41,106 bases of DNA from Syntrophobacterales bacterium. GTDB lineage: Bacteria; Desulfobacterota; Desulfobaccia; Desulfobaccales; 0-14-0-80-60-11. The translations under genes were made by a program, and so were the position numbers. Positions 1-41,106 of this stretch are shown in pieces; position 1 is the first letter of the stretch; each line of letters opens with the position of its first letter. Location: assembly GCA_020060385.1 (NCBI GenBank), contig JAGVAH010000154.1, forward strand, positions 1-41,106, given 5' to 3'. The notes below the pieces were generated by a model that worked only from the letters and a program-made list of their open reading frames with translations, was not told where the DNA came from and ran no database searches.

Positions 1-85
1 TGCCAAAAGTTCTTTCCTCTTATCCCCTCTCCCCCCAGCGGGGGGAGAGGGTTAGGGTGAGGGGGGGCGGAAAAAACTTTTGGCA
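1..85. repeat. Nested inverted-repeat element
   Basis: An 11-bp inverted repeat, TGCCAAAAGTT at 1-11 and its complement at 75-85, encloses a second palindrome, CCTCTCCCCC (26-35) against GGGGGAGAGG (41-50). The inner palindrome and its trailing G-rich part recur at 17445-17483 and 39195-39239, so this is a dispersed family. It may begin before the window. No protein is encoded. Confidence 0.65.
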
Positions 86-151
86 ACCAGTATAAATAAG
101 GTTACCATAATAACGAAATCTAAGTTTTCGAATCTTAGAAGAAGTCTTTAT

Positions 152-236
152 TCCCCCCTTTGAAAAAGGGGGGTTAGGGGGGATTTGTAAGCGCCCGAAA
201 TCCCCCTAAATCCCCCTTTTCCAAAGGGGGACTTTA
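152..236. repeat. C5T3 palindromic repeat, copy 1
   Basis: Two C-rich/G-rich hairpin arms (CCCCCCTTTG...GGGGGG and CCCCCTTTTCC...GGGGG) surround a short centre near 188-200. The same layout recurs at 38981-39066 and, interrupted by another repeat, at 40083-40291. The structure suggests a MITE-like or REP-like element able to fold into a long cruciform. Confidence 0.65.
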
Positions 237-300
237 GAGCCTCCGGTTATATTTGAAGTCCTGAATATATTACTCGGAGCACAAAATAAAATGCTTTTTT

Positions 301-360
301 GTCACCCTGAGCGAAGCGAAGGGTCTATATTCTTCGGCCCCTTCGGGGCCTCAGAATGAC
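301..360. repeat. GTCA-TTCTGA-type dispersed palindrome, copy 1
   Basis: The stretch opens with GTCACCCTGAGCGAAGCGAA and closes with CAGAATGAC, with an internal hairpin GGCCCC/GGGGCC near 338-350. Related copies lie at 30557-30627 and 33066-33157. It sits directly downstream of gatB and may act as its 3' structure. Elements opening GTCATTCTGAGCGAAGCGAA are familiar from many bacterial genomes. Confidence 0.6.
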
Positions 361-420
361 AGCAAAGGCAAATGGCTTCTTGCTCCGAGTAGTAATTACC
401 AGCAGTCTGCTTAATATCCA

Positions 421-1848
421 TTACTCTAAAAGGCGCTGAAAGATTTCGTTCGCCAGCTGCGGATTGGCCTGGCCCTTGGTTTTGCGCATCAACTGCCCCA
501 CGAAGAAGCCCATGACCTTGGTCTTGCCGGCCTGATAGTCCGCCACTTCCTTGGGGTGGGCCGCCAGAATCTCTTGGGCCGCCGCTTCCAGGGCCCCCGC
601 GTCGCTGATCTGCTCCAGCCCCTTTTCTTTGACAATGGCCTCCGGGTCCTTGCCCGTGGCCCACATCTCCTCGAAGACCTTCTTCGCCAGGGACCCGCTG
701 ATGGTCCCTTTTTCCACCAGGGCCAGGAGCTTCCCCAAAGCCCCGGGGGTCACCGGGCAGGCGGCGATGCCCGCGTCCTGGGTCTTTAATTCCCTCAGGA
801 GCTCCACCATGATCCAGTTGCTCACCTGCTTGGGCTGGGGAAATTCTTTGACGCAGGCCTCGAAATAGTCAGCCAGGGCCTTATCCCCGGTAAGAACCTC
901 GGCGTCATAGGCCGGCAGGCCGTACTGCTCTTGAAAGCGTTGGCCCTTGGCCGTGGGCAGCTCCGGCAATCCGGCCTTAAGGTCCTCCAGCCAGGCGGCT
1001 TCGATCCTCACCGGCACCAGGTCCGGGTCCGGAAAGTAGCGGTAATCGTGGGTCTCTTCCTTGCCCCGCATGGACGCGGTCTGGCCCTGGGCCGTATCCC
1101 AAAGGCGGGTCTCCTGAACGATCTCTTTGCCTGCCTCCAGCAAAGCCCGCTGCCGCTTGATCTCATATTCCAGGGCCTGTTTGACGAAGCGGAAGGAGTT
1201 CATGTTCTTCAGTTCGGCCTTGGTGCCGAACTCACTTTGGCCCATCGGCCGCAGGGAGATGTTGGCGTCGCAGCGCAGCGACCCCTCCTCCATGTTGCCG
1301 TCGCAGATCCCCAGGTAGAGCAGGATATTGCGCAAACCCTTGAAATACTCCACCGCCTCTTCGGGGGTACGCATGTCCGGCTCGCTGACGATTTCGATCA
1401 GAGGCACGCCGGTGCGGTTGAAATCCACGAAGCTCACCGGCCGGTGCTCGCTGTGGATGAGCTTGCCCGCGTCCTCCTCCAGGTGGATGCGGGTGATGCC
1501 GATGCGCCTGGTCTCGCCGCCCGCCCTAATATCCAGATGGCCGTGTTCCGCCAGGGGCAGTTCGTATTGGGAAATCTGGTAGCCCTTGGGGAGATCGGGG
1601 TAGAAATAATTTTTCCGGGCAAAGACCGATTCTTCATTGATCCGGCAATCGGTGGCCAGGGCCATCTTCAGGGCGAACTCCACGGCCTTTTGGTTCAGGA
1701 CCGGGAGAGAGCCGGGCATTCCCAGGCAGACTTCACAGACCTGGGTGTTGGGAGGGGCCCCGAAGGTGGTGGCGCAGCCGCAGAAGATCTTGCTGGCCGT
1801 GAGGAGTTCGGCGTGGATTTCCAGCCCGATAATCGCTTCATATTCCAT
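421..1848 (-). CDS. gatB: Aspartyl/glutamyl-tRNA(Asn/Gln) amidotransferase subunit B
   Basis: GatB recognises misacylated Glu-tRNA(Gln) or Asp-tRNA(Asn) and, in the GatCAB complex, transamidates it with ammonia delivered from GatA. The 475-residue protein has family length. It starts with the hallmark [13 protein letters not shown], then a Zn-binding cysteine cluster (CGC and [15 protein letters not shown], residues ~22-52), the catalytic GatB core with [18 protein letters not shown], and a C-terminal tail/YqeY domain (~325-475) ending in the usual [11 protein letters not shown] motif. The ATG at 1848 gives the canonical N-terminus. No gatA or gatC is adjacent here, so the complex is probably encoded at dispersed loci. 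Downstream lie only dispersed repeats. Confidence 0.97.
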
Positions 1849-2177
1849 ATGATCAACCTGAGTTGGGCAAAGCTGGGCGGGAAAGGGAGGCAGGCGGCGT
1901 CCCCCACGCCTAAAAACTCCTCCGGCCCCCTGGCCGGGGCTTTAATATTGCTGCAATAATATCTAAAAATATCCCAACCCCGGGAACTCTGTCAAGTCGG
2001 AGGGTAAGGGGGGCGGGGGGAGAGTCAGGGGCTTCCTTTCCCCACCGTCCGCCCCCATAGGAAGAGAAAATCACCCTCCCCCTTGGCTCCGGGAGAGAGA
2101 TGCGGTAAATTAACCTCGCCTCCTATTCTTTATTTTGATTTAAGAACGAAAACCGCAGGCTAATAACGAGGTGTGAT
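1849..2177. other. Divergent intergenic region gatB/fabD
   Basis: This 329-bp gap separates gatB (-) from fabD (+) and must hold both promoters, but no clear -35/-10 pair could be assigned. A small hairpin, GCCCC (1925-1929) with GGGGC (1936-1940) followed by TTTAAT, has no + strand gene upstream of it. The last ~70 bp before fabD is AT-rich. No coding sequence was recognised. Confidence 0.5.
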
Positions 2178-3125
2178 ATGGCCAAACTGGCATTTCTCTT
2201 TCCCGGGCAGGGATCCCAATACGTGGGCATGGGTAAAGACCTTTATGATACCGACCCCGAAGCCCGGGAGCTTTTCCAGGTGGCGGAGGAGAGGACCGGC
2301 CTCCCTTTGCGGCGCCTCTGCTTTGAGGGACCCATGGAGGAACTCACCGAGACAGTCAACCTCCAGCCAGCAGTCACCCTGGTGAATCTCTGTCTCTACC
2401 AGGCCCTGCAAAGGGCCGGAGTTACGCCCCAGGCGGTCTGCGGCCACAGCCTGGGGGAATACAGCGCCCTCTTTGCCGCGGGGGTGCTGAGCCCGGGGGA
2501 CACCCTGGCCGCGGTCCAGGAAAGGGGCCGTCTCATGCAGCGGGAGGCGGAAAAGCACCCCGGGGCCATGGCGGCCATCATCGGCCTGGCCCCGGAAAAG
2601 CTGGGGGAATTGCTGGACCCCCTGGTCCAGGAAGGCCCCCTGGCCTTGGCCAATTTCAACACTCCCGAGCAGACGGTGGTTTCCGGCTCCCCGGAGATGG
2701 TGAGCCGGGCCGCGGAGGTATGCAAGGCCGCGGGGGCCCGGGCCGTGCCCCTAAAGGTCTCCGGGGCCTGGCACTCCCCTCTGATGGCCGCGGCCACCCC
2801 GGATTTCAGCGCCTTCATGGAGTCCTTGCCGTTTCAGGCCCCCCGCCTGCCCCTCTATCTCAACGCCACCGCGGCCCAGGAGAGCGATCCCCTCATTCTG
2901 CGCCAGGCCATGGGCCGCCAGCTCACCTCGCCGGTGCGCTGGGCCGACCTCATCCTCAATTTAAAAGGGTCGGGCATTGATACCTGGGTGGAAGTGGGCC
3001 CCAAGAACGTGCTCAAGGGCCTGGTGCGCAAGATTCTGCCCCAGGAGCCCGGGGAGAATTTCTTCAACGTGGAAAACCGGGAGAGCCTGGCCCGGTTTGT
3101 GGAGGCGTGGTCGGCAAAGGTATAA
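2178..3125 (+). CDS. fabD: Malonyl-CoA:ACP transacylase
   Basis: FabD transfers malonyl from CoA to acyl carrier protein for fatty-acid elongation in the cytosol. The 315-residue protein has the N-terminal FLFPGQGSQYVGMG motif, the nucleophile elbow GHSLGE with Ser91, and the partner histidine in GAWHSPLM (His199). Length and architecture match stand-alone bacterial FabD (~310 residues). The ATG at 2178 follows CGAGGTG by a few bases and gives the canonical MAKLAFLFPGQG start. It is isolated from fabH, fabG and acpP, which are often its neighbours, so it is likely monocistronic. A GC-rich hairpin follows the stop. Confidence 0.97.
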   Translation: MAKLAFLFPGQGSQYVGMGKDLYDTDPEARELFQVAEERTGLPLRRLCFEGPMEELTETVNLQPAVTLVNLCLYQALQRAGVTPQAVCGHSLGEYSALFAAGVLSPGDTLAAVQERGRLMQREAEKHPGAMAAIIGLAPEKLGELLDPLVQEGPLALANFNTPEQTVVSGSPEMVSRAAEVCKAAGARAVPLKVSGAWHSPLMAAATPDFSAFMESLPFQAPRLPLYLNATAAQESDPLILRQAMGRQLTSPVRWADLILNLKGSGIDTWVEVGPKNVLKGLVRKILPQEPGENFFNVENRESLARFVEAWSAKV

Positions 3126-3148
3126 TCCCGGGAGTTTGGGGGAAGAGC

Positions 3149-3167
3149 TGGGGGCCTTTGCCCCCCA
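3149..3167. terminator. Possible bidirectional terminator between fabD and the PilZ gene
   Basis: A G-rich/C-rich stem (about GGGGGC / GCCCCC) with a CTTT loop lies between the convergent fabD and PilZ genes, flanked by a second complementary layer (GGGGAAG and CTTCCCC). There is no U-tract, so intrinsic termination is uncertain. Confidence 0.35.
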
Positions 3168-3195
3168 ACCCTTCCCCAGCCTCGTCCCCGGGCCG

Positions 3196-3480
3196 TCAAT
3201 CCAGGTTGCGGAAGAACTCCACCCCCAGGCGGCAGAACCCCGGTTTTTCAGAGGAGGGAAGAACCCAGATAACTGTCCCCCAGTGGCGGATCTCCTTTTC
3301 CTGCCCCGGACGGAGAAAGCTGAATTCCACAAAATCTCCCGGGGCAAAGGTGAGTTGGGTCTCCAACTTGGCTCCCAGGGGACTGTGATCCAGCATAAAA
3401 CTGCCTGCCCCGGGTTGGTTGTTGATTTCTTTGAGTTCCAGTAATTCAGCTGTACGTGGTACCCGCCGCCGCTCGTCCAT
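3196..3480 (-). CDS. Single-domain PilZ protein (c-di-GMP receptor)
   Basis: This 94-residue protein is essentially a lone PilZ domain. PilZ domains bind cyclic di-GMP through an N-terminal RxxxR and a DxSxxG motif; both are visible, RRVPR (residues 5-9) and DHSPLG (about 31-36). The rest reads as a beta-barrel with GDFVEFSF and WGTVIWV strands. A GGGAG Shine-Dalgarno precedes the ATG at 3480. It converges on fabD and lies ~150 bp downstream of the CHASE2 cyclase gene on the same strand, so they could share a transcript. It is probably an adaptor responding to c-di-GMP made or degraded by enzymes such as the GGDEF and HD-GYP proteins further on; its target is unknown. Confidence 0.85.
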   Translation of the reverse strand: MDERRRVPRTAELLELKEINNQPGAGSFMLDHSPLGAKLETQLTFAPGDFVEFSFLRPGQEKEIRHWGTVIWVLPSSEKPGFCRLGVEFFRNLD

Positions 3481-3629
3481 AGGTCTCCCGAATAAGCATG
3501 ATTTCCCCTGCCGGAAAAGGGGAAGGCCGGAGCGTCCCTGCGGTCTCCTAAATTCCCTTTCAATTACCGCTGATTATTAAGTTGCCCTAGCGATTAACCT
3601 TATTCCTTGAACCGAAAAACGAAAACCTT

Positions 3630-5879
3630 TTACTTACCGGTCATGGTGGTCACCGGGGTCCAATCCGGTCCAGGCGGTTCTTCCCGGTATTTTTTAGCCT
3701 GGAGCAGGTGGCGCCGCGTCGGCACATCATGGGGGCGCAAACGGACAACCTCTTCCAGGGCGGCGATGCTCTCCGCCCAATGCCCCGCCTGATAGTGACC
3801 CAGGCCCCGGTGATAGGCCTCCAGGAATTGAGCCAGCTCCGGGTCCGGCGTTCCTTCTCCCAGCAATTCGTAAACCTCCAGGGCTTTGGTCTTCCCCTTA
3901 ACCTGCACCAGGTCCACCTGCCGCAAGATAAAACCCTCGCCCAGCCCCTGGGCGGTGGCTTCACTGAGGAGGATATCCGTGCCGTAATACTTGTTTAAGC
4001 CTTCCAGACGGGAAGCCAGGTTGACGTTGTCCCCGATTGCGGTGTAGTTGAAGAGGCGGTCGGAGCCCATATTGCCCACGGCCGCCACCCCGGAATTGAT
4101 CCCCACCCCGACGCGGATCTGGGGGCGCCCTTCGGCCGCCCACCGTTGGCCCATTTCCCGCAGCGTCCCCACCATGTCCAGGGCGGTGCGGGAGGCCAGA
4201 CTCGCATGGTCAGGAAGGTCCAGGGGCGCGCCGAACAGGGCCATGATGGCGTCGCCAATGTATTTATCTATGGTGCCCCCGTGCTGGATAATGATGTTGC
4301 TCATGGGATTGAGGAAGTCATGGAGCACTTTCACCAGGGCTTCAGGATCCAGATGTTCCGAAAGGGAGGTAAAGCCCCGGATGTCAGTGAAGAGGATGGT
4401 GAGTTCCCGGCGTTCACCCCCCAGGCGCAGGTTGTCGGGGTGCCTCAAAATCTCCCGGACCACCGCCGGGGCTACGTAAGCCTCGAAGGTCCGGCGGGTG
4501 CGGGCCCTTTCCTTTTCTTCCAGTACATACCGATGCACGGTTAAGCCCACGTACACCACCCCGATCTGCAATAAGGGGTAAAAGAGATCCAATTGCCGGC
4601 CCAGATGGCTGAAACAGAAATAATTGACGGCAGTAAAACAGGTGGCTAAGGTGACCACGAACACCAGAGACCAGGCCGCGGACAATTGGGGCAAGGCCAG
4701 GGCCATGAAGACCCCCAGGGTCAGGATAATCAGCAGAGATAAGGCCCGGGGGTAGGCGGCAGTGCGCATATACCTGCCGGTTACCATATTATCCATGATC
4801 TGGGCCTGAATCTCCACCCCCGGATGATTTCCGGAAAAGGGACTGACCCGGAGATCATAGATCCCCACCGCGGTGGCCCCCACCAGGACGATTTTGTCTT
4901 TGAGAGCTCCGGGGGGCAGGCGGCCTTCCAGGACTGCGGCCGCGTCATAAGTGGGAAAGATGCCCGGGCCTCCCAGGTAATTGATGAGGAAACGGCCGAA
5001 GCGGTCCACCGGCAGCCGTTGTGGCCCCAGACGTACCTCTTCCACACCCAGGCGGGACAGGGTGATGCCCAGGGGCGGCCGTCCCAAATAGTGATCCACG
5101 GAGACCAGGGTCAGGGGTGCAAAAAAATCGGGGCCATAAAGAATGGCCAGGGGGATCCACCGGACCACGCCGTCTTGATCCGGAATCATGTTGAAATAAC
5201 CCCCGCCGGCCGCGGCCGCGGTAATTTCCGGGAGGTTAAGCTGCACTCCCTTGGCCCCCAATAAGGGAAGGTCGGAAGGTTCGGTTTCTGTAAGGCGCAC
5301 CAGGTTATAGCTGGAGGCCCGGATATAAGCTTCCCCCATAAGTTGCTGGGCTTCCAGGCCCCCCTTTATTCCTCCCACTTCCCGGAAGAAAAAACCCATG
5401 ATGGTGGGGGGGGGCTGGGCGATGACCTGGGTGAGACGGCGGTCCACGTCGGCCCGGCGCTGTTCTCGGTCCAACACGGCCGTTAATTGCGGGGTGGTCT
5501 TCCCCAGCCGGGCGATCTCCTGGCGCAGGTGGGCGAGAGTGCGGGCCGCGGCGCTTTCTTCTTTTTCGGCAAAGATAATATCCAGGGCCAGGACCCGGGG
5601 GCTCGCTTCTTTAATCCGGGAGAAAAGCCGGGCCTGGACTTCCCGGGGCCAGGGCCAGCGTCCCACCTTCTGGAGGCTGGCGTCGTCAATGGCCACCAGA
5701 GCGATTTCCGGGCCGGGGGGCTGCGGGCCCCGGAAGAGGAACTTGAGGTCGTAAAATTTGAGTTCCAGAAATTCTGTGTACGCGGGGCGCCAGAACAGGA
5801 GGACGGCCACCACCAGGGTCACCGCGGCCACCCAGCGGCCGGCGAAGGTCCGGTACAGGGAAACCAGGCGGCGCATCAT
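3630..5879 (-). CDS. CHASE2 sensor / class III adenylate cyclase
   Basis: A 749-residue membrane-bound cyclase predicted to make cAMP. An N-terminal membrane helix (~17-30) is followed by an extracytoplasmic CHASE2 sensory domain (~38-370), three membrane helices (~378-450), and a class III catalytic domain (~488-665). The two metal-binding aspartates are in FTDIRGF (Asp499) and KYIGD (Asp543). The KYIGD lysine (Lys539) and an Asp in the NYTAIGDNVNLASR segment are the adenine-selecting pair, which favours ATP over GTP. A short TPR-like tail (~680-735) ends the protein. The ATG at 5879 gives the membrane anchor. The architecture is common in Deltaproteobacteria and Cyanobacteria; the CHASE2 ligand is unknown. 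Confidence 0.93.
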   Translation of the reverse strand: MMRRLVSLYRTFAGRWVAAVTLVVAVLLFWRPAYTEFLELKFYDLKFLFRGPQPPGPEIALVAIDDASLQKVGRWPWPREVQARLFSRIKEASPRVLALDIIFAEKEESAAARTLAHLRQEIARLGKTTPQLTAVLDREQRRADVDRRLTQVIAQPPPTIMGFFFREVGGIKGGLEAQQLMGEAYIRASSYNLVRLTETEPSDLPLLGAKGVQLNLPEITAAAAGGGYFNMIPDQDGVVRWIPLAILYGPDFFAPLTLVSVDHYLGRPPLGITLSRLGVEEVRLGPQRLPVDRFGRFLINYLGGPGIFPTYDAAAVLEGRLPPGALKDKIVLVGATAVGIYDLRVSPFSGNHPGVEIQAQIMDNMVTGRYMRTAAYPRALSLLIILTLGVFMALALPQLSAAWSLVFVVTLATCFTAVNYFCFSHLGRQLDLFYPLLQIGVVYVGLTVHRYVLEEKERARTRRTFEAYVAPAVVREILRHPDNLRLGGERRELTILFTDIRGFTSLSEHLDPEALVKVLHDFLNPMSNIIIQHGGTIDKYIGDAIMALFGAPLDLPDHASLASRTALDMVGTLREMGQRWAAEGRPQIRVGVGINSGVAAVGNMGSDRLFNYTAIGDNVNLASRLEGLNKYYGTDILLSEATAQGLGEGFILRQVDLVQVKGKTKALEVYELLGEGTPDPELAQFLEAYHRGLGHYQAGHWAESIAALEEVVRLRPHDVPTRRHLLQAKKYREEPPGPDWTPVTTMTGK

Positions 5880-5972
5880 CCCTGCACCATCCTTCCATCG
5901 GTAGCCGGGCCAAGCACCCGGAGGGGAGTGGTAATGTGCATTTTTCTTCCCCGGTCTTGCCGAGGTCTTTAG

Positions 5973-6110
5973 ATGTCTTATCGGTTGCTGCAGCCCCTAC
6001 ATGACAAAATCATCATCGGGGAAGACGGCTCCGGAGTCAATAAAATTTCCCCGGTCGCGGCCGGACTTCTCCGGGATGGCCGTTTATATCCAGTAACCCT
6101 CAAAAAGTAA
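5973..6110 (+). CDS. Possible 45-residue small protein
   Basis: In the 400-bp gap between the cyclase (-) and phoU (+) a short frame opens at ATG 5973, preceded at suitable spacing by GAGGT, and ends at TAA 6110. The peptide begins MSYRLLQPLHDKIIIGEDG and ends with LYPVTLKK. It resembles no family I recognise. The composition looks protein-like rather than low-complexity, but a frame of this length can arise by chance. The rest of the gap (5880-5972 and 6111-6279) shows no other feature I can name; no Pho box was found. Confidence 0.25.
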   Translation: MSYRLLQPLHDKIIIGEDGSGVNKISPVAAGLLRDGRLYPVTLKK

Positions 6111-6279
6111 AATGGGGCACCGGGTTGGAAGGCGCAAGGAGACCCCGCTCCCTGAGAGTGACAGATTATCAGGACTTGCGCAGAAGTCCCGGCTGGGGAT
6201 AGGAGAAATTTTGCTGCCGCCAATTGCCGGAAGGGGTTGAAAAGGTTACTATAAGCCCAGGCTAACCTGGGGGTGGGAG

Positions 6280-6957
6280 ATGATGGAAGAGAAGGCGCGC
6301 AGAGATAGGTTCCACCAGGAATTGGAGGCCTTGAAGGAAAGGTTGCTGGAGTTGGCCGGGCTGGCGCAGACAGCCTTGGCAGGATGCATCACCGCTTTCT
6401 GGAACCGGAACCCGGACCTGTCCCGCCAGGTGATCAACGGCGATCGGGCCATCAATGACCTGGAAGTGGACATCGACGGAGAATGCATCCGCTTGGTGGC
6501 CCTGTACCAGCCGGTGGCCATTGATCTCCGGGTGATCATGGCGGTGGACCATATCATCGCTGAAATCGAACGCATCGGCGATCAGGCGGTGAACGTGGCG
6601 GAAGAGGCCTTGAATCTGGCCGGCCGCCCGCCTCAGCCCCTTCACCCTGACCTCCTCACCATGGCCCGCAAAGTTCAAGAGATGGTGGCCCGGAGCCTGG
6701 AATCCTTTATCAACCGGGACGTCCAGGCAGCCCGGCAGGTGTGCCTGGCGGACGATGAAGTGGACAACCTGGACCGGTCCATCACCCAGGAATTGCTGGC
6801 AAATATGGCGGCCCACCAGGAAGTGGTGCCCCTGGACCTTTGCCAGATCGACATCGTCCGCAATCTGGAACGGGTGGGGGACCATGCCACCAATATCGCC
6901 GAGCAGGTTGTGTATATGGTGGAGGGGGAAAACGTCCGTCATCGCTGCCAGGGATAG
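6280..6957 (+). CDS. phoU: PhoU-type phosphate signalling protein
   Basis: PhoU couples the Pst phosphate transporter to the PhoR/PhoB two-component system and keeps the Pho regulon off when phosphate is plentiful. The 225-residue protein has the usual length and two PhoU three-helix repeats. Each carries the metal-cluster signature, first EIERIGDQAVNVAE (~95-108), then NLERVGDHATNIAE (~195-210). ATG codons at 6280 and 6283 both follow the G-rich GGGTGGGAG; the second is better spaced. No pst, phoB or phoR genes flank it, so it is an orphan copy; such orphans may act on other transporters. hrcA begins 110 bp downstream. Confidence 0.93.
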   Translation: MMEEKARRDRFHQELEALKERLLELAGLAQTALAGCITAFWNRNPDLSRQVINGDRAINDLEVDIDGECIRLVALYQPVAIDLRVIMAVDHIIAEIERIGDQAVNVAEEALNLAGRPPQPLHPDLLTMARKVQEMVARSLESFINRDVQAARQVCLADDEVDNLDRSITQELLANMAAHQEVVPLDLCQIDIVRNLERVGDHATNIAEQVVYMVEGENVRHRCQG

Positions 6958-7067
6958 GGGGAAGGATACCGGGGGCCCGGGCCTGGGTCCTGGTTCCGGG
7001 TCAGGGCCAAAAGGTCCTTATATCCCTTGACAAATTCCCAGAGGATTATTAATTTTATAAAGATTAT

Positions 7068-8126
7068 ATGGTGGCCGCGGACAGCATCATGCAACTATTA
7101 GGAGAGCGGGATACCAGGGTTTTGAAAACCGTGGTAGTCCAATATATTGCCACTGGCGAGCCTGTGGGCTCCCGCCTGGTAGCCAAGTTGTCAGGGCTCA
7201 ATCTCAGCCCGGCCAGCATCCGCAACGTGATGATGGATTTGGAGGAGCGGGGTTATCTCCGCCAGCCCCATACCTCCGCCGGACGTCTGCCCACGGCCCT
7301 GGGGTTCAGGTATTATGTGGATCACATTCTGCCCATCGCCAAATTGGGACCGCGGATGCAGAAGCAGATTACCAAGGCCCTGGCCCTCCCGGAAGTGGAG
7401 CCCCAGGAGCTGTTCCGCCAGGCCTCCCGGGTCCTTTCCGCGGTGAGCGGCCACCCGGCTTTGGTGCTGGCCCCCCGGCCCCAGGGGATGCGTCTCAAAC
7501 ACGTCCAGTTCATCACTCTGGGGGGGGACGGGGTCCTCACCGTGCTGGTGGGCCAGGACCACCAGGTGCAAACCCGGTTCGTGCGCAGCAGCACCCGCTA
7601 TAGCCAGGGGCAGTTGGACCGGTTCAGCCAATATCTGAATGAACTCTGCCAGGATCTCACCCTAGGGGAAACCCGCCGGCAGATTCTGGCCCGGATGGAA
7701 GAGGATAAAAATTTGTTTGACAAGATGGTCTCCCAGGCCCTGAGTCTGAGCCGCCAGGCCCTCCAGAGTGAGGAGGAAGAAGAGCTGTACATCGAGGGGA
7801 CCAGCCAGATCCTGGATTATCCGGAATTTGCCGCGGATGTGGAAAAGATCCGCGCCCTGTTTAAGGCCTTTGAAGAAAAGCACCACCTGATCAACCTGCT
7901 GGATCAAACCCTGGCTTCCCAGGGGGTGCAGATCATTATCAGCCCGGATGAGCACTTCCCGGAGATGCAACTCAGTGTGGTGGCTTCATCCTATGCCGGC
8001 AGCCGCACGCCGGTGGGCAGCCTGGGCATCATCGGCCCCATGCGCATGGACTACGGCCGGGTGATTCCCATTGTCCGCTTTACCGCCTCCATGGTCACTG
8101 ATTTGCTCAAAAAGTGGCATAGTTGA
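7068..8126 (+). CDS. hrcA: Heat-inducible transcription repressor HrcA
   Basis: HrcA represses chaperone operons by binding the CIRCE inverted repeat, with GroEL as co-factor. The 352-residue protein has the N-terminal winged helix (RDTRVLKTVVVQYIATGEPV, then RNVMMDLEERGYLRQPHTSAGR) and the C-terminal GAF-like domain ending in the typical VGSLGIIGPMRMDY segment. It leads hrcA-grpE-dnaK, the conserved order. The start is uncertain: ATG 7068 has no good Shine-Dalgarno and ATG 7089 is an alternative. TTGACA at 7027-7032 is a candidate -35, with a poor -10 (near 7049-7055). I found no CIRCE element upstream, so the set may be driven by another heat-shock system such as sigma-32, although no clear sigma-32 site was seen either. 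Confidence 0.96.
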   Translation: MVAADSIMQLLGERDTRVLKTVVVQYIATGEPVGSRLVAKLSGLNLSPASIRNVMMDLEERGYLRQPHTSAGRLPTALGFRYYVDHILPIAKLGPRMQKQITKALALPEVEPQELFRQASRVLSAVSGHPALVLAPRPQGMRLKHVQFITLGGDGVLTVLVGQDHQVQTRFVRSSTRYSQGQLDRFSQYLNELCQDLTLGETRRQILARMEEDKNLFDKMVSQALSLSRQALQSEEEEELYIEGTSQILDYPEFAADVEKIRALFKAFEEKHHLINLLDQTLASQGVQIIISPDEHFPEMQLSVVASSYAGSRTPVGSLGIIGPMRMDYGRVIPIVRFTASMVTDLLKKWHS

Positions 8127-8205
8127 GGCCCCGCTCCCTGGTGCTCGTCCGTTGCGGTTTTCCCCGCCGGCAACAGGAGAGTAAAGATGTTAAGGAGAGA
8201 GACTT

Positions 8206-8796
8206 ATGTCCTTATCCAAAGATAAGGGAGGAAAAATAAAGAAAGAGACTGCGGCCAAAGGCGGTCGGGAACCCGAGGCGGCTCCGGTGGTGGAGGCCGT
8301 GGCCGAGCCGGAAGTGCAGCCGGAAAAGACCCCGGAGGCCCAGGAATATTACGAACGTCTGCTGCGTTGCGCAGCCGAGATCGAGAATCTGAAGAAGCGC
8401 CAGGAGAAAGAGAAGGCCGAACTGCTGCAGTTCGCCAACGAAAGCCTCATCAAAGAGCTTCTCCCCGTGGTGGACAACCTGGAGCTGGCCCTGGAGCATG
8501 GCCGCCAGTTGGACGCGCCCCCACCCTTGTTGGAAGGGCTGGAACTGGTGCATCAGGGGTTTCTCAAGGCCCTGACCCGGTTCGGGGTGACCCCCATCGC
8601 CTGTATGGGGGAAGCCTTCGACCCGGCCTTCCATAATGCGGTGATGCAGGAAGAGACCACGGACGCGGCAGATTACACCATCCTCAAGGAATTACAGAAA
8701 GGCTATCTCCTCCAAAGCCGCCTGCTACGGCCGGCCATGGTGGTGGTGGCCCGCAACACCCAAAAAACTACAGTACCCATTGATGTAAAAGTCTAG
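8206..8796 (+). CDS. grpE: Nucleotide exchange factor GrpE
   Basis: GrpE releases ADP from DnaK and so resets the chaperone cycle in the cytosol. The 196-residue protein has a charged, disordered N-terminus (~1-45), a long coiled-coil helix (YERLLRCAAEIENLKKRQEKE, split here by family wording, ~48-90), and the C-terminal beta-wing with GVTPIACMGEAFDPAFHNAV. The AAGGAGAG before ATG 8206 is a strong ribosome-binding site. It lies 79 bp after hrcA and 12 bp before dnaK, so the three are very likely one operon. Confidence 0.97.
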   Translation: MSLSKDKGGKIKKETAAKGGREPEAAPVVEAVAEPEVQPEKTPEAQEYYERLLRCAAEIENLKKRQEKEKAELLQFANESLIKELLPVVDNLELALEHGRQLDAPPPLLEGLELVHQGFLKALTRFGVTPIACMGEAFDPAFHNAVMQEETTDAADYTILKELQKGYLLQSRLLRPAMVVVARNTQKTTVPIDVKV

Positions 8797-8808
8797 GAGG
8801 AAAGATAA

Positions 8809-10743
<1,935 letters not shown>

Positions 10744-10750
10744 AGGTCTG

Positions 10751-10788
10751 GTTTAGGGAAGGGCAGGGTCACCGGCCCTTCCCCAAAC
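10751..10788 (+). terminator. Stem-loop after dnaK
   Basis: Nine perfect base pairs, GGGAAGGGC (10756-10764) with GCCCTTCCC (10775-10783), are extended by GTTT/AAAC after a mismatch. There is no U-tract. It lies 8 bp beyond the dnaK stop and is the likely 3' end of hrcA-grpE-dnaK. The following ~210 bp (10789-10999) is GC-rich with several short palindromes, for example GGGGTAGCCC...GTACCCC near 10817-10837, but matches no riboswitch I could recognise. Confidence 0.5.
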
Positions 10789-10999
10789 TGCCGGGCCTTG
10801 GCGTCGGTGCCGGCGCCCGGGGTAGCCCTGTGTACCCCGTGGCGGTCTCCCACTGGAGGCAAGGTCCGGTTTGAATACGGCCGCAGCCCTTGCCGTGTAC
10901 GGTCAGGGCCAGATCCCTATGCATGGTGGCGCAGGCGGTTTTGGCTCCGGGCCTGACTTTTTCACTATCAAGCACCTGACACTCCGTGGGTATTAGATC

Positions 11000-13093
11000 G
11001 TGAAAACCTTGCCCTTCCGCCTTCCTGCCGCTAGTTTCCCGCTCCGCCGTCTTTTCCCCTGGCAGTCAGTATTTCTCGGTCCCCCTTTCCTCCTGGCAGT
11101 TTTTCTGATGGTCCCCTGGCTCTGCACTCCGGTGACCGGCGCCTGGGCGGAGGCCACCATTACCGTTGATGCCGCCCGGAACCGGGGATATATCAACCCC
11201 CTGATATTCGGCGAGAACGTCCTGTTCGACAGCAACACCATGTGGGACCATACGCAGGACACCCTGAAGGCGGAAGCGGATGACAGTAATGTCATTGTCA
11301 AATCCCGGATCGAGGCCCTGGCCCCCACCATTCTGCGCTTCCCCGGCGGGATCGCCGCGGATCTTTACCTCTGGGAAGACGGTCTCGGCTTCCGAACCAC
11401 GGAGGCGGTGCACGACTACTCCACGTCCGTGGGTTTGGACGACTCGCCCCTTTCCTGGAAGGCTGGCAGGGGTCTGCTCATCGATCCCGGGTCAGGCCCT
11501 TTGGCTTATGAATACATGCAGGGTCAGTTGGGCGACCGTTTTGATTTCACCGGCCTGGACCTGGTTAACCAAAGGCTGACAGGGGTTTCCAGCTTAACTG
11601 GCAGCCATGGGGCGGGAGTTGTGGTTCGCCCGGGGGGCCGCCGCTTGGGGAAAATACCGGGGAGATTGACTGAGGACTATTGGACCAACACCTACGGTAT
11701 TGTGGAACATCTAGAAGTGGCTAACGCCCTGGGGGCCCAGCCCCTAATCACCGTTAATTGCGGTACTGGTCTGGATAGCGCCGGTCTGGTTACCAATAAA
11801 GTCTCCCTGGACCAGAGGATCATGCGGGCCCAGGCCCTGGTGGCCTATTGCAACGGCGCCACGAATGCCCCCACTCTGGGTGTTGATGGTGAAGGCCGCG
11901 ACTGGCGCACCGCCGGCTACTGGGCCGGGAAGCGGGGGGTGGACGCCCAGGGGCGGCCAAAGCCCCCTTTCGGGGTAAAGTATTGGGAGGTGGGCAATGA
12001 GCCTTATGCCAAAGCCGATGCCGGTTATACCACCGCCAGAGATTACGCCGGCAAGTTTAGGATATTTGCCCAAAAGATGAAGGAAGTCGATCCCACCATC
12101 AGGGTGGGCGCGGTGGGCCTGAATCTCCCCACCTGGTATGGGGACGGTGACACTGACCCGTGGAATGAAACCGTGCTCAGGGAAACCATCAATGACCTGG
12201 ATTTTCTGATCATTCACTCCTACTACCCTACCATCCACGCCCCCATGAATTACACCCAGGATCCCTGGTTTAAACTGGTGATGGCCGGGGCCACCCAGGC
12301 CTGGCAGGACCTGCAGGAAATCAGGGGCATCATTGACAATATTGCGGACCAGGCCAGCGCCCCCGGCTCTTCGCCCCGGGAAGTCGGACTGGCCGTGACC
12401 GAGTACGGCTTCTTGATCCCCAGTCAAGAGGCGAAATATTGTTCCAGCCTGGCCAGGGCCCTAGGTGATGCCGATCTTTTAATGCACCTCATCAAAGGTG
12501 CCGCCCCCTTGCGTCTTCTGGCGGCCGCCGCCTGGGACCTGCACAGCGGCAATCCCGGCGCGGCCATCGGTTACCGGTTTCCCACCAGCTATATGGGGAG
12601 CGGGTCGAGAACTATCCGGCCCCAATACTATGCCCTGAAAATGCTCCGGGAGCACCTGGCGGCGCGCCAATTGGTGCAAACCGAAGTCTCATCCTCTCCC
12701 ACTTTTGCCATCGGGGCGAAAGTGGGTAACATTAATGCCAATCCCGGGGTGCCGTGCCTGGAGGCCCTGGCAGCCGTCTCCCGTAACGGCAGGCTCCTGA
12801 CCCTGGTGGTGCTCAACCGGTCCCTGGACAGCTTCCCCAATGCCACCATCACCGCCAACATCCAGCTCCACAATTTGGGATTCGCGCCGCAGTCAGCCAC
12901 GGTCACCAAACTCACCTCCCCCCATCCGGGGGACCACAACGAAGATGGAGAAGTCGTCAAACCGTCCGGGCCTGTCACCTATGCCCCGGTCCCCCAGAGT
13001 TTTAATTTCGAGCCCCATTCCCTGACGATTATTGAATTTCGGCCGGTTTCCCTGCCTGCGGTCATCAATCTATTATTAGGTTTTGATAATTGA
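11000..13093 (+). CDS. Exported clan GH-A glycoside hydrolase, alpha-L-arabinofuranosidase-like
   Basis: A 697-residue predicted secreted glycosidase. A long N-terminal basic stretch and hydrophobic core (~22-44) lead to a likely signal-peptidase site after AWA (residue 50). The catalytic domain shows FPGG (~114-117) followed by an aromatic WEDG, a putative acid/base Glu334 in EVGNEPY, and a putative nucleophile Glu468 in VTEYGF. This order and spacing fit a retaining (beta/alpha)8 enzyme of the GH51/GH39 type. A beta-sandwich-like C-terminus follows (~570-697). The GTG start at 11000 has a weak ribosome-binding site; a later ATG at 11108 would shorten the signal peptide. The next gene starts 24 bp after the stop. 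Substrate cannot be read from sequence; arabinan- or glucuronan-type polymers are possible. Confidence 0.75.
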   Translation: MKTLPFRLPAASFPLRRLFPWQSVFLGPPFLLAVFLMVPWLCTPVTGAWAEATITVDAARNRGYINPLIFGENVLFDSNTMWDHTQDTLKAEADDSNVIVKSRIEALAPTILRFPGGIAADLYLWEDGLGFRTTEAVHDYSTSVGLDDSPLSWKAGRGLLIDPGSGPLAYEYMQGQLGDRFDFTGLDLVNQRLTGVSSLTGSHGAGVVVRPGGRRLGKIPGRLTEDYWTNTYGIVEHLEVANALGAQPLITVNCGTGLDSAGLVTNKVSLDQRIMRAQALVAYCNGATNAPTLGVDGEGRDWRTAGYWAGKRGVDAQGRPKPPFGVKYWEVGNEPYAKADAGYTTARDYAGKFRIFAQKMKEVDPTIRVGAVGLNLPTWYGDGDTDPWNETVLRETINDLDFLIIHSYYPTIHAPMNYTQDPWFKLVMAGATQAWQDLQEIRGIIDNIADQASAPGSSPREVGLAVTEYGFLIPSQEAKYCSSLARALGDADLLMHLIKGAAPLRLLAAAAWDLHSGNPGAAIGYRFPTSYMGSGSRTIRPQYYALKMLREHLAARQLVQTEVSSSPTFAIGAKVGNINANPGVPCLEALAAVSRNGRLLTLVVLNRSLDSFPNATITANIQLHNLGFAPQSATVTKLTSPHPGDHNEDGEVVKPSGPVTYAPVPQSFNFEPHSLTIIEFRPVSLPAVINLLLGFDN

Positions 13094-13117
13094 AAAAATC
13101 TGCTAATAATAATCATT

Positions 13118-14956
13118 ATGAGAAGTTATCACCGAGAGCTGATCCGCGGAATCTTCCTGTTATCTTTGTTTTTCTGGCTGCCCGCGTGCGGGGTCGGGCC
13201 GTCGATCTTGACCCCGCCGGACTTTGCCGCCAGACACCGGGAGGTGCAAGGGGATCTCTTCCAAAAAGCGGAAGAGAGCTACCGCCGCCAGGCCTACCGC
13301 CAGGCCTGGAGGGAATATGGCGTCTATCTGGAGCGTTATCCCCGGGGGTCCCAGGCAATGGTGGCCCGGCTGCGGTTGGCCGAACTGGTGGGACTCCTGG
13401 GTGACTGGCATGACTCCCTGCGGCGTTATCAGAGCCTTTTGAACCAGCAGCCCCAGCCGGACATCGCCCTCAAGGCCCGCTACGGGGTGGGGCGGGCTTA
13501 CTTCAAGTTGGGCCAGTATCAGCAGTCACTCCGGGTTCTGGAAAATCTCACCGCCGATGAATTGCCCCCGGACCTGCGGTTTTCCACGCAGGCGCTGCTC
13601 ACCGAGATCGCCCTGAAGCAGAACCTGGTGCCCCAGGCCTTTACCCGGCTGCGGCTGGCGGTCAAGGATCTGGCCTCCGGAGATCGGGAGTGGTTCAATG
13701 ACTTGCAGACCCGTCTGGTGGAGCAGGCCACCCCCGAGGAATTGGAGAACCTGGCCAACCTTTACCGGGATACCCCCCAGAGCGCAATTCTGCTTTTGCG
13801 CCTGGCCACCCTGGCCCAGAAAGCCGGCCAGGGGGATGTGGCCAGAAAATGGGCGGAGATCTTAAAGGAGCGTTTCCCGGAGAGCAAGGAAGCGGCCAGC
13901 TTGGAGAAGATGCTCCGGGGTCAGACCCGGCTGGTGGCCTGCCTGCTGCCCCTGAGCGGGGAATTCGCCAACCCCGGCCGTCACGTGAAACAAGGGATGG
14001 AGTTGGCGGCGAAGGGCACCCCCCTGGAGCTGAGTTTCCGGGATACGCCCAATGACCTGGGGCCCCTGGCCCAACTGGTGCGTGACCTGGCCGCAGACCC
14101 CCGGGTCCTGGCCATCCTGGGCCCCCTCCGTTCCAGCGCGGTGCAGGGCGCGGCCCAGGTCGCCCAGGAGGCCAAGATGCCTCTGATCGCCCTCTCCCAG
14201 AAGGAGGGCGTCACCCAGACCGGTGATTTTATCTTCCAGACCTTTCTCACCTCCCGCCAGCAAGTGCGGGCCCTCCTGCGCCACACCCTGGGACGGGGTC
14301 TGAAGCGCTATGCCGTGCTCTATCCGGATTCCGGGTATGGCCAAGCCTTTATGAAGCAGTTTCTGGAAGAGGCCGCAATCCAGGGCATCGAAGTGGTGTC
14401 CCAGGAGCCCTATTCCCCCTCCACCCGGGACTTCGCCCCGGCCCTGGCCACCCTCAAGGCCATATATCACCCGGAGCAGGCCGCCCCTGGGTTTGAGGGG
14501 TTGTTCATCCCTGACGACGCCTCCGCGGTCGCGGCCGCAGCCGGGCAATTGGAAGCCTACGGGCTGAAGAATCTGCAGCTTTTGGGCACCAACCTGCTGC
14601 ATGTGCCGGACCTCCCGGAGGCAGAGGCCCGGGCCCTGAACGGCATTATCTTTCCGGACGCCTTCTTTGCCCGGGATAACTCCCCCGGGGTCCAGGAGTT
14701 TATTGCCGCTTACCGCCAACAATACAACGAAAACCCGGATTATCTGGCGGCCCAGGGTTATGCGGTGGCGCGGATGCTCCTCAAGGCCCTGGAAGGGGAG
14801 AAAGACCTGCCGCGGGCCGACCTCCCCCAGCGTTTGCTCAGCCTCAAGGCACTGCCCGACCTCCCCTGGTTTAAGGGCTTCAACGCCCAACGGGAAGGGG
14901 AACTCTCCCTGTATATCCTCACCATCAAGGACGGCGCGGTGGAATCGGCGCAGTAA
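13118..14956 (+). CDS. TPR / type 1 periplasmic-binding lipoprotein (LpoA-like)
   Basis: This 612-residue protein has a lipoprotein signal (hydrophobic core ~11-22, lipobox LPAC with Cys25), a TPR-rich half (~45-260, helix pairs such as AEESYRRQAYRQAWREYG) and a Peripla_BP_6 domain (~270-600) beginning VACLLPLSGEFA. That layout is shared by LpoA, the outer-membrane activator of penicillin-binding protein PBP1A, and by branched-chain amino-acid-type receptors fused to TPRs. It lies 24 bp after the glycoside hydrolase and may be co-transcribed. No clear Shine-Dalgarno precedes ATG 13118. An LpoA-like role in cell-wall synthesis is inferred from architecture; sensing of a small ligand is an alternative. 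Confidence 0.75.
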   Translation: MRSYHRELIRGIFLLSLFFWLPACGVGPSILTPPDFAARHREVQGDLFQKAEESYRRQAYRQAWREYGVYLERYPRGSQAMVARLRLAELVGLLGDWHDSLRRYQSLLNQQPQPDIALKARYGVGRAYFKLGQYQQSLRVLENLTADELPPDLRFSTQALLTEIALKQNLVPQAFTRLRLAVKDLASGDREWFNDLQTRLVEQATPEELENLANLYRDTPQSAILLLRLATLAQKAGQGDVARKWAEILKERFPESKEAASLEKMLRGQTRLVACLLPLSGEFANPGRHVKQGMELAAKGTPLELSFRDTPNDLGPLAQLVRDLAADPRVLAILGPLRSSAVQGAAQVAQEAKMPLIALSQKEGVTQTGDFIFQTFLTSRQQVRALLRHTLGRGLKRYAVLYPDSGYGQAFMKQFLEEAAIQGIEVVSQEPYSPSTRDFAPALATLKAIYHPEQAAPGFEGLFIPDDASAVAAAAGQLEAYGLKNLQLLGTNLLHVPDLPEAEARALNGIIFPDAFFARDNSPGVQEFIAAYRQQYNENPDYLAAQGYAVARMLLKALEGEKDLPRADLPQRLLSLKALPDLPWFKGFNAQREGELSLYILTIKDGAVESAQ

Positions 14957-14983
14957 GGGAAAAGACTGGGGAAAAGGTAAAAA

Positions 14984-15036
14984 GGGAAAAAGGGGAAGAG
15001 GGAAATAACCACTCTGACTCTTTTCCCCTTTTTCCC
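14984..15036. terminator. Bidirectional hairpin between convergent genes
   Basis: GGGAAAAAGGGGAA (14984-14997) is perfectly complementary to TTCCCCTTTTTCCC (15023-15036) across a 25-nt loop. It lies 28 bp beyond the stop of the + strand lipoprotein gene and 20 bp beyond the LysR stop on the other strand, so it can serve both. The arms also contain purine and pyrimidine tracts that repeat imperfectly. Confidence 0.55.
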
Positions 15037-15055
15037 TCTTCCCCTTTTCCCCCTC

Positions 15056-15940
15056 CTATCCAAACAGCATCTCCAGAAAGGCCTCCTTGTGGGGGGCCAG
15101 GACCTTGTCCTTTCTCAGGACCACGGCGATGTAATCCGGCGGGAAATAGTGGTCCAGGGGGATGAAGGCCAGCTTTCTCTTCTCCGGCACCGGCAGGTGG
15201 CTGGCCACGGTGGCGAAGGAGATGCCCAGGCCCATTTCCACGTAAAGGGAACTCAACTCCACATTGGAGGACTCCATGATGATGTGGTAGTCCACCCCCA
15301 GTTTCCGGAAGTGATCCTCCAACACGCTCCGGCCCGTGAATTTGAGACCCTGGGGCGGAAGAATCAAGGGATACTTGGCGATCTCCTCCATGGAGGCCCG
15401 CTGGCACGCCGCCAAGGGATGCCCCGGGGGCGTCAGCAGCACCTTCTCCACCTTCTGCCAGCGCCTTAGTTCCAGGTCCCGGGGAGCAGTGGATTCCAGG
15501 GCCAGGCCGAAGTCCAGGTCCCCGGACCGGACCAACTCGATCACCCTTTCCTGGGACCGGTCCAGAATGCTCAACTGCACCTGGGGAAAGCGGCGGATAT
15601 AGGCCGGCAGCAGCTCCCGGAACAGGTGGTAGAGGGTGGTGAAGGGCGCGGCCAGCCGCAGGCGTCCTTTCTGCTCCCCCTTGATGGCGTTGATCTCTTC
15701 CTGGAGATGCTCATACTTTTCCAGGATGGCTTCGGAAAACCGGAATAATCTTTCCCCCGCCGCGGTCAGCCGCAGCTTCTTCTTGCCGATCCTTTCCAGC
15801 AGGGGGCAGCCCCACTCCTCTTCCAGGGCCTTGATCTGCTGGGATAAGGCGGATTGGGTGCGATAGGTGGCCTCTGCGGCCCTGGTGAAGCTCCCCAGCC
15901 GGGCCACCTGGTAAAAACCCAGGATCTGCTGCCATTCCAT
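15056..15940 (-). CDS. LysR-family transcriptional regulator
   Basis: A 294-residue LysR-type regulator: an N-terminal winged helix-turn-helix (residues ~3-62, GSFTRAAEATYRTQSALSQQ), a linker helix, then the two-lobed substrate-binding domain (~88-290). Such proteins usually regulate a divergent neighbour and themselves in response to a small ligand. The substrate domain is vaguely reminiscent of CysB/Cbl regulators of sulfur metabolism, but this is weak. The divergent neighbour is the thioesterase gene at 16227, a possible target. A good promoter lies upstream in an unusually AT-rich tract (15943-16003) where LysR-type T-N11-A boxes could sit. Confidence 0.9.
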   Translation of the reverse strand: MEWQQILGFYQVARLGSFTRAAEATYRTQSALSQQIKALEEEWGCPLLERIGKKKLRLTAAGERLFRFSEAILEKYEHLQEEINAIKGEQKGRLRLAAPFTTLYHLFRELLPAYIRRFPQVQLSILDRSQERVIELVRSGDLDFGLALESTAPRDLELRRWQKVEKVLLTPPGHPLAACQRASMEEIAKYPLILPPQGLKFTGRSVLEDHFRKLGVDYHIIMESSNVELSSLYVEMGLGISFATVASHLPVPEKRKLAFIPLDHYFPPDYIAVVLRKDKVLAPHKEAFLEMLFG

Positions 15941-15985
15941 ATAAGGTTTCCTTATTATTAATAGTAATTTAATTAATTTTACTTA

Positions 15986-16014
15986 ATTATATTCTCTTCG
16001 TAAAATCAAGACAA
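15986..16014 (-). promoter_or_regulatory. Sigma-70-type promoter of the LysR gene
   Basis: Read on the minus strand, TTGTCT (16009-16014) and TATAAT (15986-15991) are separated by 17 bp. The -10 box is perfect. Transcription would start near 15979, giving a ~40-nt AT-rich leader before ATG 15940. The surrounding TTAATTAA-rich palindromes may bind the regulator itself. Confidence 0.7.
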
Positions 16015-16068
16015 GAATTAGAGCAGTTCGTCATGGGTCTATGGACCACCTGTAAATTAGGAAAGTTG

Positions 16069-16128
16069 TAGGGCGGGCGTCTCGCCCGCCTCAATAATCC
16101 GCACAGGCTGGAAAGCCTGTGCCACCAG
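16069..16128. repeat. Dispersed double-hairpin repeat, copy 1
   Basis: Two adjacent palindromes, GGGCGGGCG...CGCCCGCC and ACAGGCTGGAAAGCCTGTG, are joined by an AATAATCC spacer. The whole unit recurs in the opposite orientation at 19467-19536, so it is a dispersed element about 60-70 bp long. Confidence 0.7.
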
Positions 16129-16171
16129 CTTTTTGGAACGGAAGAGATGGTGGACAATGACAACCTGCGTT

Positions 16172-16210
16172 AACTTTGAACTTTGAACTTTAAACCTTGA
16201 ACTTTGAACT
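16172..16210 (+). repeat. AACTTTG heptamer array upstream of the thioesterase gene
   Basis: Five near-perfect tandem copies of a 7-mer (AACTTTG, AACTTTG, AACTTTA, AACCTTG, AACTTTG) plus a partial AACT end 16 bp before the ATG at 16227. The same heptamer stands just upstream of the starts at 17724 (+) and 38862 (-). Confidence 0.8.
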
Positions 16211-16226
16211 ACAGGAGGATGGCCCC

Positions 16227-16658
16227 ATGAAACCTTCCCTAAAAGAAGGCCTCACCTTTGAGTTTCAGTTTCCGGTGCCGGAAGAAAGAACCGTTCCCTT
16301 TCTCTTACCAGAATCCCCGGAATTTCAGCTCATGCCCAAGGTTCTGGCCTCCGGCTATATGGTGGGGCTGATTGAATGGGCCTGCATCCAGGGGATCAAC
16401 CCGCACCTGGACTGGCCCCGGGAGCAGACGGTGGGCATTGATTTTCAATTGAACCACTCCGCCGCCACCCCGGCCGGGTTGACGGTCACCGTCAAGGGCA
16501 GGTTGGAGCACGTGGAAGGGCGCAAGCTCACCTTTTACATCCTGGCCGCGGACGACTTTGACCAGATCTCCGAGGGCTTCCACCATCGCTTTGTCATCGA
16601 TGCCGCCAAGTTTAACGCCAAGGTGGCCGCCAAGCAGGCGAAAAAGGTTGGAGGTTAG
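16227..16658 (+). CDS. FlK-like hot-dog thioesterase
   Basis: A 143-residue single hot-dog-fold protein resembling the fluoroacetyl-CoA-specific thioesterase (FlK) family. Recognisable pattern: MPKVLASGYMVGLIEWAC (~46-63), then VGIDFQLNHSAATPAG (~81-97), the family motif with a catalytic-region His (NH.A.TP.G), then GRLEHVEGRKLTFYILAADD and GFHHRFVID. Members hydrolyse or bind small acyl-CoA esters. The start is set by AGGAGG at 16213-16218, eight bases before ATG 16227; an upstream in-frame TTG lies inside the heptamer array and is unlikely. The 4Fe-4S gene follows after 46 bp. The acyl substrate is not predictable. Confidence 0.8.
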   Translation: MKPSLKEGLTFEFQFPVPEERTVPFLLPESPEFQLMPKVLASGYMVGLIEWACIQGINPHLDWPREQTVGIDFQLNHSAATPAGLTVTVKGRLEHVEGRKLTFYILAADDFDQISEGFHHRFVIDAAKFNAKVAAKQAKKVGG

Positions 16659-16704
16659 AGATCCCCAAGGGCCATGATCTCCAACTCGATGTTCAGGGGG
16701 TTTT

Positions 16705-17223
16705 ATGCTGATCAAAGAATTCCGCCGGGAGTACGTGCGCCCGCCCCATCCCAGCGCCCAACACCTGCGGTGCTTCGCCTACTTTGATGAGGATATCGAA
16801 GAGATTCTGCCGCACCTGAATGCAGTCTTAAGGGGTCACCAATTTTCCCCTCAGCCCCCCATGCTCACCGTCAAGCAACAGGACGGACAGGCCCGGCTCA
16901 TCACCATCTACCCCCGGATGATCGCCATCAACATCGTCCAGGACCAGCGCCAGGCCGGGGAAATTCTGGAGTGGCTGCGGCAGGTGATCAATGATACCTG
17001 GGACAGGCGGCAGGAGATTCAACCCCGCTTTGGCGTTCCCTCCCGGCCCCGCATCCTGGATATCCTAAGGTTGCTCCCCCAAAGCAATTGCGGCCACTGC
17101 GGCCTGCCCACCTGCATGGTCTTTGCCGCCCAGGTGAGCGAGGGTTTGAAAAGCCCCGGGGCTTGCCCGGCCCTTGAGGACTCAAACCGGCAAAGACTTT
17201 TTGATTATCTGGCTAATTTTTAA
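16705..17223 (+). CDS. 4Fe-4S cluster-domain protein
   Basis: A 172-residue protein whose C-terminus carries a 4Fe-4S domain: Cys129, Cys132, Cys137 and Cys154 (C-x2-C-x4-C-x16-C, NCGHCGLPTCMVFA...GACP). This matches the cluster domain found in corrinoid/Fe-S protein subunits and RnfB (PF04060). The N-terminal ~115 residues form no domain I can name. The usual neighbours of such domains (CO dehydrogenase/acetyl-CoA synthase or methyltransferase subunits) are absent. Electron transfer or activation of a corrinoid partner is plausible. It likely shares a transcript with the thioesterase. Confidence 0.75.
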   Translation: MLIKEFRREYVRPPHPSAQHLRCFAYFDEDIEEILPHLNAVLRGHQFSPQPPMLTVKQQDGQARLITIYPRMIAINIVQDQRQAGEILEWLRQVINDTWDRRQEIQPRFGVPSRPRILDILRLLPQSNCGHCGLPTCMVFAAQVSEGLKSPGACPALEDSNRQRLFDYLANF

Positions 17224-17723
17224 AGTCCCGGACTTGTTGCTCCCCCCGCCGCCGGTGCCTTTTCTCACCCACCCCTTCGCCCCTCTTGCAGCCGGGCCGG
17301 GGCTGAACTTGCGCCTGCCTGCCGGCCTGGGGATTTGCGCGCCCCCCTTGAGATGCTGACCAATAATATTTATATTTACGCAACTTGTGTTGACCGGATA
17401 GTGTCATGTCCCGGAAATATCTTTTAAAAGTAACGCAGTCTTTTCTCCCTTCCCCTTGAGGGGGGAGGGCCGGGGTGGGGGTGGCGTCTTTTTGGCTGAT
17501 TACAGGTCCTGGCCCAAAGTCCCCCCCTCCCCCCAACCCCCTCCCACCGTGGGGAGGGGGAGTTTAAGGAGCCGATATTTTGCTAGTTATTCCTGGGATA
17601 GAATATTATCAGGCCAGGGACCTTTGGCTCCCTCATAAATGATGAATGATCAAGGGCGGGCCTCTCCCGCCACCGCCGACCTGGAACTTTGAACCTTGAA
17701 CTTTTCAATCAGGATAATGCGCC
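17224..17723. other. 500-bp intergenic region with C/G-rich repeats
   Basis: No gene was recognised. It holds a member of the CCCTCTCCCC family (17445-17483, CCTTGAGGGGGGAGGGCCGGGG), an inverted partner at 17518-17563 (CCCCCTCCCCCC...GGGGAGGGGG), and three AACTTTG-type heptamers (17685-17705) just before the P1 peptidase start. The two G/C-rich blocks face each other across ~35 bp and could fold as one large hairpin. Confidence 0.6.
17685..17705 (+). repeat. AACTTTG heptamers upstream of the P1 peptidase gene
   Basis: Three tandem 7-mers, AACTTTG, AACCTTG and AACTTTT, end 18 bp before ATG 17724. They match the longer array at 16172-16210 in unit, orientation and distance to the start codon. 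Confidence 0.7.
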
Positions 17724-18695
17724 ATGATCACCCTGGTTCCTGGTTTTTCCCTAGGCCACGCCAGCGACTTTAAAAACCTCACCGGCTGCACCGTGGTCCT
17801 CTGCCCTCCGGGCACCGTGGGCAGCGTGGACATCCGGGGCTCCGCGGCCGGCACCCGCCAGCTGGACGCGCTCCTGGGTTTTCATGTGGTCAACGAGGTG
17901 CACGGGGTGTTTATCTCCGGGGGCAGCGCCTTCGGTCTGGACGCGGCCGGGGGGGTCATGGAGTTCCTGGAGGAGCAGGGCCGGGGCTTCGACGTCACCA
18001 TCACCCGGGTGCCCATTGTGCCCTCCGCGGTGATCTATGACCTGTCTGTGGGCAACTGCCGGGCCCGGCCGGATAAGGCCATGGGTTACGCCGCCTGCCA
18101 GGCCGCCCGCCATGAGCCCCAGGGTGACGGCAGCATCGGCGCAGGCACCGGGGCCACCATCGGCAAGCTCCTGGGCGTCCACCAGGCCAGCAAGGGCGGC
18201 CTGGGCACCAGCTTCCTGGAAGGGCCGGGGGGCCTGATGGTGGGGGCTCTGGCCGTGGTCAACGCCTTCGGGGACGTGGTGGACCCCCAAACCGGGGAGA
18301 TCCTGGCCGGGGCCCGCACCACTCCTGAGAGCCGGGAATTCGCCAATTCCGTGGAGCTGATCCGCCAGGGGGTAGTGCGGCGCCGCTTCGGCGAGCCCAC
18401 CAACACCACCATCGGCGTGGTGGCCACCAACGCCCGCCTCACCCGGGAAGAGGCCCAAAAGATAGCGCAGATGAGCCAAAACGGCCTGGCCCGCTGTATC
18501 CGCCCGGTGCACACCCTCTTCGACGGCGACACCATCTTCGTCCTGGCCCACCCCCAGGTCAGCGCCGACCTCCACGTCGTCGGCCTCCTGGCGGAGACGG
18601 CCATGCAAGAGGCCATCATCGCCGGGGTGAAATCCGCCCACGGCCTGGGCGTGCTGCCCTGTTATGAAGATTTGCGGGAAGGGCCGGTAAAGTAA
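17724..18695 (+). CDS. P1 (DmpA) family aminopeptidase
   Basis: A 323-residue peptidase of the DmpA/L-aminopeptidase D-esterase family (MEROPS P1). The precursor self-cleaves and the new N-terminal Ser/Thr is the nucleophile. Family features include GHASDFKNLTGCTVVLCP at the start, the glycine-rich SGGSAFGLDAAGGVMEFLEE, GAGTGATIGK and the cleavage region NTTIGVVATNA, in which Thr228 or Thr229 is the likely nucleophile. Members hydrolyse N-terminal residues of peptides, D-amino-acid esters or beta-peptides, usually in the cytosol; no signal peptide is seen. The stop codon lies inside the first unit of the AGTAAGC heptamer array that follows. Confidence 0.92.
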   Translation: MITLVPGFSLGHASDFKNLTGCTVVLCPPGTVGSVDIRGSAAGTRQLDALLGFHVVNEVHGVFISGGSAFGLDAAGGVMEFLEEQGRGFDVTITRVPIVPSAVIYDLSVGNCRARPDKAMGYAACQAARHEPQGDGSIGAGTGATIGKLLGVHQASKGGLGTSFLEGPGGLMVGALAVVNAFGDVVDPQTGEILAGARTTPESREFANSVELIRQGVVRRRFGEPTNTTIGVVATNARLTREEAQKIAQMSQNGLARCIRPVHTLFDGDTIFVLAHPQVSADLHVVGLLAETAMQEAIIAGVKSAHGLGVLPCYEDLREGPVK

Positions 18696-18772
18696 GCAGT
18701 AAGCAGTGAGCAGTAAGCAGTTATAGAGCCGGTGTCTACCGGTTTAACTGCTCACAGCTTACTGCTCACTGC
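18691..18772. repeat. AGTAAGC heptamer palindrome, copy 1
   Basis: The left arm is tandem 7-mers AGTAAGC, AGTAAGC, AGTGAGC, AGTAAGC; the right arm (about 18746-18772) is the complement (ACTGCTC, ACAGCTT, ACTGCTC). A small GCCGGT...ACCGGT hairpin sits in the centre. The first AGTAAGC supplies the TAA stop of the P1 peptidase gene. Related arrays: 19553-19596, 31985-32056 and 36528-36601. Confidence 0.8.
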
Positions 18773-18805
18773 CCACCAATCAATCGCTCCCCCGAGGCAG
18801 AAACT

Positions 18806-19456
18806 ATGATGCGAACAATTGACCTCATTGTCTTCGATTTAGACGGCACCCTGGTGGATTCCTTGCCGGATTTGGCCAATGCCGCCAATTTTGCCCGCCG
18901 CTCTTTGAGGTTGCCGGAGCACCCGGCGGCGGCCCTCAAAGGGATGATCGGCGGCGGGGAGCGCAAGTTCGTGGAGCGGTTCCTGGGGCCGGGCCAGGAA
19001 GGATTGCTGGAGGAGGGCTTAAGGCTTTATCTGGATTATTACAGCCGCCATTGCGGGGTTTTGACCCGCCTCTATCCCCAGGTGGGGGAGACGCTCCCCC
19101 GTCTGGTGGGGAAAAAGCTGGCGGTCCTCTCCAACAAACAACAGAGACTCACGGAGAAGGTGGTCCAGGCCATGGGCCTCTTTCCCCTCTTTGCCGCGGT
19201 CCGGGGCGGGGGCCGGGGACTGCCCCTGAAACCAGCCCCGGAGCCGCTCCTGGCCTTAATCCAGGAATTGCAGGCAGAACCGGGCCGCACCCTGATGGTG
19301 GGGGACAAGACCGCGGACGTCCTGGCGGGCAAGGCCGCGGGGGCCCTGACCCTGGGGGTGACCTACGGCTATGGGGACCCCGGGGCCTTAAAGGCCGCGG
19401 CCCCCGATTTTCTGGTGGACCATTTTGCCGACATCCCCGGCATTATTGGGCCTTGA
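18806..19456 (+). CDS. HAD-superfamily phosphatase, phosphoglycolate phosphatase-like
   Basis: A 216-residue haloacid dehalogenase-type hydrolase. Motif I is VFDLDGTLVDS with the nucleophile and acid/base aspartates (residues ~9-13), motif II VLSNKQQ, motif III lysine in LPLKPAPEPLL, motif IV MVGDKTADVLAGKAAG. A helical C1 cap lies between motifs I and II. The order and cap resemble Gph and pyrophosphatase PpaX. Canonical 2-phosphoglycolate salvage is the most likely role but substrates in this family are hard to assign. ATG 18806 is followed immediately by a second ATG; no strong ribosome-binding site is visible. Confidence 0.85.
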   Translation: MMRTIDLIVFDLDGTLVDSLPDLANAANFARRSLRLPEHPAAALKGMIGGGERKFVERFLGPGQEGLLEEGLRLYLDYYSRHCGVLTRLYPQVGETLPRLVGKKLAVLSNKQQRLTEKVVQAMGLFPLFAAVRGGGRGLPLKPAPEPLLALIQELQAEPGRTLMVGDKTADVLAGKAAGALTLGVTYGYGDPGALKAAAPDFLVDHFADIPGIIGP

Positions 19457-19466
19457 AAAATGACCC

Positions 19467-19536
19467 TTGGTGGTGGCACAGGCTTTCCAGCCTGTTCTGA
19501 TTATTAAAGAGGCGGGCGCGGACGCCCGCCCTAGGG
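19467..19536. repeat. Dispersed double-hairpin repeat, copy 2
   Basis: TGGTGGCACAGGCTTTCCAG starts a reverse-complement copy of the element at 16069-16128. The copy keeps both palindromes and the GATTATT spacer, with a few differences. It lies 10 bp beyond the HAD phosphatase stop and could double as its 3' structure. Confidence 0.7.
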
Positions 19537-19552
19537 CTGACGGCCAATCACC

Positions 19553-19596
19553 AGTAGCCAGTAGCCAGTTGTACTTCTCTGACTACTGGCTACTGA
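19553..19596. repeat. CAGTAGC heptamer palindrome, copy 2
   Basis: CAGTAGCCAGTAG (19553-19565) pairs perfectly over 13 bp with CTACTGGCTACTG (19584-19596). The unit CAGTAGC is a variant of the AGTAAGC heptamer. It sits between the convergent HAD phosphatase and VIT-protein genes and probably acts as a bidirectional terminator-like structure. Confidence 0.75.
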
Positions 19597-19627
19597 CTAC
19601 TTTCTTCCATCCCCCCTTCTCTCGGGG

Positions 19628-22024
19628 CTATTTGGCCGCCAACAGCAGTTTGACCGTGGCCTTGACCGCCTTTTTGCCGGGATCAGGGAACTTGATGTGC
19701 TGCACCGCCTGGCTCAGGCACTTGGTCAGGGCCTCATAACCCAGGGGCAGCTTGGGCAGGACCGGTCCGGCCACTTTCCCCCCGGGGCCGATGGTGAAGG
19801 TGAGGGTGACCGCTGCCGGCAGCTTCACTCCCCTTTTCAGGGCCTCCTGGCAGCAGGCGGTCAACCTGGGCAGTTCGGCCTCCAGGGCCTCCTTGACCGC
19901 CTTTTTGTCCAGGGGGCCCTTCACCTGCACCACTTGAATCCTCATTTTGACCGCCGGGGCCGTGGTGCCTTGGGAGGGTGGGGCAGCGGTGGAGGGCAAC
20001 GCGGTGACGTACCTGCCCGGGGACTCCCTCATGGCCAGATCCGCCCTGGAGGCCATGGGGGCAGCCATTCTGGACTTGGCCATGTATCCCCCCGGGAAGC
20101 CTCCGCCCACGGCCAGGTCGCCGACCCCCGCGGGCAGGGGCAGGGGCTGCTTGACCGTTTCCACCTTGCCGTCGGACCGTTTGACCTGATCCACCGCCAC
20201 AAAGGAGGTGTAGGGGGACATCAGGCTGTATTTCAGGCCCAGCGCGGTAATCTCTTTGATGCGGTCCGCGTTTTTCTCCCCTTCCAAAGATCCCAAATCC
20301 GCCAGGCGCATTAAGCGGTGCCGGGCCCAGAGCACCCGCAGCGCGGCATTGTCCGGGCTGGCCTGGTCCGAACTCACCTTAATTTTCTGTTCAAAATTCC
20401 CTTTGGCGGTCTTCCCGGTGACCACGATGGTGCCCGCGGGGCTGCCCCGGTATTTGCCCAGCAGGGTCAGGGGGCGTTGGGCGAAGAGGTCCGGCAGGGA
20501 GGCAGGTTCCACTTCCGTAGCGTCAAAACCCTGGAAAGAGACCCGGATATTGGTCAACAGGGGGCTCTCGATGTAGCGCCGGAACCTGGCGGCCTGTTTG
20601 GCCGCCTCCCCGGGACCCAGGACCACGAAAGGTTCCCCCAGACCGGCCCGGGCCATGCCTTCGATGATATGGCGGTTGACGGAGGTGCCGATGCCGAAGG
20701 GAAAGAGGTTGGCGGCCCCCAGGTGCTGGCGGATCAGCTCGAAGGTCTGGGGTTCCACGTGTACGTAGCCGTCCGTGGCCACCACCACGATGCGGGAGGT
20801 ATTGGGGGTCCGGGGCAAATTTAGGGCCCGGTTCAGGGCCTTCAGGATTTCGGTGCCGCCCCCCCCGGGTTGGGCCTTGATAAAATTCAGGGCCTTGGTC
20901 TTGTTGTCCTCGCTGGCCGGCAGGGAGCCGGACTCCGAGAGCACCGCGTTGCCGCTCTCAAAGAGGAGGACATTCAGATAATCCTGGGGCCTGAGGCCGT
21001 TGATGATGTCTTGCATCAGGGCCTTGGTGGTCTCCAGGGGAAAGCCGTGCATGGAGCCGGAGACATCGACGATGAAGATATATTCCCGTTTGACCACCGC
21101 CTCCGCCTTCACCCGGGCCGGGGGCTCCATCATCAGCAGAAAGAAATTCTCGTCCTTCCCGGGGTAAAGGAGGAGGCCGCTGTTGATGCGGTCCCCGGCC
21201 AGGGTGTAGCGTAGGACAAAATCCTTGGTGCCCGCGGTGGCCGGGTCCTTCAGGCTGACCCGGGCGGAGTTGGGGCTGGGGTACTTCACTGCCACTTCGT
21301 GGCTGGGGCTGGACAGCTTGGCAAGGGGCAGGCCGCTGTTGATTTCTACAGCCAAATCGTAACTGAAAGGTGGGGCCTGGCCTTCATGGAGGTAGGGGTT
21401 CTTCACCCAGCGCTCGGTGTCCGGGGCCCCGGCCGCGCTCATGTTGGAGTAGCGGGGTCCCACCACCGTGGGGAAGACAAACTCATAGACCTGGTCTTCC
21501 GGCTCCAGGAGTTCCTGGTATTGCAGTTCCACCTTCACTTCGTCCCCGGGAAGGATATTGGCCACATTCATCTGGAAGACGTTGGGCCGCTGCTGCTCCA
21601 GCAGCGAGGTGGTTTTCCCCTGCTGCTTGGCCTGCTCATAGGTGTCCCGGGCCTTTTGCCATTCCATGATTTGGGCATCTATCACCCTCTGCCCCACGGT
21701 CATGCGCATGGCGTGGACCGCGGCCCGGGTGGAGGCGGGAAAGACATAAATGGCCTCCAGGGCCTTTTGCCCCTGGTTCTTATAAACCTGGGTGATTTTC
21801 ACCCCGGCCACCACTCCGGCAATCTTGACCTCGGCCCGGGTGGCTTTCAGAGGCAGCAGGTCTTTGCCGGGCTCCTCGGTCTTGACCAGAAAGTAAGGGG
21901 AGAGCGTCTTATCCGGGGCGCCCCCGCGCTCCGGACCGGAGCCTAAAGGCCGGGCCGCGGTGGTGATGAAGATGAGCAGCAATAAGAGGGACATGAGACC
22001 GGCAAAGCACAGCAGCTTTTTCAT
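19628..22024 (-). CDS. VIT-vWA-AgmX/PglI exported protein
   Basis: A 798-residue exported protein with three recognisable parts: a VIT domain (~42-180, including VYKNQGQKALEAIYVFPAS), a von Willebrand A domain (~312-480) with an intact MIDAS motif DVSGSM (Asp320 to Met325), and a C-terminal AgmX/PglI-type domain (~690-798) with TonB-like features (TFTIGPGGKVAG). The first 24 residues form a signal peptide or anchor. VIT plus vWA is the architecture of inter-alpha-trypsin inhibitor heavy chains and sortase-target-like proteins; AgmX/PglI relates to gliding motility/adventurous motility proteins in Myxococcus. A metal-dependent adhesion or envelope-scaffold role is inferred. Confidence 0.88.
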   Translation of the reverse strand: MKKLLCFAGLMSLLLLLIFITTAARPLGSGPERGGAPDKTLSPYFLVKTEEPGKDLLPLKATRAEVKIAGVVAGVKITQVYKNQGQKALEAIYVFPASTRAAVHAMRMTVGQRVIDAQIMEWQKARDTYEQAKQQGKTTSLLEQQRPNVFQMNVANILPGDEVKVELQYQELLEPEDQVYEFVFPTVVGPRYSNMSAAGAPDTERWVKNPYLHEGQAPPFSYDLAVEINSGLPLAKLSSPSHEVAVKYPSPNSARVSLKDPATAGTKDFVLRYTLAGDRINSGLLLYPGKDENFFLLMMEPPARVKAEAVVKREYIFIVDVSGSMHGFPLETTKALMQDIINGLRPQDYLNVLLFESGNAVLSESGSLPASEDNKTKALNFIKAQPGGGGTEILKALNRALNLPRTPNTSRIVVVATDGYVHVEPQTFELIRQHLGAANLFPFGIGTSVNRHIIEGMARAGLGEPFVVLGPGEAAKQAARFRRYIESPLLTNIRVSFQGFDATEVEPASLPDLFAQRPLTLLGKYRGSPAGTIVVTGKTAKGNFEQKIKVSSDQASPDNAALRVLWARHRLMRLADLGSLEGEKNADRIKEITALGLKYSLMSPYTSFVAVDQVKRSDGKVETVKQPLPLPAGVGDLAVGGGFPGGYMAKSRMAAPMASRADLAMRESPGRYVTALPSTAAPPSQGTTAPAVKMRIQVVQVKGPLDKKAVKEALEAELPRLTACCQEALKRGVKLPAAVTLTFTIGPGGKVAGPVLPKLPLGYEALTKCLSQAVQHIKFPDPGKKAVKATVKLLLAAK

Positions 22025-22131
22025 GGTTTTTCCTTGTCATCCTGAAAAGGGGTTAGAGAGCAAAATTCTTCCCGTCCAAGTCCTGTGAAACAAGGCTCCT
22101 TCAAGAAATCAGGGGGCCTTTCCCAGGCAAA

Positions 22132-22160
22132 GCCGGTGGGGAACTCCCCGGCCATTTTTT
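22132..22160 (+). terminator. Hairpin plus T6, with no gene upstream
   Basis: GCCGG (22132-22136) can pair with CCGGC (22148-22152), and GGGGA with TCCCC in an alternative fold; TTTTTT follows at 22155-22160. It has the form of an intrinsic terminator on the + strand, but the only upstream sequence is the antisense of the VIT-protein gene. A short untranslated RNA or antisense transcript could end here. Confidence 0.45.
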
Positions 22161-22177
22161 ACATTAGATTGGGATTT

Positions 22178-22196
22178 TTTCTTTAAGTTAAAGAAA
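22178..22196. promoter_or_regulatory. 19-bp AT-rich palindrome, possible operator
   Basis: TTTCTTTAA (22178-22186), G, TTAAAGAAA (22188-22196) is a perfect inverted repeat with a one-base centre. It lies between divergent units: the VIT-vWA gene (-) and the tRNA/small-protein array (+). The form suits a dimeric repressor or activator. No regulator family can be named from it. Confidence 0.4.
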
Positions 22197-22318
22197 GAAA
22201 TGGGGCGTCAGGATTTCCCAGCATTTGCGGAATGGCAGGAGGAGGGGCCAACTCTGCGGCTGGCCGGTAATTTCCGGTTTCCCTCCCCTGGTCGGGGGCC
22301 GGGGTAGCCGCAATTCTA

Positions 22319-22347
22319 TTGACAGACAAGGAGGACCCGAATATATT
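22319..22347 (+). promoter_or_regulatory. Sigma-70 promoter of the tRNA unit
   Basis: TTGACA (22319-22324), a 17-bp spacer and TATATT (22342-22347) form a near-consensus promoter. The predicted start, about 22354, lies only ~5 bp before the mature tRNA 5' end at 22359. The small-protein genes downstream may be read from the same promoter because no terminator separates them from the tRNA. Confidence 0.85.
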
Positions 22348-22358
22348 TCAATTTTAAC

Positions 22359-22435
22359 GGCGGTGTAGCTCAGTCGGTTAGAGCATGCGGCTCATATCCG
22401 CAGTGTCCGGGGTTCGAATCCCTGCACCGCCACCA
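22359..22435 (+). tRNA. tRNA-CAT, probably elongator tRNA-Met
   Basis: A full cloverleaf can be drawn by eye. The acceptor stem is GGCGGTG (22359-22365) with CACCGCC (22425-22431), followed by discriminator A and an encoded CCA (22433-22435). The D arm is GCTC/GAGC, the anticodon stem TGCGG/CCGCA with loop CTCATAT (anticodon CAT at 22393-22395), and the T arm CGGGG-TTCGAAT-CCCTG. The anticodon stem lacks the three G-C pairs of initiator tRNA and position 1 pairs, so it is an elongator type. A tRNA-Ile2 whose C34 becomes lysidine also reads as CAT and cannot be fully excluded. Confidence 0.95.
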
Positions 22436-22480
22436 AATTTATTAAAATCCTGTTTAACTTTCTTCAAGGAGAGCCCCAAC

Positions 22481-22759
22481 ATGAGAAAAATTATTACCGT
22501 GGCCTCTGCCGGAGTCTTCCTGCTAAGTCTCCAGGGCGCTTCGCTGGCTCAGAAAGAAGAGAAGGCTCCGGCGCCACCACCGATGACGGAAAAGCAGGCC
22601 CCGGCCGCGCCGAAAGCGGAGGCTCCGGCTCCCAAAGCCCCCGAGGTGAAGCCGGCAGAGACCAAACCCAAAGCCAAGGCCAAAAAGACCCAAAAGAAAA
22701 CCAAGAAAAAGAAAACCAAGCCGAAAAAAACCAAGAAAACGAAGGCTCCCACAGAGTAA
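22481..22759 (+). CDS. Small secreted Ala/Pro/Lys-rich protein
   Basis: A 92-residue predicted exported protein of unknown function. The signal peptide (MRKIITVASAGVFLLSLQG, cleavage probably after SLA at residue 23) is followed by a Pro/Ala-rich stretch (~27-65) and a very basic KKTKKKKT-type tail. There is no folded domain visible. ATG 22481 follows AAGGAG at good spacing. It begins 45 bp after the tRNA with no terminator between. Its signal peptide is clearly related to that of the next gene (same SLQG...AQKE ending), so the two are paralogues. A basic, disordered periplasmic protein could bind nucleic acid, peptidoglycan, lipopolysaccharide or metal-bearing partners. Confidence 0.65.
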   Translation: MRKIITVASAGVFLLSLQGASLAQKEEKAPAPPPMTEKQAPAAPKAEAPAPKAPEVKPAETKPKAKAKKTQKKTKKKKTKPKKTKKTKAPTE

Positions 22760-22847
22760 GTCGCAGAGATCGGGGTTTTCATCCAATGGCTCCGGGACAG
22801 GAGCTTGCTGCTCCTCATTATCGGCGCAGCCAACGTGAAGGATCACG

Positions 22848-23216
22848 ATGAAAAAAATTGCCACTTTAGCCATGGCGGGGATCTTTGTTTTGAGCCTCCA
22901 GGGACCGGGACGGGCCCAGAAAGAAGTGGCGCCGCCGCCTATTCCACCCCTTTTGGAAGGGCAGAGGCCTTTGGATAACCCGGGGACCACCAAGGAACCG
23001 GCCGCCCCCAAAAAGCCAGAGGGGAAAAAGGCCAAGGCTAAGTCCGTAAAAAATCAAAAAAAGGCGAAAGGCAAAAAGCTGGCCACCAAGAAGCGCCAGG
23101 CAGCCGCCAAGAACAAGAACAAGGATAATATCAAGAACAAGAAGAAGAACCAAAAGGCTAGCGTGAAGAAACGCTCTACCACCACCAAGCAGCAGCGAGG
23201 CCCTGACGAAAGCTAA
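22848..23216 (+). CDS. Small secreted Lys-rich protein, paralogue of the preceding gene
   Basis: A 122-residue predicted exported protein. Its signal peptide (MKKIATLAMAGIFVLSLQG...AQKE) matches the previous protein at most positions; then a Pro-rich linker and a long Lys/Ala/Asn-rich tail with KNQKK-like repeats run to the end. The tail is longer than in its paralogue, as expected for low-complexity drift. ATG 22848 follows AAGGATCACG. The gap to the previous stop is 88 bp. Histone H1-like or AlgP-like cytoplasmic proteins have similar tails, but the export signal argues against a nucleoid role. Confidence 0.65.
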   Translation: MKKIATLAMAGIFVLSLQGPGRAQKEVAPPPIPPLLEGQRPLDNPGTTKEPAAPKKPEGKKAKAKSVKNQKKAKGKKLATKKRQAAAKNKNKDNIKNKKKNQKASVKKRSTTTKQQRGPDES

Positions 23217-23261
23217 CTGAGGAAATGCCTAACATTTCCCTAAATAAAGGGAGGACAGGCG

Positions 23262-23651
23262 ATGAACTTTAAAGGGAAAGTCGGGATTCTGGGATTGGCC
23301 ATATTCCTGGTCTTGGCCGCCGGAGCTTTGGCCCAATCGCAACAACTGGCGTGGACCGGAACTCAATGGAAAGAGTTCAATAAAGAGGTCAAGGTGGCCT
23401 ACGTCAAAGGCGTGCTGAACATGGCTGCTTTTGAAACCGCTTTAGGGGCAGCCGGGGGGACTGCCCCCTGCGTTTCCCGGGCCTTTACCGAAGAGCTGAA
23501 AACCAAGACCCTGGGACAGGTCATCGCCGAGGTGGACAAGTTCTATAAAGATAATCCCGGAAAAATGCAGACCCCGGTGATTGAGGTGGTTCTCCAGCGT
23601 TGCACCAAGCTCTGTCTGGTGCCGTCGCCGGCAGCAGGGAAGAAAAAATGA
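23262..23651 (+). CDS. Secreted three-cysteine protein, Rap1a/Tai-like (copy 1)
   Basis: A 129-residue protein with a signal peptide (cleavage about ALA, residue 24) and a compact helical domain (~30-115). Pattern: W-GT-W, YVKGVLNMAAFE, PCVS (Cys), then TLGQVIAEVDKFYKDNP and VIEVVLQRCTKLC (two Cys). The order of a Y-x-x-G helix, a Cys, a Q-[IL]-x-x-V-x-K-[FY] helix, a D/HP turn and a final Cys resembles Rap1a/Tai proteins (immunity to type VI amidase effectors), but the match is by eye and weak. It overlaps the next gene by ATGA. The pair is duplicated at 23965-24597. Confidence 0.65.
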   Translation: MNFKGKVGILGLAIFLVLAAGALAQSQQLAWTGTQWKEFNKEVKVAYVKGVLNMAAFETALGAAGGTAPCVSRAFTEELKTKTLGQVIAEVDKFYKDNPGKMQTPVIEVVLQRCTKLCLVPSPAAGKKK

Positions 23652-23881
23652 AAAGGGTTCTCGTCCTGGTAATGGTAGGAGCTATGCTGCTGGCTGGCTG
23701 TTCCGGCATGTCCAATACCCAGCAGCGGGTCCTGAGCGGCGGGGCCATCGGCGCGGGCAGCGGCGCCCTCATCGGCTGGGCCGCAGGTTCGCCGGCAGCC
23801 GGGGCGGCCATTGGCGCGGGCGCGGGGGCCGTGGGCGGCTTAATCTATGACCAATACGAAAAATCCCAGGGTCGCCCTTGA
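23648..23881 (+). CDS. Glycine-zipper lipoprotein (copy 1)
   Basis: A 77-residue lipoprotein: signal peptide with lipobox LAGC (Cys18), then CSGMSNTQQR and a glycine-zipper hairpin, GGAIGAGSGALIGWAAG followed by GAAIGAGAGAVGGLIYDQY. Glycine zippers pack as paired membrane-active or oligomerising helices, known from SlyB/OsmB-like outer-membrane lipoproteins. ATG 23648 overlaps the stop of the upstream gene (ATGA), so translation is coupled. Its copy at 24364 is clearly homologous across the full length. Confidence 0.8.
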   Translation: MKRVLVLVMVGAMLLAGCSGMSNTQQRVLSGGAIGAGSGALIGWAAGSPAAGAAIGAGAGAVGGLIYDQYEKSQGRP

Positions 23882-23964
23882 GTGAACATCCCGGTTGCTC
23901 ATTATGCGGCTTCAATAGTTACGGCACTTGAGTCCAGGTCTTTAACCTTCAAGGGAGGACGCCT

Positions 23965-24345
23965 ATGGGTTTGAAGGGAAAAATATGGATTATGGGATTG
24001 GTTCTGCTCCTGGGTTTGGCGCCCGCCGCACTATCCCAACAAAAGGCCTTCCTCTGGGACGGCACCCATTGGAGCCAGGTCTCTTATGACGGCAAAGCAG
24101 GCTATATCTTCGGCATCGGCAATCTGGCCGACTTCGAGAAGGCCGCGGGCGGCGGCAAATCTCCTTGTGTTTCCCTGGCTTTTGCATCGGATTTGGATAA
24201 AATGACCGTGGATCAGATTATCGTCGTGGTGGATAAGTTTTATAAGGAAAACCCTGACAAAATGAAAACCTCGGTAATCGAGGTGATCCTCCAGCGGTGC
24301 ACTACGATTTGTTCGCCGCAGATGAAAGGCGGAGGGAAAAAGTAA
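23965..24345 (+). CDS. Secreted three-cysteine protein, Rap1a/Tai-like (copy 2)
   Basis: A 126-residue paralogue of the protein at 23262. It has a signal peptide (cleavage about ALS, residue 24) and keeps W-GTHW, the Y..G..N.A.FE helix, PCVS.AF, the Q-I...VDKFYKENPDKM segment and VIEV.LQRCT..C with all three cysteines. Sequence between the conserved blocks has diverged freely, so the duplication is not recent, or the copies have been under diversifying pressure. AGGGAGG precedes ATG 23965. Cys pairing in the periplasm is likely. Confidence 0.65.
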   Translation: MGLKGKIWIMGLVLLLGLAPAALSQQKAFLWDGTHWSQVSYDGKAGYIFGIGNLADFEKAAGGGKSPCVSLAFASDLDKMTVDQIIVVVDKFYKENPDKMKTSVIEVILQRCTTICSPQMKGGGKK

Positions 24346-24363
24346 CCCAAGGGGGGGAGAGTG

Positions 24364-24597
24364 ATGAAAAAAACGGTCATTTTGTTAGTGGTGGCAGTGA
24401 TGGTGCTGGGGGGATGCTCCGGGATGTCCAATACCCAACAGAGAATGCTGAGCGGCGGCGCCATCGGCGCTAGCGGGGGCACCCTCATCGGTTGGGCGGC
24501 TGGCTGCCCGGCCTGCGGCGCGGCTATCGGCGGCGCGGCCGGGGTGGCGGGCGGTTATGTCTACGACCAGTACCAAAAGTCCCAAGGCCGGCCATGA
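24364..24597 (+). CDS. Glycine-zipper lipoprotein (copy 2)
   Basis: A 77-residue lipoprotein, same length as the copy at 23648. Lipobox LGGC (Cys18) is followed by SGMSNTQQRMLSGGAIGA, a Gly-zipper region and the shared YDQYQKSQGRP ending. Unlike copy 1, the zipper contains two added cysteines (GCPACGAAIGG). A gap of 18 bp with GGGGGGAG separates it from the upstream gene, versus a 4-bp overlap in copy 1. GTG 24361 is an alternative start but ATG 24364 matches the paralogue. A strong terminator follows, closing the array. Confidence 0.8.
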   Translation: MKKTVILLVVAVMVLGGCSGMSNTQQRMLSGGAIGASGGTLIGWAAGCPACGAAIGGAAGVAGGYVYDQYQKSQGRP

Positions 24598-24621
24598 GGA
24601 TGCAACTGCATGGGTAAACCA

Positions 24622-24652
24622 GGGAGGTGGCCTAGTCCACCTCCCTTTTTTT
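24622..24652 (+). terminator. Intrinsic terminator of the small exported-protein array
   Basis: GGGAGGTGG (24622-24630) pairs perfectly with CCACCTCCC (24637-24645) over a 6-nt loop and is followed by seven T. It is the strongest terminator in the window and marks the end of the unit that starts at the tRNA promoter. Confidence 0.92.
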
Positions 24653-24811
24653 GTCGTTGGCGCTTTATGGTCCGGTTGTGGGGGTGACCAGCGGGCCACA
24701 CCCTGGGGCCGCAGTCAAGGAGGCCCGAAAAAGCAAGGGCAAACATCAGGTTCGCCCTTACGCCAAAGAATTTCTGGGTTGCAGAACCGGTTAGGCTCTT
24801 AATTCGGCCTC

Positions 24812-25126
24812 TTATTTCAGGCTGGCCAAATAATCCACCAGGGCCCGTATCTCCCAGAGGCGCAGATGCGCGTAACTGGGCATCTTGGCCTGGGGATGGC
24901 GGCTCCGGGGCCGGAGGAGGGACGCCTCTAGTTCCGCGGGGCTGAGGCGGGCGCCGATGTGGTCCAGGGCCTCGCCCTCCTTGCCCCCCTGGCCTTGAAA
25001 CGCGTGGCAGGCCACGCAACCCAGGCGCTGGAGCAGGTGCGGAGCGGAAACCTCCGGAGCCGGAGCCGCAGCCAGGGCCAAGAGCAGGCACACTCCCAAC
25101 CCGAACAGCCCCACTTTCTTCCTCAC
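24812..25126 (-). CDS. Small monohaem c-type cytochrome
   Basis: A 104-residue periplasmic or membrane-anchored class I cytochrome c. After a hydrophobic signal segment (~5-22) comes the haem motif CVACH (Cys37, Cys40, His41) and a distal Met in KMPSYAHL (~81-83) as the likely sixth ligand. The start is a GTG whose TG overlaps the TGA of the upstream TPR lipoprotein gene (25123-25126), so translation is coupled. The electron donor and acceptor are unknown; no oxidase genes are nearby. Confidence 0.87.
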   Translation of the reverse strand: MRKKVGLFGLGVCLLLALAAAPAPEVSAPHLLQRLGCVACHAFQGQGGKEGEALDHIGARLSPAELEASLLRPRSRHPQAKMPSYAHLRLWEIRALVDYLASLK

Positions 25127-25572
25127 GGTTTCGCCTCGCCCGCGGCGATCATCTTTTCGAACTGGGCCTTTTCCGGGTGCTGGGGATTCAAGGCCAGGGC
25201 CTTCCTGAAGAGGGGCGCGGCCTTGGCCTTTTCCCCCTGGCCATAATAAGTGACCCCCAGGTTGATCATGGCCACCCAGTATTTGGGATCGGCCTCTATA
25301 GCCTGTTGAAACGCGGCGATCTCCTTGGCCCGCAGCTCGGCAATCCCCAGTTTGGCGGCTTTGTGGCGGTAAGCCATGCCCAGCATGTTGTAGGCGGCCG
25401 CAGCCCGGGGTTCCAGCTTCACGGCCTTTTGAAAATCGGCGATGGCCTGGTCATAATTCTGTTGCTGGAAATTAATCAAGCCAGCCTGCATGTACTTTTC
25501 TGCGGTCTCTCCACCCCCGCCGCAGGAAGTCAAAATCATCAATATTACGAAGACCACAATAAACTTATACAT
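25123..25572 (-). CDS. TPR lipoprotein
   Basis: A 149-residue lipoprotein with lipobox LTSC (Cys17) and about three TPR units: ~27-60 (AGLINFQQQNYDQAIADFQKA), ~61-100 and ~101-135. TPRs give protein-protein interaction surfaces. The chosen ATG at 25572 is preceded by GGGAGG; an in-frame ATG five codons upstream would put a non-typical MQGGR before the signal. Translation is coupled to the cytochrome gene by overlap, so the protein may assist its maturation or localisation (inference). Confidence 0.8.
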   Translation of the reverse strand: MYKFIVVFVILMILTSCGGGGETAEKYMQAGLINFQQQNYDQAIADFQKAVKLEPRAAAAYNMLGMAYRHKAAKLGIAELRAKEIAAFQQAIEADPKYWVAMINLGVTYYGQGEKAKAAPLFRKALALNPQHPEKAQFEKMIAAGEAKP

Positions 25573-25725
25573 CCTGCCTCCCTGCAAGATTATTCCTTAG
25601 TCACGGCCCGGGGGTCTAAACCCCTGCCTCGGCTCTGGAGACCCAATCCCCATCCTTTGCTATATCTAGTATCGGCCAGGGACGGCGGTGCTTGAAAACT
25701 CTACCCTCCAAATTAAGGCCTGGGC

Positions 25726-27030
25726 TTACCTGGATTTACCCTGACCTTTAATATTTTCCACATAATAGTTGACCCCGCCCCGGTAGTTGAAATAATTGCA
25801 TACTTCCGGAGGCAGCTTATCAGGCCGCAGACTCCTTTCGATGCTCACCTCCGGTTCGTCTTCCATATCGAAAATGAAGGCCTCGCTTTTGGGGATTTCC
25901 GGAGAATACAGCATGAGGGAGGGCTTTAGAGGATTTTGGGGATTAACCGACATGACGAGGGCCAAGATCCCATTGGAAAGGAGCACCGGCGTCCCCGGGG
26001 GATAGATGCCCAGGTTGCGGATAAACAAAGATAGGAGGTCCATGTCCAGTATCCTCTTGCATTTGGTATACATATGCGCCAGGGCCAGGTAGGGATTCAT
26101 GGCTTTCAGGGGATCGGCGCTGTTGCAGAGATTATCATACAAATCGACGATGGCGACGATCCGGGCCAGTTTGGATATTTTCTCTCCTTGGAGGTGTTGG
26201 GGATAGCCATTGCCATCGTATTGCTCATGGTGTTCCAGAATTACCGTGGCCGCCGCACTGGCGAAGTCCTTGTTTTTGCTCACAATCTCCACGCCGTACT
26301 GGGGGTGCAACTGGATAAGGCGCTGCTCCGCCTTGGTTAGGGGGGGCGGCTTTTTGAGCACTCTATTATCAATCCGGGTCTTGCCGATATCGTGAAAGAG
26401 CGCTCCCATCCCCAGGTCCCGCATTTCGGCGGAGCTTAACTTGGCTTTCGCACCCAACATGAGGGCCAAAACGGAAACATTCAAGGAATGATAGTAAATG
26501 CTCTCTTCGGTTTCCTTAATGGCCATGAGATGCATAATGGCGTCGGTATCCCCCAGGAACTTTTCGGCGATACAGGAGACAATAGTTTTGGCATGGTCCA
26601 CCGCCTCCTGGGAGCCGGTGATCATTTCCCCCATAATATTGGGGATATCTTTAACAGTGGTATTGTAGTCTTCCGTGCACTTACGCAGATTTTCCCGTTT
26701 TTCCTTAAGCTTCTCAATGCGGTCCTTTTTGATATGCCATAAGAGTTGGACCAGCGGATCTTCTTGCGGCGGCGCGGTCTGTACCTGGGGGGATTTTGTT
26801 TTTGCCTTTTCCTTCTCCAGAGGCAAGGGCAGGCAATCGCTTTTCTCAGGAATGTAGAGGACTTCAGTGATGCCTGCTTTCTTGAGGGTTTCGATCTGCG
26901 ATAAATCTTTTAATTTGAAGTTATTAAAGAGAAAAGGGTGTTCAAACCACGATTCCCGCAGAGAAATAAAAACCCCGGGCTGTAGTTGCTCCACCTTGAT
27001 GCGCATTTCCGTGGTACGGGAGACTGACAT
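25726..27030 (-). CDS. HD-GYP phosphodiesterase with DUF3391
   Basis: A 434-residue cytoplasmic protein. An N-terminal DUF3391 region (~8-100; MRIKVEQLQPGVFISL) precedes an HD-GYP domain (~135-330), which hydrolyses c-di-GMP. The metal motif is HDIGK (His213-Asp214) and the signature is HHEQYDGNGYPQHLQGEKI with Gly275-Tyr276-Pro277, all intact, so an active enzyme is expected. A C-terminal ~100-residue extension is of unknown function. It is the last gene of the minus-strand block after the DHDPS-like, kdsD and GGDEF genes, separated from the first by 121 bp. No good ribosome-binding site precedes ATG 27030. Confidence 0.93.
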   Translation of the reverse strand: MSVSRTTEMRIKVEQLQPGVFISLRESWFEHPFLFNNFKLKDLSQIETLKKAGITEVLYIPEKSDCLPLPLEKEKAKTKSPQVQTAPPQEDPLVQLLWHIKKDRIEKLKEKRENLRKCTEDYNTTVKDIPNIMGEMITGSQEAVDHAKTIVSCIAEKFLGDTDAIMHLMAIKETEESIYYHSLNVSVLALMLGAKAKLSSAEMRDLGMGALFHDIGKTRIDNRVLKKPPPLTKAEQRLIQLHPQYGVEIVSKNKDFASAAATVILEHHEQYDGNGYPQHLQGEKISKLARIVAIVDLYDNLCNSADPLKAMNPYLALAHMYTKCKRILDMDLLSLFIRNLGIYPPGTPVLLSNGILALVMSVNPQNPLKPSLMLYSPEIPKSEAFIFDMEDEPEVSIERSLRPDKLPPEVCNYFNYRGGVNYYVENIKGQGKSR

Positions 27031-27151
27031 AAACAGATACCGTGTCTTTTCTTAACGCATGGTTAGCAAGGGCTTAGGGGTCATTAGGGCCGATAACCTT
27101 ATGATTCATCCCCTTTATTTCCCATTCCTGCCACATGATCTGCAAATAATA

Positions 27152-28111
27152 TTAATCGGCAAATCCGGCCAGGAGTTCCAATAATTTCCCGGACGTGTCC
27201 GCCGTTTCCGGGGCGTCGCCAGGACTGGCTGCGGGGGATAGCAGCACCCCCTGCGCGGCCAGGACCTTTTTCCAGAGGGCCACCGGCTGGTGCTGGCAGA
27301 AATGGGAGACCTGCTGCAGGCGGTTGCCCAGGTCCCAGAGGGCAAAGCGCCGGGGCGGGTCGTCGGCCGCGTCTTCGGGATGCAGGCAGGCCCGGGCTAC
27401 TTGCTGCCAGGCCCGGGGCAGGAGTTGGGCGCTGCCGGAGACTACCCCCCAGGCTCCGGGGCGGGTCAGGAAACGGGTTTCGTCGGTCTCATAGAAAGCG
27501 AAGCCGGGCCGGGCCGCAGTTGCGTGGTGGTAGTGGAGGAAGCGGCGCATCTCCCCCTGGTAGATCAGGCCCCGGATACCCGTCAGGGCCGACAATTTTT
27601 TAAAGACGTGGGTGCGCAGATTCAGATGCTTGAACCTGATGCCCCGGCGCCGCACCACCTGGGGCAGATTGAGGAGGATGAGGGGGAGGGGAGCGTCCCC
27701 GAGCAGGGTCTGACAGATCTGGGGCAGGCCCCGGTTGCTATGGTACCACAGGGGGGCGTCCGCCAGGAACAGGGGGCCGCGGTAACCCTGGCGCCGGGTT
27801 TCTGATTCCACCCAGGCGGCCAGGTCCCGGGTCTCCTCCAGGGTGGCCCCGGTAATGCCGAAAAAGACGGGGACCCGCCCGGCCACCAGGGGCAGAAGGC
27901 GGGTGAACAACTCTTTGCGGGTGGCCAGGGGCAGGTCCAGGGCTTCCCCGGCCAGGGGGCTCCCGGCCAGCAAGCCGTCCGCCCCGGACAGGACCCTAGC
28001 CACCAGCCGCTCCAGGCTGGCGGCATCCAAGGCTCTGTCCCTGTCCAGGGGGGTGACCATGTCGATGATCAGGCCTTCCGGTGGAGTGAGGGAGGGGGGT
28101 AGGGTAGCCAT
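27152..28111 (-). CDS. Dihydrodipicolinate synthase-family protein lacking catalytic residues
   Basis: A 319-residue TIM-barrel protein of the DapA/NAL family: LIIDMVTPLDRDRALDAASLERLV (first strands), GVTG-like GITGATLEETRDLA, then the family core. The two residues that define the chemistry are missing. The Y-N-x-P tyrosine is Leu147 (LLNLP), and the Schiff-base lysine in the I-x-G-I-K motif is replaced by a hydrophobic residue (IRGLIYQ, about Ile183). Ordinary aldolase or synthase activity is therefore unlikely. It lies 20 bp downstream of kdsD. A structural, regulatory or altered-chemistry role is inferred. Confidence 0.7.
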   Translation of the reverse strand: MATLPPSLTPPEGLIIDMVTPLDRDRALDAASLERLVARVLSGADGLLAGSPLAGEALDLPLATRKELFTRLLPLVAGRVPVFFGITGATLEETRDLAAWVESETRRQGYRGPLFLADAPLWYHSNRGLPQICQTLLGDAPLPLILLNLPQVVRRRGIRFKHLNLRTHVFKKLSALTGIRGLIYQGEMRRFLHYHHATAARPGFAFYETDETRFLTRPGAWGVVSGSAQLLPRAWQQVARACLHPEDAADDPPRRFALWDLGNRLQQVSHFCQHQPVALWKKVLAAQGVLLSPAASPGDAPETADTSGKLLELLAGFAD

Positions 28112-28131
28112 ATATCTGCCTTGAACTGGTG

Positions 28132-29112
28132 TCAGACCGTAAATTTAAACTCCCCCCGCCCCAAAAGGTCGTGGAGGTGGACGATGCCCAGGACCTGCTG
28201 CTCTTGGTCCACCACCGGCAAGACGGTGATGGCCTGGTGCTCCATGAGTTCCAGGGCCTGGGAGGCCAGGGCCCCCGGGCCGATGCACCGGGGTTTGGGG
28301 GTCATCAGGTCCCGGGCTTTTTTATCCTGGATGTTGCCCCATTTCTTCAAGGCCCGGCGCAGGTCGCCGTCGGTGATGATGCCCTTGAGGATGCCCCGGC
28401 TGTCCACCACCAGGGTGGCCCCCAGCTTTTTGGCGTCTATTTCCTGGACCGCGTCCTCCAGGGTCTGGTCCCCCCTGGTGAGGGGGATCTGGGCGCCGGT
28501 GCGCATCACCCCGGAGATGGCCAGGGTGAGGCGGGCCCCCAGGCTGCCCCCGGGGTGAAAACGGCGGAAATCATCGGCTTTAAAGCCCCGCTTGCTGAGG
28601 AGGACCACGGCCAGGGCGTCGCCCATGGCCAGCATGGCGGTGGTGCTGGCCGTGGGGGCCAGCCCCAGGGGGCAGGCCTCCCGGGGCACCCCGGTGTCAA
28701 TGACCACCCGGCTGTGCCGGGCCAGGGTGGATTGGGGCCGGCCGGTAAAGGCGATCACCGGCGTCTCCAGCCGCTGGAAGCTGGGGAGGAGGATGGTCAG
28801 TTCCTTGGTCTCCCCGCTGTTGGAGAGGGCCAGGACCACGTCCTCTTTGGAGACCATGCCCAAATCGCCGTGCATGGCCTCCACCGGGTGGAGAAAGAGA
28901 GCCGGGGTGCCGGTGGAGTTGAAGGTGGCCACCATCTTCCGGGCCACCAGGCCGGATTTGCCTACGCCGGTGAGGATCACCCGGCCCTTGGCCCGGTAGA
29001 TGAGGTCCACCGCCTTCACAAAACTGGCGTCCAGCTTGGGGATCAGGGCGGCGATGCCTTCGGTTTCGATGCTCAGGACTTCCCGGGCCAGGTCCAGGAG
29101 ATTGACAGCCAT
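28132..29112 (-). CDS. kdsD: Arabinose-5-phosphate isomerase
   Basis: KdsD/KpsF interconverts ribulose 5-phosphate and arabinose 5-phosphate, the entry to Kdo for lipopolysaccharide core. The 326-residue protein has an N-terminal SIS domain (~33-170) with GVGKSGLVARKM and LALSNSGETKE, and two CBS domains (~205-320), the full-length architecture. The presence of the gene implies Kdo-containing lipopolysaccharide or capsule. It lies 9 bp after the GAF-GGDEF gene and 20 bp before the DHDPS-like gene, so the three form one operon. The usual neighbours kdsC and kdsA are absent here. Confidence 0.95.
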   Translation of the reverse strand: MAVNLLDLAREVLSIETEGIAALIPKLDASFVKAVDLIYRAKGRVILTGVGKSGLVARKMVATFNSTGTPALFLHPVEAMHGDLGMVSKEDVVLALSNSGETKELTILLPSFQRLETPVIAFTGRPQSTLARHSRVVIDTGVPREACPLGLAPTASTTAMLAMGDALAVVLLSKRGFKADDFRRFHPGGSLGARLTLAISGVMRTGAQIPLTRGDQTLEDAVQEIDAKKLGATLVVDSRGILKGIITDGDLRRALKKWGNIQDKKARDLMTPKPRCIGPGALASQALELMEHQAITVLPVVDQEQQVLGIVHLHDLLGRGEFKFTV

Positions 29113-29121
29113 GGGGACCTT

Positions 29122-30198
29122 TCACTCCACCGGCGCGGGGGTCAGGTCCTGGCCCACCATGATGCCGTCTTTGCCCCGGCCTTTGCTGCGGAACATGGCC
29201 CGGTCGGCGATCCTCAGCAGGGTCTCCCGGTCCTGGGCGTCCTGGGGGAGGGTGGCGATGCCGTAACTGGCGGTAAGGGATAGATTGATACTTTCTTGTT
29301 GCAGAAACAGGGTGCTGTTGATGGCCCGGCGCAAGAGGCGCACCACTGCCAGGGCTTCTTCCTGGGAGGTCTTGGGCATAAGGATGATGAATTCATCGCC
29401 CCCATAGCGCACCAGGCTATCATCAGGCCGCAACACGGAATGGATCACCCGGGCCACTTCCCCCAAAATCTGGGAGCCCAGCAGGTGGCCGTGGGTGTCC
29501 ACCACGTGCTTGAAGTCGTCCAGGTCCAGGAAGGCCACCGAGAAATACTCTTTTCTCTCCAGGACCCCGGGGAGGAGGTGGTCCAGCTTGCAGGCCAGAT
29601 AACGGGGATTATAGAAGCCGGTGACTTCATCAATAAAGGTCCGGGCCTGGAGTTTTTGCAGGTTATAGACATTGTCCACGGCAATGGCCACATAATCCGC
29701 CAGTATGGCCAGGAGGGGCAGGTATTTCTCCCGGAAATATTTCTCATCCTCCACGTTGACCACTTCAAAGACGCCGATCACTTCGTTCCGGACCAGCAGG
29801 GGCAAGGCGATGATGGAACGGGTGTCAAAGCCGGTGGCCAGGTCGGCCCGGACCGAGAAGCGGTGATCCTTGCTGGCGTCTTGAATACAGATGGGCTTGC
29901 CGCTTTGGACCACGGCCCCCGCTACCCCTTCACCCGGCTGCAGGCGCAGTCCCTTCAATTTTTCCGGGTCCACCCCCACCACCACCGCAAAGTAGAGTTC
30001 CTTGGTCTGGTGGTCCACCAGGAGCAGGGACCAGTTTCTGGCGGGGATCAGGGCCTTGATGCGCTCCAGGACCGCAGTGAGCAAAGTCTCCATGTCCACG
30101 GCGCTCACCAGGGCCTTGGAGAACTCAATGCAGGTCAGTAATCTCTCCAACTGCCCGGCGTCGGCCAGATTATCCACGAAACTTACTTTTTTCCACAT
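29122..30198 (-). CDS. GAF-GGDEF diguanylate cyclase
   Basis: A 358-residue cytoplasmic protein: GAF sensor domain (~25-178) and GGDEF domain (~185-350). The catalytic motif is canonical (GGDEF at 266-270) and an RxxD inhibitory site, RPDD at 257-260, stands exactly five residues before it. An active, product-inhibited c-di-GMP synthase is predicted. GAGGTAACC precedes ATG 30198. It heads the operon with kdsD, which suggests that c-di-GMP production and Kdo or surface polysaccharide supply are coordinated. The GAF ligand is unknown. Confidence 0.93.
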   Translation of the reverse strand: MWKKVSFVDNLADAGQLERLLTCIEFSKALVSAVDMETLLTAVLERIKALIPARNWSLLLVDHQTKELYFAVVVGVDPEKLKGLRLQPGEGVAGAVVQSGKPICIQDASKDHRFSVRADLATGFDTRSIIALPLLVRNEVIGVFEVVNVEDEKYFREKYLPLLAILADYVAIAVDNVYNLQKLQARTFIDEVTGFYNPRYLACKLDHLLPGVLERKEYFSVAFLDLDDFKHVVDTHGHLLGSQILGEVARVIHSVLRPDDSLVRYGGDEFIILMPKTSQEEALAVVRLLRRAINSTLFLQQESINLSLTASYGIATLPQDAQDRETLLRIADRAMFRSKGRGKDGIMVGQDLTPAPVE

Positions 30199-30744
30199 GG
30201 AAAGGTTACCTCACCATAGAATTTTATGGGCAAGCGCCTGGGATTGCAAGGGTTTTGTGGGAGGAAGAGGGGACGGGCGAGAAGCAGCCCTACCTCTCCG
30301 GGCCAGCCGCCAGGGCCCGGAGGCTGCTGTGGCCCAGGCCGGGCCCTTTAAGAGATGCTCAAGGGGCCAAGGTGAAGTCTACGGTGACCTCAAAGCTCAC
30401 CGCCTTCTGGGTTAAAAACTGCATGCCTTCGCCCAAACCGGAATTTTCAAAGACGGACGAAAGTTAGAGAGGCCATGGGGGACTTTAACCCCTACATGAA
30501 AATGCCCCAGGCCCAGGTCTTATACCAGGTTGCCATCAAAGAAGTATTTTTGAGCTGTCCTTCTGAACGGAGCGGAGCGGAGTGAAGAATCTCGTATTTT
30601 GAGATTCTTCGCTGCGCTCAGAATGACAAAATTACTCGTTTGACCGCAACTTGTTATAAAATTGTTATTCTGGGAAAATCTGCTATCATCCAGGGCCATC
30701 ATGGAATTAATCCCGGAGGTGAGCGGACGGAGAGGAGAAGAAAG
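30199..30744. other. 546-bp intergenic region, repeats and a possible gene remnant
   Basis: The region separates the GGDEF gene (-) from the lipoprotein (+). It contains a dispersed palindrome (30557-30627), one end of a second repeat (TTATACCAGGTTGCC at about 30521-30535, like one arm of the element at 33255-33390), and a short minus-strand frame ending at TGA 30359-30361 (MQFLTQKAVSFEVTVDFTL) that may be the tail of a degraded gene. A candidate promoter (TTGACC 30640-30645, 17 bp, TGTTAT 30663-30668) precedes the lipoprotein gene. Confidence 0.5.
30557..30627. repeat. GTCA-TTCTGA-type dispersed palindrome, copy 2
   Basis: GTCCTTCTGAACGGAGCGG opens and GAATGAC closes the copy, with a perfect GAAGAATCTC/GAGATTCTTC hairpin inside. 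The other copies are at 301-360 and 33066-33157. The three copies differ mainly in the hairpin centre. Confidence 0.75.
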
Positions 30745-31353
30745 ATGCTGCCAAAGGTGATAAACCACAGAGCATTATTGATCCTGATTGCCCTTTTGGC
30801 CGGTTCCTGCCTGCTGGGAGGCTGCGCCTCCCTATGCACCAAGCGGCTGGCCCTTTACCGGGACACCCCGGAAAAGGCCTCAGCGCCGGCCAATACGGCC
30901 CTGTTGATTACTGACCCGAATTTAGCCGCCGCCGTGCTGCCCGGGGCCGGCAGCTATCAGGGGGCTGGAAGTCAGTGGATGTCCGAGGATAAGGTCCAGG
31001 AAGGCGACGTGTACCGGTTGTCCATGGATCGGGTGGACGACAAACCGGTGTACCAGGGTCTATGCATGGATACCACTCCCACCTATGCCTGTGAAGTGCG
31101 GCCGGGGTCCCGGCAGGTGTCCCTGAAACTGGATATGTTCGGTTCCTGGGGACAGGAAAGGGTCAGGGAAGTGGCCCGGCTGACCCTGGAGCCGGGAAAG
31201 TGCTATTTTCTCCGGCCTGACTGGGAGGAATTGAGAAACAGGCGTCTCCTCCTCAAGGTCGAGCCCCTGCCTCAGGCCTATACCCCGGAGTTGCGGTCCC
31301 GGGTGGTCAATTGGGAGCGGGGGCATGAAAAAGGCAGGGACCTGGTGGATTAA
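30745..31353 (+). CDS. Lipoprotein of unknown function
   Basis: A 202-residue protein with a lipobox LGGC (Cys26 or so) and a short hydrophobic core. The rest (~30-200) shows no domain I recognise; it contains paired cysteines (GLCMDTTPTYACEV) and a mixed beta region with VSLKLDMFGSWG. ATG 30745 follows GGAGAGGAGAAG, a good ribosome-binding site. A strong terminator follows the stop, so it is probably monocistronic. Envelope location is likely; function is unknown. Confidence 0.7.
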   Translation: MLPKVINHRALLILIALLAGSCLLGGCASLCTKRLALYRDTPEKASAPANTALLITDPNLAAAVLPGAGSYQGAGSQWMSEDKVQEGDVYRLSMDRVDDKPVYQGLCMDTTPTYACEVRPGSRQVSLKLDMFGSWGQERVREVARLTLEPGKCYFLRPDWEELRNRRLLLKVEPLPQAYTPELRSRVVNWERGHEKGRDLVD

Positions 31354-31388
31354 AGGGCCCGGGAGTGTCGGCCCCCCCGGGCCTTTTT
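31352..31388 (+). terminator. Intrinsic terminator of the lipoprotein gene
   Basis: GGCCCGGG (31356-31363) pairs with CCCGGGCC (31376-31383), followed by five T that also pair with AAA upstream. The stem begins at the stop codon of the lipoprotein gene, within a few bases. Confidence 0.88.
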
Positions 31389-31506
31389 CCCTCTCTTCGC
31401 CCCCAGGTCCCCGGTCCCCAGGAATTTGAGCACATGGGCCGGAGCCGGTTGACATCTTTAAGAGGGGGTGATTAAAATGAGCCATATATTCGGGAAAGGA
31501 GAGAGC

Positions 31507-31989
31507 ATGGCCCAAAAGATTCTGTTAGCTCTGGATAGTTCGGAAGGGGCCTGGCGCGCCGTGGAATATGTGGCCCGGACCTTTGGACAGACCCCGGGGG
31601 TGGAAGTCACCCTGCTTAATATCCTCTCTGGTCTGCCCCCGGCCTTCTGGGATGACGGCCACGTCTTGCAGGACAAAGAGCGGGAGGCCCGGCAGCGGCT
31701 GGTGGACCAGTGGCAGAAGGACCAGGAAAAGGGCTGGCAGGGGCTGGTGGATAAGGCCAAAGATACCCTCGTGGCCGCAGGCATCCCCGTCGCGGCCGTG
31801 GCTGCCAAGTTCAAGCCCAAATACTATGACGTGGCGGAAGATATCGTCAACTCGGCGGTGGATGAGGGCTGCTCCACCATCGTCATGGGTCGCCGGGGCC
31901 TGGGCAAGGCCAAGGCCCTGCTCCTGGGCAGCGTCACCTCCAAAGTGGTGCATAACGCCAAGGGTGTGGCCGTAACCATTGTGGAGTAA
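31507..31989 (+). CDS. Universal stress protein (UspA family)
   Basis: A 160-residue cytoplasmic UspA-domain protein. It starts MAQKILLALDSSEGAWRAVEYV, the usual beta1-alpha1, and ends with the ATP-binding signature G-x2-G-x8-9-G-S (GRRGLGKAKALLLGSVTSKVV, near residues 127-147), so an ATP-binding type is expected. ATG 31507 follows AAAGGAG at ideal distance; in-frame GTG 31468 and ATG 31477 would add an unusual MIKMSH leader. Such proteins respond to starvation or stress by unknown mechanisms. The TAA stop lies inside the first unit of a heptamer palindrome. Confidence 0.9.
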   Translation: MAQKILLALDSSEGAWRAVEYVARTFGQTPGVEVTLLNILSGLPPAFWDDGHVLQDKEREARQRLVDQWQKDQEKGWQGLVDKAKDTLVAAGIPVAAVAAKFKPKYYDVAEDIVNSAVDEGCSTIVMGRRGLGKAKALLLGSVTSKVVHNAKGVAVTIVE

Positions 31990-32056
31990 GCAGTAAGCAG
32001 TGAGCTGTGAGCAGGAAAAGGAAACTCATCCGTGACTGCTCACCGCTCACTGCTCG
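31985..32056. repeat. AGTAAGC heptamer palindrome, copy 3
   Basis: Tandem AGTAAGC, AGTAAGC, AGTGAGC, TGTGAGC units (31985-32013) face their complement (ACTGCTC, ACCGCTC, ACTGCTC) near 32035-32056. As at copy 1, the first AGTAAGC supplies the TAA stop of the upstream gene (uspA-like, TAA 31987-31989). It separates that gene from the convergent 288-residue gene. Confidence 0.8.
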
Positions 32057-32064
32057 CCATTACC

Positions 32065-32931
32065 TTACCGCTTGAAGCTCATCTCGATGTAGTTGTCGTT
32101 AAGGATGCGGGCCAGGTTGAATTCCCGATCCACTTCCTCCGGGGAGATCAAGATACCTTTATCCGTCAGTTCCTGGGCTGCCAAATCCGGGGCATGGCCG
32201 GCAAAGAGGCGGCGCAGCACCTGGTGCATGGTGGCCGAGGAGACGTTGCCCCTCTCCGGCATCCCCCGGGGGACGTCGTTGTGGATGCGTTGGAAAAAGA
32301 AGTCCACCTGGTAATCCCCGGCCTGGCTGGAGAACCGCACCACCTTTTCCTCTTCTGCGCCCTCATTGAGGATTTCCTGGGGCACATAGCGGTTTAAGAT
32401 CCGCTCCGTCTGGTTTTGTTGGGCCAGATAGAGGATGGAGACCGCATCGTAGTGGTCCAGGGGGCGCTGCTCCTCCTGCTCCACCCTGGTGGTGCCGAAC
32501 TTGCGGAAACGGTACTCCGGGGCGTTGGGGTGGCGGTTGACCACCAGGTCCACGCCCATGATGCCCACGGAACAGGAGAGGTTTAGCTGGTTCGGGTCTT
32601 CCATGGGGACCCCGTAAGTGCGCATTTTTTCCAGGATGAGGCGGTGGCGATGGCCGCAAAGCAGGCGGCGGATCAGGGCCTGCATCAGGTTGGGGCTGGC
32701 CTGGTACTTGGGGGAGAGGGCCAGGGAAGTCAGGGTTTCCACTGTCATTTCCACGAAATAGTTGTCAGTGCCGAGGAGCAGGTTGAGTTTGCCGGGGGTG
32801 TGGCCGTCCGGCCCGTAACGCCGGCAGATTTCCTTCCAATCATGCTCCTTCAAGAGTCCGAGGACGGTTATCAGATCGTAAGAATCGAGATCACGACCTT
32901 CCATCTTCTCCACCAGGCATTTTGCCGGCAT
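32065..32931 (-). CDS. Unrecognised 288-residue protein with an internal duplication
   Basis: No family is recognised. The protein has two homologous halves, residues ~13-118 and ~156-273. Each opens L-D-x-Y-D followed by an RY (RDLDSYD...CRRYG; RPLDHYD...LNRYV) and has a later M-x-x-[AV]-x-[IL]-R-R-L-x-[AC]-G-H block ending in G[IV]. A D-N-Y-[FI]-[VE]-E-M-like motif occurs at ~56-62 and again at the very C-terminus (~279-284). No signal peptide or membrane segment is visible, so it is probably cytoplasmic. The start at 32931 has AGGAGG eight bases upstream; an in-frame ATG at 33021 would add 30 residues without such support. It converges on the UspA gene. Confidence 0.7.
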   Translation of the reverse strand: MPAKCLVEKMEGRDLDSYDLITVLGLLKEHDWKEICRRYGPDGHTPGKLNLLLGTDNYFVEMTVETLTSLALSPKYQASPNLMQALIRRLLCGHRHRLILEKMRTYGVPMEDPNQLNLSCSVGIMGVDLVVNRHPNAPEYRFRKFGTTRVEQEEQRPLDHYDAVSILYLAQQNQTERILNRYVPQEILNEGAEEEKVVRFSSQAGDYQVDFFFQRIHNDVPRGMPERGNVSSATMHQVLRRLFAGHAPDLAAQELTDKGILISPEEVDREFNLARILNDNYIEMSFKR

Positions 32932-33065
32932 AACCCCGCCCTCCTTTCCTTTTGGCCATAAAATAATCACTGCCACGGGGGCTGGCAATCCGTGGGCAGC
33001 CCTAAATTCAATACGGTTCACTTAAGCGTTAAAGGAATCGGTGGGCAGTGCCCACCCTACGTTAT

Positions 33066-33157
33066 GTCATTCTGAACGGAGCGCAGCGGAGTGAAGAATC
33101 TCTGTTTTTCCAAGAAGTTATATACTCTTCGGTCGTCTCCGGCTCCCTCAGAATGAC
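33066..33157. repeat. GTCA-TTCTGA-type dispersed palindrome, copy 3
   Basis: GTCATTCTGAACGGAGCGCA opens and CAGAATGAC closes this copy, with AGAATCTCTG and an imperfect hairpin inside. It is the longest of the three copies in the window (also 301-360 and 30557-30627). Confidence 0.7.
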
Positions 33158-33254
33158 AAGGAAAACGATTTCCTTTCCTCTCGACACGCTTAAGTGAACA
33201 GCATTGACTCTAAATTTTCATCTTGCAGCCCAGAGAAGATGCGGGAATCCAGGG

Positions 33255-33390
33255 TTAATACCAAGTTGCCGCCAAACAGGCTGGGGCGGGGTCTCCCCCC
33301 CGTGTAGCCATGAGGCCGAGCATGGCGGGCGGGGGAACCCCGCCCAACCCCAACGACCAATATTTCCTGTTTGAACGCTACCTGGTATAA
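33255..33390. mobile_element. MITE-like element with ~24-bp inverted ends
   Basis: TTAATACCAAGTTGCCGCCA opens at 33255 and the right end (33367-33390), read in reverse complement, starts TTATACCAGGTAGCGTTC; both ends continue CAAACAG. A GC-rich inner palindrome (GGGGCGGGGTCTCC with GGGAACCCCGCCC) fills the centre. There is no coding capacity. A single end of this type also occurs at about 30521-30535, so the element is dispersed. Flanking CCAGGGTT/ATCCCAG may extend the ends. Confidence 0.6.
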
Positions 33391-33665
33391 ATCCCAGATA
33401 AGACCCAGGCCAACCGGTGTCTTGCTTCTCCAAACTTGATGGTTAATTTAAAGGGAACCAAAGGCCGGAAAGGCAGCAAGTCCAAGGGCGGGATGAGTTA
33501 TCAACCCCGGCCCTGGTAAGCGGCCGGCAACTGAGGCAGGAGCGGGTGCCCGGAGCGTGCCGGGTTCAGATGGACCGCATCCTGCCGTCAGATTAATCTA
33601 GGGTATGATGCGGGGAGGGCCCGGGTAAAAGGTTCGCCCCCCAAAAGCGTACCGGAGGTCAGGGC

Positions 33666-34193
33666 ATGGAAATTAAGGTGGGGCAGTCGGTCATGGAGTT
33701 GGTGGAAGGGGATATCACCCGGCAGGATACGGAAGCCATCGTCAACGCCGCCAACACTTCCCTGTTGGGGGGCGGCGGGGTGGACGGGGCCATCCACCGG
33801 GCCGGCGGGCCGAAGATCCTGGAGGAGTGCCGCCAGATCGGCGGCTGCCCCACCGGCGAGGCCCGGATCACCACGGGGGGCAATCTGCCGGCCAGGTACG
33901 TCATCCATACCGTGGGCCCGGTCTACCGGGATGGGCTGCACCGGGAGCCGGAGCTGCTGGCCTCCTGCTACCGGGAGAGCCTGAAGCTGGCCACGGCCAA
34001 GGGCCTCAAAAGCGTGGCCTTTCCCTCCATCTCCACCGGGGCCTATGGCTATCCCCTGGCGGAGGCGGCTATCATCGCCCTAAGGACCGTGAAGACCTAC
34101 CTGCTGGAGCATCCGGAGATCGAGAGGGTGCGCTTCGTGCTCTTCGGCCAGGCCGCGTACGCGGCCTACGCGGCCGCATTAAAGGAATTGTAG
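33666..34193 (+). CDS. Macrodomain protein (ADP-ribose / O-acetyl-ADP-ribose hydrolase)
   Basis: A 175-residue single macrodomain of MacroD/YmdB type, which removes ADP-ribose from modified proteins or deacetylates O-acetyl-ADP-ribose. The substrate-contacting blocks are visible: GDITRQDTEAIVNAANTSLL (~20-39), the GGGGVDGAIHRAGG loop (~40-52), CPTGEARITTGG (~64-76), and HTVGPVY; the C-terminal AFPSISTGAYGYP loop is the usual phosphate-binding segment. GGAGG precedes ATG 33666 at good spacing. It converges on the Lcl-methyltransferase gene; no partner ADP-ribosyltransferase was found here. Confidence 0.93.
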   Translation: MEIKVGQSVMELVEGDITRQDTEAIVNAANTSLLGGGGVDGAIHRAGGPKILEECRQIGGCPTGEARITTGGNLPARYVIHTVGPVYRDGLHREPELLASCYRESLKLATAKGLKSVAFPSISTGAYGYPLAEAAIIALRTVKTYLLEHPEIERVRFVLFGQAAYAAYAAALKEL

Positions 34194-34240
34194 GAGAATG
34201 GGGGGGAGGGCCAGGGCCCCGTGGTCCCTGGCCCCCTCCC

Positions 34241-35377
34241 TCAAAATGCACTCCGGTACAAAAAGCAGCGGTTATGGCGGAAGGGCCCCCAGTCCAGGCG
34301 GGTATAGCCCAGCCGGGACAGATTATGCAAATAGCGGCCCCGGAATTGCGGCACCAGGTTGGCCGTGCCGGTGGCGCATCCGCCGTCCCCCACGTCCAGG
34401 TAGTATTCCCAGCCCCGGGCCTGGAGGAGTTCCTGGGGGGCCCGGGAACCCAGGGGCGGCCAGCACCAGAAGATGAGCTCCGGCTGAAACGCGGCCACTG
34501 CCTCCAGGTGGCTGGCCCGCTGCACCGGCACCCCGTAAGGCTCGCCGGGCGCGGCCTCCAGGTCGGTGGCCACCACTGGCAAGCCCCTAGCCGCTAAGGC
34601 CCCGGCCATAAATCCCTCACCCGCGCCCACTTCCAGCACCCGTTTCACCCCCAAGTGCCGGCAGAGCCTGATCAAGGCCCGAAGAAATTCCGAGGTGGGG
34701 AGAAAATAGAGGTGTTTCCTTTCAGTAAGGGCCACTTCCGAGAAAAGCCCGCCCTCCTGGAGAAACCCTTCCACTTCCCCAAGGCTAGGCAGCCGCCGCC
34801 GGCCGTGGCTGAAAAGCATTTCCCTACCTTTGGCAATTAATTCCCGGGACGGGGAAAAGTCAGGCAGCTTTTTTACCTCGCCGGCCACGGCCCGGATAAA
34901 GGCGCGCTGCTCCCGGTTCTGGACCTGGACGGAGCCGGGGAAGAAGAGCACCCCGTAAGCGCCCCCCGCCGGACTGTCAGTGGCGCTCCAACAAAAGGGC
35001 TGGCGGCTGTCGAAAACAGGATCGATATAAAGACCCACGGGGCTCTTGGTTCCAGTGAAAAGACTGATTAATTCGGGGAGGGTGGGGAGGCGCCAATCCC
35101 GGCGGCCGCCCCAGGCCCGGCGGTTCAGCTCTGCCACATAAGTGGAAGCCGCTCCCTGGCTCAAGGGTTGAGGGGAGCCGGAGCGCTGCCAGTAAAGGCC
35201 CGTCTCCTGGTCCTGGGCCATTTCCGTTCCCAGGGGCAGGAAACGGCTGGGGGCCCCGCTCCCGCTGGCAGGTATGCCGGTGGCGGCAGGGGGCCAAAGG
35301 CGCTGGCCACAAAAGGCGCAATACGGGTTCGACTGGAGAGCGCGCCGGTGGCAACTGAGGCAACAAATAGGGGCCAC
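34241..35377 (-). CDS. Zinc ribbon-Lcl_C (DUF1566)-methyltransferase fusion
   Basis: A 378-residue three-part protein. Residues ~5-28 form a zinc ribbon (CCLSCHRR...YCAFCGQRL). Residues ~47-165 match the Lcl_C/DUF1566 domain by pattern: DQETGLYWQR, AWGGRRDWRLPTLPEL, CWSATDSPAGG and FIRAVAGE. Residues ~225-375 look like a SAM-dependent methyltransferase, with motif I VLEVGAGEGFMAGAL and motif II VVATDLEA. DUF1566 alone is common, often in exported proteins; joined to a zinc ribbon and methyltransferase it is, as far as I know, unusual. No signal peptide is seen, so it is probably cytoplasmic. A role in modifying an RNA or protein target is possible; not known. Confidence 0.72.
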   Translation of the reverse strand: MAPICCLSCHRRALQSNPYCAFCGQRLWPPAATGIPASGSGAPSRFLPLGTEMAQDQETGLYWQRSGSPQPLSQGAASTYVAELNRRAWGGRRDWRLPTLPELISLFTGTKSPVGLYIDPVFDSRQPFCWSATDSPAGGAYGVLFFPGSVQVQNREQRAFIRAVAGEVKKLPDFSPSRELIAKGREMLFSHGRRRLPSLGEVEGFLQEGGLFSEVALTERKHLYFLPTSEFLRALIRLCRHLGVKRVLEVGAGEGFMAGALAARGLPVVATDLEAAPGEPYGVPVQRASHLEAVAAFQPELIFWCWPPLGSRAPQELLQARGWEYYLDVGDGGCATGTANLVPQFRGRYLHNLSRLGYTRLDWGPFRHNRCFLYRSAF

Positions 35378-35393
35378 TGCCGAGGATAAAAGA

Positions 35394-35426
35394 TAAAAAA
35401 AGGCCCCACCCAGACAGGTGGGGCCT
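35394..35426 (-). terminator. Intrinsic terminator of the thioredoxin-like gene
   Basis: On the minus strand, a stem AGGCCCCACC/GGTGGGGCCT (35417-35426 with 35401-35410, six-base loop) is followed by seven T (35395-35401 in complement). It lies 13 bp downstream of the stop at 35439 and 17 bp upstream of the next minus-strand gene, so the two are separate transcripts. Confidence 0.92.
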
Positions 35427-35438
35427 CAATGGCATATG

Positions 35439-35861
35439 TTAGCGGGCTTCTTCGGACTCGGCCCGGCCTTCTAATTCGCCGATATAGTTTTCTATCCATT
35501 CTTCGATGAGATAGACCCGGCCCAGCTTCTTGTCGCTCCGGGGGAAGACCTCCAGCGGCGCCCGGTCCCCCTTTTTCGCATAGCAGCAGAGGGCAGGAAT
35601 GGTCTTGCCGAAATAATCCTTATAATCGGATCCCCGGACCTCACCGAAGATGGGACGGTATTCGGAGGCAGGTCCGCTGGAAGCTTTGTGATATTGACGG
35701 AAGGGATCCGCCACGTCCCCTATGTCAATAGCTGCGGTTTCTAGGCCCTTGGACTCCAGGCTTTTCAAAAGATTCATGACATTGTCATTGTCACACTTAT
35801 ATTTGTCGTCAGGTTTGTGCTTGCTGCTGTAATAAAATTCTACGTAGTTAAGCCGCGCCAT
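35439..35861 (-). CDS. Thioredoxin-like protein without CxxC, function unknown
   Basis: A 140-residue cytoplasmic protein with no family recognised. By eye it suits a thioredoxin-like fold: strand VEFYYSS (~7-13), helix NVMNLLKSLESKG (~27-39), strand ETAAIDIGD (~41-49), an insertion with a Tyr/Asp-rich segment (~54-85), a TIPALCCY segment with the typical cis-Pro (~86-93), strand PLEVFP (~101-106) and a final helix. The CxxC redox motif is absent; Cys92-Cys93 are adjacent. It has its own promoter (35923-35952), a strong Shine-Dalgarno (GGGAGGAGG) before ATG 35861 and its own terminator, so it is a well-expressed single gene. Confidence 0.6.
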   Translation of the reverse strand: MARLNYVEFYYSSKHKPDDKYKCDNDNVMNLLKSLESKGLETAAIDIGDVADPFRQYHKASSGPASEYRPIFGEVRGSDYKDYFGKTIPALCCYAKKGDRAPLEVFPRSDKKLGRVYLIEEWIENYIGELEGRAESEEAR

Positions 35862-35922
35862 CGTTTGCCTCCTCCCTTTTCCGGCAGATTAAGATTAATT
35901 GTGCACACTTTCACGTTTACCC

Positions 35923-35952
35923 TAAATACCATTCCTATTTTCCTGATGTCAA
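35923..35952 (-). promoter_or_regulatory. Sigma-70-type promoter of the thioredoxin-like gene
   Basis: Read on the minus strand, TTGACA (35947-35952) and TATTTA (35923-35928) are 18 bp apart. The start would lie near 35915, giving a ~54-nt leader to ATG 35861. The surrounding ~60 bp is AT-rich compared with its neighbours. Confidence 0.6.
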
Positions 35953-36099
35953 GGATTTTTCTGGAGAGGCCGTCAGTAAATGCAATTTAATTAGGGTCGC
36001 AAACTGGACAAAACCCATCGTCTTGAGTGAAAATAGACCCCTGGAATTGCCGCTACGGGTCGGAGTCAAGCATATCTTCGGAGATAACGGGGAAGAATA

Positions 36100-36513
36100 A
36101 TGTCAACGCACACCTGGGGAAACCTTCCGGCGTTCCTGCCTCTGCCCCCTGGGGGACAGATGCCGGCAGTCATTCAGGACGCGGCCTCCGGGGCCGTGCT
36201 CATGCTGATCACCCTGAACCGGGAGGCCTTGGAGCGCATGGCCGCCACCGGTTTGGTCCATTACTACCACCCCCAAAAGCGCAAGGTGGTCCGCAAAGGG
36301 GAAAGTTCCGGCCATTCCCAGGAGGTCCTGGAAATCCGCCTGAGCTGCAGCGGCGACCAACTGCTCCTGCGGGTCAAACCCCGGGGGGGAGCCTGTGAAT
36401 GGGGGTATCAATCCTGCTTCTTCCGCCGCCTGGAGGAGGACGGCTGGCAGATTGCGGACCCCCGGGTCTTCGACCCGGAAGAGGTCTACCCGGAATTCGC
36501 GTTTTCCCATTAG
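36100..36513 (+). CDS. Divergent phosphoribosyl-AMP cyclohydrolase (HisI) homologue
   Basis: A 137-residue protein that aligns over most of its length with HisI, the histidine-pathway enzyme that opens the purine ring of PR-AMP: VLMLITLNREAL (~33-44), HYYHPQKRKVVRKGESSGHSQEV (~54-76, in two parts) and GGACEWGYQSCFFRR. The three cysteines of the zinc site are kept (Cys83, Cys99, Cys106). Two of the three metal-binding aspartates of the canonical DCDxD are serines (Ser82, Ser84; Asp86 remains), and the His of ACHTG is Glu100. It may be inactive or have changed function. GGGGAAG precedes ATG 36100. No other his gene is nearby. Confidence 0.75.
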   Translation: MSTHTWGNLPAFLPLPPGGQMPAVIQDAASGAVLMLITLNREALERMAATGLVHYYHPQKRKVVRKGESSGHSQEVLEIRLSCSGDQLLLRVKPRGGACEWGYQSCFFRRLEEDGWQIADPRVFDPEEVYPEFAFSH

Positions 36514-36527
36514 GGACCGCCCGGTGG

Positions 36528-36601
36528 CCAGTAATCGGTAATCAGTGATCAGTGGCCGGTGTTTTTTTGCTGATCACTGATTACTGATCACTGATCACTT
36601 A
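36528..36601. repeat. Heptamer palindrome, copy 4 (CAGTGAT units)
   Basis: GTAATCAGTGATCAG (36538-36552) pairs perfectly over 15 bp with CTGATCACTGATTAC (36570-36584), with a further ACTGATCACTGATCA repeat at 36584-36598. The units CAGTAAT and CAGTGAT are variants of the 7-mers at 18691, 19553 and 31985. It lies between the convergent hisI-like and priA genes and contains a T7 in the loop, so it may terminate either. Confidence 0.75.
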
Positions 36602-36624
36602 CTTCCCCCGTCCTCAATGAATTC

Positions 36625-38862
36625 CTAAAATAAGCTCATCGGGTCAATATCCAAAGTAAGGTCGATCCTGCTCTTCGGGGGTGGGGTCCAGAGCTGCCGC
36701 AGCAGTTCCAGGGCCCGGCGCAGGGGCGGGCGGCCGTAGCTTTTCAGCAGGAGCTGCCAGCGGTAGCGGCCCTGCAGCTTTGCCAGGCCCGGGGGCGCGG
36801 GGCCCAGGACCCGGATCAGGGGAGCCAGGTCCCCCTCCCGGGCGATGGCCTGCTTTAAGGCTGCGGTCAGGCGGGCGGCGGCCTTAGCCACTGCCTCCTC
36901 CGGGGTGCCGCTCAATCGGGCCAGGGCCAGGCGGGTGAAGGGGGGGTAGCCCGATTGCCGGCGGGTCAGGAGTTCCTGCTCCACAAAGCCCTGGTAATCT
37001 TGGGAGGCCACGGCCTGGAAGACATAATGCTCCGGGTGGAAGGTCTGGATGAGCACCCGGCCGGGGGCCTCCCCCCGGCCGGCCCGGCCCGCCACCTGGG
37101 AGAGAAGCTGAAAGGTGCGTTCCCCCGCGTGGTATTCCGGGAAGAAGAGCTGCTGGTCCGCGGCGATCACCCCCACCAGGGTGACCCGGGGGAAATGGTG
37201 GCCTTTGCTGATCATCTGGGTGCCCACCAGGATCTCGTAGTCCCCCCGGGCAAAATCCTCCAGGACTTTCAGGGCCCGGCCGCTGTGGGGCGCGGTGTCC
37301 CGGTCCAGGCGGGCCACCCGGGCCTGGGGCCAGAGTTTGTTAATTTCCGCCTCCACCCGCTCGGTGCCCAAACCGTAGCGTTTCAGCGCGGTGGACTGGC
37401 ATTGGGGGCAGCGCTCCGGCACGCTTTCTTCGTAGCCGCAATAATGGCAGGTGAGCCGGTCCCGGCCCTGGTGATAGGTCAGGGCCACGCTGCATTGGCG
37501 GCATTGCCGCACCTCCCCGCAAAACAGGCAAAAAAGCACGGTGGCGTAGCCCCGGCGGTTTAAAAAGAGGAGGGCCTGTTCCCCCTGGGACAAGGTTTTT
37601 TCCAGGGCCGCGGCCAGGGGCGGGGAGATCACCGGCAGCCCCCGCCCGGCTTGGTGTTCCTTCAGGGACAGGAGGTGAATGTCCGGCAGGGCCCGGGGGG
37701 TGACCCGGCGGCTGAGATTGAGGTAGCGGTATTGCCCTTCCCGGGCCCGGTAATAGGTGGACACCGCCGGGGTGGCGGAGACCAGGACCACGGCTGCGGC
37801 CGCCAGCTTCCCCCGGTAGAGGGCCACGTCCCGGGCCTGATAGAGGAGGCCTCCTTCCTGCTTGTACGCGGGGTCGTGCTCCTCGTCCACCACCAGCAGC
37901 CCCAGGCGGGGCAGGGGTGCGAAGACCGCGGACCGGGCTCCAACGGCAATGTCCACCTGGCCCAGGATGATGCGCCGCCACTGATCCAGGCGGGCTGCGG
38001 GGGAGATGCCGCTGTGGAGCAGGGCCACCCGGCTGCCGAAGCGCCGCCTGAAGGCTACCGCCACGGGATGGGTCAGCGCGATCTCCGGGAGCAGGACCAG
38101 GACCTGCCGCCCCTGGTCCAGGGTGGCCTGGGCCGCCCCGAGATAGACCTCGGTCTTGCCGCTGGCGGTGACGCCGTGCAGGAGAAAGGGGGTGAAAGAG
38201 CGGCGGTGGATGCCCTCCACAATCGCGGTCCGGGCTTCCTCCTGGTCCGGGCTGAGCTTAAAGGAGGGCTCTGCCGGGGCCAGGGGCTGCCCGGCCAGGG
38301 GGTCCCGCCAGGCGGTGCGGCTTTCCAGGGTCAGGAAACCCTTGGCGGCTAGCCGCGTGATTACGGAGGTGCAACGGGGAAAAAGCCGGTTTAGCTCCGG
38401 TAGAGAAGCGGGGCCGTGGTCCCGGAGATAGTCCAGGATACTTTGGGCCTTGGGGCTGAGGCGCGGGGGCGGCTTTGCCCCTTCCGGCTGGGGCTGCCAC
38501 GCGGCCCAGCGCTCGGTCCGGGGCCCGGGAGACGCGGCGCTGCCGGGGATCAGGTGATCCAGGGCCTCCCCCAGGGGGTACTGGTAATAGTCCGCCAGCC
38601 AGCGGAACAGGGGCGCCATCTCCGGCCCGAAGCGGGGCAGGGGATCGACAACCTCCAGGATGTTGCGGATGACCACCTCTGGGACCTCTTGGGCCAGTCC
38701 CAGCAGGTATCCCGTAACCACCCGCCTCTGGGCCGGCACCCGCACCAGACAGCCCACCTGGGCTTTTTCTTTTAAAGTCTCCGGCAAGCGGTAAGTGAGG
38801 GTATGGAAGATGGGCAGGGCCACGGCCACTTCCCAGAGATTATCAAGGTTTTTCGGTTTCAT
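36625..38862 (-). CDS. priA: Primosomal protein N' (replication restart helicase)
   Basis: PriA is the 3'-5' helicase that reloads DnaB at stalled or repaired forks. The 745-residue protein has a 3' DNA-binding domain (~1-110; LPIFHTLTYRLPE), a helicase core with Walker A GVTASGKTE and DEEH box (VVDEEHDPAYK), a zinc-binding region with eight cysteines (CLFCGEVRQCRQC...CHYCG...CPQC), then motifs SKGHHFPRVTLVGV and GRAGRGEAPGRV. Length and order are canonical. Upstream, two AACTTTG-type heptamers (38884-38897) sit ~20-35 bp before the ATG at 38862, which has no clear Shine-Dalgarno. It converges on the hisI-like gene. Confidence 0.97.
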   Translation of the reverse strand: MKPKNLDNLWEVAVALPIFHTLTYRLPETLKEKAQVGCLVRVPAQRRVVTGYLLGLAQEVPEVVIRNILEVVDPLPRFGPEMAPLFRWLADYYQYPLGEALDHLIPGSAASPGPRTERWAAWQPQPEGAKPPPRLSPKAQSILDYLRDHGPASLPELNRLFPRCTSVITRLAAKGFLTLESRTAWRDPLAGQPLAPAEPSFKLSPDQEEARTAIVEGIHRRSFTPFLLHGVTASGKTEVYLGAAQATLDQGRQVLVLLPEIALTHPVAVAFRRRFGSRVALLHSGISPAARLDQWRRIILGQVDIAVGARSAVFAPLPRLGLLVVDEEHDPAYKQEGGLLYQARDVALYRGKLAAAAVVLVSATPAVSTYYRAREGQYRYLNLSRRVTPRALPDIHLLSLKEHQAGRGLPVISPPLAAALEKTLSQGEQALLFLNRRGYATVLFCLFCGEVRQCRQCSVALTYHQGRDRLTCHYCGYEESVPERCPQCQSTALKRYGLGTERVEAEINKLWPQARVARLDRDTAPHSGRALKVLEDFARGDYEILVGTQMISKGHHFPRVTLVGVIAADQQLFFPEYHAGERTFQLLSQVAGRAGRGEAPGRVLIQTFHPEHYVFQAVASQDYQGFVEQELLTRRQSGYPPFTRLALARLSGTPEEAVAKAAARLTAALKQAIAREGDLAPLIRVLGPAPPGLAKLQGRYRWQLLLKSYGRPPLRRALELLRQLWTPPPKSRIDLTLDIDPMSLF

Positions 38863-38883
38863 GAGTGTGGCTTCTGGTGAGTT

Positions 38884-38897
38884 AAAAGTTCAAAGTT
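38884..38897 (-). repeat. AACTTTG heptamers upstream of priA
   Basis: In the priA sense strand, AACTTTG (38891-38897) and AACTTTT (38884-38890) stand in tandem ~22 bp upstream of ATG 38862. This is the third such array in the window (also 16172-16210 and 17685-17705). Confidence 0.6.
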
Positions 38898-38980
38898 AAA
38901 TGATTAGCACTCATTTCAAAACCCATTCTGAGGCTGCAGATAGGTTATCAGTCAGTTAAGGGATGGCAGGAGGATTCTTT

Positions 38981-39066
38981 AAGTCCCCCTTTTCTAAAGG
39001 GGGATTTAGGGGGATTATCAGGCGGTTATATAATCCCCCTTACCCCCCCTTTAGAAAAGGGGGGTA
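38981..39066. repeat. C5T3 palindromic repeat, copy 2
   Basis: AAGTCCCCCTTTTC opens and GGGGGGT closes the element; the halves (CCCCCTTTTCTAAAGGGGG and CCCCCCTTTAGAAAAGGGGGG) each form a hairpin and also pair with each other. The ~400-bp gap 38863-39260 contains this element, the related 39195-39239 repeat and no recognisable gene. Confidence 0.75.
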
Positions 39067-39194
39067 ATCCTTTTTCCTATATGTTCCTCCTGGACGAGCC
39101 AAAACGACTGCAAAAATCGGTTTTGTAATGACTTCTAGGCAAAAAGAATGTTGCCTGTCCCCACTTTTCCGGAAAAAGGGGAAATCGATAATAA

Positions 39195-39239
39195 CCCCCT
39201 CTCCCCCCTGAGGGGGGAGAGGGCCGGGGTGAGGGGGGG
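39195..39239. repeat. CCCTCTCCCC palindrome, third member of the family at 24-68
   Basis: CCCCCTCTCCCCCC (39195-39208) faces GGGGGGAGAGG, followed by a GGGTGAGGGG tail. The same hairpin-plus-tail unit is found at 24-68 and, with changes, at 17445-17483. It lies just downstream of the zinc-ribbon membrane-protein gene. Confidence 0.7.
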
Positions 39240-39260
39240 ACAGTTGCCAATTTGAGGAAA

Positions 39261-39977
39261 TCATGCCTTAAGCTGAGGCACACTCCCGGCATAATCCGAC
39301 TGCAACCCGAAGATATCGGCGTACGCGGCCGCCACTGCACAGGCGCTCACCGGCAAAGAGACCAGCAGGCCGATACCCAGAGCCAAGGCGCCCCCCAAAT
39401 TGATGAGGATCAGGAGCAAGACGAAGACAAAAAACCCGAACCATTGGCTCTGCACCGTGCGGCGGCTCAGTTCCATGGCCGGCCAGAAATCCAGGCGCCG
39501 GTCGATGATGAGCATCGCCGGAAAGAGGTAGCAGACCATCAGGAAAATGCCCGGCAGGATCAATAAAATAAATCCTAAGACGATGAGGATGGTGCTGATC
39601 ACGGACAAGAGCAACAGGGACAGAAAGAACTGGAACCCGGTGAAGAAGTCCTGGAATACCGGAGTCCGGCGCTGCATCAGCTTGGCGCTGACCACATAGA
39701 AGCCCGCGTACAAGGGCGCGCTGATGGCCAGGCTGACTAACCCGCCGATCACGGGCAGGTAGTTCAACACCACATGGATGATGATTAACAGGAGGGCAAA
39801 ACCGATGAAGCCCCCGGAATTTTGTTTGAACAATTCCCAGCCCTCCCGGAGATATTTCCCCGGCTGCACCTGGTACCCTGGCACAACCGGCTCCGGCGTA
39901 GACCACTTTTTCCCGCAACTGGGGCAAATCTCCGGGATTCCCGCCACTTCTTCCCGGCAATGGGGACATTGAGCCAT
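39261..39977 (-). CDS. Zinc-ribbon multi-pass membrane protein
   Basis: A 238-residue protein. A two-CxxC zinc ribbon (CPHCREEV...CPSCGKKW, residues ~4-22) is followed by a cytoplasmic linker and about six membrane helices (~45-235), including VLGFILLILPGIFLMVCYLF, a pattern of DUF975/glycerophosphodiesterase-membrane-like proteins. Such proteins have no established reaction. The ATG at 39977 has GGAGG five bases upstream; a further ATG five codons earlier lacks it. The stop is followed by a dispersed palindrome. Function unknown; membrane location is clear. Confidence 0.75.
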   Translation of the reverse strand: MAQCPHCREEVAGIPEICPSCGKKWSTPEPVVPGYQVQPGKYLREGWELFKQNSGGFIGFALLLIIIHVVLNYLPVIGGLVSLAISAPLYAGFYVVSAKLMQRRTPVFQDFFTGFQFFLSLLLLSVISTILIVLGFILLILPGIFLMVCYLFPAMLIIDRRLDFWPAMELSRRTVQSQWFGFFVFVLLLILINLGGALALGIGLLVSLPVSACAVAAAYADIFGLQSDYAGSVPQLKA

Positions 39978-40082
39978 GGACGCCTCCTTCAATACAGTTT
40001 GCAGTTTTCGGGTTTCAGTTTCCGGCTTTTTGTTTTAAATAGATGTAAATGCATCGAGGCCGTCCTTTCGGCCTGGCATTTC

Positions 40083-40291
40083 AAGTCCCCCTTTCTTAAA
40101 GGGGGATTCATAACAAGTCGCAATCGAACGGCAATTTTCTTGTAGGGGCGAACCTTGTGTTCGCCCGCCCTCACAGGGCGAATACAAGATTCTCCCCTAC
40201 AGTTCAAAGGCTTTTGATTGCGAAATGGTATTAGGGGGATTGTTAAGCGCTTAGATAATCCTCCCTACCCCCCCTTTAGAAAAGGGGGGAA
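40083..40291. mobile_element. Nested palindromic element (repeat inside a repeat)
   Basis: The outer layer is the C5T3 repeat (AGTCCCCCTTTCTTAAAGGG at the left, CCCCCCTTTAGAAAAGGGGG at the right). Inside is an inverted pair TCGCAATC (40118-40125) and GATTGCGA (40216-40223). Inside that is TGTAGGGG (40141-40148) with CCCCTACA (40194-40201), enclosing TCGCCC...GGGCGA. No coding sequence is seen. Each layer resembles an independent MITE-like insertion. The surrounding gap 39978-40356 contains nothing else recognised. Confidence 0.65.
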
Positions 40292-40356
40292 AATTCTGTG
40301 TTTCAAAGTCATAAGTAATCAAGGGACGCCACCCTAGCTGACCGGGAGGAAGACCA

Positions 40357-41106
40357 GTGGAGTTCATTTTAACGGAGCAGCAGGATCATGTGGGCATCAT
40401 CACCCTGAACAACGACCGGAAGCGCAACGCCCTGGGCAAGACCCTCATCAAGGAGTTGATCCAGGCCCTGAACGGCATGATCCATCAAAGGGTCCGGGTG
40501 GTGATTCTCCGGGCCAATCCCGGGGCCAAGGTCTGGTCCGCGGGCTTTGACATCAGCGAATTGCCCCAACCCGGCCGGGACCCCCTGTCTTATTTCGACC
40601 CCCTGGAGCAGGCCATCCGGGCCATTCAGCGCTGCCCCGCGCCGGTCCTGGCCATGATCGAAGGCAGCGTCTGGGGCGGCGCCTGCGAGCTGGCCCTGGT
40701 CTGCGACCTTCTCGTCGGCACGCCGGAGACCACTTTTGCCATCACCCCGGCCAAGATCGGCATCCCTTACAACCCCTCCGGCGTTCTTCATGTCCTGAAC
40801 GTCGTAGGCATGGCCGTGGCCAAGGAGATGTTCTTCACCGCCCAGCCTTTGAACGCCCAGCGGGCCTACAGCCTGGGGGTGCTCAATTACCTGGTGCCCG
40901 CAGCGGACCTGGAGGCCTTCACCCTGGAAAAGGCCCGGCAGATTTGCGCCAATTCCCCCGCCAGCATCGGGGTCATCAAAGAGCAGCTGCGCCTGCTGGG
41001 GAACGCTCTGCCCTTGAGCCCGGAGACCTTCGAGCGCATCCAGGGCTTGCGCCGCCTGGTTTATGATAGCCACGATTACCAGGAAGGTCAAAAGGCTTTT
41101 TTGGAA
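40357..41106 (+). CDS. Methylmalonyl-CoA decarboxylase-like crotonase, 3'-truncated by the window
   Basis: 250 codons are present with no stop, so the 3' end lies beyond the window. The sequence follows E. coli ScpB (YgfG; 261 residues) closely: NNDRKRNALGKTLIKELIQAL, VWSAGFDISELP, GRDPLSYFDPLEQ, MIEGSVWGGACELALVCDL, FAITPAKIGIPYN and FERIQGLRRLVYDS. ScpB decarboxylates methylmalonyl-CoA to propionyl-CoA. The crotonase oxyanion-hole segments (SAGFDI; GSVWGGACE) are intact. Start: GTG 40357, six bases after GGGAGGA. Perhaps 8-12 residues are missing at the end. The scpA-like mutase partner is not in the window. Confidence 0.92.
   Translation, partial: MEFILTEQQDHVGIITLNNDRKRNALGKTLIKELIQALNGMIHQRVRVVILRANPGAKVWSAGFDISELPQPGRDPLSYFDPLEQAIRAIQRCPAPVLAMIEGSVWGGACELALVCDLLVGTPETTFAITPAKIGIPYNPSGVLHVLNVVGMAVAKEMFFTAQPLNAQRAYSLGVLNYLVPAADLEAFTLEKARQICANSPASIGVIKEQLRLLGNALPLSPETFERIQGLRRLVYDSHDYQEGQKAFLE

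Follow-up and report, generated by a model that had tools for sequence, protein, structure and literature searches.

One gene in the window (the whole analysed stretch of 41,106 nucleotides) encodes a zinc ribbon, an Lcl_C (DUF1566) domain, a short linker and a methyltransferase-type C-terminal module, joined in that order in a single protein (Table 1). This architecture was recognized in the sequence-only reading of the DNA and is confirmed by profile comparisons, by five orthologues and by the selection that acts on them. The novelty lies in the combination of Lcl_C with a methyltransferase-type module whose family has no name; each part taken by itself is known or has homologues of a known kind. 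The fusion is real and clean, but it is narrow, being confined to one of the genera sampled, and it is dispensable in at least one species. The protein looks cytoplasmic, as had been suggested, with no signal peptide or membrane segment seen by simple hydropathy. We give an even chance to the reading that the protein is a SAM-dependent methyltransferase of the cytosol and that a recognition module attached to it aims or gates its activity. Judged by title and abstract, none of the four papers that name both DUF1566 and methyltransferase appears to deal with such a fusion, and the architecture was not found described.

Table 1. Features of the fusion gene and its immediate surroundings (positions in the window).
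Feature	Positions	Strand	Remarks
Fusion gene, 378 aa	34241..35377	(-)	GTG start; stop 34241-34243; orthologues in five congeneric species
Zinc ribbon C6-x2-C9-x10-C20-x2-C23 (aa 6-23)	35309..35362	(-)	Cysteines invariant in five orthologues; Pfam ribbon models sub-threshold
Lcl_C/DUF1566 domain (aa 53-164)	34886..35221	(-)	PF07603, E 1.2e-17, exceeds the gathering cut-off
Class I methyltransferase-type module (aa ~185-378)	34244..34825	(-)	Paralogue of the stand-alone 'WPPPG' family
Motif I VLEVGAGEGF (aa 247-256), putative SAM loop	34610..34639	(-)	Kept in fused and stand-alone proteins
Asp272, acid ending putative second strand	34562..34564	(-)	Invariant in fused, stand-alone and distant members
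W306-P307-P308, end of putative fourth strand	34454..34462	(-)	Invariant in fused, stand-alone and distant members
Convergent macrodomain gene	33666..34193	(+)	PF01661, E 2.2e-48; occurs without the fusion in a related genus
140-aa conserved protein, upstream flank	35439..35861	(-)	Synteny; not a shown partner
Intrinsic terminator of the upstream gene	35400..35427	(-)	Ends about 20-22 nt before the fusion start codon

The full-length fusion is present in five species of one genus, at 69-76% identity, and in no other sampled genus. A pattern-based search of contigs from 84,980 species, in which absence elsewhere does not amount to proof, returned a single public MAG as a close relative, and this belongs to the same genus (Deltaproteobacteria bacterium WY2.bin14) and appears to be one of the five. 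No relative of the whole fusion was found in the viral contigs, phages and plasmids searched. Between species, pN/pS is 0.34 for the ribbon, 0.29 for Lcl_C and 0.26 for the methyltransferase core, which is the best-conserved portion of the protein (mean identity 81%). The first linker has a pN/pS of 1.05, indicating neutral drift and no purifying selection. The low values in three domains and a value near 1 in the linker suggest folded, used domains on flexible joints. Since the architecture recurs in five species with these per-domain ratios, it is not due to chance. The majority of the genomes are draft assemblies, which would favor a chimeric contig, a wrong frame or a chance ORF as the source of the fusion, but the junctions are identical in five genomes and purifying selection acts at the codon level, and such an artefact is extremely improbable. 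The start codon call is supported by the conservation of an ATG or GTG and of the N-terminus across all orthologues.

The gene can also be lost, as seen in G003, a sixth species of the genus, where a remnant (L036 2119-2440, G003:C135) retains only the ribbon and part of Lcl_C. Here Lcl_C carries a frameshift and the methyltransferase part has been removed by a deletion that reaches the macrodomain gene. G002 is likewise without the fusion, in an assembly that is just 81% complete.

The N-terminal ribbon consists of two conserved CX2C knuckles (CX2C-X10-CX2C), and among 20,000 shuffles of the protein just 13 contain such a pattern at any position. No Pfam zinc-ribbon model scores above its cut-off, the best being DZR_2 with 20.9 bits versus 27 (E 3.2e-4, in an orthologue). 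A search for a zinc ribbon with Lcl_C in other proteins gave candidates whose match starts near the ribbon, and these proved to be a kinase-Lcl_C protein or Lcl_C repeats, with no ribbon; one further candidate, G399, gave no readable frame.

The C-terminal module does not pass any curated methyltransferase model, with best scores of 15.7 bits versus 27 in Pfam and 22.3 versus 243 in NCBIfam. Profile-profile comparison (hhalign), with real methyltransferases taken from the same genomes, matches the module to Methyltransf_23 with 96% probability (pairwise E 2e-9) and to PCMT with 87%, versus 0.7% for a Rossmann NAD control (short-chain dehydrogenases, SDR). In many genomes a profile of the module's family also finds ordinary methyltransferases, with the match at motif I. 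The two marks of a class I SAM-methyltransferase, motif I (consensus hhE/DxGxGxG) and the acidic residue that ends strand 2 (D272), are both present, though motif I reads GAAEG in two orthologues, with one glycine changed to alanine. The WPP at the motif IV position is not among the well-known catalytic loops.

An AlphaFold2 model of the module alone, built from two sequences, is of low confidence (pLDDT 52, pTM 0.48) and has strands and helices in the order of a class I methyltransferase. The best PDB matches of this low-confidence model are nearly all SAM methyltransferases (COMT, HemK, Rv0187 and others), at Foldseek TM-scores of about 0.4 and VIA-align Z below 8, values at which a class I fold, Rossmann-like and seven-stranded, is supported, not proven. 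Like the class I methyltransferases Methyltransf_23, PCMT and the COMT-like enzymes, the module has motif I, the acid after strand 2 and the predicted element order; unlike them, it is recognizable in its second half within its own family only, and it lies below all curated cut-offs. Of the SAM-binding domain that had been proposed from motif I, the methyltransferase-type character is supported by the motif, D272, the profiles and the weak model, although no curated model passes, and SAM binding itself is inferred.

A stand-alone relative of the module, about 220-240 residues long, is found in nearly every genome of the order. This 'WPPPG' family has no name at the curated cut-offs of Pfam and NCBIfam, and the fusion points to an unnamed, probable methyltransferase family that is kept in nearly all genomes of one order. 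The stand-alone copy of the window genome (L002, G000:C79:12017-12688) is 34% identical to the module. Compared as families, the fused module and the stand-alone proteins match with an hhalign probability of 99.5% (E 4e-22), and their homology extends over almost the full length of the stand-alone protein and nearly all of residues 185-378 of the fusion. Unlike the fusion, the stand-alone proteins have neither the ribbon nor Lcl_C. Distant members occur outside the order, in G137 and G165 (another family of the phylum) and in G052 (a third family). The aligned members share an E..A..G loop, an aspartate some 20 residues later and an invariant W-P-P, while GE-GGG in the stand-alone family corresponds to GD-GG in the fused copies. 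In the tree the fused copies fall outside the stand-alone clade (support 98/96), suggesting an old split or fast divergence and not a recent copy made within the genome. On these alignments, the module is a diverged paralogue of a methyltransferase-like family. The genes flanking the stand-alone copies include no constant partner and are variable housekeeping genes (pst, glmM, coaX, mla).

The Lcl_C domain of the fusion scores 64.7 bits with PF07603, for which the cut-off is 34.9; an AlphaFold2 model of the full-length fusion from two sequences reaches a pLDDT of 34. In Legionella Lcl, the region of this domain is C-type-lectin-like, forms trimers, and lies within the part that binds sulphated glycans or glycosaminoglycans (PMC11162425). 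The fusion shares the Pfam domain with this protein, but Legionella Lcl is an exported, collagen-stalked adhesin, whereas the fusion is cytoplasmic and carries a methyltransferase-type module. The premise that Lcl_C normally occurs alone or in exported proteins fails, since within the same phylum the domain is often found on cytoplasmic Ser/Thr kinases and also on caspase-like proteases.

The Lcl_C sequences nearest to that of the fusion, whose domain content was checked with Pfam on a subset, belong to kinase-Lcl_C, caspase-Lcl_C and short stand-alone proteins. In nine loci, a protein kinase at the N-terminus precedes Lcl_C (L094, L098, L103, L105, L106, L109, L110, L112 and L115). In several others a caspase-like protease takes the place of the kinase, and at least one of these proteins bears an apparent signal peptide. 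Some ten more are short and contain hardly anything apart from the domain. Lcl_C proteins with apparent signal peptides, some of them congeneric, score lower against the domain of the fusion. The Lcl_C tree is too weak to name a donor, and the fusion is not placed firmly beside any one type. Like the kinase and caspase proteins, the fusion combines an enzyme-type module with a single Lcl_C; unlike them, it has a different enzyme, an Lcl_C in mid-protein and not at the C-terminus, and a ribbon. Because Lcl_C is already found on kinases and caspase-like proteases, the fusion adds a further type of enzyme to those joined to this sensor-like module. Elsewhere, C-type-lectin-like domains on kinases and effectors have been proposed to be ligand-binding or sensor modules (PMC7517822; PMC10907252). 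Lcl_C, best known from an adhesin, is now seen on kinases, caspase-like proteases and a probable methyltransferase. If it is a ligand-binding switch, its enzyme fusions would give a direct route to the ligand.

Fusions of a Ser/Thr kinase to Lcl_C occur widely in the phylum and have apparently been little described. The caspase-like proteins with a C-terminal Lcl_C include L088, L095 and L101, with Peptidase_C14 in L088 and L101.

Across the genus, the gene order is priA, hisI, the 140-residue protein, the fusion, the macrodomain gene and a gene for a 318-residue protein. In G013, which represents another genus of the same family, the order is identical, with no fusion between the terminator of the 140-residue gene and the macrodomain gene, and G008 is likewise without the fusion at that site. 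It is therefore most likely, from the comparison of these loci, that the fusion was gained or built in the ancestor of the genus and that its neighbours are older; loss in the other genera is a less economical alternative. The sequence-only reading had remarked that the gene converges on a macrodomain gene. The convergence is real, but the macrodomain gene was rejected as a functional partner, as it stands in the same order without the fusion in the related genus (G013). The syntenic block contains four conserved proteins, the 140-residue one among them, that carry no functional annotation and have no significant Pfam match (35439-35861, 32065-33021, 31525-31953 and 30640-31353).

The terminator upstream of the fusion is strong; every orthologue has it, and so do two genomes that lack the fusion. 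The scanned stretch has no sigma-70-like promoter on the strand of the fusion, and a Shine-Dalgarno sequence is not evident. Given the terminator and the lack of these signals, expression would have to come from read-through or from a promoter of a type that the scan does not recognise. Occlusion of the start codon by the terminator hairpin was considered and rejected, since it appears in a single folding of the window sequence only and is not conserved.

In the reading that we favor, a methyltransferase with an attached recognition module, the C-terminal half would be a duplicated and diverged copy of the order-wide stand-alone methyltransferase. Lcl_C would serve either for binding, with a ligand, a protein surface or a glycan as its target, or for assembling an oligomer, and the N-terminal ribbon would be a docking site for a partner or would give stability to the tip of the protein; a targeting role for the ribbon is a guess. 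Against this stand the sub-cut-off models, the weak structure scores, the GAAEG variant, the atypical WPP and the broken gene in one species, and no ligand, substrate or partner is evident. A more specific form, which we regard as possible but rather unlikely, is that the protein is a ligand-gated methyltransferase with its ribbon docking on the target. It would then be the first case of an Lcl_C controlling an intracellular methyltransferase, and a sense-and-methylate device in one protein.

The chief rival, tentative in its turn and to be given a minor share of belief, is an ordinary methyltransferase whose substrate is fixed, be it a small molecule, an RNA or a protein. Lcl_C would then be a passive trimeriser or stabiliser and the ribbon structural, with no sensing, and the fusion would be a form of the stand-alone enzyme peculiar to this lineage. 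The stand-alone family, lacking Lcl_C and constant neighbours in almost all genomes of the order, is what a generalist or housekeeping enzyme would look like, and Legionella Lcl does trimerise through this region (PMC11162425). Lcl_C is, however, conserved nearly as strongly as the enzyme core in the five species, which is weak evidence against a mere trimeriser, for which laxer conservation is expected. A dead enzyme is less likely and on balance improbable. In that case the protein would be a methyltransferase that has degenerated, whether it still binds SAM or binds nothing, and would act as a sensor or scaffold, as could be suspected from the relaxed motif I in two species, from the change of GE-GGG to GD-GG and from the identity among fused copies, which at 70-76% is below that of the nearest neighbours (77-95%), the gene evolving faster than most flanking genes. 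Yet the methyltransferase core is the part of the protein under the strongest constraint (mean identity and pN/pS given above). Alanine at this place of motif I also occurs in active enzymes such as FtsJ, which counts against degeneration.

A conflict or defence effector, in which Lcl_C would sense an invader and the methyltransferase would modify a host or invader target, is less likely than the fixed-substrate enzyme, and we regard it as distinctly improbable. For C-type-lectin-like domains that share multidomain proteins with kinases, caspase-like domains and NTPases, a role in sensing invasion has been proposed (PMC10907252; PMC7517822), the phylum has Lcl_C fusions to caspases and kinases, and the gene has been lost in one species. 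On the other hand, the locus keeps a stable, syntenic place throughout the genus, flanked by priA and hisI and with no defence genes, and the flanking genes scanned gave no match to defence models. A PADLOC match to the MADS component mad2 is confined to a stretch of 50 residues at motif I (E 2.5e-5); as it is not full-length and no mad gene was seen among the flanking genes scanned, it does not make the protein a member. The idea of an undescribed modification system is not borne out at this locus, as no system is visible, the flanks keep their order without the fusion, and the PADLOC match is limited to motif I.

Unlike the conflict systems in which C-type-lectin sensors are diversified by diversity-generating retroelements (DGRs), the fusion has no hypervariable binding domain and its genome no DGR reverse transcriptase (RT), the pN/pS of Lcl_C between species being inconsistent with hypervariation. 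A DGR origin of the fusion was rejected, because the single RT of the genome (L197, G000:C4) carries a motif of the group II intron type (QGGVVSP) and its surroundings have no similarity to the fusion gene. A stop codon interrupts this RT.
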